Assembly (NCBI RefSeq): GCF_009834785.1
Contig: NZ_WUYX01000028.1
Location: 1 to 64,000, forward strand
Reading direction: 5' to 3'
Origin: Natronorubrum halalkaliphilum
Lineage (GTDB): Archaea; Halobacteriota; Halobacteria; Halobacteriales; Natrialbaceae
DNA: 64,000 nt
A program made the position numbers and the translations under genes. Positions within the stretch are counted from its first letter, which is position 1, and each line of letters begins with the position of its first letter. The notes beneath the pieces are model-generated. The model searched no databases. It was not told the origin of the DNA and worked only from the letters and a program-made list of their open reading frames with translations. Shown here in pieces: positions 1-64,000 of the stretch.

Positions 1-224
1 ATTGTCCTCATGTTCGCCATCATCAACATAGAAAAGCTCTGTGAACCACTCTAACTACCATTCAGCAGCTATTCAACAAAGCAGTACAGAGTGGTTCTGG
101 ATGCGTTCAGCGCCCCTACCGTTGGTTTCTATGTTACCGAGGGTGATTGGCGGTAGAAGAGTGATCCGTGCTGGAGTCGATTAGCAGCGAGCGGATGCCG
201 GCACCGAAAGCTCGAACGAGTCGG
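1..224. other. Left edge of window, no supportable gene
   Basis: No convincing gene lies here. A plus-strand frame is open from base 1 and stops at 52-54. It could be the last 17 codons of a gene beginning outside the window, but the tail is too short to identify. The remainder is non-coding sequence downstream of the minus-strand gene that ends at 225. Confidence 0.4.
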
Positions 225-1055
225 CTACAATCGGGCGGTGTGCTCGCCATCTTCGTAGATAACCGCATCGAACAGCGGCAACAACACGTTTACCTCCGAC
301 TGCTCACACTCGAGCGGATCGAGATGATAGTGGGCGATGCTGTCCAGTTCCTCGAGGCGCGGCAAGAGCGCGTGGAAAAACGAGATCGTTTGCTCGAGAT
401 CCGTGTGATCGATCAGCGAATCGACGGACTGGAAACAGATCGTCGAGACGTTGCTATTCGATTCCCACGCCGTCAGCGACCGATGGATCCGATCGCCGAG
501 CGTCGAGAGATCCGCCTCGTCACCGATCAGATCTGCCTCGGTCGAGTCGGGAAGCGTCACTGTCCGCGTCCCCGCCGAGCGTGCGAACTCGCCGAGGCTG
601 ATCACCTTTCGCTCGGCGGGTTGGGGCTGATTCGTCCCCGCCCACGAGTTCGCTTCTTCCTCGACCGTTCGATCGGTGACGACGCTGAGGATGTTCTCGT
701 TTTCAGGTGGGTGTGGATGGAGTAGATCGGTACAGAGAGATTTGTCGTCCTTGCTCGGTGCCAACAGCAACACGTTCGACGCCGTCTCGAGTTTCGTGTG
801 AATCGACTCCGGATCTCGAAACAGTAGCTCGCCGTCCGGGTGGACCGTGATGTGGAAGCCTTCGTACTCGAAGGACACGGTTGTCTCGACGTTCGTCCGG
901 TGTAAGGTATCCAGCGATTCTGCATCGATCGCAGAATGGAGCGGGCGCAACTCGTCTCTCGCCGAGCCGGTGATAGCGCGGACCGATTCGATGATTCTCA
1001 CGCTGGGCCGATCGTTGTCATCCAGAACAAGACGATATGGCGTATCATACGGCAT
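225..1055 (-). CDS. HalOD1 output domain / DUF7504-like regulatory protein
   Basis: This 276-residue acidic cytoplasmic protein has no signal peptide or membrane segment. Residues about 15-85 resemble the haloarchaeal HalOD1 output domain (a short beta-rich module ending VHPDGELLFRDP). The rest resembles the halobacterial RecA-like DUF7504 family, with the typical strand ASNVLLLAPSKDDKSLCTDLL followed by a later region around KVISLGEFARS. No Walker A (GxxxxGKT) is visible, so ATP binding is doubtful, as in most DUF7504 proteins. HalOD1 proteins are usually thought to be signalling or transcription-related outputs; the target is unknown. A T/A-rich box (gatttatgc read on the minus strand) lies about 40 nt upstream. 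The gene stands alone in a sparse accessory region. Confidence 0.7.
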   Translation of the reverse strand: MPYDTPYRLVLDDNDRPSVRIIESVRAITGSARDELRPLHSAIDAESLDTLHRTNVETTVSFEYEGFHITVHPDGELLFRDPESIHTKLETASNVLLLAPSKDDKSLCTDLLHPHPPENENILSVVTDRTVEEEANSWAGTNQPQPAERKVISLGEFARSAGTRTVTLPDSTEADLIGDEADLSTLGDRIHRSLTAWESNSNVSTICFQSVDSLIDHTDLEQTISFFHALLPRLEELDSIAHYHLDPLECEQSEVNVLLPLFDAVIYEDGEHTARL

Positions 1056-1646
1056 GTATTACTTACTCTCCCATAGATAGCGTAGCAGCATAAATCACCT
1101 TGCCTCCGGCGGTCAACTCGTGGCCGATATCCGCCGGTCGCGATTTGGATTCGTTCGAGACGCTACCGGTCTGGCCGGTAATTTCGGCGCTTGCGAGTCT
1201 GCCTACTCGTCTGCAATGATGATCCTGTCGGCGTCTTCCTTTTCAGCCGCCAGAATCGCTTCTTCGACCTCTTCCTGAGTTGCCTCTTCCATGCACCAAT
1301 CCCTATTACTATCGGTATCATCACCCCACCACATTAACTATTTCTAACGATAAATTTCTGTCAGCACTTGCGACTCGTCGCTACCTCTCCCGTGGTTGAT
1401 TTCTTGAATCAGCAGAACACGCCAAAACGACGCCGTCACCACTCCTTGAGTCGAATCATCGCTCGCCACCGCTTTCGATCGTGTACGCAATGGATTTGAC
1501 GAGGCGCTCATCGGTTGCCCTACTAATACTCGATAACCGACAGAAACGTGCGAGGACCGTGGAGTTTCAGGATGCTTTCGAGAGATGAACTACACACATA
1601 GTTGGGGCCAGAGCTAAAGAATGGTCGGTTGTTTATCTCAGACATA
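1056..1646. other. Long intergenic stretch with one tiny ORF
   Basis: Apart from the 29-codon minus-strand ORF described separately at 1203-1292, no reading frame with a plausible start, ribosome site and composition is visible. The stretch is AT-richer than the core of the window and probably belongs to the accessory segment next to tRNA-Pro. Confidence 0.4.
1203..1292 (-). CDS. Possible 29-residue acidic small protein
   Basis: The minus strand reads ATG to TAG for 29 residues beginning MEEATQEEVEEAILAAEKED. The peptide is strongly acidic, as haloarchaeal proteins are, and would form one amphipathic helix. An AT-rich segment lies upstream (around 1305-1340), but no clear Shine-Dalgarno is visible. 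It may instead be the 3' remnant of a longer decayed gene. Function is unknown. Confidence 0.3.
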   Translation of the reverse strand: MEEATQEEVEEAILAAEKEDADRIIIADE

Positions 1647-1775
1647 TTGATAACTTCTCTTTGTTCTGAGTGCGACGGACTGGGCGAACAGGTTGCTAAA
1701 TACGTTTCCGACGACGGGGCGATAGCTGACTTCGAGTGTACGGAATGCGGTCACGAGTGGTCGATTCCACTGTAA
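1647..1775 (+). pseudogene. Zinc-ribbon protein remnant
   Basis: A plus-strand frame ending TAA at 1773-1775 encodes two CxxC knuckles (CSEC and CTEC) about 25 residues apart, followed by GHEW and a short tail. This is the pattern of tiny zinc-ribbon proteins in haloarchaeal viruses and plasmids. No ATG is in frame; TTG at 1647 is the best available start, so it may be truncated. Its end overlaps the 3' part of the minus-strand ORF at 1696-1974. Family membership is judged only from the cysteine pattern. Confidence 0.35.
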
Positions 1776-1974
1776 CCTGGCTGCATCCACTTTTCGAGTC
1801 GCCTCTTTCCGGAGCGTTCAGTCCCGCTGCCGGCGTTACCGTCGTCAGCACGAACGTCCCAGCTTTCGTTAAAGACACGACAAACGTCACCGTCAGTCGC
1901 GTGATGAGCCGATGGACTATGGGTGTCCGACCCTCGACATCGTACAGTCGGCTCGCCGGGACGAACTCAGACAT
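1696..1974 (-). CDS. Small membrane protein, accessory
   Basis: A 92-residue product starts MSEFVPASRLYDVEG and has one hydrophobic stretch at about residues 25-50 (LTVTFVVSLTKAGTFVLTT). Its ATG overlaps the stop codon of the upstream zinc-ribbon gene by 8 nt and is preceded by GGAGGTGAGG, so the two are probably translated together. The C-terminal third is basic and rich in S, T and R, unlike a haloarchaeal core protein. It also overlaps an opposite-strand zinc-ribbon remnant, so the true end may be earlier. The function is not recognised. The setting, next to a tRNA with tiny overlapping genes, suggests mobile-element origin. Confidence 0.4.
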   Translation of the reverse strand: MSEFVPASRLYDVEGRTPIVHRLITRLTVTFVVSLTKAGTFVLTTVTPAAGLNAPERGDSKSGCSQVTVESTTRDRIPYTRSQLSPRRRKRI

Positions 1975-2197
1975 CGGCCTCACCTCCGTGGTGACCGGCG
2001 GCCCTCTCCGGAATAGGAATGCCAACGTTGACACCAGCTGCAGACCCGCGAGTCAGTCGGCGATACGAGTCACAGTCTCCGCAGCGGTGGGCGCGGTCAC
2101 TGTTGTCGCCGTAAACGCGGCAGAAGCGGTCCGAAACGTACGACCCGCAGTGTTTGCACGTCGAGTTGTCGACCGACGGCCACGGCGCGATCGTCAC
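1967..2197 (-). CDS. Small zinc-ribbon protein (DUF7563-like)
   Basis: The product is about 76 residues, with one CxxC pair in CKHCGSYVSDRFCRVYGD and a second in HRCGDCDSYRRL. This layout resembles the short DUF7563 zinc-ribbon family common in haloarchaeal genomes and their mobile elements. The GTG at 2197 is chosen because GGAGGTG sits 6 nt upstream; an in-frame GTG at 2206 is possible. The next gene overlaps its stop. A DNA- or protein-binding role is likely for such ribbons but is not shown here. The 5' end lies about 120 nt from the 3' end of tRNA-Pro, which fits an integrated-element remnant. Confidence 0.5.
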   Translation of the reverse strand: MTIAPWPSVDNSTCKHCGSYVSDRFCRVYGDNSDRAHRCGDCDSYRRLTRGSAAGVNVGIPIPERAAGHHGGEADV

Positions 2198-2315
2198 GCC
2201 GACCACCTCCGGCCGGTCTGTCGGCTACGTGGCAATATACCGAAACCGAGAATTGGATTTTCGGCAGGCTCAAGGGGTTGAGGTGCCCGACAATGAACAC
2301 TTAGATAATTTCGAG

Positions 2316-2386
2316 TGGGACCGCCGAGAATTGAACTCGGGTCCTACGGACCCCATCCGCAGAGGATACCACTACCCCACGGTCCC
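2316..2386 (-). tRNA. tRNA-Pro (anticodon GGG)
   Basis: The minus strand folds as a full cloverleaf. The acceptor GGGACCG pairs with CGGUCCC, the anticodon stem UGCGG/CCGUA encloses loop AUGGGGU (anticodon GGG), and the T arm is CCGAG-UUCAAUU-CUCGG with an A discriminator. It reads CCC codons (and CCU by wobble). CCA is not encoded and no intron is seen. Small mobile-type genes begin just beyond its 3' end, a common pattern where tRNA genes serve as integration sites. Confidence 0.95.
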
Positions 2387-2410
2387 GCACGTGAATCGAT
2401 GGTCGTCTGC

Positions 2411-2419
2411 TGTTTAAGC
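2411..2419 (-). promoter_or_regulatory. TATA-like box of tRNA-Pro
   Basis: Read on the minus strand the sequence is gcttaaaca, centred about 28 nt before the tRNA 5' end, the expected archaeal TATA-box distance. Confidence 0.5.
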
Positions 2420-2527
2420 GTGTCGTTTTTGGGTGGCAGTGTAACGATTGCCCCGCTACCAGAGCTCTCAGCAACAGCCGATCGTCGCCCTTTCGAGCCC
2501 CCATCTCAACAAAAATAAGGATGGAAT

Positions 2528-3805
2528 TTAGCGCCGATAGCGCTCGAGACGACCGCCGACGTACTTGCCGACGGTGTTCCCCAGTCGGTCGCGGACGGAT
2601 CCGAGCAGTCCGTTGGGGACGAACAGCACGAACAGCACGAAGACGATGCCGAGGAACAGCGGCGCGCGGCCGTCGACAACCGTGTTGATCAGATCGGCGA
2701 TCGTAATCCCGGCGATGTCGGCCGTCAACACGCCGTCGGGCAGGATCCCGCGAAGGTAGGGCGCGAGACCGCCCTGTTCGGAGGAAAGGATGTCCTCGAG
2801 CCACTCGTAGAACGCCGTTCCGAAGAACGGGCCGGCGAGCGTTCCGATCCCGCCGACGATCGTGACGATCAACGCGTCGGCCGTTACGAGGAAGTAGAAC
2901 GTTTCGTCCGGCGAGGCGCCCCTCGAGAACGCGGCAAACAGCGCGCCGGCGATCGCAGCGAAGAAGGCGCTGAAGCCGAACGCGACCATCTTATACCAGA
3001 AGACGTTGTAGCCGATTGCCGCCGCTCGCTCCTCGTTTTCGCGGATAGCGATCATCACGCGGCCGAACGGCGAGTGGATGAGCCGCTGCATCGCGAAGTA
3101 ACTGAGGAGGACGACAGCGCCGATCGCGTAGTACGACGTTAGCGTCGCCGAAATATCGATCCCGAGCCCGAGGACGTTCTCGAAGCTGTCGCCGGCGAGC
3201 CGTCCGAGGGCGATCGAAACCGAGTCGACGTACGGAATTCCGATCTCCGGTGTCGGACCGCTAAGCGTCGGGCCGTCCTGGGGATTCACGGCGACGTAGT
3301 TCCAGTTGCGGACGAGTTCGTAGGCGACTTGCGCGAACCCGAGCGTGATCATCGCGAAGTAGACCCCAGACAGCCGGAAGGAGACGGCTCCGATCGCGAG
3401 CGCGAGTCCGAAGGCGAGGAGTCCACCGACGATCATCGTGATCACGAACGGCGTCCCCGCGGGAATGCCGGGGACGTCTCCGTTGGCTACGAGCACGATG
3501 AAGTACGCCCCGACGCCGTAGAACGCGGCGTGACCAAAGGAGAGGTAGCCGGTGTAGCCGCTGATGAAGTCGAAGCTCATCGCGAACAGTCCCAGGAAGA
3601 GCATCGCGATCAGAAACGTCGTTCCCGGCAAGAACGCGTTCGCCTCCGCGCTGAGCGGCGTCCGTAGCAAGAGCCCGTATATCGGTGGATAAACCGCGAA
3701 GAGCGCGATAACGAGCAGGTGTGGAACGTGTTCCCGAGCGTACTCGCGGAGCCAGTGCTCGTCGTCTCGAGCGTGAGCGGCCGTCGTGTCGGTCACGGTG
3801 TCCAC
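2528..3805 (-). CDS. livM: Branched-chain amino-acid-type ABC permease LivM
   Basis: This 425-residue polytopic protein of the LivM family has about nine membrane segments. It carries the family signatures YTGYLSFGHAAFYGVGAY (near residue 85) and the EAA-like cytoplasmic loop GRVMIAIRENEERAAAIGYN. With LivH it would form the transmembrane channel of a HAAT-type importer. The frame continues upstream of the GTG at 3805 without a stop to the end of livH. A GGAGGTG lies 7 nt before an in-frame ATT at 3899-3901, so the real N-terminus is uncertain. The C-terminus is short and basic. It is the last gene of the liv operon. Confidence 0.9.
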   Translation of the reverse strand: MDTVTDTTAAHARDDEHWLREYAREHVPHLLVIALFAVYPPIYGLLLRTPLSAEANAFLPGTTFLIAMLFLGLFAMSFDFISGYTGYLSFGHAAFYGVGAYFIVLVANGDVPGIPAGTPFVITMIVGGLLAFGLALAIGAVSFRLSGVYFAMITLGFAQVAYELVRNWNYVAVNPQDGPTLSGPTPEIGIPYVDSVSIALGRLAGDSFENVLGLGIDISATLTSYYAIGAVVLLSYFAMQRLIHSPFGRVMIAIRENEERAAAIGYNVFWYKMVAFGFSAFFAAIAGALFAAFSRGASPDETFYFLVTADALIVTIVGGIGTLAGPFFGTAFYEWLEDILSSEQGGLAPYLRGILPDGVLTADIAGITIADLINTVVDGRAPLFLGIVFVLFVLFVPNGLLGSVRDRLGNTVGKYVGGRLERYRR

Positions 3806-3896
3806 GGAATCGGTCGATTCCGCGAGGCCGGCGTCGGGCCCGTCGACGTCGGAACTCGTCCCGCCGTCTTCGCGGGCCCGGTCGTCACGAGCGGGG

Positions 3897-4934
3897 CTAA
3901 TGGCCGCCCACCTCCTCGATGCCGTACAGTCCCTGTGGACGGATGACCAGCGTGATCACCAGCAACAGGAAAATGGTCACCTCGGACAGTCCCGGGAACG
4001 GGACGATGCCCGTGTTGAACAGCCAGGTGGTCAGCGAGTCCGTGACGCCGACGATCACCGCCGCCGCGAGCGTCCCCTTGAACGAGCCGAGCCCGCCGAT
4101 GACGACGACGACGAAGGCGTACAGCAGCACGTCGATGTTGAGCAGGACGCTCGGCCCGTAGGTCGGATCCCAGATGAGAAAGACTCCGCCGACGGCGGCG
4201 AGCCCGGTTCCCAGTCCGAAGACGATCGTGAACGCCTTGCGGACGTCGATCCCGAGCGCTTCGACCATTTCGGCGTCCTCGCTGCCGGCGCGAATGTAGA
4301 GGCCGTACAGCGTTCGGGTCAGGAACGCCCAGACGGCGACCGCAACCAGCGCGCCGGCGGCGATCGCGAACAGGTAGAACCCGCGGATGTTCGCACCGAG
4401 GATCGAGTACCGCGCGTCTAAAACGGCCGGAATCGTCGACGCCGCGGCCGTCCACGTCGGTTCGGGTTGGATGCCGCGAGCCGACGTGAGGATCCGCGCC
4501 GTCTCTTCGAGAATCAGTCCGACGCCGAACGTCAGCAGGATCTGGTACATCGGCGTTCGGTCGTAGATCGGCCGCACGAGCCCGACCTCGAGCGCGGAGC
4601 CGAAGGCCGTCAGTAACGCGAAAATCACCGCTGCGACGGCGATGAACAGGAGGATTCTGACGCCGGATCCCGTGGTGCTCGAGATGCCGACGACGAGCAG
4701 GACGCCACCGATGTACGCACCGAGCATGGCGAACGCCCCGTGGGCGAAGTTGAGCACGCCCATGAGACCGAAGACGAGCGTCAGTCCGACGGCGATGATG
4801 AAGTAGATCGCCGCTTTTCCGAGCCCCTCGACGAGAAGCCGTGCGAGGGTGTCGGGTTGGAAAAACCGTCCGAACGCGTCGACGAGCAGCGGAGCGTCGA
4901 CGAACACCGCCAGCGACGAACCGAAGCCGATCAT
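3897..4934 (-). CDS. livH: Branched-chain amino-acid-type ABC permease LivH
   Basis: This 345-residue integral membrane permease carries the LivH signature GLMGVLNFAHGAFAMLGAYI near residue 57 and the coupling-loop sequence LYGLYIRAGSEDAEMVEALG. It pairs with LivM to form the channel, driven by LivF and LivG on the cytoplasmic side. Its ATG overlaps the livF stop by 4 nt, indicating translational coupling. An N-terminal stretch of about 25 residues precedes the usual start of the family and may be an extra amphipathic segment. The substrate could be branched-chain amino acids, but related systems also carry urea or short amides, so specificity is inferred. Confidence 0.9.
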   Translation of the reverse strand: MIGFGSSLAVFVDAPLLVDAFGRFFQPDTLARLLVEGLGKAAIYFIIAVGLTLVFGLMGVLNFAHGAFAMLGAYIGGVLLVVGISSTTGSGVRILLFIAVAAVIFALLTAFGSALEVGLVRPIYDRTPMYQILLTFGVGLILEETARILTSARGIQPEPTWTAAASTIPAVLDARYSILGANIRGFYLFAIAAGALVAVAVWAFLTRTLYGLYIRAGSEDAEMVEALGIDVRKAFTIVFGLGTGLAAVGGVFLIWDPTYGPSVLLNIDVLLYAFVVVVIGGLGSFKGTLAAAVIVGVTDSLTTWLFNTGIVPFPGLSEVTIFLLLVITLVIRPQGLYGIEEVGGH

Positions 4935-5629
4935 GCTGAGAGATACCTCCGAATCCGATCGTCGTCAGCGGTGACGCCGTCCGTCGCGCCCGATTCGACG
5001 ACAGTCCCGTGATCGAGCAGGTAAAACCGATCCGCGAGATCCATCGCCAGCGGGAAGTTCTGTTCGACCAGGACCAGCGTGGTCTCGGCGGAGGCCTCCC
5101 GCAGCGCGTCGACGACCTGTTCGACGATCAGCGGAGCCAACCCCTCACTCGGCTCGTCGACCAGTAACAGGTCGTTGTTCCCGACCATCCCGCGTGCGAT
5201 TGCGAGCATCTGCTGTTGGCCACCGCTCAGGTTTCTGGCTTCCTTCTCGCGAAATCGCTCGAGGTCGGGGAACAGATCGAAGACGTACTCGCGTTCGGCC
5301 TCGAAATCGGCCTCGGGCGGAACGGCGACCCGAACGTTCTCCTCGACGGTGAGGTAGCCGAACATCCGCCGCTCTTCCGGTACCCAGCCGATCCCTCGTC
5401 CGGCCACGTCGTGGGTGGAATCGCCGGTAACGTCCTCGCCTTTGAACCGGACAGTTCCTTCCCGGGGCGGCGTGAGCTGTAGGATCGATCGGAGCGTGGT
5501 CGTCTTTCCGACACCGTTGCGACCGATGAGGGCGACGATCTCGCTCTCTTCGACGGCGAGATCGACCCCCTGCAGGATATGACTCTCACCGTAGTAGGTG
5601 TGGACGTCCGTGAGTTCGAGCAGGCTCAC
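4931..5629 (-). CDS. livF: ABC transporter ATP-binding protein LivF
   Basis: This is a 232-residue ATPase. Walker A is GRNGVGKTT (about residues 36-44), the signature is LSGGQQQMLAIARG, Walker B is LLLVDEPSEGLAP, and the H-region is LVEQNF. The GTG at 5629 is chosen because GGAGGTG lies a few bases upstream and the protein then begins directly at the family start (SLLELTDVHTYYGES). The frame is open further upstream, but that sequence is arginine-rich and overlaps livG. It sits 58 nt after livG and overlaps livH by 4 nt. Confidence 0.92.
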   Translation of the reverse strand: MSLLELTDVHTYYGESHILQGVDLAVEESEIVALIGRNGVGKTTTLRSILQLTPPREGTVRFKGEDVTGDSTHDVAGRGIGWVPEERRMFGYLTVEENVRVAVPPEADFEAEREYVFDLFPDLERFREKEARNLSGGQQQMLAIARGMVGNNDLLLVDEPSEGLAPLIVEQVVDALREASAETTLVLVEQNFPLAMDLADRFYLLDHGTVVESGATDGVTADDDRIRRYLSA

Positions 5630-5687
5630 GCCACCACCTCCGCGGGAGACGACGCTGTCAGTTCGATGATCCGCCGCCGGCCGGCGC

Positions 5688-6536
5688 TCATCCGGCGGAC
5701 ACCCCCGATTCGCCGCCGTCGTCCGCGTCGGTCCCGGTGGCCGCCCCGTCGGGGTCGTACCCGCCGAGATAGGCCCGCTGGACCGCCTCGCTCTCGCGGA
5801 TCGTTTCCGGTTCGTCCTGGGCAATTAGTTCACCCTGATTCAACACGGCGACGCGGTCACTGATCCCCATCACGACGTCCATGTTGTGCTCGATCAACAG
5901 CACCGCGTGGTCCTCGGAGACGTCCTCGATGATTTCGGTCACCTGACCGACATCCTCGCTCGAGACGCCCGCCGTGGGTTCGTCGAGCAACAGCAGATCC
6001 GGATCGCCGGCGAGCGCGATCCCGATTTCGAGGTTGCGCTTCTCGCCGTGACTGAGATTCTCGGCGGTTCGGTCGGCTTCGGCCGCTAGCCCGATCCGTT
6101 GCAGGATCGACTCGGCCTCCGTAACGTGGTCGTCGAACGCGTTGACGTTCCGCCAGAATCGCCAGGAATCCCCGCCGCGATGGGCCTGAACCGCGATCCG
6201 AACGTTCTCGAGCACCGAAACGGTCGGGAAAATATTTGTTATCTGGTACGATCGGTGGAGTCCGAGCAGCGCCGTCTCGTAGGGGGCAGCGTCGGTGATA
6301 TCGACGACGCCGTCTTCGGCCTCGTTTCCGTAGGCGGCCGGGTCCGTCGGACTGAACTCGATCCGTCCCGCAGTCGGCTCGAGAACGCCTGTAAGCAGGT
6401 TGAAAAACGTCGTCTTCCCGGCCCCGTTCGGTCCGATTACCGAGCAGAGTTCGCCTTCCTCGAGCGTAAAATCGACGGCGTCGACGGCAGTGATGCCACC
6501 GAAGCGTTTGGTGAGTCCGTGAGTTGACAGTAACAT
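5688..6536 (-). CDS. livG: ABC transporter ATP-binding protein LivG
   Basis: This is a 282-residue ATPase. Walker A is GPNGAGKTT (residues 35-43), the signature is LSHGEKRNLEIGIAL, Walker B is LLLLDEPTAGVSSED, and the switch His lies in LIEHNMDVVM. The LivG-type C-terminal extension (ESEAVQRAYLGG) is present and is followed by an acidic glycine-rich tail of about 25 residues. An insertion after the first beta domain (FSPTDPAAYGNEAEDG) is longer than in most bacterial LivG. It begins 9 nt after the substrate-binding protein gene and energises import with LivF. Confidence 0.92.
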   Translation of the reverse strand: MLLSTHGLTKRFGGITAVDAVDFTLEEGELCSVIGPNGAGKTTFFNLLTGVLEPTAGRIEFSPTDPAAYGNEAEDGVVDITDAAPYETALLGLHRSYQITNIFPTVSVLENVRIAVQAHRGGDSWRFWRNVNAFDDHVTEAESILQRIGLAAEADRTAENLSHGEKRNLEIGIALAGDPDLLLLDEPTAGVSSEDVGQVTEIIEDVSEDHAVLLIEHNMDVVMGISDRVAVLNQGELIAQDEPETIRESEAVQRAYLGGYDPDGAATGTDADDGGESGVSAG

Positions 6537-6545
6537 GGAATCAGC

Positions 6546-7901
6546 TCAGCTGAGATCACAAGTGGACTCGTCGGCCGGTACCATAACGTCCGCCGCCGAA
6601 TAGGTCTCGATCGGCTCACCCGGCATTACCGACGCGTCCCAGGTGTCTTCGTACTCCGACTCCGTCGGGACCGGCCAGGCGACCGTCATTTCGGAGGCGG
6701 CCTGATTGTTGTGCTCCTGAAAGGTGTAGGCGTTCTCACCTTTCGGCGTGGCCTCGACGGTCATCCCGCGCATCGCCTCGGCGATGTCCTGGCCGTCGGT
6801 CGAATCGGCTTCCTCGACCGCCTGAGCGAGCGCCGAGGCACCGACGAAGGTCCCAGCACTGAAGAGGTCCGGAACCTGTCCGTAGGCGTCAGTGTGCATG
6901 TCGATGAACGCGTCGTTGATCTCGTTGTCGTACTGATTCCAGTGATAGCGCGTCGTGAACGGGCCGAGACCCGCCTCCTGGATGTCCTCTTCGGTGAAGT
7001 CCTCGCCGAGGGTCGCCTCGACCGTCTGGCCCGTAATTTGGGTCGTGACGAGTTCGGCGAACCCTCCGAACGCCTGGACCTCGTCGTAGGCCATCGCCGC
7101 TGGCAGAAACTCGGGCAACGTGATGAAGGTAAAGCCGCCGACGACGCCGTCGGCACCTTGGTCGATCGCCTCCTCAAACATCCCCTCGAACTCGCTGTAC
7201 CCCTGTTCGACGAATCTGGGCTCGAGCACCTCGATTCCTTCCGCTTCCAGCACCTCCTGATAGTTGTTCGCCACTCCCTGCCCGAAGGCCCCTTCCGCGG
7301 CGAAGATGGCAACCGTCGAGACGTCGCCCTGTTCGGCGACGTATCGGCCGCCAGCGCGGGCGTCCATCGCCGTGTGTTCGCTCGCGCGGAACGCCAGTTC
7401 ATGGCAGTGGTCGCCCGAGACCGTGATATCGCCGTCCGCGGCCGGGCCGATGATAAACGGTACGTCCGCCTCGTCGACGACGTTCGGGATAATGTTTCGA
7501 ACCCCGTCCGACGAGGAGCCGCCGAACAGCAGGTCGACGTCCTCGTCGACGACCAGATCCTCCGCAACGCGCTGTGCCGTCGACGGATCGAACGCCGTAT
7601 CCTGCACGATGATTTCGATCGACGGCCCGTCGTCCGGCTCGAGTTCGTACGTCCCCGTCGTCATCTCCTCGATCGGATCGAGATCGTACTTGTACGCCAG
7701 TCCGGAGTAAAACCCCATCAGGCTAATCTGTCCGTAGTACTCGAGTTCGCCCGAGACGGGTTGGATCGCGCCGATTCGCAACTGGTCGTCGCCGTTGCCG
7801 TCAGCCTGTTCGTCCAGACAACCAGCGATACCCACTGCACCGGCCGTCGTCAACGCACCCGTTCGGCGCAGTATCTCGCGCCGACTGGTCGTGTTCCCCA
7901 T
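6546..7901 (-). CDS. Tat-exported lipoprotein, branched-chain amino-acid-type substrate-binding protein
   Basis: This 451-residue extracytoplasmic binding protein of the LivJ/periplasmic-binding-protein type I family is the first gene of the liv operon. The N-terminus has a twin-arginine motif (SRREIL) and a lipobox ending AGC near residue 27, so it is probably Tat-exported and lipid-anchored, the usual haloarchaeal arrangement. The mature part has the family fold, starting LRIGAIQPVSGELEYYGQ. ATG 7901 is chosen because it places the Tat motif at the N-terminus; an upstream ATG at 7955 would add an unlikely 18-residue leader. The ligand cannot be told from sequence. Confidence 0.92.
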   Translation of the reverse strand: MGNTTSRREILRRTGALTTAGAVGIAGCLDEQADGNGDDQLRIGAIQPVSGELEYYGQISLMGFYSGLAYKYDLDPIEEMTTGTYELEPDDGPSIEIIVQDTAFDPSTAQRVAEDLVVDEDVDLLFGGSSSDGVRNIIPNVVDEADVPFIIGPAADGDITVSGDHCHELAFRASEHTAMDARAGGRYVAEQGDVSTVAIFAAEGAFGQGVANNYQEVLEAEGIEVLEPRFVEQGYSEFEGMFEEAIDQGADGVVGGFTFITLPEFLPAAMAYDEVQAFGGFAELVTTQITGQTVEATLGEDFTEEDIQEAGLGPFTTRYHWNQYDNEINDAFIDMHTDAYGQVPDLFSAGTFVGASALAQAVEEADSTDGQDIAEAMRGMTVEATPKGENAYTFQEHNNQAASEMTVAWPVPTESEYEDTWDASVMPGEPIETYSAADVMVPADESTCDLS

Positions 7902-8234
7902 ACTGAGTACTAACACACTGTCGCAGTATGGTGGGAGGGGTTGACATGTAAACACGCAACACTGCCCTGCTCACCGCTATCGATTACGGCCCTCGTCGAC
8001 CGCTGGCCCGACTTCGTCAACGAGGGTTCCGAACGACCTCGAGTAATCCGGACCAGCGAGGAACAGCAGGGTCGAGCATTCATAACCGTGTGACGTCACA
8101 ACTATCACAGTTTAGCAGCCCTCACAACAGACCAACCGCCTCAACCGTCTCGAACCTCTCGGTCTACTGAATTCCGCACCGGATCGACCACCAGCCGTCC
8201 GTGATGTACCGGTCACTCGGTACAGCAGTTCGTC
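7902..8234. other. Intergenic region upstream of the liv operon
   Basis: No gene is seen in this 333-base stretch. It holds the promoter region of the minus-strand liv operon (AT-rich gtgtttacatg on the minus strand near 7950-7958) and the 3' flank of cbf5. A minus-strand frame from the cbf5 side continues into it, but it is an out-of-frame shadow. Confidence 0.4.
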
Positions 8235-9149
8235 TCAGACCAACACGCGCTCGAGATCGACCACGACGCCACTGTCCGCATCTGGATCCCCGACGAACTT
8301 CCCGAGACACACGGCAGCCCCGTTCGGCGTGTAACAGGCGACCAGCGCGTTCCGATCGATTCCCTCTTCGACCTCGAGGACGCCCGGCGCGTACACCGGC
8401 GCGCCGTTTGCCACCTCGCGGGCCGCGTTCTCGGCGATCGTCACCGACGGAATCCCCTCGAGGATCCGTTCGGCCGGATCCACGACTTCGTAGAGGAAGG
8501 CGGGATCGTCGTCCTCGAGCCAGAACGCGAGCGCGTCGAGAAAGTCGTGTGCACTGTAGAGATCGCTGTCGTTGAACGGCGTCGTCGCCGATCGGCGCAG
8601 ATGACCCATGTGCCCACCGGTCCCGAGGGCGAGTCCCAGATCGTGACACAGCTTCCGAACGTAGGTCCCGCTCTCACACCGAATACGCAAGAGAACCTGC
8701 CGCTCGCCGGTTTCGAGGACCTCGAGATCGTAAATCTCACGCACGCGAAGCCGCCGCGACACCGCACTCTTCCGCGGGGGCTTCTGGTAGATCGGCCCCT
8801 CGAACTCGGCGATGACCGACTCGGCGTCGGTCGGCACCGGCCCGTGGCACTCGAGGACGGCGACGTACTCCTTCGATCCCTCGAGAAAGACCGGCGCGAG
8901 CCGGGTCGCTTCGCCGAGCATGACGGGGAGACAGCCCGTAACTTTGGGATCGAGCGTTCCCGCGTGGGCCGCCTGCTCGATCGTCGCGTCCGCCCCGTAT
9001 TCGGAAAGGGTCTCTGCGACGGCATCCCGAAGCCAACCGCTGACCTGGTGTGAGGACGGGCCGGGCGGCTTATCGAGATTGACGACACCGAAGGTGAGCA
9101 GTTCGACGGGCGTTCGGTCGTCGGGTGGACCGCGAAGGCGCGTCGTCAT
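8235..9149 (-). CDS. truB: RNA-guided pseudouridine synthase Cbf5 / tRNA pseudouridine-55 synthase
   Basis: This 304-residue archaeal TruB/Cbf5 protein is the catalytic subunit of H/ACA RNPs, converting uridine to pseudouridine in rRNA and able to act on tRNA U55. The catalytic Asp is in HAGTLDPKVTGCLP (about residue 65). KPPRKSAVSRRLRVREIY and SGTYVRKLCHDLG are further family motifs. The C-terminal 75 residues form a PUA domain (NGAPVYAPGVLEVEEG). It follows cmk with a 3-nt gap, and both follow DUF106, the conserved haloarchaeal order. Confidence 0.95.
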   Translation of the reverse strand: MTTRLRGPPDDRTPVELLTFGVVNLDKPPGPSSHQVSGWLRDAVAETLSEYGADATIEQAAHAGTLDPKVTGCLPVMLGEATRLAPVFLEGSKEYVAVLECHGPVPTDAESVIAEFEGPIYQKPPRKSAVSRRLRVREIYDLEVLETGERQVLLRIRCESGTYVRKLCHDLGLALGTGGHMGHLRRSATTPFNDSDLYSAHDFLDALAFWLEDDDPAFLYEVVDPAERILEGIPSVTIAENAAREVANGAPVYAPGVLEVEEGIDRNALVACYTPNGAAVCLGKFVGDPDADSGVVVDLERVLV

Positions 9150-9152
9150 CGC

Positions 9153-9728
9153 TTACAACTCGTACTCGATGGAAACCGTTGCCTGTCCTTCGTCGCCGGC
9201 GGCGTCGTACTCTCCGACGGCGGTGACGAGCATGTCGAGCACGGCATCGGGCTCCCAGCGGGCCGTGTTCACCGAGAGATCGTAGATCGTCAGATCCTGG
9301 ATATCGATCCCGTAGTACTCCTGATAGCGCGTGGCCTCGCTTGCTTCGCGTGCTTTTGTCTCCTCGGTCGCCCGATCGGGATCCTTGTCCTCGCGCTCCG
9401 CGATCCGTTCGCCACGAACCGCCGGCGGCGCATCCAGCCAGAATCGGAAATCGGCCTCGTCGCCGGCCAGCCAACCGGCCAACCGCGACTCGAGAACCAA
9501 ATTATCTTCCGCCACGGCGATTTCCCGAAGCCGCCGGTCGAGATCCCGATCGATCTCGTCGTTTTCCTCGGCGAGTTTGTTGAACTCGAGTGGGGTGTAG
9601 CCGCGTTCGTCGGCCAACTCCCGGAAGATATCACCCCCGCTGATGTGATCGAGATCGAAGGTATCCGCGAGCAACTCCGCAGTGGTGCTCTTCCCGCTTC
9701 CTGGCGGGCCAGAGACGGTCAGTAACAT
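9153..9728 (-). CDS. cmk: Cytidylate kinase
   Basis: This 191-residue protein is the archaeal-type cytidylate kinase, phosphorylating CMP and dCMP with ATP. The P-loop [15 protein letters not shown] is at residues 7-21, and the [12 protein letters not shown] segment follows as in archaeal Cmk. The length is normal. It lies 3 nt before cbf5 on the same strand and is likely cotranscribed with it. The 187-bp upstream gap to DUF106 contains one copy of a recurring 17-nt motif (see 9853-9869). Confidence 0.93.
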
Positions 9729-9852
9729 ACTGGGTTTGCGAGGTGCCGGGTAAAATGGGTTTTGAATCGGTTGACGGACGAACTCGTCGAACGCGACCCG
9801 TGTGCGATGTGGGCGCGAGCCGTGGGGCTCGAGTACGATCGGTGTGTAAACC

Positions 9853-9869
9853 GTTCCAGTGGCTACTAT
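9853..9869 (+). repeat. Copy 1 of the GTTNCAGNNGSTACTAT intergenic motif
   Basis: The sequence GTTCCAGTGGCTACTAT lies in the DUF106-cmk gap. It matches copies at 41204-41220 (GTTTCAGTTGCTACTAT) and 49590-49606 (GTTACAGGTGGTACTAT). All are intergenic. Confidence 0.5.
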
Positions 9870-9915
9870 AGGGACGGCAAAGCTGAAAAATGGAGAACTG
9901 AACCGTCAACCGAGA

Positions 9916-10854
9916 TTACGACGGCGTCATATCGATGTTTAGCGACTTGCGCAACAGCTGCGTAAAGCCCATCGAGCACAGGAAGTACCAGACAATCCAG
10001 GCCGGCATCGGACCCAAAAGTCCGGAGTTCCAGCTAGTTTCGCCGGCGATCGGCATCACCACGGTTCCCTCGACTCCCACACCGTGGATCTTCCAGTACA
10101 TCCAGAGGAACAGCGGAATGGTAAACAGCATGATCCAGACCATCGGCCGGAGCTGCTCTTTGAACATCCCGAGGTTCTCCGCCATGGCCTCCATCTGCTC
10201 CTCGCGAGCTTCCTCGAGTTCGTTGTCGATACGCTCGAGTTCGGCCTCACTGGCGCCGCGTTCTTCGGCCTCTTTCTTGCGCTCGCGGACGTCCTTCTGT
10301 TTCTCCTGCATCGCCTTCATGCGCTCCTGATACTTCCCCATGATCTCGGGATTCATCAGATTCGCCTGCAACAGCGTCGAGTAGAGGCCGGTCAGGAGTG
10401 CAACGGACAGGATCACGGCATAAAATGGCATTGCGGTGTCGAGCGGCCCCAGCGCAAGATTGAGTGTCTCGCCAACGGTGTCTCGAACGGACTCGATCCA
10501 GTAGCCGAACATCAACAGCAGCGAGCCGACGCCAGCCAACTTATCCCACTGTGACCACTGGGATTCTTCGGCATCGATATCGACGTCGGCGCCGTAACTG
10601 CTGCTGTCGCCGTCCCCGTCGAGCGCCTCGTCGTAGGCCTCCCGGTCAGCGATTTCGAACCCCTCGTCACCGTCAACTAGTACGCCTTTTTCGATCAGCC
10701 GACCCCACTGTCCACTCGACAGGTCGTCGTTGACGTCGGCCCAGTTGACCTCGCCCCCGTTCCTGTCGGCTTCCTCGCGGATGGTCTCGAGAGCGTCTGC
10801 CATCGAGGAATCCTCGCGGACGAGGTCGTCGATCTTCTCCGCTGTACGCGTCAT
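9916..10854 (-). CDS. DUF106 membrane protein, EMC3/TMCO1-like (Oxa1 superfamily)
   Basis: This 312-residue protein has an acidic N-terminal cytoplasmic region (about residues 1-95, possibly a small winged-helix-like fold), then a membrane segment near 110, a second near 145, a charged coiled coil at about 180-235 (KYQERMKAMQEKQKDVRERK), and two more membrane segments at the C-terminus. This is the topology of archaeal DUF106 proteins, members of the YidC/Oxa1/Get1 insertase superfamily related to EMC3 and TMCO1. A membrane-protein insertion role near SecY is plausible. It usually adjoins adk and secY; here adk is displaced by about 5.2 kb. An AT-rich box (gataaacac, minus strand) lies about 40 nt upstream. 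Confidence 0.85.
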   Translation of the reverse strand: MTRTAEKIDDLVREDSSMADALETIREEADRNGGEVNWADVNDDLSSGQWGRLIEKGVLVDGDEGFEIADREAYDEALDGDGDSSSYGADVDIDAEESQWSQWDKLAGVGSLLLMFGYWIESVRDTVGETLNLALGPLDTAMPFYAVILSVALLTGLYSTLLQANLMNPEIMGKYQERMKAMQEKQKDVRERKKEAEERGASEAELERIDNELEEAREEQMEAMAENLGMFKEQLRPMVWIMLFTIPLFLWMYWKIHGVGVEGTVVMPIAGETSWNSGLLGPMPAWIVWYFLCSMGFTQLLRKSLNIDMTPS

Positions 10855-11023
10855 CTGCTTGGGGCTAGGAGGCGTTCGGTATACAAGTGTTTATCTTCGG
10901 TCGTGGATCAGGTGGACGTCAAATCTGAATCGTGGTTCCAAAATAAGCTGCGACTCCACCTCGTTCTCCTCTCTATTCAGAGAGTAAAGAGCCAAAATAG
11001 GGAGATGAAACGCTGAGCCAACA

Positions 11024-11030
11024 TTTATTA
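11024..11030 (+). promoter_or_regulatory. TATA-like box of the large surface-protein gene
   Basis: TTTATTA is centred about 31 nt before ATG 11058, giving a predicted start of transcription a few bases before the codon. It is followed by TGATCGAATG, a string also present before the second surface-protein gene (14510-14519 region). Confidence 0.45.
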
Positions 11031-11057
11031 TGATCGAATGTAAACCAGTACGAAATA

Positions 11058-13835
11058 ATGAAAGAAAGTGGTGACTGGCTGCGGACCACGATCGGGGGAA
11101 AACGCGGGTTATCTCCGCAGGTGGGTCTCATTTTATTGTTTGGGATGGTGGCTATCGTTGGTATACTGGTTCTCGTCGCCGGAATGGGTTTGATCGATTC
11201 GCTCGAGTCCGAAAGTAGAGCAGAAAACACACGTAATTCCATGGATGTCATGGACCACGGACTTGCAACTGTTATTGGCACCGGCGAAAAACAAGAGGTC
11301 CCATTTGAGGATGCTCAATACAAAGAAGACGGATCGGTGTATATTGCATGGGTGAATGCCAGCTCAGGTAAATGGGACCACAAGCCCAATGCAACAATCA
11401 ATCCCCTCGGAACAATTGAATCAGAATTAGAGGGACGAACGATTGCGTATCAGGGAGGGGGTATATGGGAACAGACATCTGATGGAACGACCGTTTATTC
11501 TCCACCAACCATTCGATACGATAACAATTCATTGACGGTCGAACCGGTCCAGATCGAAGCAAGTGACATCAGAGGAGGTGAAGCGATTGCAGAAATCAAT
11601 GACGAAAAAGCAGAGAATTTGGCTGCACAAATAGAAGAAGCGTCGACGGAATCTAACGGAACCAATCTTGCGTTACAAATTGAAAGCGAGTATCACGAGG
11701 GGTGGAAGCAACATTTCCAATCAGCAATGGAAGGAGATGTTGATATTGATCATAACCCGAGTGAAAATCAGGTCAGAGTATATATCGAAGATGCGAGATC
11801 CGATGCACTATTCAAAGTAAGTGATCTCGAAGGCGATCGAATAGTCTCGCACAACGGCGATTTATCTGCCAACGCAACGGTTCGGAATATTGGTCACGCA
11901 CAGGGAGCGGAAAATGTAACGCTATCACTAAACCCGGAAAACAAAACCGAAGTCGAACTGAAACCCGGTGAGTCGGTGACGAAACCGTTCACGGTCCCCG
12001 TCGATAGTATTTCAACAGAGAAAACAGATCTCGATCAATATGGTGCCTACACCTACAACGTCAGTACAGTCAATGATTCTGTTGAACGCGAGTTCTTCCT
12101 GAGCTATCCTAACACATCATACTATGAACTCCGAGACGACAGCCTCAACGTCACTGAGGATCCCAATAACGGAACGGTTTCCCTCGAGGTTGGGTTTTTG
12201 AATATCGGAGAAAATGATGAGGAACGAAATGTCACAATCGGTGTCGATAGTGATCAACAGGTTGAAGATGATGGAGAGGTCGTCGATGTCTCTTGGGAAT
12301 CTACCACACCGATTAAACAACAACCGTGGAACGACAGCACGATCACATCGACAATAAACCGGAGCGCGCTTCCAGACGGAGAGTACAACCTCACAGTCAG
12401 TATCGAAAACGATCCCGAGACATGCAGTGCCGCTGGTAACGAACGGACGTGTAATGCATCTACTGAGTTCGAGATCGAGGGTGGTGAAATCGGTGATCCA
12501 GGTGAAGTGATTATTACTGAGCCAGCAAACGTAAGTACAAGCGTTATTGGTACCGAAATTTCCGCAGAAGGCGGGGGAACATCTGGTGTGAAGCCAACTG
12601 CGGATGCAACAGTTGTAATTAATGGTGCCGACGAGACAGACGGCTCGATGGTCCAACAGGGGTCGGGTAATCTTGGTTTCAGCCTTGTGCCATCCGAACC
12701 AGATGCGCCTGATGACGAACCAGAGATGACATCTCGTGGTGGATGGGTTGCAACAGATGGAACTACTCCGGAAGCTGAAGGAGAATGGATCAGAGAATGT
12801 GGTATTTTCACATGTTGGGACGAGTTTGAAGGTCATTGGGAGTGGGACGTTGACGAATTAGAGTGGAGTGAGGACGGCGGATACGAACTTAACTGGCACG
12901 AGGGAGGTGACTGGAGCTGGCAGGGAGACGGGTCGGCTGAAGTGGTTGAATTCGATCGATACAAGCGATGGGCACCGGTAACTGCATCTGTCACAGTCAA
13001 CGAAACAGAAACTCAACTGACGCCACAAGGCGAAGATAACACACTGCCCGCAGACAGCATCGACGACGATTCAATAGCCGAGCATAATCTAAATACCTTC
13101 GGTACGCAGAAAGAGGTCTGGAACTACGACGAAGAGAACGTGACCGGAACCGTCTCGATAAGTTCCACGTATTGGAACTGTAATCGATGGGAATATGCTG
13201 GCGTTGATAGTTCCAATGAAAGTGGGTATGATAGCAACTACTATCATCTTGAGTGTGCCGACTTTGGGTCCGAGATCACGACAGCAGAAGGCGGCGGTAA
13301 CGAAGCCGATTCTGATACCGGATTCGTCATGACTCGAGATTCCGATCGGAACAATCTACCAGAGATCGAGGAAGGATATCCGCGACAGCGAAACGTCACC
13401 GAAGTCTTCGAAGACGGCACTGACGACATCGAACTCGACGAGAACGGCAATCTCACACTCGGCCCACGAGACTTCGCGTTCATGATGGAGGTGACGATGG
13501 ACCAAAATGGGCTACAACAAGTATACGACCATGTCTATGATGGTGATTATGATCTCTACACCGACAATCAGACCGAACTGTTCCATGCGGCGTGGGATAT
13601 CGGAGAGAATTACCGGGACAACGTATCTGGTACAAATGATCCAAACTACAACGACGTGATCGGATTCGTTCAGGTTGACGGTGGCGGGACCTACGTCAAT
13701 CTCGAGGAGAATCCGTTCCGTAACGTTCGTGTTGACGGCGAATCGCGCGATACGAGTGTCGAAGGAGGAGGAACCCTCGATAGTGATGAGGCCGGTACTA
13801 TTTCCGTTGGTGCTGGTTCCATCGTGATCAGCTAG
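11058..13835 (+). CDS. Large pilin-like surface protein (DUF7289-like)
   Basis: This 925-residue protein has a short basic N-terminus ending KRGLSPQVG and then one hydrophobic helix (about residues 21-44). That is the arrangement of archaeal class III (PibD-processed) pilin-like signal peptides, with likely cleavage after RG. The rest is extracellular, very acidic, beta-rich and carries more than twenty N-x-S/T sequons. Two Ig-like or CARDB-like repeats appear around 270-360 and 375-475. Its first 260 residues resemble the protein at 14552, for example SEYHEGWKQHF against SEYWRGWVTFF. The coding sequence is distinctly AT-richer than its neighbours, and the gene sits inside an otherwise conserved housekeeping block, suggesting transfer. 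Surface adhesion or pseudopilus function is inferred. Confidence 0.65.
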   Translation: MKESGDWLRTTIGGKRGLSPQVGLILLFGMVAIVGILVLVAGMGLIDSLESESRAENTRNSMDVMDHGLATVIGTGEKQEVPFEDAQYKEDGSVYIAWVNASSGKWDHKPNATINPLGTIESELEGRTIAYQGGGIWEQTSDGTTVYSPPTIRYDNNSLTVEPVQIEASDIRGGEAIAEINDEKAENLAAQIEEASTESNGTNLALQIESEYHEGWKQHFQSAMEGDVDIDHNPSENQVRVYIEDARSDALFKVSDLEGDRIVSHNGDLSANATVRNIGHAQGAENVTLSLNPENKTEVELKPGESVTKPFTVPVDSISTEKTDLDQYGAYTYNVSTVNDSVEREFFLSYPNTSYYELRDDSLNVTEDPNNGTVSLEVGFLNIGENDEERNVTIGVDSDQQVEDDGEVVDVSWESTTPIKQQPWNDSTITSTINRSALPDGEYNLTVSIENDPETCSAAGNERTCNASTEFEIEGGEIGDPGEVIITEPANVSTSVIGTEISAEGGGTSGVKPTADATVVINGADETDGSMVQQGSGNLGFSLVPSEPDAPDDEPEMTSRGGWVATDGTTPEAEGEWIRECGIFTCWDEFEGHWEWDVDELEWSEDGGYELNWHEGGDWSWQGDGSAEVVEFDRYKRWAPVTASVTVNETETQLTPQGEDNTLPADSIDDDSIAEHNLNTFGTQKEVWNYDEENVTGTVSISSTYWNCNRWEYAGVDSSNESGYDSNYYHLECADFGSEITTAEGGGNEADSDTGFVMTRDSDRNNLPEIEEGYPRQRNVTEVFEDGTDDIELDENGNLTLGPRDFAFMMEVTMDQNGLQQVYDHVYDGDYDLYTDNQTELFHAAWDIGENYRDNVSGTNDPNYNDVIGFVQVDGGGTYVNLEENPFRNVRVDGESRDTSVEGGGTLDSDEAGTISVGAGSIVIS

Positions 13836-13954
13836 GGTCGTATTTTCCCCTCCGTTCAGATAGACAGGACGAGAACGCGTTCTGATATCTGTCCGTTTCC
13901 CTGCCGAAAAGAAAAAACCAAACTGATAACGTGAACAGTGATTGTAGAGCGTCT

Positions 13955-14378
13955 CTACAACAGTTCGGCCAGTAGGACAGCCGCTAAGCCGAAGTAGATT
14001 AGCAGGGCAGTCACGTCCTTGACTGTGGTGATAAGCGGGTCAGAGGCTGCTGCCGGGTCGAACCCGTATTTATTCATGACCCACGGGTGACGTAGCCGAC
14101 GACGGACGCGACCACACAGACTGACACGTGACCGAAATGACAATGAGTGCTAACTCGAGCGCATACGGCTCGTCCAACTATCAGATGTAGGCCGCTACTC
14201 CCCCGATTGGACCGGTGATTAAGCCGATCAGTAGCCCGACGAACCCGTCACGAGAAAAGTAGCACATCACGTTTCTATTCTCGATGTGTCCGAGTGCGAG
14301 ACCGCGAACGAAATCGTTGATGCCTGTACACCGGTGTTTCCACCCATACGATTGATGACAGGGACTAATAAAGTCCAA
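13955..14378 (-). pseudogene. mgtE: Frameshifted fragment of an MgtE/SLC41 magnesium transporter
   Basis: Read on the minus strand from about 14378, one frame gives VINRMGGNTGVQASTISF, the hallmark selectivity segment of the MgtE/SLC41 membrane domain. A shifted frame continues VRGLALGHIENRNVM and FVGLLIGLITGPIGGVAAYI before a TGA. Another frame gives [11 protein letters not shown], and a further shift gives [18 protein letters not shown] and [17 protein letters not shown], ending TAG at 13955. At least two frameshifts and one in-frame stop are visible, and the N-terminal domain and first membrane helices are absent. This is a decayed gene lying between two surface-protein genes. The match rests on recognised family motifs, not a search. 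Confidence 0.75.
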
Positions 14379-14551
14379 TAGAGTTGATCGGTGATAAATT
14401 GTTTATTGATGTTTTAGGGTTTATTGGTCCCTAATGAGCCAATTCTATGCCCGTCTAGACGATATTATTTCCACATATAGGCCGACATAAACGGTTATGA
14501 AGTATTTGATCGAATGACCGTACTAATACAGTGACACTCAATTAAGGGAGT

Positions 14552-16087
14552 ATGAGCGCGCCACGCCGGGACCAGTTACCCATTCCATCACGGAGAGCCC
14601 AATCAACTTTGATGGGCCTTGTCCTCCTGATCGGAATGGTCGCAGTCGGCAGCGCCGGAATCTTTCTCGTCGCCGGCGAGACGATCGGCGACGTCGAGCA
14701 GGAGACCGAAAACGAACGGATTTCACAGTCGTTCGTCGAGTTGCGACAGTCCCTCGACGGGGTATCTGCTGGGCCGGACACCTCGGGCAATATCAACCTC
14801 GATGCCGGAAAGAGTGGAGCCATCGCAAAGGACGAGACGGGCTACATGAAGGTCGAATCCGAGGGCCTCGACGAGGACATCAACCTGACGTTCGGGACCG
14901 TCGAGTACGTAAGCGACGACGGGACCAAGATCGCCTACGAGGCCGGCGGCGTGTTCCGCGAGACCGGCTACGAAACGCGCGTCGTCTCCTCGCCGAACAT
15001 CCAGTACGATCTCGAGACGGAAACCCTCTCGTTGCCCGTCCTCACTGTCACGGGAGACGAACAGCTCGGGTCCGGCGACATTTCGATGGCACACAACGAG
15101 ACGACGACCTATGCGGAGTCGAGCGTCGTCGAGAACGAAAGTGTCGATATCACGATTAGGAGCGAATACTGGCGCGGCTGGGTCACGTTCTTCGAACAGC
15201 AAGCGGGCGACACAACCGTTCGAGATATCGAACAGCTCGATGGAGACGCAGCAAAGGTAACGGTTCGTGTTGGGTATCTCGAGTTCGATGAAGCATTCGA
15301 GGGAAGTATGGTCCTCCCAGAAGGGGAAGCCAACATCAGTAGTGGAGGTGGAGGGTCATACGATGATGACGAAATCGTCTCAGGGAGTATTCAAGAACTC
15401 GATCCGATAATCAACGAAATGTTGGAAGATGAGAACGTTCCCGAAAATCGTATTGACCCGATCGACGGGTCAGAAAGCGCCTTCGAAAATGGGACGTACT
15501 TCACTGAATCAGTTCACCTCGATAATGGTAATGTAGAATTTGATGTCTCAGAAGGCAATATTACACTCCTCGTAAACGAAAGTGTGAAACTGGAACACGG
15601 AAATAGAATTCTTGTTACAGGTACAGAAGATAATCCAGAGAATAGCTTAAAGATCTACGTTAGAGAGGATCTGCACGCGAAGGGTGATCTCTGCGTCGAT
15701 CCCTGCGGAAAAGAAGAAGACGGGGAGGTTAGCGCAGAAAACTTGCAAATATACGGGACTTCGGAAATGCATGGAATGTTTGGGTCTGGGCAGGAAGCCT
15801 ATCTCGAAGGTATACTATACGCTCCGATCGAAGGTGAGTTTGACGAAGAAAACAAATTTGCAAACTCAAACGCGTGTAGAGACGTTCAGATTTGTTTCCA
15901 ATCGAATACTGGAAGCGACGGATCAATTGCCGCATCCTCTATTGGGTTACAAGGTGGTCCCGAGATTGCTCACGATCCGGAACTTACTGATGCGGATATC
16001 GATCTCTATCCCGAAGAATACGCACTCCCGCCACAGCTGACGTTCCTCAACGTCGCCCATCACGAACTCGAAGTGAGAAACCAATAA
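14552..16087 (+). CDS. Pilin-like surface protein (DUF7289-like)
   Basis: This 511-residue protein starts with a basic leader ending RRAQSTLMG, then a hydrophobic helix (about residues 21-43, GLVLLIGMVAVGSAGIFLVA), the pilin-like start typical of DUF7289 proteins. The segment up to about residue 245 resembles the first 260 residues of the protein at 11058. The C-terminal half is beta-rich and repetitive, possibly a beta-helix (GNVEFDVSEGNITLLVN). It has four Cys in LCVDPCG and ACRDVQIC that may pair outside the cell. Base composition changes inside the gene: GC-rich to about 15250, AT-rich from about 15300 to 15960, then GC-rich again. AGGGAG precedes ATG 14552. The role is probably cell-surface; partners are unknown. 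Confidence 0.65.
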   Translation: MSAPRRDQLPIPSRRAQSTLMGLVLLIGMVAVGSAGIFLVAGETIGDVEQETENERISQSFVELRQSLDGVSAGPDTSGNINLDAGKSGAIAKDETGYMKVESEGLDEDINLTFGTVEYVSDDGTKIAYEAGGVFRETGYETRVVSSPNIQYDLETETLSLPVLTVTGDEQLGSGDISMAHNETTTYAESSVVENESVDITIRSEYWRGWVTFFEQQAGDTTVRDIEQLDGDAAKVTVRVGYLEFDEAFEGSMVLPEGEANISSGGGGSYDDDEIVSGSIQELDPIINEMLEDENVPENRIDPIDGSESAFENGTYFTESVHLDNGNVEFDVSEGNITLLVNESVKLEHGNRILVTGTEDNPENSLKIYVREDLHAKGDLCVDPCGKEEDGEVSAENLQIYGTSEMHGMFGSGQEAYLEGILYAPIEGEFDEENKFANSNACRDVQICFQSNTGSDGSIAASSIGLQGGPEIAHDPELTDADIDLYPEEYALPPQLTFLNVAHHELEVRNQ

Positions 16088-16103
16088 CCAATAACCGAAC
16101 CGC

Positions 16104-16739
16104 TCAGGCCACGTCTTCGATCGTCGCCTTCACGTCCTCCCAGACCTCGTCCGGTGCCTGCTCGCCGTTGACGCGCTCGAGTACACCCTCATCCTCGTAG
16201 TATTCGATCACCGGCTCGGTGTTCTCTCGGAACACGCGCAGTCGTTCCTTGACGGTTTCTTCGGTGTCGTCGTCGCGCTGCTCGAGTCGATCCTCAACGT
16301 CGGGGTCCTCCGGCGGGTTGTACTCGACGTGATAGATCTCGCCGGTTTCGGGATCCATCCGACGACCGGTGAGCCGATGGACGAGTTCCTCCTCGCCGAC
16401 ATCGAGATAGAGAACGACGTCCAGATCGGTCATATCCTCGAGTTCCTCGGCCTGCTCGAGGTTTCGCGGGTAGCCGTCGAGGACGAAGCCATCGGCCTGG
16501 GAGAGCGCTTCGTCGACGATAGCGTTGACGACCTCATCGGGGACGAGTTCGCCCTGATCCATGTATTCTCGGGGGGTGTCGTACTCCGTGTCCATCTCCG
16601 AGATATCCATGTCCTTGTTCGCGCGGAGCGCGTCGCCCGTGGTGACGTGTTCGACGTCGAACGCCTCGGTGATCTTTGCACTCTGGGTCCCCTTGCCTGC
16701 CCCGGGAGCACCCAGGATCAGAATTCGTGGCTGTGCCAT
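16104..16739 (-). CDS. adk: Adenylate kinase
   Basis: This 211-residue protein is a long-form adenylate kinase, interconverting ATP + AMP and 2 ADP. The P-loop [10 protein letters not shown] is at residues 9-18, the NMP-binding region follows ([13 protein letters not shown]), and the LID domain starts [19 protein letters not shown] without zinc cysteines. ATG 16739 is chosen because the P-loop then falls at the usual position; the frame is open upstream, but that leader is cysteine- and arginine-rich. In haloarchaea adk usually sits between secY and DUF106. Here secY is about 9 kb away and DUF106 about 5 kb away, on the same strand. Confidence 0.95.
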
Positions 16740-16798
16740 ACCGGACTCTTGACCGGCGTCGCATAAAGGCTTAAAGAAACGGGCACATCTACCCTCGT

Positions 16799-17302
16799 AT
16801 GACACGATTCGACGCAGCCGATCCTGCGGAGCGACGAAAACTGTACGTCGACGCAATTACGGCCCACCGCCAACGCGGGAGTGGGTTCTTGACTCTCGAG
16901 GTGGACGACGAGGTGTTCGCAGATGACAGTGATGGATCGCTCGAAGACGCCCGGGGCGGCGATGAGCGCGAACGAGTCGGCGACGATGGTTCAGGTGCCG
17001 ACTCAGATCCGGATTCACCGCCGAATCTGGATCCCGACCTTGGGACACCGTGGATCCAGTTCGGGGACGGAACAATCAACCTCGACTGCACCGACGACGA
17101 ACTCGAGATGCTCAAATCAGTTCTCGGTGAGTTTCCGGCGTTCAAGATTGACGAGATACACCGACCCGAAGACACGGACGGGGTCAACGTACACGTAAGC
17201 GCAAAAGCAGACCCGAATCGGATCGCCCAGTGTCTCGACGCGCTGTTCCAGCGGGTGTACGGACTCCCGGAAACGGTTCGGGTGTGGGTCGTCGAGATCT
17301 GA
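16799..17302 (+). CDS. Conserved haloarchaeal protein, unknown function
   Basis: This 167-residue acidic soluble protein is divergent from adk across 59 nt. Residues 1-45 look folded ([20 protein letters not shown]), residues about 45-85 are an acidic D/S/P-rich linker, and residues 86-167 form a compact alpha/beta-looking domain ([20 protein letters not shown] to VRVWVVEI). No cofactor motif is recognised. The codon bias and the fold-linker-fold layout argue for a real gene. Convergent with the amphi-Trp gene. Confidence 0.75.
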
Positions 17303-17347
17303 TGTCGGTGCTCGAGTGCAAGACGTTGACCGAGAAGGCGGAGCGGA

Positions 17348-17641
17348 CTACTCGATGTTGAGCTCGCCGCCGCCGTCGGAGCCACTCTCACCTTCGTCCC
17401 ACTCGAGTTCGAACTCGAGGCCGAGTTCGCCCGGTCCGTCGGGGGCCGAACTCGAGGTCTCTCGCTCGGCTTTGATCTCGAAGGTCGGCCGTGCGGGTGG
17501 CGACATCGTTACCGAGTCGCCGCCGGCCTCGAGCGTGATTTCGCCGCCGCTCTCGAGGCTGTCGGCCACAGTTCGAAGGTAGTCTGCGATCTCGCTCCGT
17601 TCCATCTGCCGTTCGAATTTAAAGAGGACCTCTTCTGGCAT
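17348..17641 (-). CDS. Amphi-Trp domain protein
   Basis: This 97-residue acidic protein opens EEVLFKFERQMERSEIADYL, with later segments GGEITLEAGGDSVTM and RPTFEIKAERE. It matches the amphi-Trp domain layout of haloarchaea: a short helix, then alternating hydrophobic beta strands with aromatic residues. The acidic tail (GELGLEFELEWDEGE) closes the domain. The molecular function of this family is unknown. It is monocistronic, and its stop codon lies 46 nt from that of the convergent gene. Confidence 0.75.
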   Translation of the reverse strand: MPEEVLFKFERQMERSEIADYLRTVADSLESGGEITLEAGGDSVTMSPPARPTFEIKAERETSSSAPDGPGELGLEFELEWDEGESGSDGGGELNIE

Positions 17642-17907
17642 ACCTGAATTTCGGGACGAACGCTATAGAACCTTCCGCTGGTTTGGAACATCTGTTCGAG
17701 AGTACGAACCGCGCTCGAGCGACAGCCGCCACGTTGATCGATAGGAGAGACGGGAGATCAGCCCCGCCGATAGAGATCGGACGTTTCTGGGCCGAACACG
17801 TTCGATACCGAGTCGTTTTCAGCTCGCTATCTATCCGTTCAAAAACATGAATTCCGGATTCCAGCGATAGAAAAAAGGACCCTCCCTACGAGTAACTGGT
17901 GAGGAGT

Positions 17908-17982
17908 ATGAAGGGGGACGATCCGACGCCGCGAGGGAAGCGGATATTCGCCGCGCTAGCGGCACCGAGACGGATGCGTTAG
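17908..17982 (+). CDS. Possible 24-residue basic small ORF upstream of coxB
   Basis: ATG to TAG encodes 24 residues beginning MKGDDPTPRGKRIFAALAAP. The ATG follows GGTGAGGAG at normal Shine-Dalgarno distance, which is unusual enough to note. The peptide is basic, against the haloarchaeal trend. It ends 67 nt before the coxB start, and the cox TATA box lies in between, so it would be on a separate transcript or a leader. It may be fortuitous. Confidence 0.3.
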   Translation: MKGDDPTPRGKRIFAALAAPRRMR

Positions 17983-18025
17983 GGGCGTTTCCAAATAGAT
18001 AAGTGCCCCCGGCCATCATCCTCCG

Positions 18026-18034
18026 ACATATAAG
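18026..18034 (+). promoter_or_regulatory. TATA-like box of the cox operon
   Basis: The sequence acatataag is centred at about 18030. A start of transcription about 26 nt downstream would fall near 18056, just past the GTG at 18050, which bears on the choice of the coxB start. Confidence 0.5.
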
Positions 18035-18049
18035 CGGTTTACAAACGAG

Positions 18050-19135
18050 GTGAATACAATCTACAGCGCACTTACGATCCCGTTGTTAGACGAGATGCGG
18101 ACGCGTGTGGACGTGTTCGAGAGCATCTTCCTGGTGTTCCTCGGGCTCGGGACACTCGTCGGCATCGTCGTGATCGCATACACAATGTACAACGCGTACA
18201 AGTATCGTGACAACGGCGACGCGAAAGACGACGATACGCTCCCGACTGTTGGGGAGTTACCGACAGGTGGAAAGGGCGGCAAAAAACTGTTCCTCTCGTT
18301 CGGAATCAGCGCGGTCATCGTTATTTCGCTGGTTGTCTGGACGTACGGAATGCTTCTGTACGTCGAGAATCCAGAGGACGACTTCGAGGAGGAGCCGATC
18401 GATGTCGAGGTTGTCGGCGACAGTTTCGCCTGGCACTTCGAGTATGAGAACGGTGTCCAACAGAGTGGAACAATGAACGTGCCTGCAGATCATCCGGTAG
18501 CAATTGAGGTGACTGCCGGCGACGTCTGGCACTCCTTCGGGGTCACGGACTTACGCGTGAAAGCGGACGCGATCCCGGGCGAGTACGACGAGACGTGGTT
18601 TATCGCGGAAGAAGCCGGTGAACAACACGAGATCGAGTGTTTCGAACTCTGCGGTGATCTCCACTCCGACATGACCGGAACGGTCGAAGTCAACGACATG
18701 GACGGAGACGAGTTCGAACAGTGGCTCGACGACCAACTGACGCTCGACATCACGATCGAGACGCACGACGAGGAAGCGATTACGAACGTCACCGACGAGA
18801 ACATCGAGGTCCAGCTCGTCCACCAGAACAACGACGAGTACGACGCCGACCTCGAGTACACTCGTGATGCCGACGACTTCGACGATGAAGGGACGGTTAC
18901 TATCGACGAGATCGAGCAAGGTGGCGAGTACGAGTTGCTCATCGAGTTCGAAGACGACGAATTCGACACGATCGAGGACACCGTCGAAGTCACCAGTCCG
19001 GCAAGTGAAACCTACACCGTCGGAGATGAAGAAGAAGAGGATGACGACGAAGACGAAAACGGTGACGAAGACGACGACGATGATGAAGAGGAAACGGACG
19101 ACGATGAGACCGACGACGGAGGTGACGACGAATGA
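18050..19135 (+). CDS. coxB: Cytochrome c oxidase subunit II
   Basis: This subunit carries the binuclear CuA centre. It has two N-terminal membrane helices (about residues 22-47 and 80-105), then an extracellular cupredoxin domain with the first His in VWHSFGVTDLRVKADAIPG and the remaining ligands in IECFELCGDLHSDM (Cys, Glu carbonyl, Cys, His, Met). About 80 further residues form a second beta domain. The protein then ends in an almost pure D/E tail of about 38 residues, probably a haloadaptation. The start is GTG 18050; the TATA position would also allow ATG 18095. Its stop overlaps the next start by 4 nt (ATGA). Confidence 0.92.
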   Translation: MNTIYSALTIPLLDEMRTRVDVFESIFLVFLGLGTLVGIVVIAYTMYNAYKYRDNGDAKDDDTLPTVGELPTGGKGGKKLFLSFGISAVIVISLVVWTYGMLLYVENPEDDFEEEPIDVEVVGDSFAWHFEYENGVQQSGTMNVPADHPVAIEVTAGDVWHSFGVTDLRVKADAIPGEYDETWFIAEEAGEQHEIECFELCGDLHSDMTGTVEVNDMDGDEFEQWLDDQLTLDITIETHDEEAITNVTDENIEVQLVHQNNDEYDADLEYTRDADDFDDEGTVTIDEIEQGGEYELLIEFEDDEFDTIEDTVEVTSPASETYTVGDEEEEDDDEDENGDEDDDDDEEETDDDETDDGGDDE

Positions 19136-21612
19136 GTGACCTCCCACCAATGACGTCCGTCAAGCGGTGGCTCGTCACGACGAACCACAAGGACGTCGGG
19201 ATCCTCTATATTGCGACGTCGCTGTTCTTCCTGCTGTTCGGCGGCGTTCTCGCGTTAGTGTTCCGTGCACACCTGTGGGAAGCCGGTGGTACGGGACTGC
19301 TTTCGGGGAATGAATTCAATCAGGCCGTCTCGACGCACGGCCTGTTGATGGTGTTCTGGTTCCTCTCACCGATTGCATCCGGGTTTGCGAACTATCTCGT
19401 CCCGCTGCAGATCGGTGCGAAGGACCTCGCGTTCCCGCGACTGAACGCGCTGAGCTACTGGTTCTATCTGTTCTCGGGAGTCCTGTTTGCCATCTCGTTC
19501 TTCCAGGGTGGCTCGTTCGCCGGCGGATGGACGATGTATGCGCCGCTGAACGTACCGACATACACGCCGGCGATGGAAGCAACGAGCGGGGGCAATGCGG
19601 TCGTCCTCGCATTACTGTTGTTCGTGTTCTCGATCACGATCGGGACGGTGAACTTCCTGGTCACGATCCACCGCTCGCGGGCTGAAGGCCTCGGTCTGTG
19701 GAACATGCCGATGTTCACCTGGTCGTGGCTGCTGACCGTCTGGATGATGCTGTTCGCATTCGCAGCACTGCTCGCCGCACTGCTGTTACTATCGATCGAT
19801 CGGCTCTTCCTGACACAGTATTTCGCGACGGAACAGGGGTCGGGCCTGCTGTGGGCACACCTGTTCTGGTTCTTCGGCCATCCGGAGGTGTATATCGTCT
19901 TCTTCCCCGCGCTGGGGATCATGTTCGAGACGTTCCAGACGTTTACGGGACGACGACTCGTCGGCCGGAAGTGGGTCATCATCGCGATGGTCCTGGTCGC
20001 CGTGCAGTCGTTCCTCGTCTGGATGCACCACATGTTCCTGACGACGATTAATCTCGAGATCAAGACGCTGATGATGGCGACGACGATCGGGATTTCGTTA
20101 CCGTTCGACCTGATGGTCTTCGCGCTGATCTACACGATGGTCAAGGGGCGGGTCCGGTTTACCACGCCGTTCCTGTTCAGCCTTGGCGCACTCGTGTTGT
20201 TCATCCTCGGCGGGATTACCGGGGTCTTCCTCGGTGCCGTCGTGCTCGACTACGAGTTCCGTGGCACCTACTGGGTCGTCGCTCACTTCCACTACGTGAT
20301 GGTCTCCGGCGTCACTGCCCTGATCGGCGGGCTCTACTACTGGTGGCCGAAGATCTCCGGGAAGATGTACTCCGAGACCCTTGGAAAACTCAACTTCGCG
20401 GTCTACTTCATCGGCTTTAACCTGCTGTACTTCCCGATGTTCCTCGCCTGGGAGACGCCACGACGCGTCTTCAACTTCAGCGAAGGGATGCAGTTCTACC
20501 ATCAGATAGCGACCGTCGGGGCGTTCGTCCTCGGCGCGTCGTTCCTGATCATGATCTACACGTTCGCAAAGAGTTGGGTGTCGGGTCCCGACGCACCCGA
20601 CAACCCGTGGGAGTTCTCCCGCACTGCAGAATGGGCGATTCCCTCGCCGCCGCCACTCGAGAACTGGGACGGCCGTCCGAGCTACGCGAGCGGCCACCTC
20701 GAGTTCGCCAACGACGAGGCTGCAGCCACCGACGGCGGTGTCGCGACCGCCCACGGTGACACTGCGACAGCCCACGAGGAAGAACACGCTGACCACGCCA
20801 GCATCTGGCCGCTCGGTATCGGTCTCGGTGCCTTTGTGTTCTTCCTCGGTCTGTCGGGGATTACGCCGTACGTCGTCGACTTCATACAGAGTCAGCCAGG
20901 CGATGTCCAACCCGACGGCCTCATGGGAACCGGTGCCGAAGCCAGCATCATCTATCCGGCGTTGGTCCTGGTCGGTATCGCGATCCTCGGGTACACTCTG
21001 TTCAAGTTCGGTGTCGAAGAGTTCAACGTCCCGGAGATGTCGGTTGCCGAACGATGGCCGTTCGAGGGCGTCGGTAACACCAAGATGGGTGTCTGGGTGT
21101 TCCTGGCCTCTGACGTCGTCGTCTTCGGTGCTGCAATCGGCGCATTCGTCTTCATGCGCCTCCACATGGGTTGGAGCGAATGGACCACCGTTCCGTTCGC
21201 CTCCTGGCCCGGCCTGCTGAACACCTACGTGCTGTTGACCTCGAGCTTCACGGTTATCCTCGCGCTGGTCTTCGCCGAGCGCAAGAACAAGCGCGGGCTG
21301 CTCGGCGCGATGAGCGCGACGCTCTTGCTGGGACTGACGTTCATGGCCGTCAAGGCCTACGAATACGGCGTGAAGTTCTCCGAGGGTGAGTACTGGTGGT
21401 ACGGCATCGAGTACTCCATCTACTTCGTCACGACCGGCCTCCACGCACTCCACGTGATCCTCGGCCTGCTCATCGCCGTCTTCATGATCTACCGGATCCT
21501 GAGCGTCGATGCGTATCTCGAGGACCACCGACCAGTCGAGTTCTTCGGACTCTACTGGCACTTCGTCGACATCGTGTGGGTCATCCTGTTCCCGCTGTTC
21601 TACCTGATGTAG
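19132..21612 (+). CDS. coxA: Cytochrome c oxidase subunits I and III, fused
   Basis: This 826-residue polytopic protein combines two subunits. Residues 1 to about 480 are the haem-copper subunit I: TNHKDVGILYI, a haem His in STHGLLMVFWFLSP, the Cu(B)/Tyr motif HPEVYIVFFPALG, HHMF, and the two-haem His pair in AHFHYVMVSG. After an acidic, His-rich linker (about residues 525-560) and an extra helix, residues about 640-826 match subunit III (MGVWVFLASDVVVFGAAIGAFV, TTGLHALHVILGLL, HFVDIVWVILFPLFYL). Such I-III fusions are known in haloarchaea. It reduces O2 to water while pumping protons. Translationally coupled to coxB. Confidence 0.93.
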   Translation: MSDLPPMTSVKRWLVTTNHKDVGILYIATSLFFLLFGGVLALVFRAHLWEAGGTGLLSGNEFNQAVSTHGLLMVFWFLSPIASGFANYLVPLQIGAKDLAFPRLNALSYWFYLFSGVLFAISFFQGGSFAGGWTMYAPLNVPTYTPAMEATSGGNAVVLALLLFVFSITIGTVNFLVTIHRSRAEGLGLWNMPMFTWSWLLTVWMMLFAFAALLAALLLLSIDRLFLTQYFATEQGSGLLWAHLFWFFGHPEVYIVFFPALGIMFETFQTFTGRRLVGRKWVIIAMVLVAVQSFLVWMHHMFLTTINLEIKTLMMATTIGISLPFDLMVFALIYTMVKGRVRFTTPFLFSLGALVLFILGGITGVFLGAVVLDYEFRGTYWVVAHFHYVMVSGVTALIGGLYYWWPKISGKMYSETLGKLNFAVYFIGFNLLYFPMFLAWETPRRVFNFSEGMQFYHQIATVGAFVLGASFLIMIYTFAKSWVSGPDAPDNPWEFSRTAEWAIPSPPPLENWDGRPSYASGHLEFANDEAAATDGGVATAHGDTATAHEEEHADHASIWPLGIGLGAFVFFLGLSGITPYVVDFIQSQPGDVQPDGLMGTGAEASIIYPALVLVGIAILGYTLFKFGVEEFNVPEMSVAERWPFEGVGNTKMGVWVFLASDVVVFGAAIGAFVFMRLHMGWSEWTTVPFASWPGLLNTYVLLTSSFTVILALVFAERKNKRGLLGAMSATLLLGLTFMAVKAYEYGVKFSEGEYWWYGIEYSIYFVTTGLHALHVILGLLIAVFMIYRILSVDAYLEDHRPVEFFGLYWHFVDIVWVILFPLFYLM

Positions 21613-21627
21613 CGGCCACCCGCTACA
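21608..21627 (+). terminator. Hairpin spanning the coxA stop codon
   Basis: TGTAGCGG, loop CCAC, then CCGCTACA form a perfect 8-bp stem that includes the TAG stop (21610-21612). A T-rich stretch follows about 20-45 nt later. It could end or stabilise the cox transcript. Confidence 0.4.
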
Positions 21628-22057
21628 CGGGTTTCGGTTTCGGAAAGATTCGTTTTGACACAGATCGCTCGAGTGGTACCTGTGCGGTAGTGGCGTCTGT
21701 GAGTCTTGTGGACCACCGAATGCTGCTCCGTGAATTGTAACCGCCGTCCGCCAGCTGGTGTCTTCCCAGCGAAGCGCACAGGGACCAAGCCGGATCGGAT
21801 GAAAGCCGTTGCTACCCATGTCTCTGTTTGCTATCGCAGTTCCGTCTCGACGAGGAAGACGACCCTCGACTGCTGGTTCGAAGCGAAGAGAAGACGGGAA
21901 AAACGATCGCATAGCTCACCGGCGTGCAGGGCACGTCGACGAGAGGCGAGACGGGCCAGTAGGGACCTGACTACTTCGAGAACGATTCAAGGACGATTCG
22001 GCCCAGTGTCCGGCTTCAGAAACGGAGACGACAACGAACGCCACAATGGCTCAGTAG
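21628..22057. other. Intergenic region between coxA and the protease gene
   Basis: No gene is supported in these 430 bases between two convergent genes. Open frames are short, arginine-rich and lack ribosome sites. A T-rich patch (cgttttgac, 21651-21659) may help terminate cox transcription. Confidence 0.4.
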
Positions 22058-23749
22058 TCAGTCTCGAGCGAGGGATCGAGCGACGAGTAGCGCACTGAAA
22101 CTCACGGCGACGACGATGGTCGAAACGATACCAGCGACCAGCCCGCTAAACGGCGGGGAGCCGCGAGTGTCCGTCGTCGTTTCCACCGATTCGTCGGCAG
22201 TGATTTGGGTCCCGCCCCGTGTTTCGACGAGGGCGTCTGTGGCGGCGCTGGCATCGACGATACCGTGTCCGTAGCGGATGTCCATCGTCGACGTCTCGGT
22301 CGCTTGAGCGACTTCAGAGGGGGTCCAGGCGGTTTCGTACAGCGTCGTCGTTATCTCCTCAGGAGTGGCATCCGGAACGATCGACAGCATCAGCGCGATC
22401 GTTCCCGAAACGTGAGGCGTCGCCATCGACGTTCCCGGCATGGATCGATAGCCGCCGTCCGGAACGGCACTCGTAACGCCGACGCCGTGAGAAACGACGT
22501 TCGGAACGGCGTACGATGACGGCCACGATTCCGGGGCGTTTCGCCAGTCAGTTCGGTTGAGCTGTTGCCCGCCCGAGAACGGGGCAACCGCGCCGCTCCC
22601 GTTGACGGCGCCAACACTGAGCGCGTCGTAGACGTTCGCGGGCGAGCCCGACGTTTTTGCCCCCTCGTTTCCGACCGCCGCGACGACGACGACACCGCTA
22701 TCGACGGCGTTTCGGACCGGGGCGATCAGCGCTTCGTGCGTGCCAGTCGCTCCGAAACTCATACTGATGACGTCGGCGTCTTCCTCGAGTGCCCACTCCA
22801 TGCCGGCGACGATTTGTGCGAACGATCCGCTCGTTTCGTTTAAGACAAGGCCGTGGAGCAGTTCGACGTCGGGGGCGACGCCGATCTGCGTTCCGCTCGC
22901 TGCACCGCCGGCAACCGTACCGCTGACGTGGGTTCCGTGCGTGCCGGAATCGTACGGCGTTGCCCCCTCGATTCGATCGCCTGTCTCGTTGAACGCCGCC
23001 CAGCCGCCGGGGTACGTCGGATCGGAGGAGTCCTCGGTATGAAGGTCGAGATCCGGGTGGGAAGCGTCGATTCCGGTGTCTAATACCGCCACCCGTACGC
23101 CGGCCCCACGCGTCTCGTACGTATCCCAGACGTCGGGTGCGTTCAGCTGTTTAATCCCCTGCGTGGTTCGGTGATCGGAGTTGTCCGTCTCCGTCCCGTC
23201 CGCCGACTCCGGTTGCACACGCTTCGTCTCGGTTGCCGACGGCGCTCCGGGAACGGTGAGTTCGAAGTTCTCGTGAACTCGTTCAACCCCTTCGATCTCC
23301 TGGACGGCCTCGAGTGACACGCGGTCGATATCGACCTCGAGCAACACCGCATTGGTGAGCCAGAACGCCGATTCGGTGCTGATACCGCGGGTATCGGCCG
23401 CGTACTCGAGGAGCGGTTCCTGTGTGTCCTCGGCGTGGTCCACCAACTGTTGTTCGGTCTCAGCCGCACTTACAGCAGCGGGGACTGTCGCTTCCTTGAG
23501 TCGGACGACCACTTCGACCGTTCCGTCGGTCGTCTCGATCGTGTCGTCGATATCGGTCGGATCGATGCCGAAGTCCTGTGAGTTAGCGTGGCCCTGGCCG
23601 GATGTGACAGTGTCGTTGCCGACGGTGGTCTCGAAGCTACCGGTTGCAGCGAACGCAGGACCGGCGAGTGCCGTCGTCAACAGCAGACAAACGATCGCGA
23701 TACAGAGGGTGCGAGAGAGTCCGCTCGCACTCGCCCGGTGAGCCGCCAT
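22058..23749 (-). CDS. Secreted subtilisin-like serine protease with C-terminal membrane anchor
   Basis: This is a 563-residue S8-family protease. An N-terminal Sec-type signal peptide (hydrophobic CIAIVCLLLTTALAGPAFA) is followed by a propeptide or inhibitor-I9-like segment (about residues 60-165) and the catalytic domain: Asp in VAVLDTGIDASHPDLD, His in GTHGTHVSGTVAGG, oxyanion Asn in VVAAVGNEG, and Ser in GTSMATPHVSGTIALML. A C-terminal hydrophobic helix (GLVAGIVSTIVVAVSFSALL) followed by ARSLARD likely anchors it in the membrane with the catalytic part outside. Unlike halolysins, it lacks a long C-terminal extension. It lies between the oxidase genes, but no functional link is evident. 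Confidence 0.92.
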   Translation of the reverse strand: MAAHRASASGLSRTLCIAIVCLLLTTALAGPAFAATGSFETTVGNDTVTSGQGHANSQDFGIDPTDIDDTIETTDGTVEVVVRLKEATVPAAVSAAETEQQLVDHAEDTQEPLLEYAADTRGISTESAFWLTNAVLLEVDIDRVSLEAVQEIEGVERVHENFELTVPGAPSATETKRVQPESADGTETDNSDHRTTQGIKQLNAPDVWDTYETRGAGVRVAVLDTGIDASHPDLDLHTEDSSDPTYPGGWAAFNETGDRIEGATPYDSGTHGTHVSGTVAGGAASGTQIGVAPDVELLHGLVLNETSGSFAQIVAGMEWALEEDADVISMSFGATGTHEALIAPVRNAVDSGVVVVAAVGNEGAKTSGSPANVYDALSVGAVNGSGAVAPFSGGQQLNRTDWRNAPESWPSSYAVPNVVSHGVGVTSAVPDGGYRSMPGTSMATPHVSGTIALMLSIVPDATPEEITTTLYETAWTPSEVAQATETSTMDIRYGHGIVDASAATDALVETRGGTQITADESVETTTDTRGSPPFSGLVAGIVSTIVVAVSFSALLVARSLARD

Positions 23750-23967
23750 GATACGTCCACTCTGTAGTCACCGAATAAAGAGATTCTGGAGCGAAAGTGA
23801 GTTCACTCGAGTTGTATGTTCGCCTCGAGGCCGTTTCTGTTTATCAGACGCGTTGCTATCGACAAAAGACACCAAACCGGTGGGCCGAGGAACCCGTTCG
23901 CTGGGCTCTAAACACTCGAGTACACTGAGAACTGACAGGACTGTGCCGCAAAACGAGAGCGAAGCGC

Positions 23968-24234
23968 TTACTGGATCGAATAGCCCGCCGCGATAGTCAG
24001 CAGGAAGACCATGAACACGGCGATCCCCATCATGTAGGTGATCGCTCGTGGTTCTTCGAGCAAGTGCTGATAGTAGCCTGCGATTAGCAACGACTTCGCG
24101 ACTGCCAAGATGATCGTCCCAGCCATTGCCATCTGGTACGTGAAGATGTCGTCGAAGGTGAAGAAGACGAATTTCCCCGTACCCAACGCCAGCAGTACGA
24201 CGTATATGAGGGTGTATGTCCGAACGTCAGCCAT
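23968..24234 (-). CDS. Cytochrome c oxidase subunit IV-like small membrane protein
   Basis: This 88-residue protein has three membrane helices: TYTLIYVVLLALGTGKFVFF, AGTIILAVAKSLLIAGYYQH and MMGIAVFMVFLLTIAAGYS. The middle helix with AKSLLIAGYYQHLLEEPR resembles the prokaryotic cytochrome c oxidase subunit IV (COX4/CtaF-like) family, in which the K..Y.MHL-type motif is conserved. ATG 24234 is chosen because it puts the first helix at the usual position; upstream in-frame codons are not protein-like. It is probably an accessory subunit of the oxidase encoded at 18050-21612 although transcribed separately. Confidence 0.8.
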   Translation of the reverse strand: MADVRTYTLIYVVLLALGTGKFVFFTFDDIFTYQMAMAGTIILAVAKSLLIAGYYQHLLEEPRAITYMMGIAVFMVFLLTIAAGYSIQ

Positions 24235-24328
24235 TGGTGTACAATGCGGATGACGGCCACTTATACCTTCCTCATATGATCGATGCGATCCCGTCGATAT
24301 CGGTACTATCGCACGAAACAACACCTAG

Positions 24329-25759
24329 ATGGCGACGCGGAATAACGATCCAGCAATGAGTGGACGGTCAGCCCAATATCGCCGAACTGGGCTCGTCATC
24401 GTACTCGCGGTACTGACACTCACAGTCGGGTCCGGGATCGTTGCGGCGAGTAACGTCGCGGCCGGCCTTTCAGAGCGGAGTGTCGGGATACCGATCCCGC
24501 TGTGGCTCGTCCTCGCAACGGGCAGCGTCTTCGTCGCAGCCTCGGCGCTGCTGACGCCGTTCGGAGGCGGTCACGGGCGTGCCGAACGCTTTCACCACCG
24601 GACGGTCGGTCTCCACGTGGACCGCCTCCGGCGTGTCGGGTCGCTCGTTCTCGGCGTACTCGGACTGGCCGCGCTCGCGTTCATCGTCACCGTCGGCCTC
24701 GTCGGCCCGCAGATCGGCTCCTTCAGCGCCGCCGTACTGGTGACGTTCGTCGTCGGCCGCGCACTGTTGACGATCGTCGCGTACACCGTCGGCAACCCGT
24801 GGTACGCCCTCAACCCGTGGCGTCGGATCGCGACACGTCTTCCCAACGGCTACGTCTCGTATCCCGATCGGCTCGGTTCCTGGCCCGCCGTCGGAGCGCT
24901 GCTTGTACTCGTCTGGCTCGAGTTAGTCCTCCCGGTAAGCAGCTCTCCACGGATGCTCGTGACCGTCATACTCGCCTATTCGACATTCACGATTGGCGGC
25001 GCAGTCGCCGTCGGCCCCGACACGTGGTTCCGGAACGCCGACCCGATCTCGGTCTGGTTTCGCCTCTACGGTGCCTTAGCACCCGTTGGGCGAACCGAAG
25101 ACGGACTCGAGCTACGGTATCCCGGCGCGAGAGTTCGCGACGACGACGTCGTTACCGACGTTTCTGCCGCGGCGTTCGTGCTCGCACTCGTCTGGTCGGT
25201 GACCTACAGCGGGCTCATCGTCACGAGGCCCGGCATTCGAACCGTCGAGGCACTGGTCGGTATCGGACTGGCGCCAGAACTCGTCTATTTCGGGTTGTTG
25301 GTGGTCGGGTTCGCACTCTTCTTGACGGTGTACTGGGCTGCCGTCGTCAGCACTCGACGGCGAACTGAGACGCGCCTTTCTCGTCGAGACGTCGCGGTCC
25401 GGTTTGCACCGCCCCTGCTCGCAATCGCGGCCGGAGCGCACTTTGCTCACTACGTCGGGTTCACAATTTCGCTGTGGCCGTCGCTGATCGATACGCTGAT
25501 CGCTCCGTTCAACCCCCCAGAGAACCCGAACCAGTACCTTCTCCCAGCGTGGTTCGGCTTCGTCGAAATCGCGGGCATCCTGTGCGGACACGTCCTCGCT
25601 GTGTGGCTCTCGTACGCCGTCTCGCTCGAGTGCGCTGCTGGCAAACAGTGGACGATCCGTACTCTACTCCCCGTCCTCACCCTTATCGCCTGTCTGACGC
25701 TGGTGAGTCTGGCCCTCGTTTCGCTCCCTCCTACGGAAGCGGTGTACGTTACGAACTGA
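24329..25759 (+). CDS. Polytopic membrane protein, unknown function
   Basis: This 476-residue protein has about eleven predicted membrane helices and few charged residues within them. It is divergent from the subunit IV-like gene across 94 nt. The motif NPWYALNPWRRIATRLPNGY lies between helices 4 and 5, with a second conserved-looking stretch GAHFAHYVGFTISLWPSLID near helix 9. His and Trp residues near the membrane could bind metal or haem, but no family is recognised. Its place beside oxidase genes suggests a respiratory or copper-related role, which is inference only. ATG 24356 is an alternative start. Confidence 0.7.
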   Translation: MATRNNDPAMSGRSAQYRRTGLVIVLAVLTLTVGSGIVAASNVAAGLSERSVGIPIPLWLVLATGSVFVAASALLTPFGGGHGRAERFHHRTVGLHVDRLRRVGSLVLGVLGLAALAFIVTVGLVGPQIGSFSAAVLVTFVVGRALLTIVAYTVGNPWYALNPWRRIATRLPNGYVSYPDRLGSWPAVGALLVLVWLELVLPVSSSPRMLVTVILAYSTFTIGGAVAVGPDTWFRNADPISVWFRLYGALAPVGRTEDGLELRYPGARVRDDDVVTDVSAAAFVLALVWSVTYSGLIVTRPGIRTVEALVGIGLAPELVYFGLLVVGFALFLTVYWAAVVSTRRRTETRLSRRDVAVRFAPPLLAIAAGAHFAHYVGFTISLWPSLIDTLIAPFNPPENPNQYLLPAWFGFVEIAGILCGHVLAVWLSYAVSLECAAGKQWTIRTLLPVLTLIACLTLVSLALVSLPPTEAVYVTN

Positions 25760-25991
25760 TTTCCGGTCCGCCTCGTTCGAGGATCAGTGAAGTGACGCCA
25801 GTCGGCACCGCGTTCTGGTGGCGTCTACAACACTGGCTCTTCTGCCAAGAGAAGTCAAGCGCTACGCACTCGAGTGATCCGACGATGGATGAGAGGAGTG
25901 CCGACACAACTGTCCGATACTGTCTCGGAACGGTACGCCACGGTGCTGTTGCTAACGAGTGGTGAGAACGAAGGGAGAAGAACCGCTACCG

Positions 25992-27452
25992 CTATTCGCG
26001 GCCGAACATCTCGCGCATCATCGGATGCATTTCCATCATCTGCTCCTCGGCGATCTCCTCGTACAGCTTGTACGTGATGGAGACTGCCAGCAGCAGACCT
26101 GTTCCGGTAACACCACCGATGGTGCCGAGCATGTTCGCCCAGACGGCGAGCAGTCCAACCAGCGCGCCGCCGATGACGGTCACCTGCGGGATGTACCGCT
26201 CCATGACCTTCTCGATGACGCCGACGTTCTGTCGGAAGCCAGGGATCTGCATCCCGGAGTTCTGGATCTGTCGCGCGGTCGCTTTGGGCCCCATGTTGGT
26301 GGTCTCGACCCAGAAGATGGCGAAGATCGCACCGCCGATGACCATGAACGTCAGGTCGATCGAGATACGGATCAGTACCTGCCACGCTTCCTGGGTGACG
26401 GCACCGGTCCACCACATCCAGTCGTCGGGTGAGTAGATCGGTGCGGTGTAGTAGAAGAACCCGCCGGTTGGCTGGCCTTCAGCACCGTACGCACCCAGCC
26501 ACGTCGGCATTCCAGCCCACTGGCTGTTGAGGATCTGGCCCATGAACTGAATGTTGGCCTGCAGCGCCCGAACGAGGATCATCGGCAGGACGCTCGCGTA
26601 GATGAGCTTCACCGGGAAGCGACCGCGAGCACCCTTGACGCGGGCGTGACTGAGCGGGATTTCGACCCGCACGGACTCCGCGTAGACGACGATACCGAAG
26701 ATTAGCAACGTCGTCATCAACGCGATGATGTGCCCCTCCTGGAGCAACAGCGTGTACAGACCATCGCCGGCCACGATCGAGCCGATCTCGACCTGTCCGG
26801 TGATGATCCGATACCAGTCGTAGAAGAACCCGCCCGCATCGGGTTGGATAAACCCGGTGACGAGTCGCTGGCTCACGCTGGCGATAATGAACAGGCCGAT
26901 CCCGCTGCCGATCCCCCACTTGCTGACGACCTCGTCCATGTAGAGGATGAGGACCCCGCCAACGAAGATCTGGAGGAACATCAGTGTCTGGACCTGCGTG
27001 TGGCCAAACTCGAGCCCGCCGAGCGTCAGCGACTGCTGAGCTGGCAGGAAGCCGCCGGCGAACACCATCGGAAGCGCAGTCAACGCCGTCATGATGACGA
27101 CGAGCAGCTTCTGCAGCCCCTGGTAGAGCACCTGGTCCCGCGGATCGTTCGTGTCGAGACCGAGCAGGTTCGCACCGCCAAGTAGCTGCAAGACGATGCT
27201 CGCGGTGACGATCGGTCCGATACCGACCTGCATCAGCGATCCCTGCTCACCGGCGAGGACCGAACGGAACTCACCGAAGATGTCGGTTGCTCCTTCGGCA
27301 CTGCCGAGCAGCGAGATGTTCGTCAGGAAGAAGTACAACACGAGGATGCCAGCAGTCCACGCCAGCTTGCGCTTGAAGGGGACGTGTCCCTCAGGACGTC
27401 GCACTGCGGGCATCCGCGTCAAGACCGGTTCGGCGGCTTCCTTCCATCCCAT
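25992..27452 (-). CDS. secY: Protein translocase subunit SecY
   Basis: This 486-residue protein is the channel subunit of the SecYE translocon, with ten membrane helices. The opening region EPVLTRMPAVRRPEGHVPFK precedes helix 1, and the plug region follows (GSAEGATDIFGEF). The cytoplasmic loops LPGGxx-type SHARVKGARGRFPVKLIYAS and the late NVGVIEKVMERYIPQVTVIGG are family hallmarks. It is about 20-30 residues longer than average, with an extended loop around 310-345. It is the last gene of the ribosomal superoperon, 3 nt after uL15. Unusually, adk is not immediately downstream. Confidence 0.96.
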   Translation of the reverse strand: MGWKEAAEPVLTRMPAVRRPEGHVPFKRKLAWTAGILVLYFFLTNISLLGSAEGATDIFGEFRSVLAGEQGSLMQVGIGPIVTASIVLQLLGGANLLGLDTNDPRDQVLYQGLQKLLVVIMTALTALPMVFAGGFLPAQQSLTLGGLEFGHTQVQTLMFLQIFVGGVLILYMDEVVSKWGIGSGIGLFIIASVSQRLVTGFIQPDAGGFFYDWYRIITGQVEIGSIVAGDGLYTLLLQEGHIIALMTTLLIFGIVVYAESVRVEIPLSHARVKGARGRFPVKLIYASVLPMILVRALQANIQFMGQILNSQWAGMPTWLGAYGAEGQPTGGFFYYTAPIYSPDDWMWWTGAVTQEAWQVLIRISIDLTFMVIGGAIFAIFWVETTNMGPKATARQIQNSGMQIPGFRQNVGVIEKVMERYIPQVTVIGGALVGLLAVWANMLGTIGGVTGTGLLLAVSITYKLYEEIAEEQMMEMHPMMREMFGRE

Positions 27453-27455
27453 ATG

Positions 27456-27962
27456 TTATTCCTCGTCCTGTTCGGATTCGTCGTCCGCGTCAGCGTCTTC
27501 TGCTTCGGCTGCGGCTTCCTGCCCTCGTTCCGAAACGACCGCCTCGCCGCCGGCAGACTCGAGCTTTTCTCGAGCGCTGTCGGAGAAGGCGTCCGCCGTT
27601 ACCTCGAGGGAGTTACGGACCTGCCCCGAGCCGAGAACCTTGACGATGTCGACCTCGTGGCCGTCCTCGACGATATCGCGTGCGTCGAGTTTGTAGCCGT
27701 CGTCGGTCTCTTCGGCGAGTTCGTCGGCGACGTAGAGGATCGCGTCCTCGTCTAACTTCTGGACGTCGATCTCTGCGACATCGTCGCGGATGCCGTCAGG
27801 TCGCGTGAAGCCGTGTTTTCCTTTCGGTTCGTAGTTGTGGAACTCGTGTTTGCTGCGCCCGGCACGACCGCGGCCACCACGGTGGCCCGCACCGCGTCGA
27901 TTCTTGTGAGAACCGCCGCTGTGAGTGCGCGATCCGCGTTGGCGTCGTTTTTTGCTCGTCAT
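27456..27962 (-). CDS. rpl15: Ribosomal protein uL15
   Basis: This 168-residue large-subunit protein has a basic Gly/Arg-rich N-terminal extension (HSGGSHKNRRGAGHRGGRGR) that threads into 23S rRNA, then the folded L15/L18e domain ending in the typical KVLGSGQVRNSLEVTADAFS segment. The last 25 residues are acidic (AEDADADDESEQDEE). It is encoded between uL30 (2-nt gap) and secY, the standard spc-operon end. Confidence 0.95.
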   Translation of the reverse strand: MTSKKRRQRGSRTHSGGSHKNRRGAGHRGGRGRAGRSKHEFHNYEPKGKHGFTRPDGIRDDVAEIDVQKLDEDAILYVADELAEETDDGYKLDARDIVEDGHEVDIVKVLGSGQVRNSLEVTADAFSDSAREKLESAGGEAVVSERGQEAAAEAEDADADDESEQDEE

Positions 27963-27964
27963 GG

Positions 27965-28432
27965 TTATCGCATCGATTCTAGGAGGTCGTTAATCTCCCC
28001 TGTTGTATGCTTTCCGAGTTGGCCGCCCTCAACGGTCGGCTTTTTGATACCGGCGTGACCTCCCCGCGGTGGGTGAAGTCGAAGCGTCGGTGACAGTCCT
28101 TCATCACGAAGTGTCGTCTCCTCGTCGAGCAGCGCCGCGGCCAGTTCGCCGAAGTCGGCGTACTCGGTGTTGTCGGCGAGCCACTCCTCGTCGACGTCTG
28201 CTTGCTTGCCCTCGAGGGGCTCTGCTCGCTTTGCAAGCAGCGTCTCGAGAACATCGGCGTCGGGCTCACCGACGGCGACGTAGTCGTTGACCTTCGCGAT
28301 CATCCCCTGGTAGGCGTCGGTCTCGGGAACGAGCGTACAGTGGTTGATGCTGTGGATGTTGAGCATCTCCAGCGTATCCTGTACGTCTTCCTGACGGTTG
28401 ACTTCGCCACGAACCTGCACGATTGCCTTCAT
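27965..28432 (-). CDS. rpl30: Ribosomal protein uL30
   Basis: This is a 155-residue archaeal long-form uL30. It opens [20 protein letters not shown] with the core ferredoxin-like domain, then an archaeal/eukaryotic C-terminal extension (LRLHPPRGGHAGIKKPTVEG). The start is the ATG at 28432 that overlaps the uS5 stop (TGATG); the preceding GTG codon is less likely. It is translationally coupled to uS5. Confidence 0.95.
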   Translation of the reverse strand: MKAIVQVRGEVNRQEDVQDTLEMLNIHSINHCTLVPETDAYQGMIAKVNDYVAVGEPDADVLETLLAKRAEPLEGKQADVDEEWLADNTEYADFGELAAALLDEETTLRDEGLSPTLRLHPPRGGHAGIKKPTVEGGQLGKHTTGEINDLLESMR

Positions 28433-29088
28433 CACTCACTCACCTCGGCTTCCTCTCGCTCTCGATCGGGTCGGCGTCGTGGATGACGCGACTGCGATGC
28501 GTTCTCGAGTGCGTTGAACGTCGCTTTGGCGAGATTCACGGTAGTTCGAGTGTTTCCGTGGCTCTTGGTCCAGACGTTTTCGATGCCGGCCAGTTCGAGG
28601 ACGGCGCGGACGGTGTCACTCGCAGCCAGCCCGAGCCCTTCGGGGGCGGGGATGACGTCGACCTCGACGGAGCCGGCTTTGCCGGTCGTCCGTCGGGTGA
28701 GCGAGTGGGGTCGGTCCGAGCGATCCTCCCACGACCCGGAGCCGCGGGGAACCTGAATGATGTTCAGCTTCGCGATACCGATCGCCTTCTGGATGGCAGA
28801 CCCGACCTGATCGTCTCGGCCTTCCGCGTAGCCGACGTAGCCGTCGCGGTTACCGACCGCGACGACGCATCGGAACTTCACGCGGCGTCCGGAGTCGGTC
28901 ATCCGCTGGACCATGTTGATGTCCAGCACTTCGTCGTCCAGTCCGGGGAGGAGCTGGTCGACGATCTCGGGCTCCTTCAGTGGGAGTCCCGAGTTGAGGG
29001 CGGTCGCCATATCGTCGATCTCGCCCTCTTGGACCTTCCGACCGAGACGGGTGACGGGTTCCCATCCGCTGTCGTTGTAGTTACTCAT
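28432..29088 (-). CDS. rps5: Ribosomal protein uS5
   Basis: This 218-residue small-subunit protein combines the N-terminal dsRNA-binding fold ([40 protein letters not shown]) with the C-terminal domain ([20 protein letters not shown]). It lies at the mRNA entry and decoding region. The C-terminal tail is Arg-rich then acidic. It overlaps uL18 by 4 nt and uL30 by 1 nt. Confidence 0.96.
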
Positions 29089-29633
29089 TCGAGAATCGCC
29101 TCTCGTACCTCGTCGAAGTGTTCTGGGAGGTCCGCTGCGTCGAATTCGCCGCTGTACAGCGGCTCGTCTAACTGTTCAGCGTACTCGGCGATGTGTTCGC
29201 CGCGGGTACGCGACCAGTCTGCGAGCACGCTATCGTTGTGCGGGATCTCGAGACCTGCGTCGATTGCGCCTTCCTGTACCGCGAACACTTTGTTCCCGGG
29301 CGTCGCGGTGTTCAGACCGATGTCGAGGACAGCCTCCTCGAGACCGGCGTCGACCGCTCGCTTGCCGGCCAGCAGGCCGGTCAGGTAGGCAGCGGAGATG
29401 TTGCTTGTCGGGGCTTCCCAGCCGTACTCTTCTAGATCGCTCGAGTGTGCGCTTGCGAGCGTCTCGTCTCCCTGAGGTCCGGGAGTGATCAGCTGCGCCG
29501 TAGTGTGCTTGTTGCTCTTGCGAGCAACGAGGCGGGGCTTGCCCGATTTCAGCAGGCGCAACCTCTGGTGGTAGTCCGTCCGGACCTCACGGCGACGCCG
29601 CATCGGTACTTTGTATCGTGGTCCTGTCGCCAT
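29085..29633 (-). CDS. rpl18: Ribosomal protein uL18
   Basis: This 182-residue archaeal uL18 (5S rRNA-binding) starts [20 protein letters not shown], with the core [20 protein letters not shown] and later [20 protein letters not shown]. The length matches archaeal homologs, which are longer than bacterial ones. Its ATG overlaps the eL19 stop (TAATG) and its end overlaps uS5. Confidence 0.95.
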
Positions 29634-30082
29634 TATTGGTCACCGTAGGTTTCGTCGATGTAGTTCAACAGGTACCGGACGCTACGGAACTCCCCGCCGC
29701 CGGCTTTCTTGTAGAGCTGGCGGTACTGCGTGGGCGTCAGCTCGCCCTTGTCGCGGAGTTCACGCAGCTTCCGTCGCTGTGCGCGAATCTTCTTCTGCCA
29801 TTCGTCTTTCTCGTTCTGGCGTGCGCCCTTCTTGCCGCGGCGCTTGCCGGGCCCCTTCTGGTGGCCGTACGCGCGTTTTGCGTTGCGCTCGCGAGCGCGG
29901 CCGCGGGAGTTGCCCTTGGCGTCTTCCGCCTGAATGCGACCCTCGTCGACGAGTTCGCGGATCTCGTCACGGGTGATCGCTTCGGCGATGTCCGCCTGAG
30001 CGTCGGGGTCGAGCCAGACGCGGTTCTGACCGACGTCCAAGACGTCGGCAGCGAGTCGCTTCTGTGCGGTGAGATCAGTCAT
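29633..30082 (-). CDS. rpl19e: Ribosomal protein eL19
   Basis: This 149-residue archaeal/eukaryotic-specific large-subunit protein opens [21 protein letters not shown] long basic helix follows ([20 protein letters not shown]) and the end is the family's [19 protein letters not shown]. It helps form intersubunit contacts. It overlaps eL32 by 8 nt upstream and uL18 by 1 nt downstream. Confidence 0.95.
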
Positions 30083-30785
30083 TGGATTCCACCTCGACTT
30101 CTTCGTAGGTCGGGTTCAGGACGCGAACGCCCTGTTCCTCGGCCTGTTCTTCGATTCGCTCGCGCTTGCGCGCGCCGACCGAAGAAGCGATTCGAACTGC
30201 TTCGCGGTCGCCGTCGACACCCTCGAGATCGTTCGTGTTCTCCACGTAGACCTCTTCGAAGCCGCTGGGATGTTTCCCGCGTACCTCTTTCGGGGTGCGG
30301 AAGCCGGCCGCGACCTTCGGACCCTTCCCCTTGACACCGCGGCGCTGTTTCGACAGCTGTCCGCGTGGTCGGCGCCAGGATTCGGGCGTCCGCTTTTTCT
30401 TGTGGTAGTCCTGTCGGTTGAACTGCGGTTTGCCGACGGATCGTCGACGGTTGAGCAGCCGTTCCTCCTCGTCGGAGAGTTCGGGCGTCTTCTCGGTCAG
30501 CCCGCGGGGCTGCAGCTCCGTCTCCACGTCTTCTTCGGGCTCTTCCTCCTCGGCACTCTCGTCCTCGATCTCGGCGTCCGTTTCCTCGGTGACCTCGAGG
30601 TCACCGACGTCGGCTTTGATTCGGGCCGCGAGTGCGTTCCCGACGCCTTCGGCCTCGGCCAGGGCGTCCTGGTCGGCCTCTTTGACGTCCTCGATGGATT
30701 CGAAGCCGGCCTCGCGCAGGGCGTCTGCCTTGCTCGCGCCGACACCGCTGATGTCCTCGAGTTCCTGTGGTTCGTCGTCTGCCAT
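30075..30785 (-). CDS. rpl32e: Ribosomal protein eL32 with helix-hairpin-helix N-terminal extension
   Basis: This 236-residue protein has its eL32 core in residues about 105-236 ([40 protein letters not shown]). The first about 65 residues form an added helix-hairpin-helix-like module ([20 protein letters not shown]), joined by an acidic linker ([16 protein letters not shown]). Haloarchaeal eL32 is known to carry such an N-terminal extension; a nucleic-acid-binding role is inferred from the HhH pattern. It is encoded 3 nt after uL6 and overlaps eL19. Confidence 0.95.
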
Positions 30786-30788
30786 CTA

Positions 30789-31322
30789 TCAGGCACCTCC
30801 TGCGGCGGGTTTCTCGGTGATGTAGACCCCGTCCTGGAAGACGCGGGTGTCCTTGCCGCTGACTCGCGTCAGCTGCTCGATGTCTGCCGCCGTCTGACCG
30901 ACGTCCTCTTTGTTCGGGCCGGAGAGGACGAGTCGTTCGTCGTCGACGGAGACGTCGGTTTCACCGTGGATAGTCGTACGTCGCGGTGCCTTTTCGCCGA
31001 GGAAGTTCTCGATGACGACATCCTCGCCCTCGACGCGGACCTGCATCGGGAAGTGAGAGTAGAAGACTTCCATCTTGTACTCCCAGCCCGTGGTCACGCC
31101 GTGGAAGGCGTTCTGGATGTGGCTCTCGAAGGTGCCGACGGTCGCGTTCGTTTTCGCGTCCTCGGCATCGCTTTCGATGACCACACTGTCGTCTTCCGTC
31201 TCGACGGACACGTCGGGGTACCAGAGGCGGCGGCTGACGCTGCCTTCGGGACCATCGACGGTCACGTCGAGATGATCGATCTCGACGGTTACGTTTTCGG
31301 GGATTTCCAGTTCGACTCGCAT
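30789..31322 (-). CDS. rpl6: Ribosomal protein uL6
   Basis: This 177-residue protein has two repeated alpha/beta domains, opening VELEIPENVTVEIDHLDVTV and including NAFHGVTTGWEYKMEVFYSH, with the second-domain DTRVFQDGVYITEKP at the end. It binds near the GTPase-associated centre of 23S rRNA. It has standard archaeal length and position, between uS8 and eL32. Confidence 0.96.
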   Translation of the reverse strand: MRVELEIPENVTVEIDHLDVTVDGPEGSVSRRLWYPDVSVETEDDSVVIESDAEDAKTNATVGTFESHIQNAFHGVTTGWEYKMEVFYSHFPMQVRVEGEDVVIENFLGEKAPRRTTIHGETDVSVDDERLVLSGPNKEDVGQTAADIEQLTRVSGKDTRVFQDGVYITEKPAAGGA

Positions 31323-31324
31323 GG

Positions 31325-31717
31325 TTAGTAGACGTATGCGATCACCTGACCCCCAATACCCTTCTCACGAGCCTCGTAATGGCTCATGATGCCGCTACTC
31401 GTCGTCACGACGAGCGCACCGAAGTCTCGAGCGGGGAGATAGCGCTTCTCCCACTTCTCGTAGTCTTCGGAACCTGCGGCGTAGCGGGGCTTGACGGGGC
31501 CACACTGGTTGATCGCTCCTTTCAATTCGACCTCGAACTGACCGGCTTTTCCGTCATCGACGTACTCGAAGCCGTCGATGTACCCGCGGTCGTAGAAGAC
31601 CTCAAGTACGCTGCCGATCTCGTTCGAGGCGGGTGTTACCTCGTGGGTGAGATGCCCCACGCTCTCGGCGTTGTCGAGTCCCGAGAGCGCGTTGCTGAGT
31701 GGATCGTTCCCAGTCAT
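31325..31717 (-). CDS. rps8: Ribosomal protein uS8
   Basis: This 130-residue small-subunit protein begins [19 protein letters not shown], with the C-terminal rRNA-binding [23 protein letters not shown] 31717 is chosen because it gives the normal archaeal length and directly follows uS14; the frame is open upstream only as an overlap with uS14. It binds the central domain of 16S rRNA. Confidence 0.96.
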
Positions 31718-31718
31718 A

Positions 31719-31910
31719 TTATCGATACTTCTTGAATCCCATATCGCGGGCGATTTCGCGGAAGCACTGTCGGCACAGGTTGATGTCGTACTTGCCGACG
31801 AGGCCCTGCTCGCGGCCACAGCGCTGGCACTGTTCGATCTGGCCGGTGCGCTTTGCCGCGTGCTCGCCCGTGCGTTCGCTTTCTACGTTGTCTGTTTCGC
31901 TTTCACTCAT
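31719..31910 (-). CDS. rps14: Ribosomal protein uS14
   Basis: This 63-residue zinc-binding form of uS14 has [20 protein letters not shown] followed by QC, giving two CxxC pairs, and the C-terminal [13 protein letters not shown]. An N-terminal acidic extension of about 20 residues precedes the core. It overlaps uL5 by 8 nt, and its stop is 1 nt before the uS8 start codon. Confidence 0.96.
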
Positions 31911-32439
31911 CGTCTGCCTCCACGCTCACGTCGAAGTTCGCCTCGATGAACGCGATTGCGTCCTCGGGGGTGAGTCGGTGGCTCGACGGGATCGACCGGT
32001 TGGCCTTGTCGCGCTTGGCCACGCGGTAGCCCGGACGAACCAGGTTGACGGTAACGTCCAGTCCGTAGATCCCGACGTTCGGATCGTACTCCTGGCTCGG
32101 GAACTCGGTGTGTTCCTCGACGCCGAAGCTGAAGTTGCCCGTATCGTCGAACTGCGCGGGGTCAATGTCAGCGAGCGGCAGAGACTTCTCGAGGAAGTCG
32201 TAGGCGTCCTCGCTACGAAGGGTGACCTTCGCGCCGATCGGATCGCCCTGACGAATACCGAAGTCGGGTTCGGTCCGTTTCGCCTGGGTACGGACGCTCT
32301 GTTGTTCGGTGACTTCCTCGATGATGTCCTCTGCCTTGCCGAGTTCGCGGCCACCGCGGCCGACGCCCATGTGGACGACGACTTTCTCGACGCGCGGTTC
32401 GCGCATTTCGTGGAAGTCGCCGGCGTCAGCTTCGCTCAT
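31903..32439 (-). CDS. rpl5: Ribosomal protein uL5
   Basis: This 178-residue 5S rRNA-binding protein has the core [20 protein letters not shown], the glycine/charged [18 protein letters not shown] and the C-terminal [18 protein letters not shown]. It overlaps eS4 by 4 nt and uS14 by 8 nt. Confidence 0.96.
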
Positions 32440-33170
32440 TCGTCATCACCTTCGGTTGCGTTCTCCGACGACTCGTCGTCGCCAGTGAAGTTCTCGTCGA
32501 TCACGACGACGTACTCCTGGACGGTCTCGAAACCGCCATCGTCCGTGGAGACACCGATGGTGTTCGGGCCGCTGCCCGGCGTGATGTCGATCGCGTCGAT
32601 CTCGCCGATCTTGCCGCCGTGGTTGCCACGGACGGCCGTCACGAGCGCACCCTCTTCGAACGGGAAGTGGGCGACGATCGATTTATCGTCGTTATCGACG
32701 ACGACCGAGTCGACGCTGCTGTACTCACTGCCGTCATCGACGAGGACGTTCGTCCCGTCGTGAAGCGTCAGCTGCGTGTCCCCACCGGGGACCTGCTGTT
32801 TGCCCTCGATCTTGCCGAGGCGGCTTCCGGCGGATTCCTCGTCGATTTCGGTCAGCGCGAGCCGACCGCCTTCGTCGGGGAAGACGCGGTAGTACTCCTC
32901 GCGGCCGGGGAACGCAACGATATCGAACATGCCGATCGGGCGCTGTTCGTCGTTGATCGGGTCCCCGTTGATGAGGATCGCATCCTCGCTCAGGGCGTAT
33001 CGTGCTTCTTTCTTCGAGTCCACGTAACCGAGTACGTCCCGCAGCAAGACGACGAGCGGCACGCCGTCCTCACCGTGCGGGCCGGCGCCGGCTTTGACCG
33101 TGAAGGTCTCCGTCTTGCGCTCGACCGGCCAGGACTTCGGAACGGACAGTCGTTTCTGGTGTTTGGTCAT
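32436..33170 (-). CDS. rps4e: Ribosomal protein eS4
   Basis: This 244-residue archaeal/eukaryotic small-subunit protein opens [20 protein letters not shown]. An S4-like RNA-binding motif follows ([20 protein letters not shown]), then the central S4e domain ([18 protein letters not shown]) and a KOW-like C-terminal part ([20 protein letters not shown]). The acidic tail of about 15 residues is haloarchaeal. It overlaps both neighbours by 4 nt. Confidence 0.96.
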
Positions 33171-33538
33171 TCGTTATCACCGTCGTCGCTTTCGCCTTCG
33201 AGGCGTGCCTCGCGACGCTCGTCTTCCAGGTTGAGGTCCGTGATACGGACGTTCGATGGGGCAAGCGGCCGCGGCACTTCTTCGCCGTCTGCCGTCTCGA
33301 CCGTGACGTCCTCAACGTGGATCGTGCCGTCCTCGAGGATGGCACGCAGGACTTCGCCTTCGTCGCCGGCGTTGTCGCCGCGCATAACCTCGACCGTGTC
33401 GCCCGCGTTGACGCGGGTTCGACGGGTGCCGTACTCTTCGCGGAGTTCGTCGGACAGCGTCGCGTGGAGCTGCTTCTGTCGCTTGTGCAGCGGGGCACGC
33501 TCCGTCTGATTTCGCTGTTTGTGTGGTTGCTTACTCAT
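33167..33538 (-). CDS. rpl24: Ribosomal protein uL24
   Basis: This 123-residue assembly-initiator protein of the large subunit starts with the basic [20 protein letters not shown]. The KOW motif is [20 protein letters not shown], and the C-terminal extension [20 protein letters not shown] is typical of archaeal uL24. It lies 2 nt after uL14 and overlaps eS4 by 4 nt. Confidence 0.96.
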
Positions 33539-33540
33539 AT

Positions 33541-33939
33541 CTATACGATCATCGTCGCCGTGCTGGCGATTGCTCCGAAGCGCTCTGCGACTTCGCGGGC
33601 GATCGGGCCTTTGATCTCGGTCCCGCGAGGCTCTTCGTTCTCGTCGATGATGACCGCCGCGTTGTCCTCGAACTTCAGCCGCGTACCGTCGGGCCGGCGG
33701 ATCGACTTCCGCTGGCGGACGACGACGGCCTCGAGGACCTGTCGGCGCATCTCGGGGGTACCCTTCGTGACCGAGACGGTCACTTTGTCACCGATCCCCG
33801 CCTTCGGCTGGCGGTTCTTGGTGCCGTGGTAGCCCGCGACGCTAATGACTTTGAGTTCGCGTGCGCCGGTGTTGTCGGCACACGTGACCAGCGAGCCCTT
33901 TTTGAGCCCCTGGGTGACGTCGGCTTTCATCGCCTCCAT
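33541..33939 (-). CDS. rpl14: Ribosomal protein uL14
   Basis: This 132-residue large-subunit protein has [19 protein letters not shown] near the start, [20 protein letters not shown], and the C-terminal [22 protein letters not shown] 33939 overlaps the uS17 stop (TGATG), which also decides against the GTG codon just before it. It forms part of an intersubunit bridge. Confidence 0.96.
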
Positions 33940-34388
33940 CACTGATCAGCCTCGGTTGCTTCGGGTTCGGCGCCCTCGGTGACGTCGCTTTCCGACAGTT
34001 CCCGGTCAGGCTCTGCCTGACGGGTCAGGTCGGCGACGTCAGCCGCAGTCGCTTCTTCGGTTACTTCGACGACCACGTGCGATTTCGTCTTCGACAGTGG
34101 TCGGGTCTCTGCGATCTTGACCGTATCGCCGACAGAGAGTTCCTCGAGCACGCCCGGCACGTGTGCCGGAATGCGCGAGCGTCGCTTCATGAGGCGGTCG
34201 TACTTCGGAACCGCCACATCGTACTCTCGTTCGACGACTACGGTCTTGTCCATGTCCGTCGAGACGACGGTTCCGACGAGGATCTGACCTCGAACGGAGA
34301 GCTCGCCGTAGAACGGACACTTCTCGTAGTCGTATTCCTCCGGGTTTTCGGGTTCCGGAGGGGTTTCAACGTCTAGTCCTATTGCCAT
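33939..34388 (-). CDS. rps17: Ribosomal protein uS17 with acidic C-terminal tail
   Basis: This 149-residue protein has an OB-fold core of about residues 30-112 ([34 protein letters not shown]). The last about 35 residues are an acidic, disorder-like tail ([21 protein letters not shown]), longer than in most uS17 proteins. It overlaps the RNase P component gene by 10 nt. Confidence 0.95.
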
Positions 34389-34858
34389 GGTGAATCACCA
34401 CTAGTTTCCGTGCGTCGAGCGGGTCGTGAGAGCAGCCGCGATCCATCGACCGTAACGTAGGCTACATCCTCGCCAGCAGCGCGGCAGTGGTCCCGGGAGG
34501 GATCATCGCCACGACAGCCGGCGGCATCAGCATTGCCATCGCCGCCGGCTCGGTCTGCGGCGTCGGACGAATCGTCCGCCGCTGCAGGTTGAGTGTCGGC
34601 CAGTTTGGACGCAGTCCCCGACTCCTTCCCGGAGTCGGCGGCTTCATCTGTGATCGCGAACTCGAACGTCGAGCCCGACTTCGGCACCATCACCACTCGA
34701 GACTCCCCGTCGTCACGAATCTCTATCGAGAGCGTGTTCGTCGTCTCGATGACGACGCGGCCCTCGATACCAACGCGCGAAGCGTCGTCACTCTCGACGA
34801 CGCGGACGCGCAGGCCGTTGAGTTCGTGTCGCGGGAGGGTCTCGGGTGTTAGTGCCAT
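34379..34858 (-). CDS. rnp1: Ribonuclease P protein component 1 (Rpp29/Pop4 homolog)
   Basis: This 159-residue archaeal RNase P subunit supports the RNA catalyst in 5' maturation of tRNA. The Sm-like core is present ([54 protein letters not shown]), with the C-terminal strand [20 protein letters not shown]. Between them, at about residues 75-130, is a low-complexity A/D/S insertion containing two Cys (AGCRG, DHCRA), longer than expected for the family. Its place between uL29 and uS17 is standard for archaea. Confidence 0.93.
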
Positions 34859-34870
34859 TGTATCGTGTCG

Positions 34871-35083
34871 TTATTCGTCGTCGAGGTCGCCTTCTTCCCG
34901 CTGGATCGTCTTGATCCGCGCGATGGTGGTACCCAACTCACCGATGCGACCCGGGTTCTCCGGGGCACCACCGGCGGCGAGGACGGACTTCTGGTTCAGC
35001 AGTTCCGTCTCGAGCTCCTCGAGTTCCTCTTCGCGTTCGGCGGGCGTCATGTCGCGGATCTCTTCGACGTGGAGGATCGCCAT
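34871..35083 (-). CDS. rpl29: Ribosomal protein uL29
   Basis: This 70-residue two-helix protein at the peptide exit tunnel starts [20 protein letters not shown], with the conserved [20 protein letters not shown] and [12 protein letters not shown]. It overlaps the uS3 stop by 1 nt and is followed by rnp1 after 12 nt. Confidence 0.96.
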
Positions 35084-36054
35084 CAGGCGTCACCTCCTTC
35101 GTCTGCCTCTGCATCCGCGTTAGCCTCGGATTCAGCGTCCTCCTCGTCCATTTCGGCGACGAGCTCTTCGGCTTCCGCTTCGACGTCCTCCTCGAGTTCG
35201 TCGAGGTCGTCCTCGATCGGCGACTCGTCGGGGACTTCGACTTCCTCGGCTTCGTCCTCGTCGGACGCAACCTCTTCTTCGATGACCTCCTCGACGACGT
35301 CTTCGTCGACGTCAGGCTCCGGCTCGACGGCCTCGTCGGCCGCCGCTTCGGCGCCGGATTCGGTCGCTTCGGCCTCTTCGGGTTCGCCCTCGAGGAGTTC
35401 CTCGACACCCTCGGCCTCGTTGGCCTCGACGGCGTCGGGAACGACCTCTTCGGGGTCCATGTCTTCGTGGACGCCGAAGTCGTCGGGCAGCTCGGCACCT
35501 GGCGGGATGATCTTGACGTTGACCCCGATGGTACCGAGTTTCATCACTGCGACGCCCTGTCCGTGGTCGACGACCTCTTCGGCGGGTTCGCCGTTGTGTT
35601 TGATGTAGCCACGGTTGAACTTCTCGACGCGCGATCGCGCGCCCGTGACCTTTCCGGAGAGGACGATCTCGGCGCCGAGTGCGCCGGCTTCCATGATCCG
35701 GTCGATCGTCGTGTGACCGGCCTTCCGGAAGTACCAGCCACGCTCGAGTGCGTTGGCCAGTCGGTCCGCGACGATCCGTGCGTTGAGGTCTGGCTCCTCG
35801 ACCTCCTGGACGTCGATCTGCGGGTCCTCGAGGTTAAACTTCTCCTCGAGAGCCGTCGTGACCTTCCGGATGTTCTCGCCGCCTTTGCCGATGACCATCC
35901 CGGGCTTCTCCGCCTTGAGGACGATCTGGGTTCCCATCGGCGTCTTGGCGACATCCATGCCACCGTAGCCTGCACGGCCGAGCTCTTCCTGGAAGAACTC
36001 GTCGATCTGGGATCGCTGCAGGCCGTTTTCGATGAACTGGTGTTCGTCAGCCAT
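35083..36054 (-). CDS. rps3: Ribosomal protein uS3 with long acidic C-terminus
   Basis: This 323-residue mRNA-entry protein has a type II KH domain with the GxxG loop in [20 protein letters not shown] (about residues 48-68), then the S3 C-terminal domain ([20 protein letters not shown]). From about residue 195 a D/E/A-rich region of about 125 residues follows, with almost no basic residue. Haloarchaeal uS3 is known to have acidic tails; this is a long example. It overlaps uL22 and uL29 by 1 nt each. Confidence 0.96.
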
Positions 36055-36533
36055 TAGTTATCTCCCTCCTCGTCCTCGGTTACCTCTTCGACCACGATCT
36101 CGACGTCGACCTGCGGCGTGTTCCAGGCCGAGGCACGCCCCATCGCACGGGGCTTGCGACCGACCGATTCGCCGACCTTGTGAGCGGCGACGTGGACGAT
36201 TTCCATCGCCTCGCCGTCGAAGCCCTGGTGGTCTGCGTTCGCCGCAACGTTCTCGAGCAGGTCGAGGAATTCGCCCGAGACCTTCTCGGGGTACTTACCG
36301 GCGTCCCAGCCGTCGATGTCGGAACGGTGTCCGGCACCGGAATTGTGGGACTTGAACGGCACCGACTGCTCCTCGTCGATGACGTCCTGCAGGTACGCCT
36401 GAGCGTCTGCGACGGTTCGGCCCTTCAGTTCGCGGGCGACTTCCTTGCTGTGCTTGTGGCTCATGTGACGCTCCCGGAGCATCGCTTTCGCCGTGGCGTC
36501 CGGATCCGCGTCGACTGAGTAGTTGATTCCCAT
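36054..36533 (-). CDS. rpl22: Ribosomal protein uL22
   Basis: This 159-residue large-subunit protein has its loop lining the exit tunnel. It starts [19 protein letters not shown], with the archaeal motifs [20 protein letters not shown] and [20 protein letters not shown]. The end is acidic. It is encoded between uS19 (7-nt gap) and uS3. Confidence 0.96.
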
Positions 36534-36540
36534 ACGATGA

Positions 36541-36963
36541 TCACTTCAGTGGGACGAACTTCGAGGATCGAGTCGCGCCGATACCGGCCTGTCCGTGTTC
36601 GACGGAGTTTCGGGTCAGCTGGAACTCGCCGAGATAGTGTCCGATCATCTCGGGCTCGACGCGGACGCGCTCGAACGACTGACCGGTGTACACTTCGAAG
36701 GTCAGCCCGACGAACTCCGGCAGGATCGGCATATCCCGCAGGTGGGTTCGGATCGGCGCGTTCGCTGTCTCTTCCTCGCCTTTCTCGCGGGCCTTTTCGA
36801 GAAGCTTCTGCTTCTCGACGGAGAGTCCGCGTTCGATACTTCGCCGCTTTCGAGCGGGCAGCAGTTCCGCGACTTCCTCGATGTCCAGATCCTGCAACTC
36901 CTCGAGCGTGTGGCCGCGGTAGGTGAACTCACCTTCACGGCCGGTTCTGTACTCCTGACTCAT
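36541..36963 (-). CDS. rps19: Ribosomal protein uS19
   Basis: This 140-residue 30S head protein has the archaeal/eukaryotic N-terminal extension ([20 protein letters not shown]), the core [20 protein letters not shown] and [20 protein letters not shown], and the C-terminal SKFVPLK. It overlaps uL2 by 4 nt. Confidence 0.96.
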
Positions 36964-37682
36964 TTGTTTCCACCTCGGCCGGTACGGCGCGAGGAGATGT
37001 CACCGACCTTCCGTCCCGGCGGGGCGTCCCGCGAGACGGACTTCGGTTTGCCGGGGTGCTGGCGGCCGCCGCCACCGAACGGGTGGTCGACGGCGTTCAT
37101 CGCGACACCACGGACGCGAGGCCATTTCGTGCCCCGTGCTTTCATCTTGTGATACTTGTTCCCGGCCTTGACCATCGGCTTCTCCGTTCGACCGCCACCG
37201 GCGACGACGCCGATGGTGGCTCGACACTGTGGATCGAGGCGCTTGACCTCGCCACTCGGAAGCTGAATGACCGCCGCGTTGCGGTCGTGGGTGATCAGGT
37301 CCGCGTTGACACCCGACGAACGGGCGAACTTACCGCCGTCGCCAGGATTGGCTTCGACGTTACAGACCGGAACCCCTTCTGGGATCTCGCCGAGCGGCAG
37401 CGTGTTGCCCGGTTTGATCTCCGCCGAGACACCGACCTGGACCTCCTCGCCGACAGCGACGCCCTCGGGAACGAGGATGAGTCGCTGATCGCCGTCTTCG
37501 AACTCGACGGCGGCGATGGGTGCCGAGCGAGCGGGGTCGTGTTCGATATCGACGACCGTCCCGCGGACGATGTCGTCGGTTTCCTCTTTCTTGTGTTCGA
37601 GCTTCGCCTTGTATCGGTGCGACGGGGCACGGAACGTGGAGGAACCGCGACCGCGTCGTTGTCCCTGAATGCGTCGTCCCAT
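36960..37682 (-). CDS. rpl2: Ribosomal protein uL2
   Basis: This 240-residue protein is central to the peptidyl-transferase region. It starts [20 protein letters not shown] and contains [20 protein letters not shown] and the highly conserved [20 protein letters not shown] with the histidine implicated in peptide-bond formation. The length is normal for archaea. It lies 2 nt after uL23. Confidence 0.97.
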
Positions 37683-37684
37683 TC

Positions 37685-37939
37685 TCAGAACACCCCGATT
37701 CGCGAGGCGACTTCCTGCGCGTCGTCGTCCTCGCTCAGTTTGACGGTTGCTTTCTTTTTGCCCTTCATCGTTACCTGCGTGTTGACGTCGGCGACCGAGA
37801 CGTCGAAGCGCTGTTCGACTTCGTCGCGAATCTCGGGCTTGGTGGCGTCAGGGTTGCAAACGAACTGGAGCTTGTTCTCGAAGTCCATGTCGTTCATCGC
37901 CTTCTCCGTGACCAGTGGGTGCTCGATAAGCGAGCTCAT
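37685..37939 (-). CDS. rpl23: Ribosomal protein uL23
   Basis: This 84-residue exit-tunnel protein, a docking point for SRP and nascent-chain factors, has the archaeal form IEHPLVTEKAMNDMDFENKL with DATKPEIRDEVEQRFDVSVA. It overlaps uL4 by 4 nt. Confidence 0.96.
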   Translation of the reverse strand: MSSLIEHPLVTEKAMNDMDFENKLQFVCNPDATKPEIRDEVEQRFDVSVADVNTQVTMKGKKKATVKLSEDDDAQEVASRIGVF

Positions 37940-38688
37940 CGGTCGGCCACCTCCTCGAGTGCGCTTTCGGTCCAGACGGTCAGTCGACCCGGCTGTGCGC
38001 CAGGGGCGAGATCTTCCGCGTTAACCTCGGCTGCCGTCGTCACGTCCGCTCCAGCGAGGTTCCGGGCCGCTCGGGATGGGCCGGTCTCGCTCGAGGTGAC
38101 GAAGAGAATCGACGTCGGCGTCTTGTACTTCCGGCCACGGGTTTTCCCCTGACCAGCACGGACGCTTCGACCCTCGTCTGCGCGTTCGATGTCGTCCGCG
38201 AGGCCGGCTGCCTCAAGGAACTCGACGACCTCCTGGGTCTTCACGAGGTCTTCGAACTCGTCGGTGACGACGACGGGAATCTCGATATCGTCGTCGAACT
38301 GGTGGCCGCGGTCGGCGACCAGTTCGGCGTCGGTCGTCGCAGCAATCGCGCTGCGGACGGCCAGTTTCTTTGCTTTCGTGTTGATCGATTCGGACTGGTC
38401 CTTCTCGGCTTTCGGCGGGTGTGCCTTTCGTCCCTTGACGGTCTGGGGGACGCGGCGACCGCGTCCTTCCTGTCGTGGAACGTGGGCCATACCTCGGCCA
38501 CTACCGAACGATTCGGCCGGCGTTCGAAGGCCGGCGAACTCGTCGGCGCCGTAGTCCTGTTTTCGGTTTGCCTGTGCGGCGCGGACGGCGCGACCGATCA
38601 GATCCGGGCGGTACGTGGTCTCGAAGACCGCCGGAAGATCGACCGAGCCCGCGTCCGAGCCATCCAGGTTTCGTACTGTTGCGTCCAT
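37936..38688 (-). CDS. rpl4: Ribosomal protein uL4
   Basis: This 250-residue protein opens MDATVRNLDGSDAGSVDLP. The tunnel-constriction loop region is SFGSGRGMAHVPRQEGRGRR, followed by VKGRKAHPPKAEKDQSESIN, and the C-terminal domain lies near RGRKYKTPTSILFVTS. It is the archaeal form and lies 3 nt after uL3. Confidence 0.96.
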   Translation of the reverse strand: MDATVRNLDGSDAGSVDLPAVFETTYRPDLIGRAVRAAQANRKQDYGADEFAGLRTPAESFGSGRGMAHVPRQEGRGRRVPQTVKGRKAHPPKAEKDQSESINTKAKKLAVRSAIAATTDAELVADRGHQFDDDIEIPVVVTDEFEDLVKTQEVVEFLEAAGLADDIERADEGRSVRAGQGKTRGRKYKTPTSILFVTSSETGPSRAARNLAGADVTTAAEVNAEDLAPGAQPGRLTVWTESALEEVADR

Positions 38689-38691
38689 GTG

Positions 38692-39714
38692 TTATCCCTG
38701 GTTGGATGCGGTGGAGACGTAGCGCACCTCGGGATCGAGGCGCGGCTGGTCTCCGGGTCGGATCGCCGGGCGGAAGCGTACGAGACGCTTCTGTGGCCCG
38801 GGGAGCGAGCCCTTAATCAGCGCGTGCGGTCCGTCGACTTCGCCGTAGTTGACGAAGCCGCCATCGACCGTCGCGTCTGCGCCCTCGCCGATGTCGACGA
38901 GGCGCTTGTTCAGTTCCGTTCGCTGATGGTAGCCCATCTGTCCCTGCTGTGGGACCGTCGAGCGAACACGGGACGGGTTCCAGGGGCCGAGGTTGCCGAT
39001 GCGGCGACGCCAGCCCTGCCGGGCGTGTTTGCCCTTGCGTTTCTGGACGCCCCATCGCTTGACGGGACCCTGGGTCCCTTTCCCTTTCGTGACGCCGCTT
39101 GCGTCGACGTACTCGCCGGCGCGGAACACGTCGTTCATGACGTGTTCGCCGCCGCCGTCCTCGAGCAGTTCGAGGGCGAAGTCGACGCGGTCCTGTACGG
39201 AGCCGCCGCCGACTCGAGTCTCCATCACGTCGGGTTTCTTCTTCGGGACCGACTGGATGGATCCGGGAACCGTGTGCGTGATGACGCGTACGTCGTCGAC
39301 GCGCCCCTCCTCGAGGAGGCCGCGGAGCTCGTCCGCGGCGGCGTCGGTGTCGTAGTCGTCACCGGGAAGGTCGAGAACGCGATCGAGTTCGGGAACGAAC
39401 TCGTCGGTCCAGACCTCGGTTATCGGCTTCATACCATACGGCGTGTCTTCGTACGCTCGCAGAGCAACGGCGCGCATTGGCGGCGTCTCCACGATCGTCA
39501 CGGGGACGGTCTCTTCCATCCCCTCGGTCGGCGAGTTCGCTTGGTCGTCGACCATGACAACGTGGGTCATGCCGGCCTTGTAGCCCGCGAAACCCTGGAG
39601 CGTCGGCTGTCCGTCGTCGTCCGGCCACGAGTTAAAGCGTGGGACCTCGCTGGTCGCACGCTTTCGTGGGCCGAACCCGAGTGAGCCTTTGCGTGGTGAA
39701 TTTGCTTGTGGCAT
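38692..39714 (-). CDS. rpl3: Ribosomal protein uL3
   Basis: This 340-residue archaeal/eukaryotic-type uL3 starts MPQANSPRKGSLGFGPRKRA. It includes FAGYKAGMTHVVMVDDQANS, GVTKGKGTQGPVKRWGVQKR, and the tip segment WRRRIGNLGPWNPSRVRSTV near the peptidyl-transferase centre. It follows the SPOUT-methyltransferase gene by 4 nt and is the first ribosomal protein of the superoperon. Confidence 0.97.
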   Translation of the reverse strand: MPQANSPRKGSLGFGPRKRATSEVPRFNSWPDDDGQPTLQGFAGYKAGMTHVVMVDDQANSPTEGMEETVPVTIVETPPMRAVALRAYEDTPYGMKPITEVWTDEFVPELDRVLDLPGDDYDTDAAADELRGLLEEGRVDDVRVITHTVPGSIQSVPKKKPDVMETRVGGGSVQDRVDFALELLEDGGGEHVMNDVFRAGEYVDASGVTKGKGTQGPVKRWGVQKRKGKHARQGWRRRIGNLGPWNPSRVRSTVPQQGQMGYHQRTELNKRLVDIGEGADATVDGGFVNYGEVDGPHALIKGSLPGPQKRLVRFRPAIRPGDQPRLDPEVRYVSTASNQG

Positions 39715-39718
39715 TCTA

Positions 39719-40591
39719 TCACTCTCTCAGTGAGAGGGGAGCGAGGGAAGCGAACAGAGCTTCCTCCGTTCGCACGACCTCGCTTCCCTGATCCGGAACC
39801 GTGTTTAGCCAGAGGTCGAACCCCGGATCGGCTGTGGGTTCGACTCCGTCATCCTCGTCGCCTGGTCCGTACGCAGCGGCGACAGCGGATGCCTCGATTC
39901 CGAGGATATCCGGCAGCCCTCTGTCGGGCGCGCCGAACGCGACGGTCATCCCGTCTCGCTCAGTGCGTCCGGCCAGCGTCTCGAGCCGCCCGACGGTGAG
40001 ATGTTCACCGAATCGGGAGGCTGCAATACAGACGCCGGCGTCCTCACGGCCGAGAGCTGTCGAAAGGTCCGTCCACTCGACGGCAAGCCCCGGGAGGGGC
40101 TCGTCGACGAGCTTCGCTCGGACCGGTCGTCGCGAAGAGATCCTGACGGTCACGCGCTCCCCCTCCTCGACCGCCATTTTCGGCGGTACGTTGAGGGAGA
40201 TCGGGTGTTGCAAGCCGCAATTGACCCGGACGCGCCCTTCAGGTCCGACCTCGGTCACGATCCCTTGTCTTGACGACCCCGAACCGTTCGATTCGGAGCC
40301 GGTCTGTGACATGGCGCGGAGCGGTGGCAGGATGCCCGCATACTCCAGTTCGTCCCGCATCCCCCACGCCTCGTTGCGGAGGTATGGGGGCGTTGCGGCG
40401 TATTCCAAGACGGTTTGGACGAACCCGCCGTCGAATCGCCCGTGTTCGCCATCCCGGTCGGGATAGACGATGAGGCGGTCCGCCCGGAACACGGTCACCG
40501 CACGGGCGACGTATCCGAGCTTCCGAGTTGCCTCGCGTTTGTCTTCGGCTTCACGGGTGAGCGACGACGGGACGAGTACGCTGACGGTCAT
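39719..40591 (-). CDS. Putative SPOUT-family RNA methyltransferase (DUF171-type)
   Basis: This 290-residue protein is of the archaeal/eukaryotic SPOUT class (RNA uridine N3-methyltransferase-like, also called DUF171), often first in the archaeal L3 operon. Visible features are an N-terminal Rossmann-like part (VSVLVPSSLTREAEDKREAT), an inserted OB-like segment (about residues 110-165, EGRVRVNCGLQHPISLNVPP), and the C-terminal knot-type part with VAFGAPDRGLPDILGIEA and DLWLNTVPDQGSEVVRTEEA. The substrate is probably rRNA, by analogy with its ribosomal neighbours. A TATA-like box lies about 60 nt upstream. Confidence 0.85.
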   Translation of the reverse strand: MTVSVLVPSSLTREAEDKREATRKLGYVARAVTVFRADRLIVYPDRDGEHGRFDGGFVQTVLEYAATPPYLRNEAWGMRDELEYAGILPPLRAMSQTGSESNGSGSSRQGIVTEVGPEGRVRVNCGLQHPISLNVPPKMAVEEGERVTVRISSRRPVRAKLVDEPLPGLAVEWTDLSTALGREDAGVCIAASRFGEHLTVGRLETLAGRTERDGMTVAFGAPDRGLPDILGIEASAVAAAYGPGDEDDGVEPTADPGFDLWLNTVPDQGSEVVRTEEALFASLAPLSLRE

Positions 40592-40645
40592 GCCGAAACG
40601 CTTCGGCGCCGCGTCACTAGACTGTAGCGATGTGTTGCGGATAGG

Positions 40646-40655
40646 TTCTTAAAAG
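40646..40655 (-). promoter_or_regulatory. TATA-like box of the ribosomal superoperon
   Basis: On the minus strand the sequence is cttttaagaa, about 60 nt before the ATG at 40591. It is the only clear AT-rich box before the operon and would give a leader of roughly 30 nt. Confidence 0.5.
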
Positions 40656-40770
40656 GGTAGCGGATTCGATTCCGGCTGTGACGCTCTCACACCCCAAAAT
40701 TCGTGTGTTACAGCCACACACTCACTCGAGGTAACTGGTCACGTTCCTGTAGCGGGTGAAAACGCACAAC

Positions 40771-40846
40771 TGTGCCGACGAAAGTCGGCATCCACAGCGA
40801 CAAAAGGGCCAGAGGACGGCATGTCGCGGCATGCCTATGACGGCCC
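40771..40846. ncRNA. Candidate structured RNA, two hairpins
   Basis: Plus-strand reading shows GCCGAC-GAAA-GTCGGC, a 6-bp stem with a GNRA tetraloop, extended by CTGTG/CACAG. A second nested hairpin follows, with outer GGGCC/GGCCC and inner GGCATG/CATGCC. On the minus strand the second hairpin is followed by TTTT. The two stems could be an sRNA, a leader or a terminator. No H/ACA or C/D box assignment is secure. Confidence 0.3.
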
Positions 40847-40857
40847 GATTCGCAACG

Positions 40858-40865
40858 CTTATACA
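40858..40865 (+). promoter_or_regulatory. TATA-like box of tRNA-Gly
   Basis: CTTATACA is centred about 36 nt before the tRNA 5' end, consistent with a short 5' leader removed by RNase P. Confidence 0.45.
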
Positions 40866-40896
40866 TCCCTCGGGCAGTAGGTATGAGTGCAGCAGG

Positions 40897-40967
40897 GCGC
40901 TGGTAGTGTAGTGGTATCACGTGACCTTGCCATGGTCACAACCTGGGTTCAAATCCCAGCCAGCGCA
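40897..40967 (+). tRNA. tRNA-Gly (anticodon GCC)
   Basis: The sequence folds as a full cloverleaf. The acceptor GCGCUGG pairs with CCAGCGC, the anticodon stem GUGACC/GGUCAC encloses UUGCCAU (anticodon GCC), and the T arm is CUGGG-UUCAAAU-CCCAG with discriminator A. It reads GGC and GGU. CCA is not encoded and no intron is seen. The 620 bases after its 3' end are gene-free and hold a T-arm-like inverted repeat. Confidence 0.95.
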
Positions 40968-41093
40968 TTTCTCTTTCGAACAAACTCCTGAGCGACAGAA
41001 ATCGTTCGTGGATTTGAACCACGGAAATCCGAGCGACGATACGAGTAGAGATCGTTCTCGAGGAGTGGTTCAAGTCCAAGCTATCGTGAAGTA

Positions 41094-41114
41094 CCTCGGG
41101 GTCAAGCCCCGAGG
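41094..41114 (+). repeat. Perfect hairpin CCTCGGGG/CCCCGAGG
   Basis: CCTCGGGG, loop TCAAG, then CCCCGAGG give an 8-bp GC-rich stem. Similar hairpins occur at the 3' end of IS200/IS605-family TnpB elements in haloarchaea, but no tnpB coding sequence is present. It may also act as a terminator. Confidence 0.45.
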
Positions 41115-41203
41115 CACTCTCGCTGTATCTCGGTAGACATTGGAGAAACAAGCCCTGAGTCAACGGAGAGTGAGAACCGCAGAACGCGATCGATGTAGCA
41201 ATC

Positions 41204-41220
41204 GTTTCAGTTGCTACTAT
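41204..41220 (+). repeat. Copy 2 of the GTTNCAGNNGSTACTAT intergenic motif
   Basis: The sequence GTTTCAGTTGCTACTAT lies in the gene-free stretch after tRNA-Gly. It is preceded by GTAGCAATC, which can pair with GTTGCTAC inside the motif. Confidence 0.5.
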
Positions 41221-41537
41221 CGCACGTTTTTCGATGTAGATCAGCGCTACCGCCAGCAGTAATCCGTTGCTCCGTCGTGTTGATTCTGGGTAACCAGATC
41301 ATAAGTCGGATTTTAGGCAGTAGTACACGCGCGTACGCGAGCACAGATTTAATTAGATCTTAGCCACGGTTCTGATCGGTGACTGACGGTAACCAGCTGT
41401 TGCAAAAGGGGTAGACGCTGTCCGGATCGGTACCGATCACCCCAGCTGGATTTCAATCCGCAGACACAATATCCATATATGAACTATTATTCGATGTTTT
41501 CCGTCACAATACGCAACTGATACTGCCTGCGATTGGC

Positions 41538-41545
41538 TTTTATAG
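41538..41545 (+). promoter_or_regulatory. TATA-like box of the HalOD1 gene
   Basis: TTTTATAG is centred about 50 nt before ATG 41592, giving a predicted leader of about 25 nt. Confidence 0.45.
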
Positions 41546-41591
41546 TCCGAGGCGCTACGAGTCAATGGACGATTGAACCGCTGAGATATCA

Positions 41592-41939
41592 ATGCAAACG
41601 GAAATCCCTACCTCCGACGAGACGAACGAACCCCGCTACGACCAGACCAACGATCGATACGTCTTCCACCACGACAGCGAGGGTACGGCGACGATCACGA
41701 CGACGATCGTCCACGCGATCGCGTCGATCGCGGAGACCGACGTGTCTCAGGGCGAGTTTTCCCTCTACGACAGCGTCGATCCGGACGCGCTCGATCGACT
41801 CTTCCGACAGAAGGCGGACGGCACCGAACGCAGCGGCGGTCACGTCGCCTTCACCGCACTCGAGCACGAGGTGTACGTCTACGCTAACGGCGACATCATC
41901 GTCTACCCACCGGCGAAAGCTGACACGCCATCGAACTAA
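41592..41939 (+). CDS. HalOD1 output-domain protein
   Basis: This 115-residue acidic protein consists almost wholly of one HalOD1 domain (about residues 30-105). It has an early VVHAIASI-like helix, the SLYDSVDPDALDRLFRQKAD motif typical of the domain, and a final strand VYVYANGDIIVYP. In haloarchaea these proteins are thought to be signalling outputs; no sensor domain is fused here. No operon partner is adjacent. Confidence 0.8.
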   Translation: MQTEIPTSDETNEPRYDQTNDRYVFHHDSEGTATITTTIVHAIASIAETDVSQGEFSLYDSVDPDALDRLFRQKADGTERSGGHVAFTALEHEVYVYANGDIIVYPPAKADTPSN

Positions 41940-42070
41940 GTGGGTGACGAACCGGTTTCTCCCCGACTGCGATGTCTCCGATCGTCGTCACCCCACCCCG
42001 GACCCCTAACCGCCACCTTTTCTGAACGCACCCGGACCACTGGACAGCCACGCGACTCGCATGGAACGGG

Positions 42071-42078
42071 TTTAGAAC
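42071..42078 (+). promoter_or_regulatory. TATA-like box before the thiamine-binding protein gene
   Basis: The sequence tttagaac is centred 28 nt before ATG 42102, so the transcript is predicted to be leaderless. Confidence 0.45.
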
Positions 42079-42101
42079 CCTCCCCGCCGACAGTGGCACG
42101 T

Positions 42102-42416
42102 ATGACGGTGATCGCACTACTGAGCGTCGCTCCGGTCGTCGAGGACAGCATGTCGGACGAGATCGCAAAAGCCGTCGATGCCCTCGAGGAGTACGACGTC
42201 GAGTACGAGACGAATCCGATGGGGACGGTGATCGAAACCGACGAGATCGACGAACTGTTCGCGGCCGCACAGGCGGCCCACGAAGCGGTCGACGGCGATC
42301 GGGTAAGCACGGTGTTGAAGATCGACGACAAGCGATCCCGGGAGACGTCCGCGGCGGAGAAAGTCGAAGCCGTGGAGGAACATCTCGGCCGTCCGGCGAC
42401 GAATCGCGAAGAGTAA
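42102..42416 (+). CDS. MTH1187-family thiamine-binding protein (DUF77)
   Basis: This 104-residue ferredoxin-like protein of the MTH1187/YkoF-like family is thought to bind thiamine or related pyrimidines as a tetramer. Hallmarks are MTVIALLSVAPVVEDSMSDE, the middle YEVEYETNPMGTVIE-type segment (YDVEYETNPMGTVIETDEID), and the C-terminal VSTVLKIDDKRSRETSAAEK. The in-frame sequence upstream of ATG 42102 is not protein-like, and the TATA spacing supports this start. Genes of this family often accompany thiamine or co-metabolism genes; none are adjacent here. Confidence 0.85.
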   Translation: MTVIALLSVAPVVEDSMSDEIAKAVDALEEYDVEYETNPMGTVIETDEIDELFAAAQAAHEAVDGDRVSTVLKIDDKRSRETSAAEKVEAVEEHLGRPATNREE

Positions 42417-42462
42417 CAGCGCCGGAAGTGAGACTCGAATCGAGCCCTCGAGTACCGAGAGA

Positions 42463-42906
42463 CTACGCTGGAACGACTTTGACCGGCCGATCGGTGTCGA
42501 GGATGACGGACTGGGCAACGCTCCCGAAGAGGACTTTGCCGACCGGCGACTGCCGACGGGCGCCGACGACGAGTTCGTCGACGTCGAACTGCTCGGCGAT
42601 GTCGACGATAGCGGCCGCAGGATTGCCGGTCGCGGAGTGGACGGTGGTGTCGACACCGGCTGCCGTCAGTTCGTCCGCGGCGAGCGAGACCGTCTCGGCG
42701 AGGTCGTCGATTGCTTCGGCGTCGAGGTCGCTGTTGATCTTGCCGATCTGGACCCCCTCGTCACTGTCCGCAAACTCGAGTTCCGACTGGACGTGCAACA
42801 GTTCGACCTGGATACTGTCGGCCGCTTTCGGAAGGTCGAGGACGGCTTCGACCTGAGCGGTCACCCGCGCTTCCTCCGCATCGACCGGGACGAGTACTGT
42901 GTACAT
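42463..42906 (-). CDS. Universal stress protein (UspA family)
   Basis: This 147-residue single-domain Usp protein starts MYTVLVPVDAEEARVTAQVE. The ATP-binding signature is GARRQSPVGKVLFGSVAQSV (a G-x2-G-x9-G-(S/T) pattern). It is convergent with the thiamine-binding gene, 46 nt apart. It is probably a nucleotide-binding stress regulator or chaperone-like factor; its partner is unknown. Confidence 0.85.
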   Translation of the reverse strand: MYTVLVPVDAEEARVTAQVEAVLDLPKAADSIQVELLHVQSELEFADSDEGVQIGKINSDLDAEAIDDLAETVSLAADELTAAGVDTTVHSATGNPAAAIVDIAEQFDVDELVVGARRQSPVGKVLFGSVAQSVILDTDRPVKVVPA

Positions 42907-43011
42907 GGTGAACCGAACAGCGCGACATCATATCAAACCACCCATCGAAACCCGCCGCCGTAGAACCACCGAGGGCGGAAGACTCACTGTTCCCGAGAGA
43001 CAGATTCAGGT

Positions 43012-43221
43012 ATGGAACAGACGACACTCGACGTGTCCGGAATGGCCTGTGACGGCTGTGAATCGACCGTGATCGAAGCGCTCGAAGCACTCGAGGGCGT
43101 TTCCTCCGTAACGGCGAACCACGAGGTCGGCGAGGTCCGCGTCGAACACGACGAGACGGCCGTCGACGAGACGACGATCAGCGGGACGATCGAGGACGCC
43201 GGATACGAAGTACCGGCCTGA
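43012..43221 (+). CDS. Heavy-metal-associated (CopZ-like) chaperone
   Basis: This 69-residue HMA domain (ferredoxin-like fold) has the metal-binding motif GMACDGC at residues 10-16, followed by VIEALEALEGVSSVTANHE and the final GTIEDAGYEVPA. It is likely a cytoplasmic Cu(I) carrier handing metal to a P-type ATPase that is not in this window. The stop codon is the first base set of an 80-bp palindrome (43221-43300) that may end its transcript. Confidence 0.88.
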   Translation: MEQTTLDVSGMACDGCESTVIEALEALEGVSSVTANHEVGEVRVEHDETAVDETTISGTIEDAGYEVPA

Positions 43222-43300
43222 TACGGTTTACTGTAGTTAATTACCGCCGATCGCGACTCCGTTCTGGCGATCGGCGGTAACTAGTTACAGCAATCCGTAT
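43221..43300. repeat. 80-bp near-perfect palindrome
   Basis: Two 34-nt arms (43221-43254 and 43267-43300) flank a 12-nt loop. The right arm reads GCGATCGGCGGTAACTAGTT followed by ACAGCAATCCGTAT, and the left arm is its reverse complement with only about 5-6 mismatches. The core CCGCCGATCGC/GCGATCGGCGG is perfect. It shares GTAASTAGTTACAG with the 49.5-kb element. It could be a REP- or MITE-like repeat, a bidirectional terminator, or both. Confidence 0.75.
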
Positions 43301-43440
43301 GAGACGGTCCGTCGTCCGATCTGCCGATGGATCCGCGACTCGCCGTACCGATAACCGGAACCGACTGGTAGCAGTCCGTCTGGCCGGCGGCTGGAACGGA
43401 CACGTCGGACCACGAGTCCAGATCACGAACTAACAAACTG

Positions 43441-43448
43441 TTTTACGG
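43441..43448 (+). promoter_or_regulatory. TATA-like box of mch
   Basis: TTTTACGG is centred 25 nt before ATG 43469, implying a leaderless transcript. Confidence 0.45.
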
Positions 43449-43468
43449 CGGAGAGCGAACCCGTTGCT

Positions 43469-44401
43469 ATGGAGAGTCTCAACCGGATGGCGATCGAGTT
43501 GGTCGACGAGGCCCTCGACTACGCCGAGGAGTTGAACATCGGGGGGTACGATCTCGAAAACGAGGCGACGGTACTCGACTTCGGCCTCGAGTTCGAGGGC
43601 GGGATCGAAGCGGGCTTGTTGCTAACGGAGATCCAGACGGCCGGGATGGCGACGCCCAGCCACCGGCTGGGCGAAATCGGCAGCGCACCGATCCCGTTCG
43701 TCCAGCTTGCGACGGATCAGCCAGCGCTCTCGTTGCTCTGTTCGCAAAAGGCGGGCTGGGAGCTGACCACGGACGACTTCGAAGGCCTGGGTAGCGGCCC
43801 CGCACGGGCCCTGGTCGCCGAGGAGTCCGAGTTCCGCCGGATCGGGTACACGGACGCGTTCGATCTGACGGCGCTGGCACTCGAAACCGAGCAGGATCCG
43901 ACCGAAGCCGCCGCCGAACAGGTTGCAGAACTCGCCGAAGTCGAGACCAGCAGCGTCTTCCTGCTTGCCTACCCGACCGCGAGCCTCGTCGGCAGCATCA
44001 CCAACGCGGCTCGCGCGGCCGAACTGGCGACGTTCCGGCTCTCGGAGCTAGGCTACGATCCGCTGGACATCGTCTCCGCGACGGGCCGGGCGCCGGTCGC
44101 CCCCGTTGCCGAGGACGAACAGACCGCTATCGCCCGCACGAACGACGCCATCGCGTACGGCGGTACGGCGCACCTCACGGTCCGCGAGGACGCCGACGTC
44201 TTCGACTCGGTGCCGTCGACGGCCGCCGAGGACCACGGGCGACCGTTCGGCGAGGTCTTCGACGACCTTGAGTGGGACTTCGCGGAAGTGCCATCCGACC
44301 TCTTCGCGCCCGCGAAGGTGACGATCGACGTCGTCGGCGGACCGACGTACGTCCACGGCGAGACGGACGAAGACCTGCTCGTCGATTCGTTCGACCTGTA
44401 G
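43469..44401 (+). CDS. mch: Methenyltetrahydromethanopterin cyclohydrolase
   Basis: This 310-residue Mch family member reversibly hydrolyses N5,N10-methenyl-tetrahydromethanopterin (or a folate analogue) to the formyl form. Family segments visible include MESLNRMAIELVDEALDYAE at the start, GLLLTEIQTAGMATPSHRLG, QKAGWELTTDDFEGLGSGPA and the C-terminal ASDLFAPAKVTI-like segment. Non-methanogenic haloarchaea retain Mch for C1 metabolism. It is followed after 2 nt by an acidic helical protein on the same strand. Confidence 0.95.
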   Translation: MESLNRMAIELVDEALDYAEELNIGGYDLENEATVLDFGLEFEGGIEAGLLLTEIQTAGMATPSHRLGEIGSAPIPFVQLATDQPALSLLCSQKAGWELTTDDFEGLGSGPARALVAEESEFRRIGYTDAFDLTALALETEQDPTEAAAEQVAELAEVETSSVFLLAYPTASLVGSITNAARAAELATFRLSELGYDPLDIVSATGRAPVAPVAEDEQTAIARTNDAIAYGGTAHLTVREDADVFDSVPSTAAEDHGRPFGEVFDDLEWDFAEVPSDLFAPAKVTIDVVGGPTYVHGETDEDLLVDSFDL

Positions 44402-44403
44402 CC

Positions 44404-44931
44404 GTGCAGTTCAAACCGGTTCCCGAAGCGCCCGAGAACGCCGAAGGCGTCGAGGCGATTCTCGAGGCCGTTCCCGCGACGGCCGGGGCCGTCGACGACT
44501 GTTGTGCACACCTTCTCGAGGAGACGCGACTCGAGACGCGAAGCGAGGCCGAGACCTGGTTGACGTTTCTTCGGGCGCTCGAACTCGCCGCGGAGGAATC
44601 AGCGGGGTATCGACGGGCCGTTGATCCGTCCCTCGAGTCGGTGGCCCTCCAGCAGGCGTTTCGCGAGCGCGTCGTCGCCGCGTCGACGGTCCTCGACGCG
44701 CTCGAGACAGCTGACGAACCGGCGAGCGTCGAGGCTGTCTTCGACGCGGTTCGCGGCGAGATTCCCGGATACGAACGCGAGAAACTCGGCGATCGGTTCG
44801 AGCCCGTCTGGACCGAGCGCGTCCGGCGGTTGCTCGAGTGGGCCGTGGTGCTCGAGTTGGCCGAGCGAACCGCGGCTGCCGATCGGTATCGATACCGCTC
44901 GTCGAGCGTGTCTGACGAGACCGACGGCTGA
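44404..44931 (+). CDS. Conserved haloarchaeal helical protein next to mch
   Basis: A 175-residue, mostly helical, acidic protein starts VQFKPVPEAPENAEGVEAIL. The GTG start lies 2 nt after the mch stop, so coupling with mch is likely. There is a cysteine pair (DDCCAHLLEETRLETRSEAE) near residue 30 and a Trp-rich region (WLTFLRALELAAEES). No family function is recognised. Co-localisation suggests a role near C1 metabolism, as inference only. Confidence 0.6.
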   Translation: MQFKPVPEAPENAEGVEAILEAVPATAGAVDDCCAHLLEETRLETRSEAETWLTFLRALELAAEESAGYRRAVDPSLESVALQQAFRERVVAASTVLDALETADEPASVEAVFDAVRGEIPGYEREKLGDRFEPVWTERVRRLLEWAVVLELAERTAAADRYRYRSSSVSDETDG

Positions 44932-44951
44932 CAGCCGATCAGGGCGGTTGA

Positions 44952-44958
44952 TTTTAGT
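44952..44958 (+). promoter_or_regulatory. TATA-like box of the HAD hydrolase gene
   Basis: TTTTAGT is centred 27 nt before ATG 44982, which supports that start over the in-frame GTG at 44964. Confidence 0.4.
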
Positions 44959-44981
44959 CCTGGGTGGACGAACCGATCGGT

Positions 44982-45710
44982 ATGTCCGATCGTCAAGCCG
45001 GAATCAAATCCGTTACCGAGTCAACGACCGGAACCGGCGACGTCGACGCCGTCTGTTTCGACCTCGACGGAACACTCTGTCGCTACACCCAACGCAGCGA
45101 AGACGTGCTCGCGGCCGCGTTCGACCGCACCGACGTCGATCCCCTGTGGACAGTCGACGACTACTACGATCGGTATCGGAACTATCTCGAGGACAGTGAG
45201 GCCATCGCGGACCTTCGCAGGCGATGTTTCGGGGATCTTGCGGTCGAGACGGGCCACGACCGAGAGGCGGGCTACGCCGTCGCGGACGCATACGCCGAAG
45301 TACGCGATCAGGAGGCCGTAGAGTTGCTCCCGGGCGCGCGCAACATCGTCGAGACGCTGGCTACGGACTACCGACTCGGATTGATCACTAACGGTATGCC
45401 CGACATGCAGCGAACGAAGCTCGAGGCGACGGGCCTCGATGGAGCCTTCGAAACGGTCGTCTACGCCGGCCACGACACGGCAGCCAAGCCCGCGACCGAG
45501 CCGTTCGAGACGGCGCTCGAGGCGCTCGGAGCGACGCCCGACCGAGCGGTCTACATCGGTAACTCGGTGTCGGCGGACGTAGCGGGTGCCGAGGCGGCCG
45601 GGCTTCGGTCAGTGTGGATTCCCGACGGCGACGGCAGTACTGCAGCCCCCGATCCGGAACCGACCTATCGGCTCGAGGGCCTGGCCGACCTGACGACGCC
45701 ACCGTGGTAA
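44982..45710 (+). CDS. HAD-superfamily hydrolase
   Basis: This is a 242-residue haloacid-dehalogenase phosphatase. Motif I is CFDLDGTLC (about residue 26), motif II is LITNGM, motif III uses Lys in HDTAAKPATEPF, and motif IV is VYIGNSVSADVAGAEAAGL. The cap domain is helical, C1 type. The N-terminus has about 20 extra acidic residues. The substrate is a phosphate ester, possibly a sugar phosphate or nucleotide; unknown. It ends 24 nt before the convergent GTPase gene. Confidence 0.88.
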   Translation: MSDRQAGIKSVTESTTGTGDVDAVCFDLDGTLCRYTQRSEDVLAAAFDRTDVDPLWTVDDYYDRYRNYLEDSEAIADLRRRCFGDLAVETGHDREAGYAVADAYAEVRDQEAVELLPGARNIVETLATDYRLGLITNGMPDMQRTKLEATGLDGAFETVVYAGHDTAAKPATEPFETALEALGATPDRAVYIGNSVSADVAGAEAAGLRSVWIPDGDGSTAAPDPEPTYRLEGLADLTTPPW

Positions 45711-45734
45711 AAAACGGGAATACAGGGGAGTCGA

Positions 45735-47336
45735 TCAGTCCATCGGCCGAACGTCGGTCACCGTCCCGACGCCCTTGCTTCGACCCTCGCGGAAGACGAA
45801 CTTCTGGCCTTCCTCGACGAGGTACGGACGGAACTTGAACCGGACGGTAGTCTCGCCGGTATCACCCGGGAGCAGACGACCGTCCTCGGGGTGGAAGGCG
45901 GCCGCCTCGCCGATCGTCTCGAGGTGGACGACGGGTTCGTAGCCGTCGCCGATCCGGGTTGGGTGGTTGAGCACCATGACTTCGGCCTCGAACTCCCGGA
46001 CGGGGTCGGGATCGGCATCTCGAGGTACGAGCACCATGCCCCGCTCGATTGCGCTCTCTTTGACTCCCTTGAGTGCGATGCCGACAATCCGGCCCGCCTG
46101 CGCCTGATCGACGCGGTGGTAGTGCATCTCGATCGACCGAACTTCGACCTCCTGGAACCGACCGTCGGGCATCGGTCCGAGCAGGAGTTCGTCGCCGGCC
46201 TCGACCTCGCCGGACATGACCGTGCCCGAGGCGACGGCACCGACGCCGGTCACCGAGTAACTGCGGTCGACGTACATTCGGAACTCGCCGGTGTTCTGGG
46301 ACGTTTTCGGGAGGCGATCGAACAGTTCGTCGAGCGTCTCGAGGCCGTCCATCGTAATGGCGCTCGTTTCGACGATCGGAACGACGCGCTCGTTGATCTC
46401 GTCGACGGCGGCGTCGATGCCGTGGCGGGCAACCCGTAGCGGCGATTTATCGACTTCGCGCAGGAGGCGTTCGACTTCGCGTTCGACCTCCTCGATGCGG
46501 TCGTCGTCGACGGCGTCGGTTTTCGTGATCGCGACGATCGTCGGCAGATCGGTCGCGAGCAAGACGCCGAGGTGTTCTCGCGTGGTGCGCGTCGGGCCGT
46601 CGTCGGCGGCGACGACGAGCAGGCCGTAGTCGAGTTTCTGGCCGACGAGTCCGCGGATGGTGGTGCGGAGCCACGGCTCGTGGCCGACGGTGTCGACGAA
46701 CGAAACGAGGCGGTCGGCTTCCTCGACGACTTCCGCGCGATCCGCCTTGCGGTTCGGGTTCCGGACCCGGACCGGGCCATCGTCGTCGAATCCATAGACC
46801 GCGTAGGACAGATCCGCCGAGAGCCCGCGCTCGACTTCGTGGGGCTGGACGTCGAGATAGCTTCGTGTCGCGCCGTCGCCGTCGTCGGGTTGGCCGGTCA
46901 CGAGCGATCCGACGAGCGTACTCTTGCCGTGGTCGACGTGGCCCGCCGTGCCGACGACGACGTGTTCGTCGTCCGTCTCGAGGACGCCGCCCTCCCGCAC
47001 CGTCGCGACGCCGACGAGACCGCCGTTTATTCCCCACGTCTGTACGTCGTCGATGTGCGCGTCGGCTTCCTCGGCGAGCAGCGAAAGAACGTCCATCGTC
47101 TCGGAGAAGGTGTCCGGATCGATTCCGGCGAGGCCGCCGTCGTCCGTTACGCCGACGACGTAGGTTGCCTCGCCATCCCCGGAGAGCAGTCGATGACGCA
47201 GTTGCGCGGCCAGACTCTCCCGGCGTCCACCCTCGAGGTGAACGTCACGTGATAGTCGTTCCTTGAACTCGACGTTGCCACCGTCCTGTTCGCCACGGTC
47301 CAGGGCTCGCTCGAGGAGAGCCCGGTCACGGCTCAT
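45735..47336 (-). CDS. GTPBP1-like translational GTPase
   Basis: This 533-residue GTP-binding protein is of the GTPBP1/GTPBP2 group within the EF-Tu/EF-1A superfamily. An N-terminal domain of about 125 residues precedes the G domain. G1 is GTAGHVDHGKSTLVGSL, G3 is DTVGHEP, and G4 reads TKTD where NKxD is canonical, as in the family. Two beta-barrel domains follow (GTVMSGEVEAGDELLLGPMP). These proteins are linked to ribosome rescue or mRNA surveillance in eukaryotes; the archaeal role is not settled. The start 47336 is chosen because in-frame upstream codons are not family-like. Confidence 0.85.
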   Translation of the reverse strand: MSRDRALLERALDRGEQDGGNVEFKERLSRDVHLEGGRRESLAAQLRHRLLSGDGEATYVVGVTDDGGLAGIDPDTFSETMDVLSLLAEEADAHIDDVQTWGINGGLVGVATVREGGVLETDDEHVVVGTAGHVDHGKSTLVGSLVTGQPDDGDGATRSYLDVQPHEVERGLSADLSYAVYGFDDDGPVRVRNPNRKADRAEVVEEADRLVSFVDTVGHEPWLRTTIRGLVGQKLDYGLLVVAADDGPTRTTREHLGVLLATDLPTIVAITKTDAVDDDRIEEVEREVERLLREVDKSPLRVARHGIDAAVDEINERVVPIVETSAITMDGLETLDELFDRLPKTSQNTGEFRMYVDRSYSVTGVGAVASGTVMSGEVEAGDELLLGPMPDGRFQEVEVRSIEMHYHRVDQAQAGRIVGIALKGVKESAIERGMVLVPRDADPDPVREFEAEVMVLNHPTRIGDGYEPVVHLETIGEAAAFHPEDGRLLPGDTGETTVRFKFRPYLVEEGQKFVFREGRSKGVGTVTDVRPMD

Positions 47337-47557
47337 ACGCCACGGTAGCGGCCCACATGGCAAAAGCCTTCCTGCATATTGTCAACAGGGGACACAGTAC
47401 TGAGTCGAAACGCCGAAGAAACTATCGGGGAGACGAGAAGGTATTTGACAGCGAGAACAGCCGTCCGGCCGCGTTTACTGTGGGTTTCGGAACGGCACTC
47501 TCCGACTAGAAGAGTGTGTCGCTGACTGTCAGAGCGAGTTCGTCGCTGTCAAAACGT

Positions 47558-48031
47558 TCATTCGTCGACCCTGAGGTAACCGATCATCGACCGCGGATGG
47601 GGTTCACAGACGTACTCGTGCATCGTCTCGGTGGCTTCGAACGCAAGGGTCTGCGTCTGCCCCCGCTCGCGCACGTTCGAGGTGCGATTGCCGTCGACGA
47701 CTCGGTTCTCCGCGTTCCTGATCGCAATATTGTGCGGGGCGTTGTCGGCGTTCTCCCACGTGATCTCGTAGTCGTTGCCCTCGAAGAGCAGCAACGACGG
47801 GTTGCGGATCCCGGCGATGAGATCCGGAGCGACGCCGACCCAGCCGCTCATGTATCCTTCTAACTCGATCTCCTCGATATCTTCCCAATCTTCCCGCTCG
47901 AGTATCTGTCCGTCGGCGTCGCCGCTATCGCCGTCGGCGCGACTACCGGTACAGCCGGCGACCGCGACCGAGAGCGCCGATCCTGAGAGCGCGAGCGCCC
48001 GACGCCGGCTCACGCGGTTGGGTTCGTTCAT
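47558..48031 (-). CDS. Cupredoxin-domain Tat lipoprotein (halocyanin-like)
   Basis: This 157-residue protein has a twin-arginine signal (VSRRRALALSG) and a lipobox ending AGC near residue 27, so it is probably exported by Tat and lipid-anchored. The mature part ends with a plastocyanin-like fold: first His in APHNIAIRN, then YVCEPHPRSMIGYL giving Cys, His and Met for a type-1 copper site. Similar halocyanins are mobile electron carriers. Its donor and acceptor are unknown. An acidic linker precedes the domain. Confidence 0.85.
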   Translation of the reverse strand: MNEPNRVSRRRALALSGSALSVAVAGCTGSRADGDSGDADGQILEREDWEDIEEIELEGYMSGWVGVAPDLIAGIRNPSLLLFEGNDYEITWENADNAPHNIAIRNAENRVVDGNRTSNVRERGQTQTLAFEATETMHEYVCEPHPRSMIGYLRVDE

Positions 48032-48175
48032 ACTCTCTCGGTGTGGTGTTATCGTCTTAAATCATAATGTGAACGTGTGGTTCGGATACCGCGAAACGAA
48101 CCGATCGGTCGGATCCGCGGACGAACCGGGTCGTTCCGGGCCCGGTTTCAAGACGCTCGAGAACCTACGTTCGCT

Positions 48176-48367
48176 ATGAGCGTGAGCGGCCTCTGTCAGA
48201 TCTGCGAGTCGCGGCCGGCTCAGGAGCGGTGTGCGAACTGCGGGACGCTTGCCTGCGACGGCCACTACGAGGAGGGAAAGGGATTGTGCGTCGAATGTGC
48301 CGCGCAAGCGGATCCGACGCAACCGTCCCCGTCGGAGTCCGAGGACGTCGACATCCACCGGTTCTGA
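48176..48367 (+). CDS. Small zinc-finger protein
   Basis: This 63-residue protein has cysteine/histidine pairs in LCQICESRPAQERCANCG and ACDGHYEEGKGLCVECAAQA, resembling treble-clef or HIT-type zinc modules, and then an acidic tail (SPSESEDVDIHRF). It probably binds zinc. Its partner is unknown. ATG 48176 is chosen because the cysteine motif begins just after it. The downstream gene starts 7 nt later, so both may be cotranscribed. Confidence 0.7.
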   Translation: MSVSGLCQICESRPAQERCANCGTLACDGHYEEGKGLCVECAAQADPTQPSPSESEDVDIHRF

Positions 48368-48373
48368 TCTACC

Positions 48374-48655
48374 GTGACATCGATCCGTGACGTCCTCGGC
48401 GAGTCACTCGCTATCGGCGAGCGGTTTTCGCTCTCCATCGAGGAGCGCGACGGCACCCTCGTCGCGGATCATCCCTACGACTCGAGTCCGATGGACGTCG
48501 CGGTCGTCGAGGGGTTGGACCGATTACCGGAGCACCCGCCGACGGAGCCCGTCGAGGTCGAACTCCTCGGCCGGATCGTCGACGGACGGATCGCGGGACG
48601 CGTGGTCGGTACCGGGGCTGGCGAACCGGTGGACGACGCGACCGGTGATACGTGA
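48374..48655 (+). CDS. Conserved haloarchaeal protein, unknown function
   Basis: A 93-residue acidic protein starts GTG (MTSIRDVLGESLAIGERFSL). It looks like a small beta domain (VADHPYDSSPMDVAVVEGLD, VELLGRIVDGRIAGRVVGTG). It sits 7 nt after the zinc-finger gene, which implies shared transcription. No family assignment is made. Confidence 0.6.
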   Translation: MTSIRDVLGESLAIGERFSLSIEERDGTLVADHPYDSSPMDVAVVEGLDRLPEHPPTEPVEVELLGRIVDGRIAGRVVGTGAGEPVDDATGDT

Positions 48656-48686
48656 ACCGCCATCGGTTGACTGTCGCCGATACTGG

Positions 48687-49487
48687 TCACTCCCGGTGCC
48701 GGTTCAGCCGCTGTTTCAGTCGTTTTGCGGCCTGACCGCTCACTTTGGCGAAACCTTCGCCCTCGTTCTCCCCGGCGAAGATGATTCCTCGCGAAGAGTT
48801 GATCAGTCCGACGCCGTCCGCGAGGCCGTACTCCACGGCAGCCTCCGCGTCGCCGCCCTGTGCACCGATGCCGGGAACGAGGAACGGCAGGTCGGGAACC
48901 TGTTCGCGCAGGTCCTCGAGTTCGTCCGGGTTCGTCGCCCCCACGACGAGGCCGACGTTGTCGTTCTCGTTCCAGAGGTCCGCCAGCGCGGCCACCCGCT
49001 CGTAGACCGGTTCGCCGGTCTCGAGTTCGAGGTCCTGAATGTCGGCTCCACCGGGGTTCGAGGTTCGACAGAGAACGAAGACGCCGGCTTCCTCGTTCGC
49101 CAGGAACGGCTGCAGCGAGTCCCGGCCCATGTAGGGGTTGACGGTGATCGCGTCGACCGTCTCGAGCAACTGCGCGTACTGTCGGGTCGTGTTCCCGATG
49201 TCGGCTCGTTTGGCATCCAGCAGGACGGGGACGCCCTTCCCGTGGGCGTAGGCGATCGTTTCCTCGAGTGCCCGCCAGCCGTCGGGGTCCTCGTAGAAGG
49301 CGGCGTTGGGTTTGAAGACGGCGGCGTGTTCGTGAGTCGCATCGATGATCCGCCGGTTGAACGCCCACCGGGGAAGGTCGTGGTCCTGTAAGTGGTCCGG
49401 GATCCGTGACTGTTCGGGGTCGAGCCCGACGCTGACGACGCTGTCGACCGTCCGAATGCGGTCGTGCAAGCGGTCGAAGAAGTTCAT
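48687..49487 (-). CDS. pyrF: Orotidine 5'-phosphate decarboxylase
   Basis: This 266-residue enzyme of UMP biosynthesis decarboxylates OMP. The catalytic DxKxxD is present in VLLDAKRADIGNT, with additional motifs SVGLDPEQSRIPDHL at the start and PGIGAQGGDAEAAVEYG for phosphate binding. It is a long-form type-2-like OMP decarboxylase, usual in haloarchaea. It is convergent with the gene at 48374, with a 31-nt gap. Confidence 0.95.
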   Translation of the reverse strand: MNFFDRLHDRIRTVDSVVSVGLDPEQSRIPDHLQDHDLPRWAFNRRIIDATHEHAAVFKPNAAFYEDPDGWRALEETIAYAHGKGVPVLLDAKRADIGNTTRQYAQLLETVDAITVNPYMGRDSLQPFLANEEAGVFVLCRTSNPGGADIQDLELETGEPVYERVAALADLWNENDNVGLVVGATNPDELEDLREQVPDLPFLVPGIGAQGGDAEAAVEYGLADGVGLINSSRGIIFAGENEGEGFAKVSGQAAKRLKQRLNRHRE

Positions 49488-49524
49488 GTACGCGAGTGGT
49501 AGTCCAGCGGTCGAAAAGGTTGCT

Positions 49525-49606
49525 ATAGTAGCCGCTGCGAGTCACTGTACACCCGATCGCACAGTCGTCGTGCGATCAGCGTGTAAGTAGTTACAGGTGG
49601 TACTAT
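49525..49606. repeat. Palindromic intergenic element
   Basis: An inner imperfect stem TACAC-CCGATCGCAC / GTGCGATC-AGC-GTGTA (49548-49585) is flanked by outward-facing copies of the CAGNNGSTACTAT end, left at 49525-49537 on the minus strand and right at 49590-49606. The whole resembles a small REP or MITE-like unit, about 80 bp. It lies between pyrF and a zinc-ribbon gene. Confidence 0.6.
49590..49606 (+). repeat. Copy 3 of the GTTNCAGNNGSTACTAT intergenic motif
   Basis: The sequence GTTACAGGTGGTACTAT is the right end of the palindromic element at 49525-49606. A partial inverted copy (CAGCGGCTACTAT read on the minus strand) forms the left end. Confidence 0.5.
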
Positions 49607-49782
49607 CTCTCGTCGAACGAGGATATCTGTCAACTACTGGAATACTACCCTCTAATCGAGCAACGAGCCGCTCTTCCGGACGGTTTGATCGCTACGAGCG
49701 AAGCGCTCAGACCCGCCGAACGGCCCCACTTCCAAATTCTTTAGACATCAGGTACTTCGCTCGTATAATTGATGGCTACACT

Positions 49783-50067
49783 ATGGGAATACGAAACGAT
49801 GCGAAATCCAACTCACCGCTCGGCCGGCTCCGAGATCGTATCCGTTCGACGCTGTTTACTGACACGGAGACGACAGATGACGCCCCTGGCGCCCGCGAGC
49901 AAGCAGCCGAACCGTCGACTCCGTCACCCGATGCACCGGGCAATCTCTTTCACTGTGCGACCTGTGGAACCGTCTACATCGACGCCGAAAAGAGCCGTTG
50001 TTCGACCTGTGACGAAGACGTTGAACAGGTTTCGTCGACGCTCGAGTCGTCGCTCATGCGGCCGTAG
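49783..50067 (+). CDS. Small zinc-ribbon protein
   Basis: This 94-residue protein starts MGIRNDAKSNSPLGRLRDRI, then an acidic linker, then a zinc ribbon with CATCGTVYIDAEKSRCSTCD (two CxxC pairs). It is likely a single structural zinc-binding module in a regulatory or adaptor role. An AT-rich box (ctttagac) lies about 40 nt upstream. It is flanked by the 49.5-kb palindromic element. Confidence 0.65.
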   Translation: MGIRNDAKSNSPLGRLRDRIRSTLFTDTETTDDAPGAREQAAEPSTPSPDAPGNLFHCATCGTVYIDAEKSRCSTCDEDVEQVSSTLESSLMRP

Positions 50068-50153
50068 CCGTACTGATTTCTGTCACGTTGTTCCGTCTAC
50101 GCACCCGAATCCACAATTGTAGCTCGTAGCCCGTACCCGCAGCCCGTAGCCAT

Positions 50154-50573
50154 TCAGGTCTCGAGCACTTCGACGAGATTCGCCTCCGGATCGCGCAGGA
50201 ACAGGATGGAGGTGCCGCTCTCGGTCGTCCGCGGCTCGCTGATCGTCGAGACGCTCTCGGGAAGGTCGGCGTAGAACGCCTCGATATCGTCGACGGCAAG
50301 GCCGACGTGTGTCGCACCGGGCTGGTTGAGCCCCGCGGCTGGCGACCCGCGCGCTTCGGGGTCGTACTCCACGAGTTCGACGCGGATGCCGTCGGCCTCG
50401 AGGTGGGCGAACTCCGCGCTCGCCCCCTCGACGCCGACACCCTCGGCGAACGCCTCGCCGCCGACGCTGAACCGGTCGGCGACCGAAAGGCCGAGAACGT
50501 CCCGGTAGAACGGCAGGGTTTCCTCGAGGTCGCGAACGGTGATACCGACGTGGTGGGCGCTGAGAGACGTCAT
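50154..50573 (-). CDS. VOC-family (glyoxalase-like) protein
   Basis: This 139-residue vicinal-oxygen-chelate fold protein has HHVGITVRDLEETLPFYRDV at the start and GATHVGLAVDDIEAFYADLP with FLRDPEANLVEVLE at the end. The metal-site positions are His 8 in HVGI, Glu in VELVEYD, His in THVGLAV, and Glu in NLVEVLE. It could be a methylmalonyl-CoA epimerase-like or glyoxalase/dioxygenase-type enzyme; the substrate is unknown. A 103-nt gap separates it from the next minus-strand gene. Confidence 0.85.
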   Translation of the reverse strand: MTSLSAHHVGITVRDLEETLPFYRDVLGLSVADRFSVGGEAFAEGVGVEGASAEFAHLEADGIRVELVEYDPEARGSPAAGLNQPGATHVGLAVDDIEAFYADLPESVSTISEPRTTESGTSILFLRDPEANLVEVLET

Positions 50574-50676
50574 CCGTTTGGTCGTCCGGCCGCGGCGGAA
50601 AAACGCTTCCGGCTCCCGACCGGCCGCGACGTCGGTTCGCCCTCGAGACGCAGGCCCACGCCGCAGGCGAGCGTCG

Positions 50677-52572
50677 TTACGGGTCGCCGATCTCGAGGGT
50701 CCAGTTCCCCGCCGCCTCGACGTCGATCCAGCAGACGCCGCCCGCAGCGTACGACCGCGTGGCGTCGAACGCGCCCGTCCGATTGACGAGTTGCTCTCGG
50801 CTGCCGTCCGTCCCGAGTCCGTCGACGACGACGGAACCGGTGCCGTTGTGGGTCACGCCGAGGCTGAGCGCGTCCGGCGCCCAGAGCGGGCCGACAACCG
50901 CCGATCCGTCTCCGCCGGCCTCGACGGGCGGATCGTCGAGGTCGTCGGCGCGGACACCGGGCTGGTCGAGGTCGATCGACCAGCCGCCGTCGGCGTCGAC
51001 TTCGAGGCGGTACGAGCCGCCGTCGACGACCGCGACCGACTCGCCGTCGCCGTCGGCGCGAGTCACCAGCCGTTCGCCGCTTCCGGCACCGTCCTCGGGA
51101 ACGACCGACACCTCGAACGGACCGTCGCCGTCGTGGGTGAACTCGCCGGTAACGAGCCCCTCAGACAGGTCGACGGCGTCGGTATCGTTCGATCCCGAGC
51201 CGTCGAACGAGTGGCTTTCGCCGGCCTCGAAGACGACGCCGTCGGGTCGCGTCTCAGATCCTGCCGGCTCTTGGTGTTCGACCGCGTCCATCCCGTCGAC
51301 GAGGTCGGAGGGCGTGATCACGTCGAGCCCTCGATGTTCGAGGTGATCGAGCAGGTGCTCGAAGTCGCCGAGGGACATCACGTCGCCGTCGGGCGCTTCC
51401 TCGTCGACGATCGGCGGAATCCGGATGACGGTGAGCTGTCGGTACTGATCGCAGAGGTTGATGTGGCGGCGAACGCCGTTGTGGAGCGCGGGTCCCCAGA
51501 TAACCGGCGTCATGTGCGGCCCGGTCGGGGGCGCACCGACGGGACAGCTACCGAAGAGGAATCCCGTCTCGTAGTAGTCCCGGACGACTTCGTGGGTCGT
51601 CGGCGTCATCCGCCGCCAGGAGGGGGCGAAGAAGTGTCGCGAGCCGTCCTCGAAGCCGCGGTCCGCCAACGCATCGCGAGCGGCCTCGGCGACCGTTCGC
51701 TGGCGATCCTCGGGCTGTTCGGTGAGGGCGGACTCGCTTCGCGGGTACGCACAGACGTCCCAGCCGCGGTCCCGGAGATCGCGCAGTTCGTCGAACCCTA
51801 TCCGGCTTCCGCCACCGACTCGTCCTGGATCGACCGGGACCGCGCCGGACCAGCCTCGCTCCTCGAGCAGGTCCGCGGCGATCTCGTAGTGCGATTCGTG
51901 GCCGTCGTAGAACGCGAGGATCGCCTTGCCGTTGTCGACCGCCTCCGTCCGGCGGAGGTCGTCGACCACGATGCGCGGGGGTTCCCCCTCGGGTCCGACG
52001 GCGACCACGTTGATCCGGGTGACGTTCGTCAGGTCCGGCTCGTTCATCACGTCCGGATCACCCGTCGGCTTGTGCTCGTAGCCGCAGTCGAGTCGGAACC
52101 AGCCGTCGTACTCGTTGGGGAGCTGTCGGACCGTCGTCAGCCGATTGTCGCGGTCGGGCGCGATGAACTCGACGACGATTCGCGTCGCGGACTCCGGCTT
52201 GACCGCGATCGAGGTGTCCCAGCCCTCGAGGTCGAGTCCGTCGGGAAACGAAATGCTCAGCTCAGCCTCGACGTCGTCGCCCTCGAGTCTCGCCGCCCGG
52301 GTCCCGGTTCGTGCCTCGTCCGGTGCGGGCTCGACTCGTCCCTTCGGCGTAAACCACTCGTCGAGGGTCTCGAAGTCCGAGAGGACCTCTCCGTCGTCGA
52401 TCGCGGGCCAGACGGCGCTGGCATCCGTCGAACCGTCGGTATCTCCGGACGCGGTGTCGTTGCGGCCGTCGCCGTCGTCGGAACTGCGTTCGAAACAACC
52501 GGCGAGCGCGCCCGATCCCGCGGTCGCGGCGAGCGTGGCGAGCGCCCGTCGCCGAGAGAAGTGATGTGTCAT
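50677..52572 (-). CDS. Deacetylase-fold Tat lipoprotein with altered catalytic motifs
   Basis: This 631-residue secreted protein has a Tat signal (FSRRRALATLA), a lipobox ending AGC near residue 26 and an acidic linker. A beta-sandwich (about residues 60-205, possibly carbohydrate-binding) is followed by a polysaccharide-deacetylase (NodB) fold at about 215-415. Motif 1, normally T-F-D-D-G, reads AFYDGHESHY, and the zinc His box region reads DVCAYPRSESAL, with the two His replaced. Metal binding and catalysis are therefore doubtful. The C-terminal third is beta-rich and acidic. It probably binds or remodels surface glycans; a pseudoenzyme role is inferred. Divergent from the phosphatase gene. 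Confidence 0.75.
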   Translation of the reverse strand: MTHHFSRRRALATLAATAGSGALAGCFERSSDDGDGRNDTASGDTDGSTDASAVWPAIDDGEVLSDFETLDEWFTPKGRVEPAPDEARTGTRAARLEGDDVEAELSISFPDGLDLEGWDTSIAVKPESATRIVVEFIAPDRDNRLTTVRQLPNEYDGWFRLDCGYEHKPTGDPDVMNEPDLTNVTRINVVAVGPEGEPPRIVVDDLRRTEAVDNGKAILAFYDGHESHYEIAADLLEERGWSGAVPVDPGRVGGGSRIGFDELRDLRDRGWDVCAYPRSESALTEQPEDRQRTVAEAARDALADRGFEDGSRHFFAPSWRRMTPTTHEVVRDYYETGFLFGSCPVGAPPTGPHMTPVIWGPALHNGVRRHINLCDQYRQLTVIRIPPIVDEEAPDGDVMSLGDFEHLLDHLEHRGLDVITPSDLVDGMDAVEHQEPAGSETRPDGVVFEAGESHSFDGSGSNDTDAVDLSEGLVTGEFTHDGDGPFEVSVVPEDGAGSGERLVTRADGDGESVAVVDGGSYRLEVDADGGWSIDLDQPGVRADDLDDPPVEAGGDGSAVVGPLWAPDALSLGVTHNGTGSVVVDGLGTDGSREQLVNRTGAFDATRSYAAGGVCWIDVEAAGNWTLEIGDP

Positions 52573-52807
52573 CGTCGGCGTTCGATCGGTGACGGAGACG
52601 CTTAGTGATCGATCCGTTAATCGAGATTCGCCGGCGCGAAGAGTCGTTCGTCCGGTTTCGGATCCCCGCCCGAGACCACAAGGGAGCGTTTATGGAGGTG
52701 TTAGACGCCGTTCCAGAAACGAAACGGTCGCGGAATCGGGTCACGACCGCCGCTCGAGTGATTCTCGAGGCGATACCGGACCGTCCGACCGGCCGGCGTT
52801 TGTGCGA

Positions 52808-52817
52808 ATATTAATAA
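52808..52817 (+). promoter_or_regulatory. TATA-like box of the phosphatase-carbamoyltransferase operon
   Basis: The sequence atattaataa is centred about 38 nt before ATG 52850, which fits a short leader. Confidence 0.5.
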
Positions 52818-52849
52818 TCACCCTCCAACTGCAACGCTCGGCTAACGAA

Positions 52850-54514
52850 ATGACAGGCAACGCTGCGAAAGCGCGGACGGAGTCGAGCGAGGGCCGAAAC
52901 CGAATGGACGCCCTGCTCGTCGGGATCGACGCCGGCTGTCTCTCGGTGTTCGATCGACTGTCGGACGAAGACGTCGTTCCGAACCTGGAATCGCTGCTCG
53001 AGACGGGCGTCTCCGCGCCCCTCGAGTCCCAGATCCCGCCGTGGACGCCGAGCGCGTGGCCGTCGATGTTCACCGGCGTCAACCCCGGGAAACACGGCGT
53101 GTTCGGCTTCACCGGCTTCGACGGCTACGACTTTCACGTCGTCAAAGGCGACGACGTTCGTGCCCACCGGCTCTGGACGCTACTCGACCGCCACGACCGC
53201 TCGAGCGTCGTCGTCAACGTCCCCGTCACCCATCCGCCGGACGAGATCGACGGCGCGATCGTTCCGGGGTTCATCGGTCCGGAGAACCCGCCCTGCCACC
53301 CCGAGGGAATCCTCGACGACGTCCGCGACGAGATCGGCGACTACCGGGTATATCCCAACTACGCGCGCGGGGACGATTCGCTGACCGACGCCGAAAAGCT
53401 CGAGGAGTACTGCCGGCTCGTCGAGATGCGCGGCGAGGCGTTCCGGTACCTGAGCGGGCGGTTCGAACCCGACTTCGGCTTCCTCCAGTTCCAGAAGACC
53501 GACACCGTCTTCCACGAGTTCGACGGGGAGTGGGAGAAAGTCGAGGAGGTGTACGCCGCCGCTGACGAGCAGATCGGCGAGGTCCTCGAGGCCTGTAACC
53601 CCCGCCAGGTGTTCGTCGCGAGCGATCACGGGATGGGGCGATACGAGAAATCCGAGTTCCGCGTCAATGCCTTTCTGGAGGACGCCGGCTACCTCGAGAC
53701 CACGCTGGGCGGGAAGGGGATGCCGACGTGGAACCTGATGCGAGACGACCTCCGGAGCGGCGAACAGGCCGACGAGTGGGAGCCGAGCGCGACCGAACGA
53801 CTCGCCGCGAGACTGGCGAACGTCGGCATCACGACCCACCGAATCGGTGTCGTGCTGGAGCGACTCGGCCTCGCGGAGTTCGCGAAAGCCCACGCCCCGG
53901 ACGGCGTCGTCCGAACCGGCAACGAACAGGTCGACTTCCCGAACTCGACGGCGTACGTCCGCGCGCGGACGGAACTCGGCGTTCGACTGAACGTCGAGGG
54001 TCGGGATCCCGAGGGGGTCGTCCCCGAAGCGGAGTACGACGACGTCCGGGCGGCACTCATCGCGGATCTCGAGTCGGTGACCGCCCCCGACGGCGACCCG
54101 ATCTTCGAGACGGTCGCGCCGCGGGAGGAGTACTTCGACGGACCGTACGCGGACGACGCGGTCGATATCGTCACGATTCCGACCGACTTTCAGCACTTCC
54201 TCTCGGCGGAGCCCGCGGACGAGTACTTCGCCGAGACGACCGAACCCTGGAACCACAAACTCGAGGGCGTTTTCGCCGCGAGCGGCGAGGGAATCGACGC
54301 CTCGCAGTCGCTCGAGGACCCACACCTGTACGACGTGGCGCCGACGATTCTCTCCGCGCTCGGCGTGGCCCACAGCGACCGCATGGACGGACGGGTGCTG
54401 CCGATCGTCGAGGCGACCGAGCCGACGGGCTATCCGGACTACGCGGCGTCAGAGCGGGACACCGTCGACGCCGACGTCGAGGACCGACTGGCGGACCTCG
54501 GCTACGTCGAGTGA
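52850..54514 (+). CDS. Alkaline-phosphatase-superfamily phosphodiesterase-like enzyme
   Basis: This 554-residue protein is of the type I phosphodiesterase/nucleotide pyrophosphatase branch. Metal and nucleophile motifs are LLVGIDAGCLSVFDRL near the start, TPSAWPSMFTGVNPGKHGVF with the Thr/Ser nucleophile region, and VFVASDHGMGRYEKSE. No signal peptide or anchor is seen, so it is likely cytoplasmic. It is 46 nt upstream of the carbamoyltransferase, on the same strand. The substrate might be a glycan or lipid-linked intermediate, by context only. ATG 52904 is a less likely start. Confidence 0.8.
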   Translation: MTGNAAKARTESSEGRNRMDALLVGIDAGCLSVFDRLSDEDVVPNLESLLETGVSAPLESQIPPWTPSAWPSMFTGVNPGKHGVFGFTGFDGYDFHVVKGDDVRAHRLWTLLDRHDRSSVVVNVPVTHPPDEIDGAIVPGFIGPENPPCHPEGILDDVRDEIGDYRVYPNYARGDDSLTDAEKLEEYCRLVEMRGEAFRYLSGRFEPDFGFLQFQKTDTVFHEFDGEWEKVEEVYAAADEQIGEVLEACNPRQVFVASDHGMGRYEKSEFRVNAFLEDAGYLETTLGGKGMPTWNLMRDDLRSGEQADEWEPSATERLAARLANVGITTHRIGVVLERLGLAEFAKAHAPDGVVRTGNEQVDFPNSTAYVRARTELGVRLNVEGRDPEGVVPEAEYDDVRAALIADLESVTAPDGDPIFETVAPREEYFDGPYADDAVDIVTIPTDFQHFLSAEPADEYFAETTEPWNHKLEGVFAASGEGIDASQSLEDPHLYDVAPTILSALGVAHSDRMDGRVLPIVEATEPTGYPDYAASERDTVDADVEDRLADLGYVE

Positions 54515-54560
54515 CTCGAGCGGACACCGTCTCCGACCCCACCACCCCAGTTTCAGTACC

Positions 54561-56327
54561 ATGACATACACCCTATCGTTCAAACCGGCGATCGACCTGT
54601 ACGGCCAGCACGACCCGAGCGCGGCGTTGTTCGACGATGGCAAGCTCCGCTTTGCGATCGAAGAAGAGCGGCTGACACGAGACAAGCACGCGGTCGACAC
54701 CTTCCCCGAGCGGGCGATCCGGGCCTGCCTCGAGTACGAGGGCATCGAACTCGCCGACGTCGAGAAGATCGTCCTGCCGTACGATCCGAAACTCCGCTCG
54801 AAGATCGCCGGCCACTACCTCAAAAACACCGCGCAGCTCGATAGCCACCTGAGCAAGGTGACGCACCTGAAAAACGTCGCCAGAGATCAGCTTCTGGGTC
54901 GGTTCGCGCCGAATCGGATCGTCGAGTCCCGACTCGAGGAGATCGGCACGCCGGTGCCGCCGATCGAGAACCGCGCACACCACGAGTGCCACGCCGTGAG
55001 CGCGTTCCACCCGTCGCCGTTCGACGAGGCGCTCGTGTTGACCATCGACGCCAAAGGCGAGTACGACTCGACCGTCGTCTGGCACGCGACCCCAGACGGG
55101 CTCGAGCGCGTGCGGACGTACGAGCATCCCAACAGCTGGGGGCTGTTCTACGCCGCGATCACGAACTACCTCGGCTACCGGATGTTCAACGGCGAGGGGA
55201 AGGTGATGGGGCTCGCCCCCTACGGCGAGGCAAACGCAGAGATCGAACGGCGGCTCCGAACGCTCGTCGACACCGGCGTCGACTACGACGTGACCGAACT
55301 GACCGGGCGCTGGGGGACCGAACACGGCGTCGAGACGCTCGAGGAGCTGTTCGGTCGACCGGCCTCGGAGACGACCGACGAGTTCGACCAGTTCGAGACG
55401 GACCTTGCGTACGCCGCCCAGCGACTGCTCGAGGAGTCGATCTCGGAGCTGGTCGACGACTACGTCCGCCGTTTCGGCACGAGCAACGTCTGCCTGGCCG
55501 GCGGCGTCGTGCTCAACTGCAAGCTCAACAAGCAGGTTGCGGAGCGTCCCGGCGTCGACGACGTCTTCATCCAGCCGGTCGCCAACGACGCCGGCCTCGC
55601 GCTCGGCGGCGGCTGGATCGACCACCGGCCGACCGAGATCGAGCGGCTAACCGACGTCTACTGGGGCTCCGCGTACGAGACCGACGAGATTCGGGCGCTC
55701 CTTGAGACGAACAAGATCGAGTACGCCGAGCCTGACGACCTCGAGCGTCGGGTCGCCGAACTGCTCGCGGACGGCGCGCTCGTCGGCTGGTTTCAGGGTC
55801 GGATGGAACTCGGGCCGCGGGCGCTGGGCAACCGGAGCATCCTCGCCGATCCGCGGAGCGAGGACTCCCGCGACCGGGTGAATCACTTCGTCAAACACCG
55901 CGAGGAATGGCGGCCGTTCGCCCCGTCGATGACCGAAGCGGCTGCCGAGGACTACCTCGAGAACGCCCGGCCCAGTCCGTTCATGATCAACACGTTCGAC
56001 GTGAAACCGGAGCGCCAGGACGACCTCGCCGCGGTGGTCCACCCCGCCGACGACACCACGCGGGCCCAGACGGTTCGGAAGGACCAGAACCCGCGCTACT
56101 ACCGCCTGCTTCGCGAGTTCGAGGACGTGACCGGCGTTCCCGTCCTCCTCAACACCTCGTTCAACGACCACGCCGAACCGATCGTTCGGACGCCGACCGA
56201 AGCGCTGAAGGACTTTTTCGGGATGGGGCTCGACGTGCTCGTCCTCGAGGATTGCCTCGTGACGAAACCCGGGTCGGAATACGGTCAGCAGTCGAAGGAA
56301 GTGGCGGAACCGATCGAGGCCGACTGA
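54561..56327 (+). CDS. Carbamoyltransferase (NodU/TobZ/CmcH family)
   Basis: This 588-residue enzyme transfers a carbamoyl group from carbamoyl phosphate to a hydroxyl via a carbamoyl-adenylate. The N-terminal Kae1-like domain shows HHECHAVSAFHPSPFDEALV, GYRMFNGEGKVMGLAPYGEA and CLAGGVVLNCKLN. The C-terminal YrdC-like part has GPRALGNRSILADPR and FNDHAEPIVRTPTEAL. Families of this type decorate antibiotics and polysaccharides; the acceptor here is unknown. It directly follows the phosphatase-family gene, suggesting a joint modification pathway. The last 20 residues are acidic. Confidence 0.88.
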   Translation: MTYTLSFKPAIDLYGQHDPSAALFDDGKLRFAIEEERLTRDKHAVDTFPERAIRACLEYEGIELADVEKIVLPYDPKLRSKIAGHYLKNTAQLDSHLSKVTHLKNVARDQLLGRFAPNRIVESRLEEIGTPVPPIENRAHHECHAVSAFHPSPFDEALVLTIDAKGEYDSTVVWHATPDGLERVRTYEHPNSWGLFYAAITNYLGYRMFNGEGKVMGLAPYGEANAEIERRLRTLVDTGVDYDVTELTGRWGTEHGVETLEELFGRPASETTDEFDQFETDLAYAAQRLLEESISELVDDYVRRFGTSNVCLAGGVVLNCKLNKQVAERPGVDDVFIQPVANDAGLALGGGWIDHRPTEIERLTDVYWGSAYETDEIRALLETNKIEYAEPDDLERRVAELLADGALVGWFQGRMELGPRALGNRSILADPRSEDSRDRVNHFVKHREEWRPFAPSMTEAAAEDYLENARPSPFMINTFDVKPERQDDLAAVVHPADDTTRAQTVRKDQNPRYYRLLREFEDVTGVPVLLNTSFNDHAEPIVRTPTEALKDFFGMGLDVLVLEDCLVTKPGSEYGQQSKEVAEPIEAD

Positions 56328-56470
56328 CGGACGCGTCTGCGCCGCGGCGCTCGAGGGGTGGAGTCGCCACCGAAAGTCAGTGGTCCTCCGTCGCAAGATC
56401 GCGGTACGATCGGTGAAGGAATCGTTTCGTGACCGGAAGGCGACCTCCACGGGTCGCCGCGAGCGTACTG

Positions 56471-56478
56471 TTATGTGG
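56471..56478 (+). promoter_or_regulatory. TATA-like box of mgsA
   Basis: TTATGTGG is centred about 25 nt before ATG 56499, implying a leaderless transcript. Confidence 0.4.
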
Positions 56479-56498
56479 CGGGAAAATGTCCGTTCCGT

Positions 56499-56870
56499 AT
56501 GACTCGTATTGCGCTTATCGCCCACGACGAGAAGAAGTCGGAACTGATCGAGTTCGTCCGGAGCCACGAGGAACAGTTACGCGAGTACGAGCTGATCGGG
56601 ACCGGGACGACCGGGAAGCGGCTGATGGAGGCGACGGATCTCGAGGTCGAACGCAAGGAGTCGGGTCCGCTGGGCGGCGACCTGATGATCGGGTCGGAGG
56701 TCGCCGAAGGCGTTCTCGACGGGATCGTGTTCCTGCGAGATCCGCTGCGGGCCCAGCCCCACGAGCCCGACATCTCCGCACTGCTGCGGATCTGTGACGT
56801 CCACGACACCGCGCTGGCGACGAATCTGGCGTCAGCCGAATTCCTGATCGAAGGTCTCGCGGATCGATGA
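56499..56870 (+). CDS. mgsA: Methylglyoxal synthase
   Basis: This 123-residue enzyme converts dihydroxyacetone phosphate to methylglyoxal and phosphate. It starts [20 protein letters not shown], with phosphate-binding [20 protein letters not shown], the catalytic region [20 protein letters not shown], and [20 protein letters not shown]. The length matches the bacterial family. In haloarchaea this may relieve phosphate-limited glycolysis or feed aromatic biosynthesis. It is convergent with the UspA gene, their stop codons adjacent. Confidence 0.93.
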
Positions 56871-57320
56871 CTACCCGTCGATGTCGCTCAGGAGGACGTC
56901 CGGCCGAACGATGAACACGTCCGCGGGCGCTTCGTTGACGACGTACTTCGAGACCGTCCCGAGGAGTTTCTCGGTGACGTCCGAGGCACCCGTCGACCCG
57001 ATGACGATCAACTCGATGCCGTGGTCGTCGGTGTACTCCTCGATCACGGTTCGCGGAACGCCGGACTCGACCGTCACCTCGGTTTCGACGCCCGCCGTCG
57101 CCGCCTCCGCGTCGACGGCTTCGACGACGTCTTCTCCGGTGTCGAGTTCGTCCGTGAGTTTCTCCTCGAGGCCCGTCTGCGTCGGCTCGTCTCGCGTTCG
57201 TTCCGCGACGTAGAGGACGTGTAAGACGGCGTCGTGTCTGTCGGCCATGTCGATCGCCCGTTCCGCGGCCAGATCCGCCGTGTCGCTCCCGTCGGTCGGC
57301 AAGAGAATTCGGTCGTACAT
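56871..57320 (-). CDS. Universal stress protein (UspA family)
   Basis: This 149-residue single Usp domain starts MYDRILLPTDGSDTADLAAE. The ATP-binding signature is GSTGASDVTEKLLGTVSKYV, and it ends VFIVRPDV. Its stop is directly adjacent to that of mgsA. It lies just after the APC-Usp transporter gene on the same strand, so it may share regulation with it. Confidence 0.87.
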   Translation of the reverse strand: MYDRILLPTDGSDTADLAAERAIDMADRHDAVLHVLYVAERTRDEPTQTGLEEKLTDELDTGEDVVEAVDAEAATAGVETEVTVESGVPRTVIEEYTDDHGIELIVIGSTGASDVTEKLLGTVSKYVVNEAPADVFIVRPDVLLSDIDG

Positions 57321-57438
57321 GGGTGGCGTGGGTCACTTTGTCGATCGACACAGTTCGGTCTTCGGCCGGAGTGTGACGTCCCGACTGAAGCGAAACATAG
57401 GCGTTCGGAGCTGGGTGCGAGTGAAACGTGCGTGGCGG

Positions 57439-59697
57439 TCAGTCGGCGAGGCGTTCGGCGACCGCTTCGCGGACCGATCGATTCGTGTCGTACGGTCCGC
57501 GAATCATAACGACGTTGTCCTTCGCGTGCGATTCGACCTTCTCGGCGATCGATCCGTACAGGATCTTCGAGACGCCGCTCTTTTCGGAGACGCCGGCTGA
57601 GACGGTGTCGTAGTCGCCGATGTTCTCCAGAATCGCCGACTGGATATCGTCCGCGATAATTACTTCGGAGTCGTAGGATCCGGGCTCGAGTCCGGCTTCC
57701 CTCGCGACCTCATCGATCATCGACTCGCCGACGTCGACCGGATCGATATCGTCGTCGTCAGTCGGCTGTTGGGCGTTCAACAGCGTCGGCTTCGTTCCCG
57801 AGAGTGTGGCGAACTCGGCCGCGCGCCGCGCGGCGATCGGCGCGTGTGGGCCGGGCCCGGCCAGTGCGACGGGCGAGCCGATCTCGCCCTTTTCAAGGTT
57901 CACGATCGATACTTCACACGGCGCTCGTTTCAGAACCGGATCGACGGTCGAGCCGAACACCTTCTCGCGATCTCGGTGTTGCCCTCGCCAGCCGAGGACG
58001 ACGTGATCCGCGTTCTCCTCGTCCAGGACGGTAAGGATTGTTCGTCCGATATCGCGACCCACGATCGCTCGGGTCCGCAGGTCGACGTCCAGATCGGCGG
58101 CGGCTTCGCGAGCGCTGTCGAGCAACTGCCGTTGGGTCTCGATGCGTTCTTCCTCGAACTGGACGTTCTGCTCGAGGGCGGTCTGGTTCGGCACCTTGAC
58201 GACATTGACCGCGACGATCTCCGGATCGGCCTCCCCGGGGTGCGTGTGTGCGTTGACGGCGGCGAGACGCAACAGGTTCTTCTGGGTTTCGGGGTTTGCG
58301 ACCGGAACGACGACGCGATACCGTTCGGGTGAGCCGGTTTCTGTTGGCTCGCCGACGATCGCTTCGCCCATGAGACTCTCGTCGATGTCGCGATACCGAA
58401 CGTAGCCGAGGTACCACGCGGCGCCAAGCGCAACGATCCCGCAGCCGATCGCGATGACGACGGGCGCCATCTGCGTGATGATCGCGACCGAGAGCACGAT
58501 GCCGGCGATCGGAACGCCCGGGTAGAGCGGGCTCGGAATCTCGAACGCCGGATCGTACTCGTCGGGATCGGCCCGCCGGATTACGACGACGGAGACGTGG
58601 ACGAGCGAGTAGGCGACGAGGAAGCTGAAGCTGGCGACCTCCGCCAGGAGTTCGATGATCGCCCCGACCTGCAAGCCGGCGGCGATCAGGAGCGCGGTCA
58701 CGGCGCCCGTGGCTACGACCGCTCGATGGGGCGTCCGAAATCGGCTGTGGGTCGCGTTCAGCCAGTCGTTCATCAGGTTATCCCGCCCCATCGCGAAGAC
58801 GACCCGCGCGGCCGCGAGAATCGAGGAGTTCGAACTCGAGATCGCGGCGATCACCGCGGCGGTGACGATCGCGACGACGCCCGCCGTTCCCATCGACACT
58901 TCCGCGACGTCCGAGACCGGAACCAGCGAGCCGCCGAGTTCGTCGAACGGAACGATGCCCGTGCTGACGATCATGACGACGACGTAGAGCAGCGAGACCA
59001 ATACCACCGAGAGGATCATGGTCAGCGGAATGTTCTTCCCCGGGTTCTCGACCTCTTCGGCGACCGTCGCGATGATCTCGAAGCCGAGGAACGTGACGAA
59101 GACCAGCCCCGTCGTCGCGATGATCCCGCTCACTCCCGTCGGGGCGAACGGCTCGAGGTTCGCCGAATCGACGTAGAAGAAGCCGACCGCGAGGTAGACG
59201 ATAATCACGGCCGTTTCAGCGCCGATCATGACGTTCTGGAAGGTGCTCGACTCCTCGGTGCCGAGGTAGTTGACGCCGATGAGGAAGGCGAGGCCGAGCA
59301 GCCCCAGCAGGACGACGAACAGTCGCCCGTCGAGCAGCGCCACGGGTGCGACGAGATACTGCCCGAACCCGATCATATAAAAGGCGCTCGCGAACATCAG
59401 CCCGGTCCACATCCCCCAGCCGACGATGCTGCCGAAGAAACTGCCGAGCGCCCGGTTGACGTAGTGGTAGCTCCCGCCGGCGATCGGCATTCCGGTCGCC
59501 AGCTCCGACAGCGAGATCGCCGCGAGCAAGGCGACGACCCCCGCGAGGGCGAAGGAGAGCGAACTCGCTGGTCCGGCACCTTCGGCGGCGATTCCCGGCA
59601 GGATGAAGATTCCCGCACCGATCATCGTCCCGCCGCCCATCGTCATCGCCTCGGTAAAGCCGAGGTTGCGAGCGAGTTCGCCGTCCTCACCGCTCAC
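57439..59697 (-). CDS. APC-family amino-acid permease with C-terminal Usp domains
   Basis: This 752-residue fusion has an N-terminal APC transporter of about twelve helices. The first-helix motif is GGGTMIGAGIFILPGIAAEG, with GSYHYVNRALGSFFGSIVGW and the late FLGFEIIATVAEEVENPGKN. Residues about 460-752 contain two Usp-like domains (YRVVVPVANPETQKNLLRLA and the later GWRGQHRDREKVFGSTVDPV) suggestive of nucleotide-controlled gating. The GTG start at 59697 follows AGAGGGGTG and gives the conserved N-terminus. The substrate is probably an amino acid or polyamine; unknown. Confidence 0.87.
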   Translation of the reverse strand: MSGEDGELARNLGFTEAMTMGGGTMIGAGIFILPGIAAEGAGPASSLSFALAGVVALLAAISLSELATGMPIAGGSYHYVNRALGSFFGSIVGWGMWTGLMFASAFYMIGFGQYLVAPVALLDGRLFVVLLGLLGLAFLIGVNYLGTEESSTFQNVMIGAETAVIIVYLAVGFFYVDSANLEPFAPTGVSGIIATTGLVFVTFLGFEIIATVAEEVENPGKNIPLTMILSVVLVSLLYVVVMIVSTGIVPFDELGGSLVPVSDVAEVSMGTAGVVAIVTAAVIAAISSSNSSILAAARVVFAMGRDNLMNDWLNATHSRFRTPHRAVVATGAVTALLIAAGLQVGAIIELLAEVASFSFLVAYSLVHVSVVVIRRADPDEYDPAFEIPSPLYPGVPIAGIVLSVAIITQMAPVVIAIGCGIVALGAAWYLGYVRYRDIDESLMGEAIVGEPTETGSPERYRVVVPVANPETQKNLLRLAAVNAHTHPGEADPEIVAVNVVKVPNQTALEQNVQFEEERIETQRQLLDSAREAAADLDVDLRTRAIVGRDIGRTILTVLDEENADHVVLGWRGQHRDREKVFGSTVDPVLKRAPCEVSIVNLEKGEIGSPVALAGPGPHAPIAARRAAEFATLSGTKPTLLNAQQPTDDDDIDPVDVGESMIDEVAREAGLEPGSYDSEVIIADDIQSAILENIGDYDTVSAGVSEKSGVSKILYGSIAEKVESHAKDNVVMIRGPYDTNRSVREAVAERLAD

Positions 59698-59910
59698 GAG
59701 ACACCCCTCTGGTTGATCCCGCCGGTAGAACGCGAACAGCCCGTCATAATTGACGTTTACGGGCTCCGGATGAAAAGCCGACAGGCTTGCACAAGAAACA
59801 GGGAAAGACGGGTGAAACGGTGGTTCAGTACCGAATACCGTCACGACGACCGACCGACTCGATCGGCGATTCAGCGGAGCCGACCGATCCGCTCGCTGAA
59901 ACGGAAAGCA

Positions 59911-59920
59911 ACGCATAAAG
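59911..59920 (+). promoter_or_regulatory. TATA-like box of the CPA2 operon
   Basis: The sequence acgcataaag lies about 42 nt before ATG 59958. A GGGGAGG stands a little before the ATG but at long spacing. Confidence 0.4.
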
Positions 59921-59957
59921 GTGGGATACACAAAGGGGAGGACGAACCGACTTTCTG

Positions 59958-61694
59958 ATGAGTGAAATCGCTCTCGCGGCCGACTTCGCCATTATCATCG
60001 TCGTCGCGACGACCGTCGGCATTATTGCCCGCCAGACGGGCCAGCCGACGATCATCGCCTACATCCTTACGGGGCTGATCCTCGGGCCGGTAATGTTCGA
60101 TATCGTCACCGAGGAAGGGCTGGTCGAGAGCATGGCCGAACTCGGTCTCGGATTCTTGCTCTTCTTGCTCGGGATGAAGATGCGGTTCGACGACATCCGC
60201 GAGATTCTGCGGCCCATCGTCAACATCGCGGTCTGGCAGACGATCCTCCAGACGGCACTCGCACTCGCGGTCGCCTGGGCGCTCGGATTCGATCCCACCG
60301 AGATCGTCATCATCGCGCTCGCGACCGTTTTCGGTGCGACGCCGATCATCGTCAAGATCCTCACCGACAAGGACGAGATCACGTCGCTGCCCGGGAAGAT
60401 CGACGTCGGCGTGTTGATCGTCCAGGACATCTATCTGGTCGTCGTTCTCGCCCTGCTCGGGGCGGAGGAACTCGGCAGCGCGAGCGAAATCGCAACCACC
60501 CTCGGCGTCATCGCCGTGATGATGACCTTCATCGGCCTCTTCTCGGTTGCGTCCTCGAGATATCTGCTCCCGACGCTGTTTCGCCGAATCGCGGACAACA
60601 AGGACGTCTTCCTCGTCGTCGCCATCGCCTGGGCGTTCCTCTTTATCGCCGTCTCCGAACAGTTCGATCTCTCCCTCGAGGTCGGTGCCTTCCTCGCCGG
60701 CATCAGTCTCGCCCAGTTGCCCTACAGCAAGGAACTCGAGGATCGCATTACCCCGATTACGGACTTCTTTATCCTCATCTTCTTCGCCAGTATCGGGCTT
60801 CGGCTCGCGGCTGACGACCTGCTGGCGTACTGGCTCGAGGCCGTCATTGCCTCGGTCGTCATGATGGTCGGCAACTTCTGGATCATGTTCTATCTGATCG
60901 ACCGGGAGGATTTCAGCGTCGAGACCTCCTTTCTGGGGGCGATCAACATGGTCCAGGTCAGCGAGTTCTCGCTGGTCGTCGGTGCACTCGCGGTCCAACA
61001 GGGATACATCGGAACCGATATCCTCGGCTATCTGAGCCTGATGGCGCTGTTGACGATGAGCGTCTCGACGTACATTATCAACTACAACCACACACTCTAC
61101 GCACAAACGCGGCCGTGGTTCAGCCGCTTCGAATCCGCGGACAAGAACGACGTCGACCTGGGAGAATACAACGACCACGCCATCGCGATCGGCTACGACG
61201 AGATCACCGAGCGAGTGCTTCCCGTCCTCGAGGACGAGTACGACGACGTGGTCATTATCGACCGGCAGACGGATCACATCGACGCGCTCGAGGAGGAAGG
61301 ACGATACGACTACATTTACGGCGACTTCCGTCACGGTGAGATCCGGAAGGCGGCGAATCTGAAGGGGGCGTCGTTCGTCCTGAGCTCGACCGTGCAGGCG
61401 GACGTGAACAGAGCCCTGTTGGAGGAAGTCGACGACGACGCGACGGTGTTCGTCGAGGCCGAGCGCATCGACGACGCGCGCGAGCTCTACGACCGCGGTG
61501 CGGCCTACGTCATCATGAGTACGTACCTGACCGCCGAGAAACTGAGCGAGTACGTCGAGCAGTACGTCACCGACCGCGAAGCGTTCCGGCGATTGATCGA
61601 ACGTGATATCGAGCGGATCGTGGATCGGGACGGCGACGTCCCGGCCGATCGTGAGCGGCGGGCGACCGAGACGGGAGGTGAGGACGATGACTGA
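59958..61694 (+). CDS. CPA2 cation:proton antiporter with degenerate TrkA-N domain
   Basis: This 578-residue KefB/CPA2-type protein has twelve or so helices (about residues 1-385), starting LAADFAIIIVVATTVGIIAR with LGLGFLLFLLGMKMRFDDIR and SLEVGAFLAGISLAQLPYSK. The C-terminal domain resembles TrkA-N, but the dinucleotide motif GxGxxG reads AIAIGYDEITERVL, so NAD binding is doubtful, unlike the next gene. The acidic tail is haloarchaeal. It overlaps the downstream antiporter by 8 nt, suggesting coupled translation. Confidence 0.85.
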   Translation: MSEIALAADFAIIIVVATTVGIIARQTGQPTIIAYILTGLILGPVMFDIVTEEGLVESMAELGLGFLLFLLGMKMRFDDIREILRPIVNIAVWQTILQTALALAVAWALGFDPTEIVIIALATVFGATPIIVKILTDKDEITSLPGKIDVGVLIVQDIYLVVVLALLGAEELGSASEIATTLGVIAVMMTFIGLFSVASSRYLLPTLFRRIADNKDVFLVVAIAWAFLFIAVSEQFDLSLEVGAFLAGISLAQLPYSKELEDRITPITDFFILIFFASIGLRLAADDLLAYWLEAVIASVVMMVGNFWIMFYLIDREDFSVETSFLGAINMVQVSEFSLVVGALAVQQGYIGTDILGYLSLMALLTMSVSTYIINYNHTLYAQTRPWFSRFESADKNDVDLGEYNDHAIAIGYDEITERVLPVLEDEYDDVVIIDRQTDHIDALEEEGRYDYIYGDFRHGEIRKAANLKGASFVLSSTVQADVNRALLEEVDDDATVFVEAERIDDARELYDRGAAYVIMSTYLTAEKLSEYVEQYVTDREAFRRLIERDIERIVDRDGDVPADRERRATETGGEDDD

Positions 61695-63372
61695 CCTGAT
61701 CACGGCCCTCGCGGTCGTTTTCATCACCGCCGGAGTGTTCCTGCTGATCGCGAACCAGCTTTCGCTCTCGTCGATTCCGTTCTACCTCCTCGCGGGGCTG
61801 GTTATCTCCGCCGGAGGATTCGTCTCCGAACCGGAGCTGATCGAACTCGCTCAGTGGGGGATCGCGTTTCTCGTCTTCACCTTCGGCTTCCGCACGGACT
61901 TCAGCTCCGTCGAGTCGGTGATCAGGGACGCGGAGACCGCCGCCGTCACGCAGCTGCTCGTCGTCGGCCCGATCGCGTTCGGCGTGGCCCACCTGGTGTT
62001 CGGCTTCGGCCTCGAGAACGCCGTCTACTTCGCGATCGCGGCGACGCTGAGTTCGACGATCGTCGGCGCGCGCGAACTCGAGCAGGAAATTCGGAGCAAC
62101 CTCGTCCACGGCCGACTCGCTTCGTCGGTCCACTTCTTCGACGACCTGCTGGCGATCGGGCTCATCGTCATGCTCTCCGCCGAGCAGTACACGTCGACGC
62201 TCGTCACGTCCAAGATCGGCTACGGCGTGATCCTCCTGCTCGTCGCGTTTCTGGTCTACCGACACGGGTTCCCGCTGCTGGTTCGGCTCGCAAGCGGCTC
62301 GGACGAGCTCGTGATGATGGGCAGCATCTCGATTCTCATCGCGTTCATCGCCGGAGCCGAGTACGCCGGCGTCTCGATCGTCGTCGGCGCGTTCGCCGCC
62401 GGCATCGCGATCCGCGGGGACGACGTCTCCTCGCTCGGTGTCCGAAACGGGATCGCCTCCATTCGGGATTTTTTCGTCGCGATCTTCTTCGTCACCCTCG
62501 GCGCGCTCGTCGCCGTTCCCAGCCCCGGCGTCCTGCTCGTCGCGGCCACGCTCGCCGCGCTCGTCCTCTTCGTCAACCCGCTCGTGCTCATGCTCGCGTT
62601 CGTCTACGAGGGGTACGACGCCCGCACCGCGTTCCTCTCGAGTACGAGTCTCAATCAGGTGAGCGAACTCTCGCTCGTCATCGCCATCCAGGCGCTGTTG
62701 CTCGGAAACATCTCCGAGACGTTGTTCGAGGCGATCATCCTCGCGGCCGCGGCGACGATGATCCTGACCTCGGTCGCCCGCCGATACGAGGAACCCGTCT
62801 ACCGCTCGCTCGTGGAGCGACTCGTCGCGGGCCGACAGACGCGAAAGATCGACGAGCGGAGCGCGGTCGCGGACGATCTCGAAGAGCACATTGTGGTCGT
62901 CGGCTACGGCCGACAGGGCCGACGGATCGTCGAAACCTGCGAGCGACTCGACCGCGAGTACGTCGTCATGGACAACGATCCCGTCCTCTGGGACGACATG
63001 CGCGCGGAGTGTCGCAACTACGTCTTCGGCGACGCCATGTCCACCTATCCGTGGGAGAAAGCCCGCGTCACGGAGGCCGAACTCGTCGTCTCGACGGTCG
63101 ATCACCACCCCGTCTCGGAGGCGATCCTCGAGGTCGAGACAGACGCGGACGTGATCCTCCGGTCTGAGACGTCAGGCGACGCGCGAGCGTTGCTCGATCG
63201 GGGGGCGACCTACGTGAGCGTGCCGAACGTGCTCGCGGGTGAACAGCTGATCGCGACCGTGTCGGAACTCACCGCCGGTGAGACGGACCTCGACGCGCTC
63301 GAGCGAGAGCAACTGCAGTACTTCCAGACGCTCGAGCGGTACGGACTCGCGACGCGCGAGGATCGCGTATAG
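61687..63372 (+). CDS. CPA2 cation:proton antiporter with intact TrkA-N domain
   Basis: This 561-residue membrane antiporter has twelve or so helices (to about residue 375: LITALAVVFITAGVFLLIAN, VSIVVGAFAAGIAIRGDD) and then a TrkA-N regulatory domain with the intact dinucleotide motif HIVVVGYGRQGRRIVETCER and the later MDNDPVLWDDMRAECRNYVF. The start is the ATG at 61687 overlapping the previous gene by 8 nt. The two antiporter genes form an operon; they may act as a pair. The ion may be K+ or Na+; unknown. Confidence 0.88.
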   Translation: MTDLITALAVVFITAGVFLLIANQLSLSSIPFYLLAGLVISAGGFVSEPELIELAQWGIAFLVFTFGFRTDFSSVESVIRDAETAAVTQLLVVGPIAFGVAHLVFGFGLENAVYFAIAATLSSTIVGARELEQEIRSNLVHGRLASSVHFFDDLLAIGLIVMLSAEQYTSTLVTSKIGYGVILLLVAFLVYRHGFPLLVRLASGSDELVMMGSISILIAFIAGAEYAGVSIVVGAFAAGIAIRGDDVSSLGVRNGIASIRDFFVAIFFVTLGALVAVPSPGVLLVAATLAALVLFVNPLVLMLAFVYEGYDARTAFLSSTSLNQVSELSLVIAIQALLLGNISETLFEAIILAAAATMILTSVARRYEEPVYRSLVERLVAGRQTRKIDERSAVADDLEEHIVVVGYGRQGRRIVETCERLDREYVVMDNDPVLWDDMRAECRNYVFGDAMSTYPWEKARVTEAELVVSTVDHHPVSEAILEVETDADVILRSETSGDARALLDRGATYVSVPNVLAGEQLIATVSELTAGETDLDALEREQLQYFQTLERYGLATREDRV

Positions 63373-63410
63373 TCCTCCCAACGGGAGGCAAATCAGAGCT
63401 CTCGGAGGTG

Positions 63411-64000
63411 TCAGGAGGTGGCCTGGGAGTGTGATTCCAGTTCGGCCAGCTGCTCGTCTCGGAGCTCCGCGGGCGTCCGCTCGCCGTCGAGTACGCTCTC
63501 GATCTGGGTGACGAGTTGCTGTCCGGCGAGGAGATCCGACTGGCTAACGTACAGCGCGCCCGCCTCGAGCAGTTCGAGGGCGATCGTTCGATCGTTGGCC
63601 CGAAGCGTGAGATCCGCGTCGAACTCGAACGACAGGAGCCGCCTCGAGACGGGGTCCGAGTCCACTGTCGAAACGACGATCCGCGCGTCGTCGACGTTCG
63701 CTTTCTCCCAGGTGTATCGTTCCATCGCGTCGCCGAAGACGAACGCGTCACACTCCGCGACGACCGTTTCCCTGCGAACCGGGTCGTTCTCGATGACGAC
63801 GTACGGCTGGTTGTCCTCTTCGCAAGCTTCGATCAGCTTCCGGCCGTGTCGACCGTAGCCGACGATGACCACGTGGTCGGAGAGTTCTCTGGGGACGTCG
63901 CTCAGTGTATCGATTCGCTCGTGGTTGGCGGAGAGCACACCCCGATCGGCCAGCGTGCGGTAGATTCGCTCGTCGTAGCGCTGGGTGAGACTCGAGACCA
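63411..64000 (-). CDS. Partial CPA2/TrkA-N protein, cut by window edge
   Basis: The frame is open to base 64000 on the minus strand, so only the C-terminal part is visible (about 195 residues). It includes TQRYDERIYRTLADRG, which is the end of the membrane part, then the TrkA-N domain HVVIVGYGRHGRKLIEACEE with intact GxGxxG and VFGDAMERYTWEKANVDDAR. It is closely similar to the C-terminus of the 61687 gene, giving three related antiporters in tandem or convergent array. Confidence 0.85.
   Translation of the reverse strand, partial: VSSLTQRYDERIYRTLADRGVLSANHERIDTLSDVPRELSDHVVIVGYGRHGRKLIEACEEDNQPYVVIENDPVRRETVVAECDAFVFGDAMERYTWEKANVDDARIVVSTVDSDPVSRRLLSFEFDADLTLRANDRTIALELLEAGALYVSQSDLLAGQQLVTQIESVLDGERTPAELRDEQLAELESHSQATS

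Follow-up and report, generated by a model that had tools for sequence, protein, structure and literature searches.

A fixed DUF106-adk site for modular pilin-like genes in Natrialbaceae, with displayed parts probably replaced by recombination between species

Two genes for pilin-like surface proteins, P1 and P2, lie in the AT-rich gap between a DUF106 gene and adk of a Natronorubrum genome. The question raised by this locus is whether these genes came as an island into a conserved block or represent the current content of a site shared with relatives, and, in the latter case, how this content changes. The original prediction had placed two pilin-like open reading frames of 925 and 511 residues in this gap of the window, that is, the whole 64-kb stretch of DNA that was analysed, and both their coordinates and their lengths were verified. 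The locus comprises the following features.

9916..10854, minus strand: DUF106 gene (EMC3/TMCO1-like), conserved left flank of the proposed exchange site (PF01956, 2.3e-40)
11031..11040, plus strand: first copy of TGATCGAATG, 27 nt 5' of P1 (exact match)
11058..13835, plus strand: P1, 925-aa modular pilin-like surface protein (open reading frame; DUF7289, 7e-21)
11103..11789, plus strand: DUF7289 domain of P1, from the class III-like signal at R16-G17 and the hydrophobic segment onwards (profile match)
11790..13832, plus strand: C-terminal region of P1, without known domain (structure model unusable, pLDDT mostly <50)
13958..14080, minus strand: decayed C-terminal remnant, between P1 and P2, of mgtE, a magnesium-transporter gene (PF01769, 2e-8, 41-aa tail; interrupted frames)
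14184-14270: possible second mgtE fragment, without PF01769 match
14507..14516, plus strand: second copy of TGATCGAATG, 45 nt 5' of P2, inside the TATTTGATC element
14552..16087, plus strand: P2, modular pilin-like protein of 511 aa, encoded by the hypervariable gene of the locus (DUF7289, 2.7e-23; DUF7305, 1.9e-32)
14594..15262, plus strand: DUF7289 domain of P2; in sister species, its conserved anchor consists of the first ~24-30 codons, which encode signal and hydrophobic helix
15362..15991, plus strand: DUF7305 domain of P2 (profile match), a beta-solenoid according to the structure model
16104..16739, minus strand: adk, conserved right flank, at the 3' end of which similarity resumes in mosaic pairs (PF00406, 7.5e-45)

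P1 and P2 are paralogues, as had been claimed from their shared segments. In BLASTP, they are 29% identical across 214 aa (E 3e-12), and the alignment spans the N-terminal ~220 residues, with the SEY..GW motif among them. The proposed profile check also places both in the Pfam family DUF7289 (PF23960), with 75.3 bits for P1 and 83.2 bits for P2 against a curated cutoff of 27 bits. P2 additionally exceeds the cutoff of DUF7305 (PF23981) with 113 bits, and the profile search of P1 gave no DUF7305 match. The NCBIfam search yielded no family name for either protein, the sequence search of solved structures no meaningful relative, and the literature search on DUF7289 no paper among those accessible. 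Both proteins carry a class III-like N-terminus of the archaeal type, KRG/LSPQVGLILLFGMVAIVGILVLVAG in P1 and RRA/QSTLMGLVLLIGMVAVGSAGIFLVAG in P2, judged here by simple and strict motif scans. In both, an [RK][GA] site and the hydrophobic stretch behind it pass the simple scan (KRG-LSP and RRA-QST), and R[GA]x[ST]-like motifs are found across relatives; under the strict scan, 33 of 89 relatives were rejected, mostly through a charged residue directly behind the motif.

The composition of the two genes differs. P1 has a GC content of 0.491 and P2 of 0.527, compared with 0.616 for the window, and the AT-richness ascribed to the whole first gene indeed runs along the full length of P1. P2 is AT-rich in its second half only, with 0.60 in the DUF7289 half and 0.47 in the DUF7305 half. 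The 10-mer TGATCGAATG does stand upstream of both genes, its two exact copies being the only ones on either strand of the 64 kb. Since the P2 copy sits within the TATTTGATC element common to congeners and the P1 copy, judged by eye, has a different setting relative to the neighbouring promoter-like sequence, a shared regulatory motif is doubtful.

P2 stands at the DUF106-adk site in all nine congeners compared, and P1 in none of them. P2 is hypervariable and decoupled from the species tree, a feature missed in the first reading of the sequence. In a tree built from 32 full-length P2 proteins, 8 changes are required to account for the ten Natronorubrum entries, about as many as with shuffled labels, and monophyly of the genus is rejected (p-AU 8e-34); in the tree of the flanks (DUF106 and Adk), the ten stay together, with one species intruding. 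Across 431 genome pairs, with one genome per species compared, P2 distance is uncorrelated with flank identity (rho -0.05, p 0.29). In a control of 136 pairs, the short DUF7289 paralogue tracks the flanks with a rho of 0.75, which the one row in a wrong reading frame (G018) should only weaken, and P2 gives a rho of 0.04.

The P2 gene is a mosaic, with breakpoints that can be located in sister species. Two pairs with nearly identical flanks, G003/G005 (DUF106 99%, Adk 97%) and G001/G004 (98% for both), are ~80-97% identical in DNA over the greater part of the promoter and the initial ~30 P2 codons. From there to the P2 stop codon, identity lies at ~50%; at the adk 3' end it is back at ~90%. In sister species with neighbouring genes 97-99% identical, P2 beyond ~30 codons retains only 30-48% identity. 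Natrinema hispanicum DSM 18328 and CDM_6 display the same pattern, with 96% identity in the flanks, 97% at the 5' end of P2 and 68% in its body (gapped alignment). Vertically inherited P2 alleles change slowly, as the bodies of Natrialba asiatica, taiwanensis and aegyptia are 94-97% identical at the nucleotide level, so that replacement and not drift accounts for the difference. The locus combines a conserved with a variable part and a phylogeny discordant with its flanks, which is the hallmark of recombination-driven variable surface loci of the VARTIG or pilE type.

These results are probably best explained if P1 and P2 are modular pilin-like proteins at a fixed site and their displayed part is replaced by recombination between species. 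The strongest rival, to which we give a lesser though real chance, is birth and death in a tandem array, by which each species retained a different ancestral P2 paralogue without any interspecies transfer; in a variant of it, unequal crossing-over at the conserved N-termini would join the promoter and anchor of one copy to the body of another. Tandem P2 pairs do exist in four genomes, with the upstream copies (4/4) in one clade and the downstream copies (4/4) in the other (split support 100/97), and one further argument is a genome with an array of several DUF7289 genes adjoining DUF106. The G001/G004 pair is itself divided between the upstream-copy and the downstream-copy clades. Since each tandem pair is split between the two clades, loss of old paralogues has a part in this, and differential loss could account for some pairs. 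However, loss does not easily explain the about seven deep P2 classes found in ten Natronorubrum genomes with a single P2 each at the site, as the ancestor would have needed many copies and every lineage would have cut them down to one. Neither does it easily explain G003/G005, which differ inside one clade despite flanks 97-99% identical, and the clustering of the window's P1 with other genera also speaks against it. Exchange between species is favoured over loss. No donor sequence for a recent P2 swap was found, and viral contigs contained no relatives of P2 at the sensitivity used. No silent donor cassettes were found in the genome of the window, which has only three DUF7289 loci, and P1 is the single match, besides P2 itself, in a search of this genome with P2.

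P1 has a history of its own. A P1-type gene of 808-1112 aa occurs in eight of the nine congeners at another place, locus B, which adjoins the ABCE1/RLI gene and a signal peptidase/TafE-like cluster; no P1-type gene is present at locus B in the genome of the window. In the tree, the window's P1 clusters with the same-site P1 of two other genera (G013 and G021, support 95/89), and a clade uniting it with the six tested locus-B genes of congeners is rejected (p-AU 4e-57), which rules out that P1 is simply the congeners' locus-B gene relocated. The locus-B genes of G003 and G005 are 81% identical overall and 20-40% in one internal stretch of ~150 residues, which resembles the P2 pattern and is read as the swap of an internal segment. 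Natrialba species have a replaced upstream copy (30%) alongside a conserved downstream copy (89-95%).

The site itself is shared across the family. DUF106 was found in 60 of 61 genomes, and the DUF106-adk gap was inspected in the stretches of 40 relatives besides the window. One or more DUF7289 genes lie directly beside DUF106, on the adk side, in 31 of the 37 genomes labelled Natrialbaceae, a count that takes in two rearranged or long loci. DUF106 is relocated in G019 and G025, where DUF7289 genes still adjoin adk. The gap is empty (45-121 bp) in four of the 37, as it is in all four of the outgroup families checked (93-170 bp). A scan of named genomes found the same arrangement in Natrinema, Natrialba, Halopiger, Halobiforma, Natronococcus and others, and an orthologue clade of P2 occupies the site across the family. 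This family-wide occupancy rules out a recent insertion into an intact conserved block. In addition, all 29 occupied gaps measured are AT-richer than their flanks, by 0.02 to 0.15, so that AT-richness is a property of the site and not a sign of recent arrival.

The first proposal, an adhesion pseudopilus island acquired recently, is accordingly improbable. The counter-evidence that the first reading itself had named has largely been found, as P2 occupies this position in most relatives. The AT-rich region, the novelty of P1 at the site within the genus and the fall in GC from the 5' half to the 3' half of P2 would agree with such an island, but the site is filled throughout the family, is AT-rich wherever it is occupied and measured, and holds no assembly genes. 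The suggested comparison of gene order and composition therefore leaves one part of the claim standing: the recent part is the content of the gap (P1 absent from nine of nine congeners, P2 bodies seemingly exchanged) and not the site. Least credible of all is rapid drift or strong positive selection on vertically inherited single genes without exchange: surface proteins often evolve fast and the short paralogue also outpaces the flanks (55-86% in most congener pairs listed), but correlation with flank divergence is zero, P2 is replaced in pairs with flanks closer than or equal to those of species sharing bodies 94-97% identical, and the sharp breakpoints together with the slow change of vertically inherited pairs rule out fast drift.

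The genomic context of the family points to type IV pili. The third, short DUF7289 gene of the genome is the last gene of a pilB-pilC-pilin operon that encodes an ATPase, a PilC/ArlJ-like membrane protein and pilin-like DUF7287, DUF7288, DUF7261 and DUF7266 and that adjoins che genes. In outgroup genomes, a long DUF7289 gene immediately adjoins this pilB-pilC operon (L119, L120, L121 and L147), and P2-like genes adjoin a PilA-type pilin gene in two relatives (L133 and L135). To our knowledge, no DUF7289 protein has been demonstrated in a pilus. AlphaFold models P2 (pLDDT 82) with a long N-terminal helix, the start of which has low confidence, a beta domain at residues 78-242 and a solenoid at ~244-482. 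With VIA-align, residues 244-482 match ComZ (6qvi) with a Z of 11.4 over 179 residues at 12% sequence identity, and ice-binding proteins with a higher Z of 14-15. Foldseek alone gave no significant match for the P2 model (best E 0.013), and its N-terminal beta domain was not matched to the pilin fold. The P1 model, with pLDDT mostly below 50, was too poor for a structure search. As a pilin-related surface module, the gene pair is well supported by its DUF7289 domains, its class III-like N-termini, the pilB-pilC-linked short paralogue and the modelled ComZ-like solenoid.

Exchange between species at this site may proceed as follows. In each protein, a class III signal with a hydrophobic helix would come first, followed by a DUF7289 beta domain and then by a large module facing outward, which is the beta-solenoid in P2. 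The prepilin peptidase (PibD) probably processes both proteins, which would then probably sit on a filament assembled by PilB/PilC. Their most likely position is the filament tip, from which the outward module could touch a surface, another cell or a virus. In Natrialbaceae, the DUF106-adk gap would be the fixed site for such genes, at which DNA of related species recombines between two sets of anchors: DUF106, the promoter and the pilin N-terminus at one end, and the adk 3' end at the other. Because conserved housekeeping flanks and the N-terminus would anchor homologous recombination, an incoming fragment would replace the displayed part only, and the signals for secretion, cleavage and assembly in the N-terminus would be retained. 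Diversity is possibly favoured by virus escape, by adhesion to different substrates or by cell-cell recognition.

A bolder and more tentative extension, which we hold possible rather than probable, is a dedicated haloarchaeal surface-diversification site, with a pilin anchor and interchangeable tip modules, many classes of which would persist across genera because selection favours rare ones (virus escape, kin or mating recognition), as a pilin-based counterpart of VARTIG. On the main reading, two unnamed haloarchaeal families become a testable system of pilin-like carriers with outer modules exchanged between species at one chromosomal site. The site would then join a small number of archaeal surface loci described as varying by recombination. 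It would offer a handle on what haloarchaeal pili bind, on why viruses or partners tell strains apart and on how interspecies gene exchange of haloarchaea focuses on surface genes. The process may be likened to that by which certain bacteria vary their pili, the outer part being swapped while the membrane anchor and the housekeeping neighbours stay constant.

Several known systems share features with this locus. In the available portion of Makarova et al. 2016, a duplicated, variable-length, FlaFind-positive and beta-rich protein of euryarchaeal systems is proposed as a minor pilin, and these arCOG02911 minor pilins are common to both euryarchaeal T4P types, including the H. volcanii PilB4 type (PMC4858521). 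DUF7289 is apparently this family, and the short DUF7289 closes an operon similar to the PilB4 locus of H. volcanii; however, the length stated in that portion is ~250-550 aa, compared with 800-1300 aa for P1-types, and its description includes neither the fixed DUF106-adk site nor exchange (PMC4858521). ComZ, the competence pilin of Thermus thermophilus, for which a tip position at the pilus has been argued on structural grounds (PMC6561018), is a pilin module bearing a large beta-solenoid, which the solenoid modelled in P2 may parallel (6qvi; PMC6561018). The ComZ solenoid forms an insertion within the pilin sheet, whereas that of P2 comes after the DUF7289 domain, and ComZ binds DNA (PMC6561018). 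Bacterial modular pilins such as PilB of Streptococcus sanguinis also display on the filament a functional module grafted onto a pilin; PilB differs in being bacterial and in its vWA module, and fixed-site exchange is not described in the part of the source available (PMC8179133). Antigenic variation of pilE in Neisseria relies on silent copies in the same cell, none of which was found in the genome of the window with its three DUF7289 genes, but it shares a conserved pilin N-terminus, a variable remainder and recombination (PMC4877100). The VARTIG proteins of Thermococcales are Ig-domain proteins with other downstream genes and, in the available text, no reported pilin signal or DUF7305; as archaeal surface proteins with a variable C-terminal part off the species tree and with in situ exchange between species, they nevertheless resemble the locus described here (Makarova et al. 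2021, PMC8416519).

The DUF7289 genes P1 and P2 are separated by a decayed remnant of a magnesium transporter gene, to which a second piece possibly belongs:

13958-14080, (-) strand, decayed C-terminal remnant of mgtE
14184-14270, possible additional piece of the mgtE remnant

In one relative (L072, genome G007), a transposase-like ORF with repeated ends stands between DUF106 and P2, which suggests, from these sequence features, an insertion sequence directly 5' of P2. In Natronorubrum bangense, P2 and its DUF106 and adk neighbours are identical on the chromosome (L158) and on the 0.8-Mb plasmid unnamed1 (L180), and in Natrinema hispanicum DSM 18328 the same P2 and adk are carried by each of two contigs (L161, L162), as a duplicate or an assembly effect. 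The largest array among the genomes examined is that of Natronobiforma (G023; L125/L154), with several DUF7289 genes in the gap between DUF106 and adk.

At locus B, where eight of nine congeners have their P1-type gene, the proteins of the pairs L107/L108 and L112/L113 are mostly 80-100% identical outside one replaced internal stretch, within which identity is 20-60%. The cluster adjoining the P1-type genes of L106-L113 encodes a TafE-like fimbrial protein, an S26 signal peptidase, and CARDB, DUF5305, and DUF7344 proteins.
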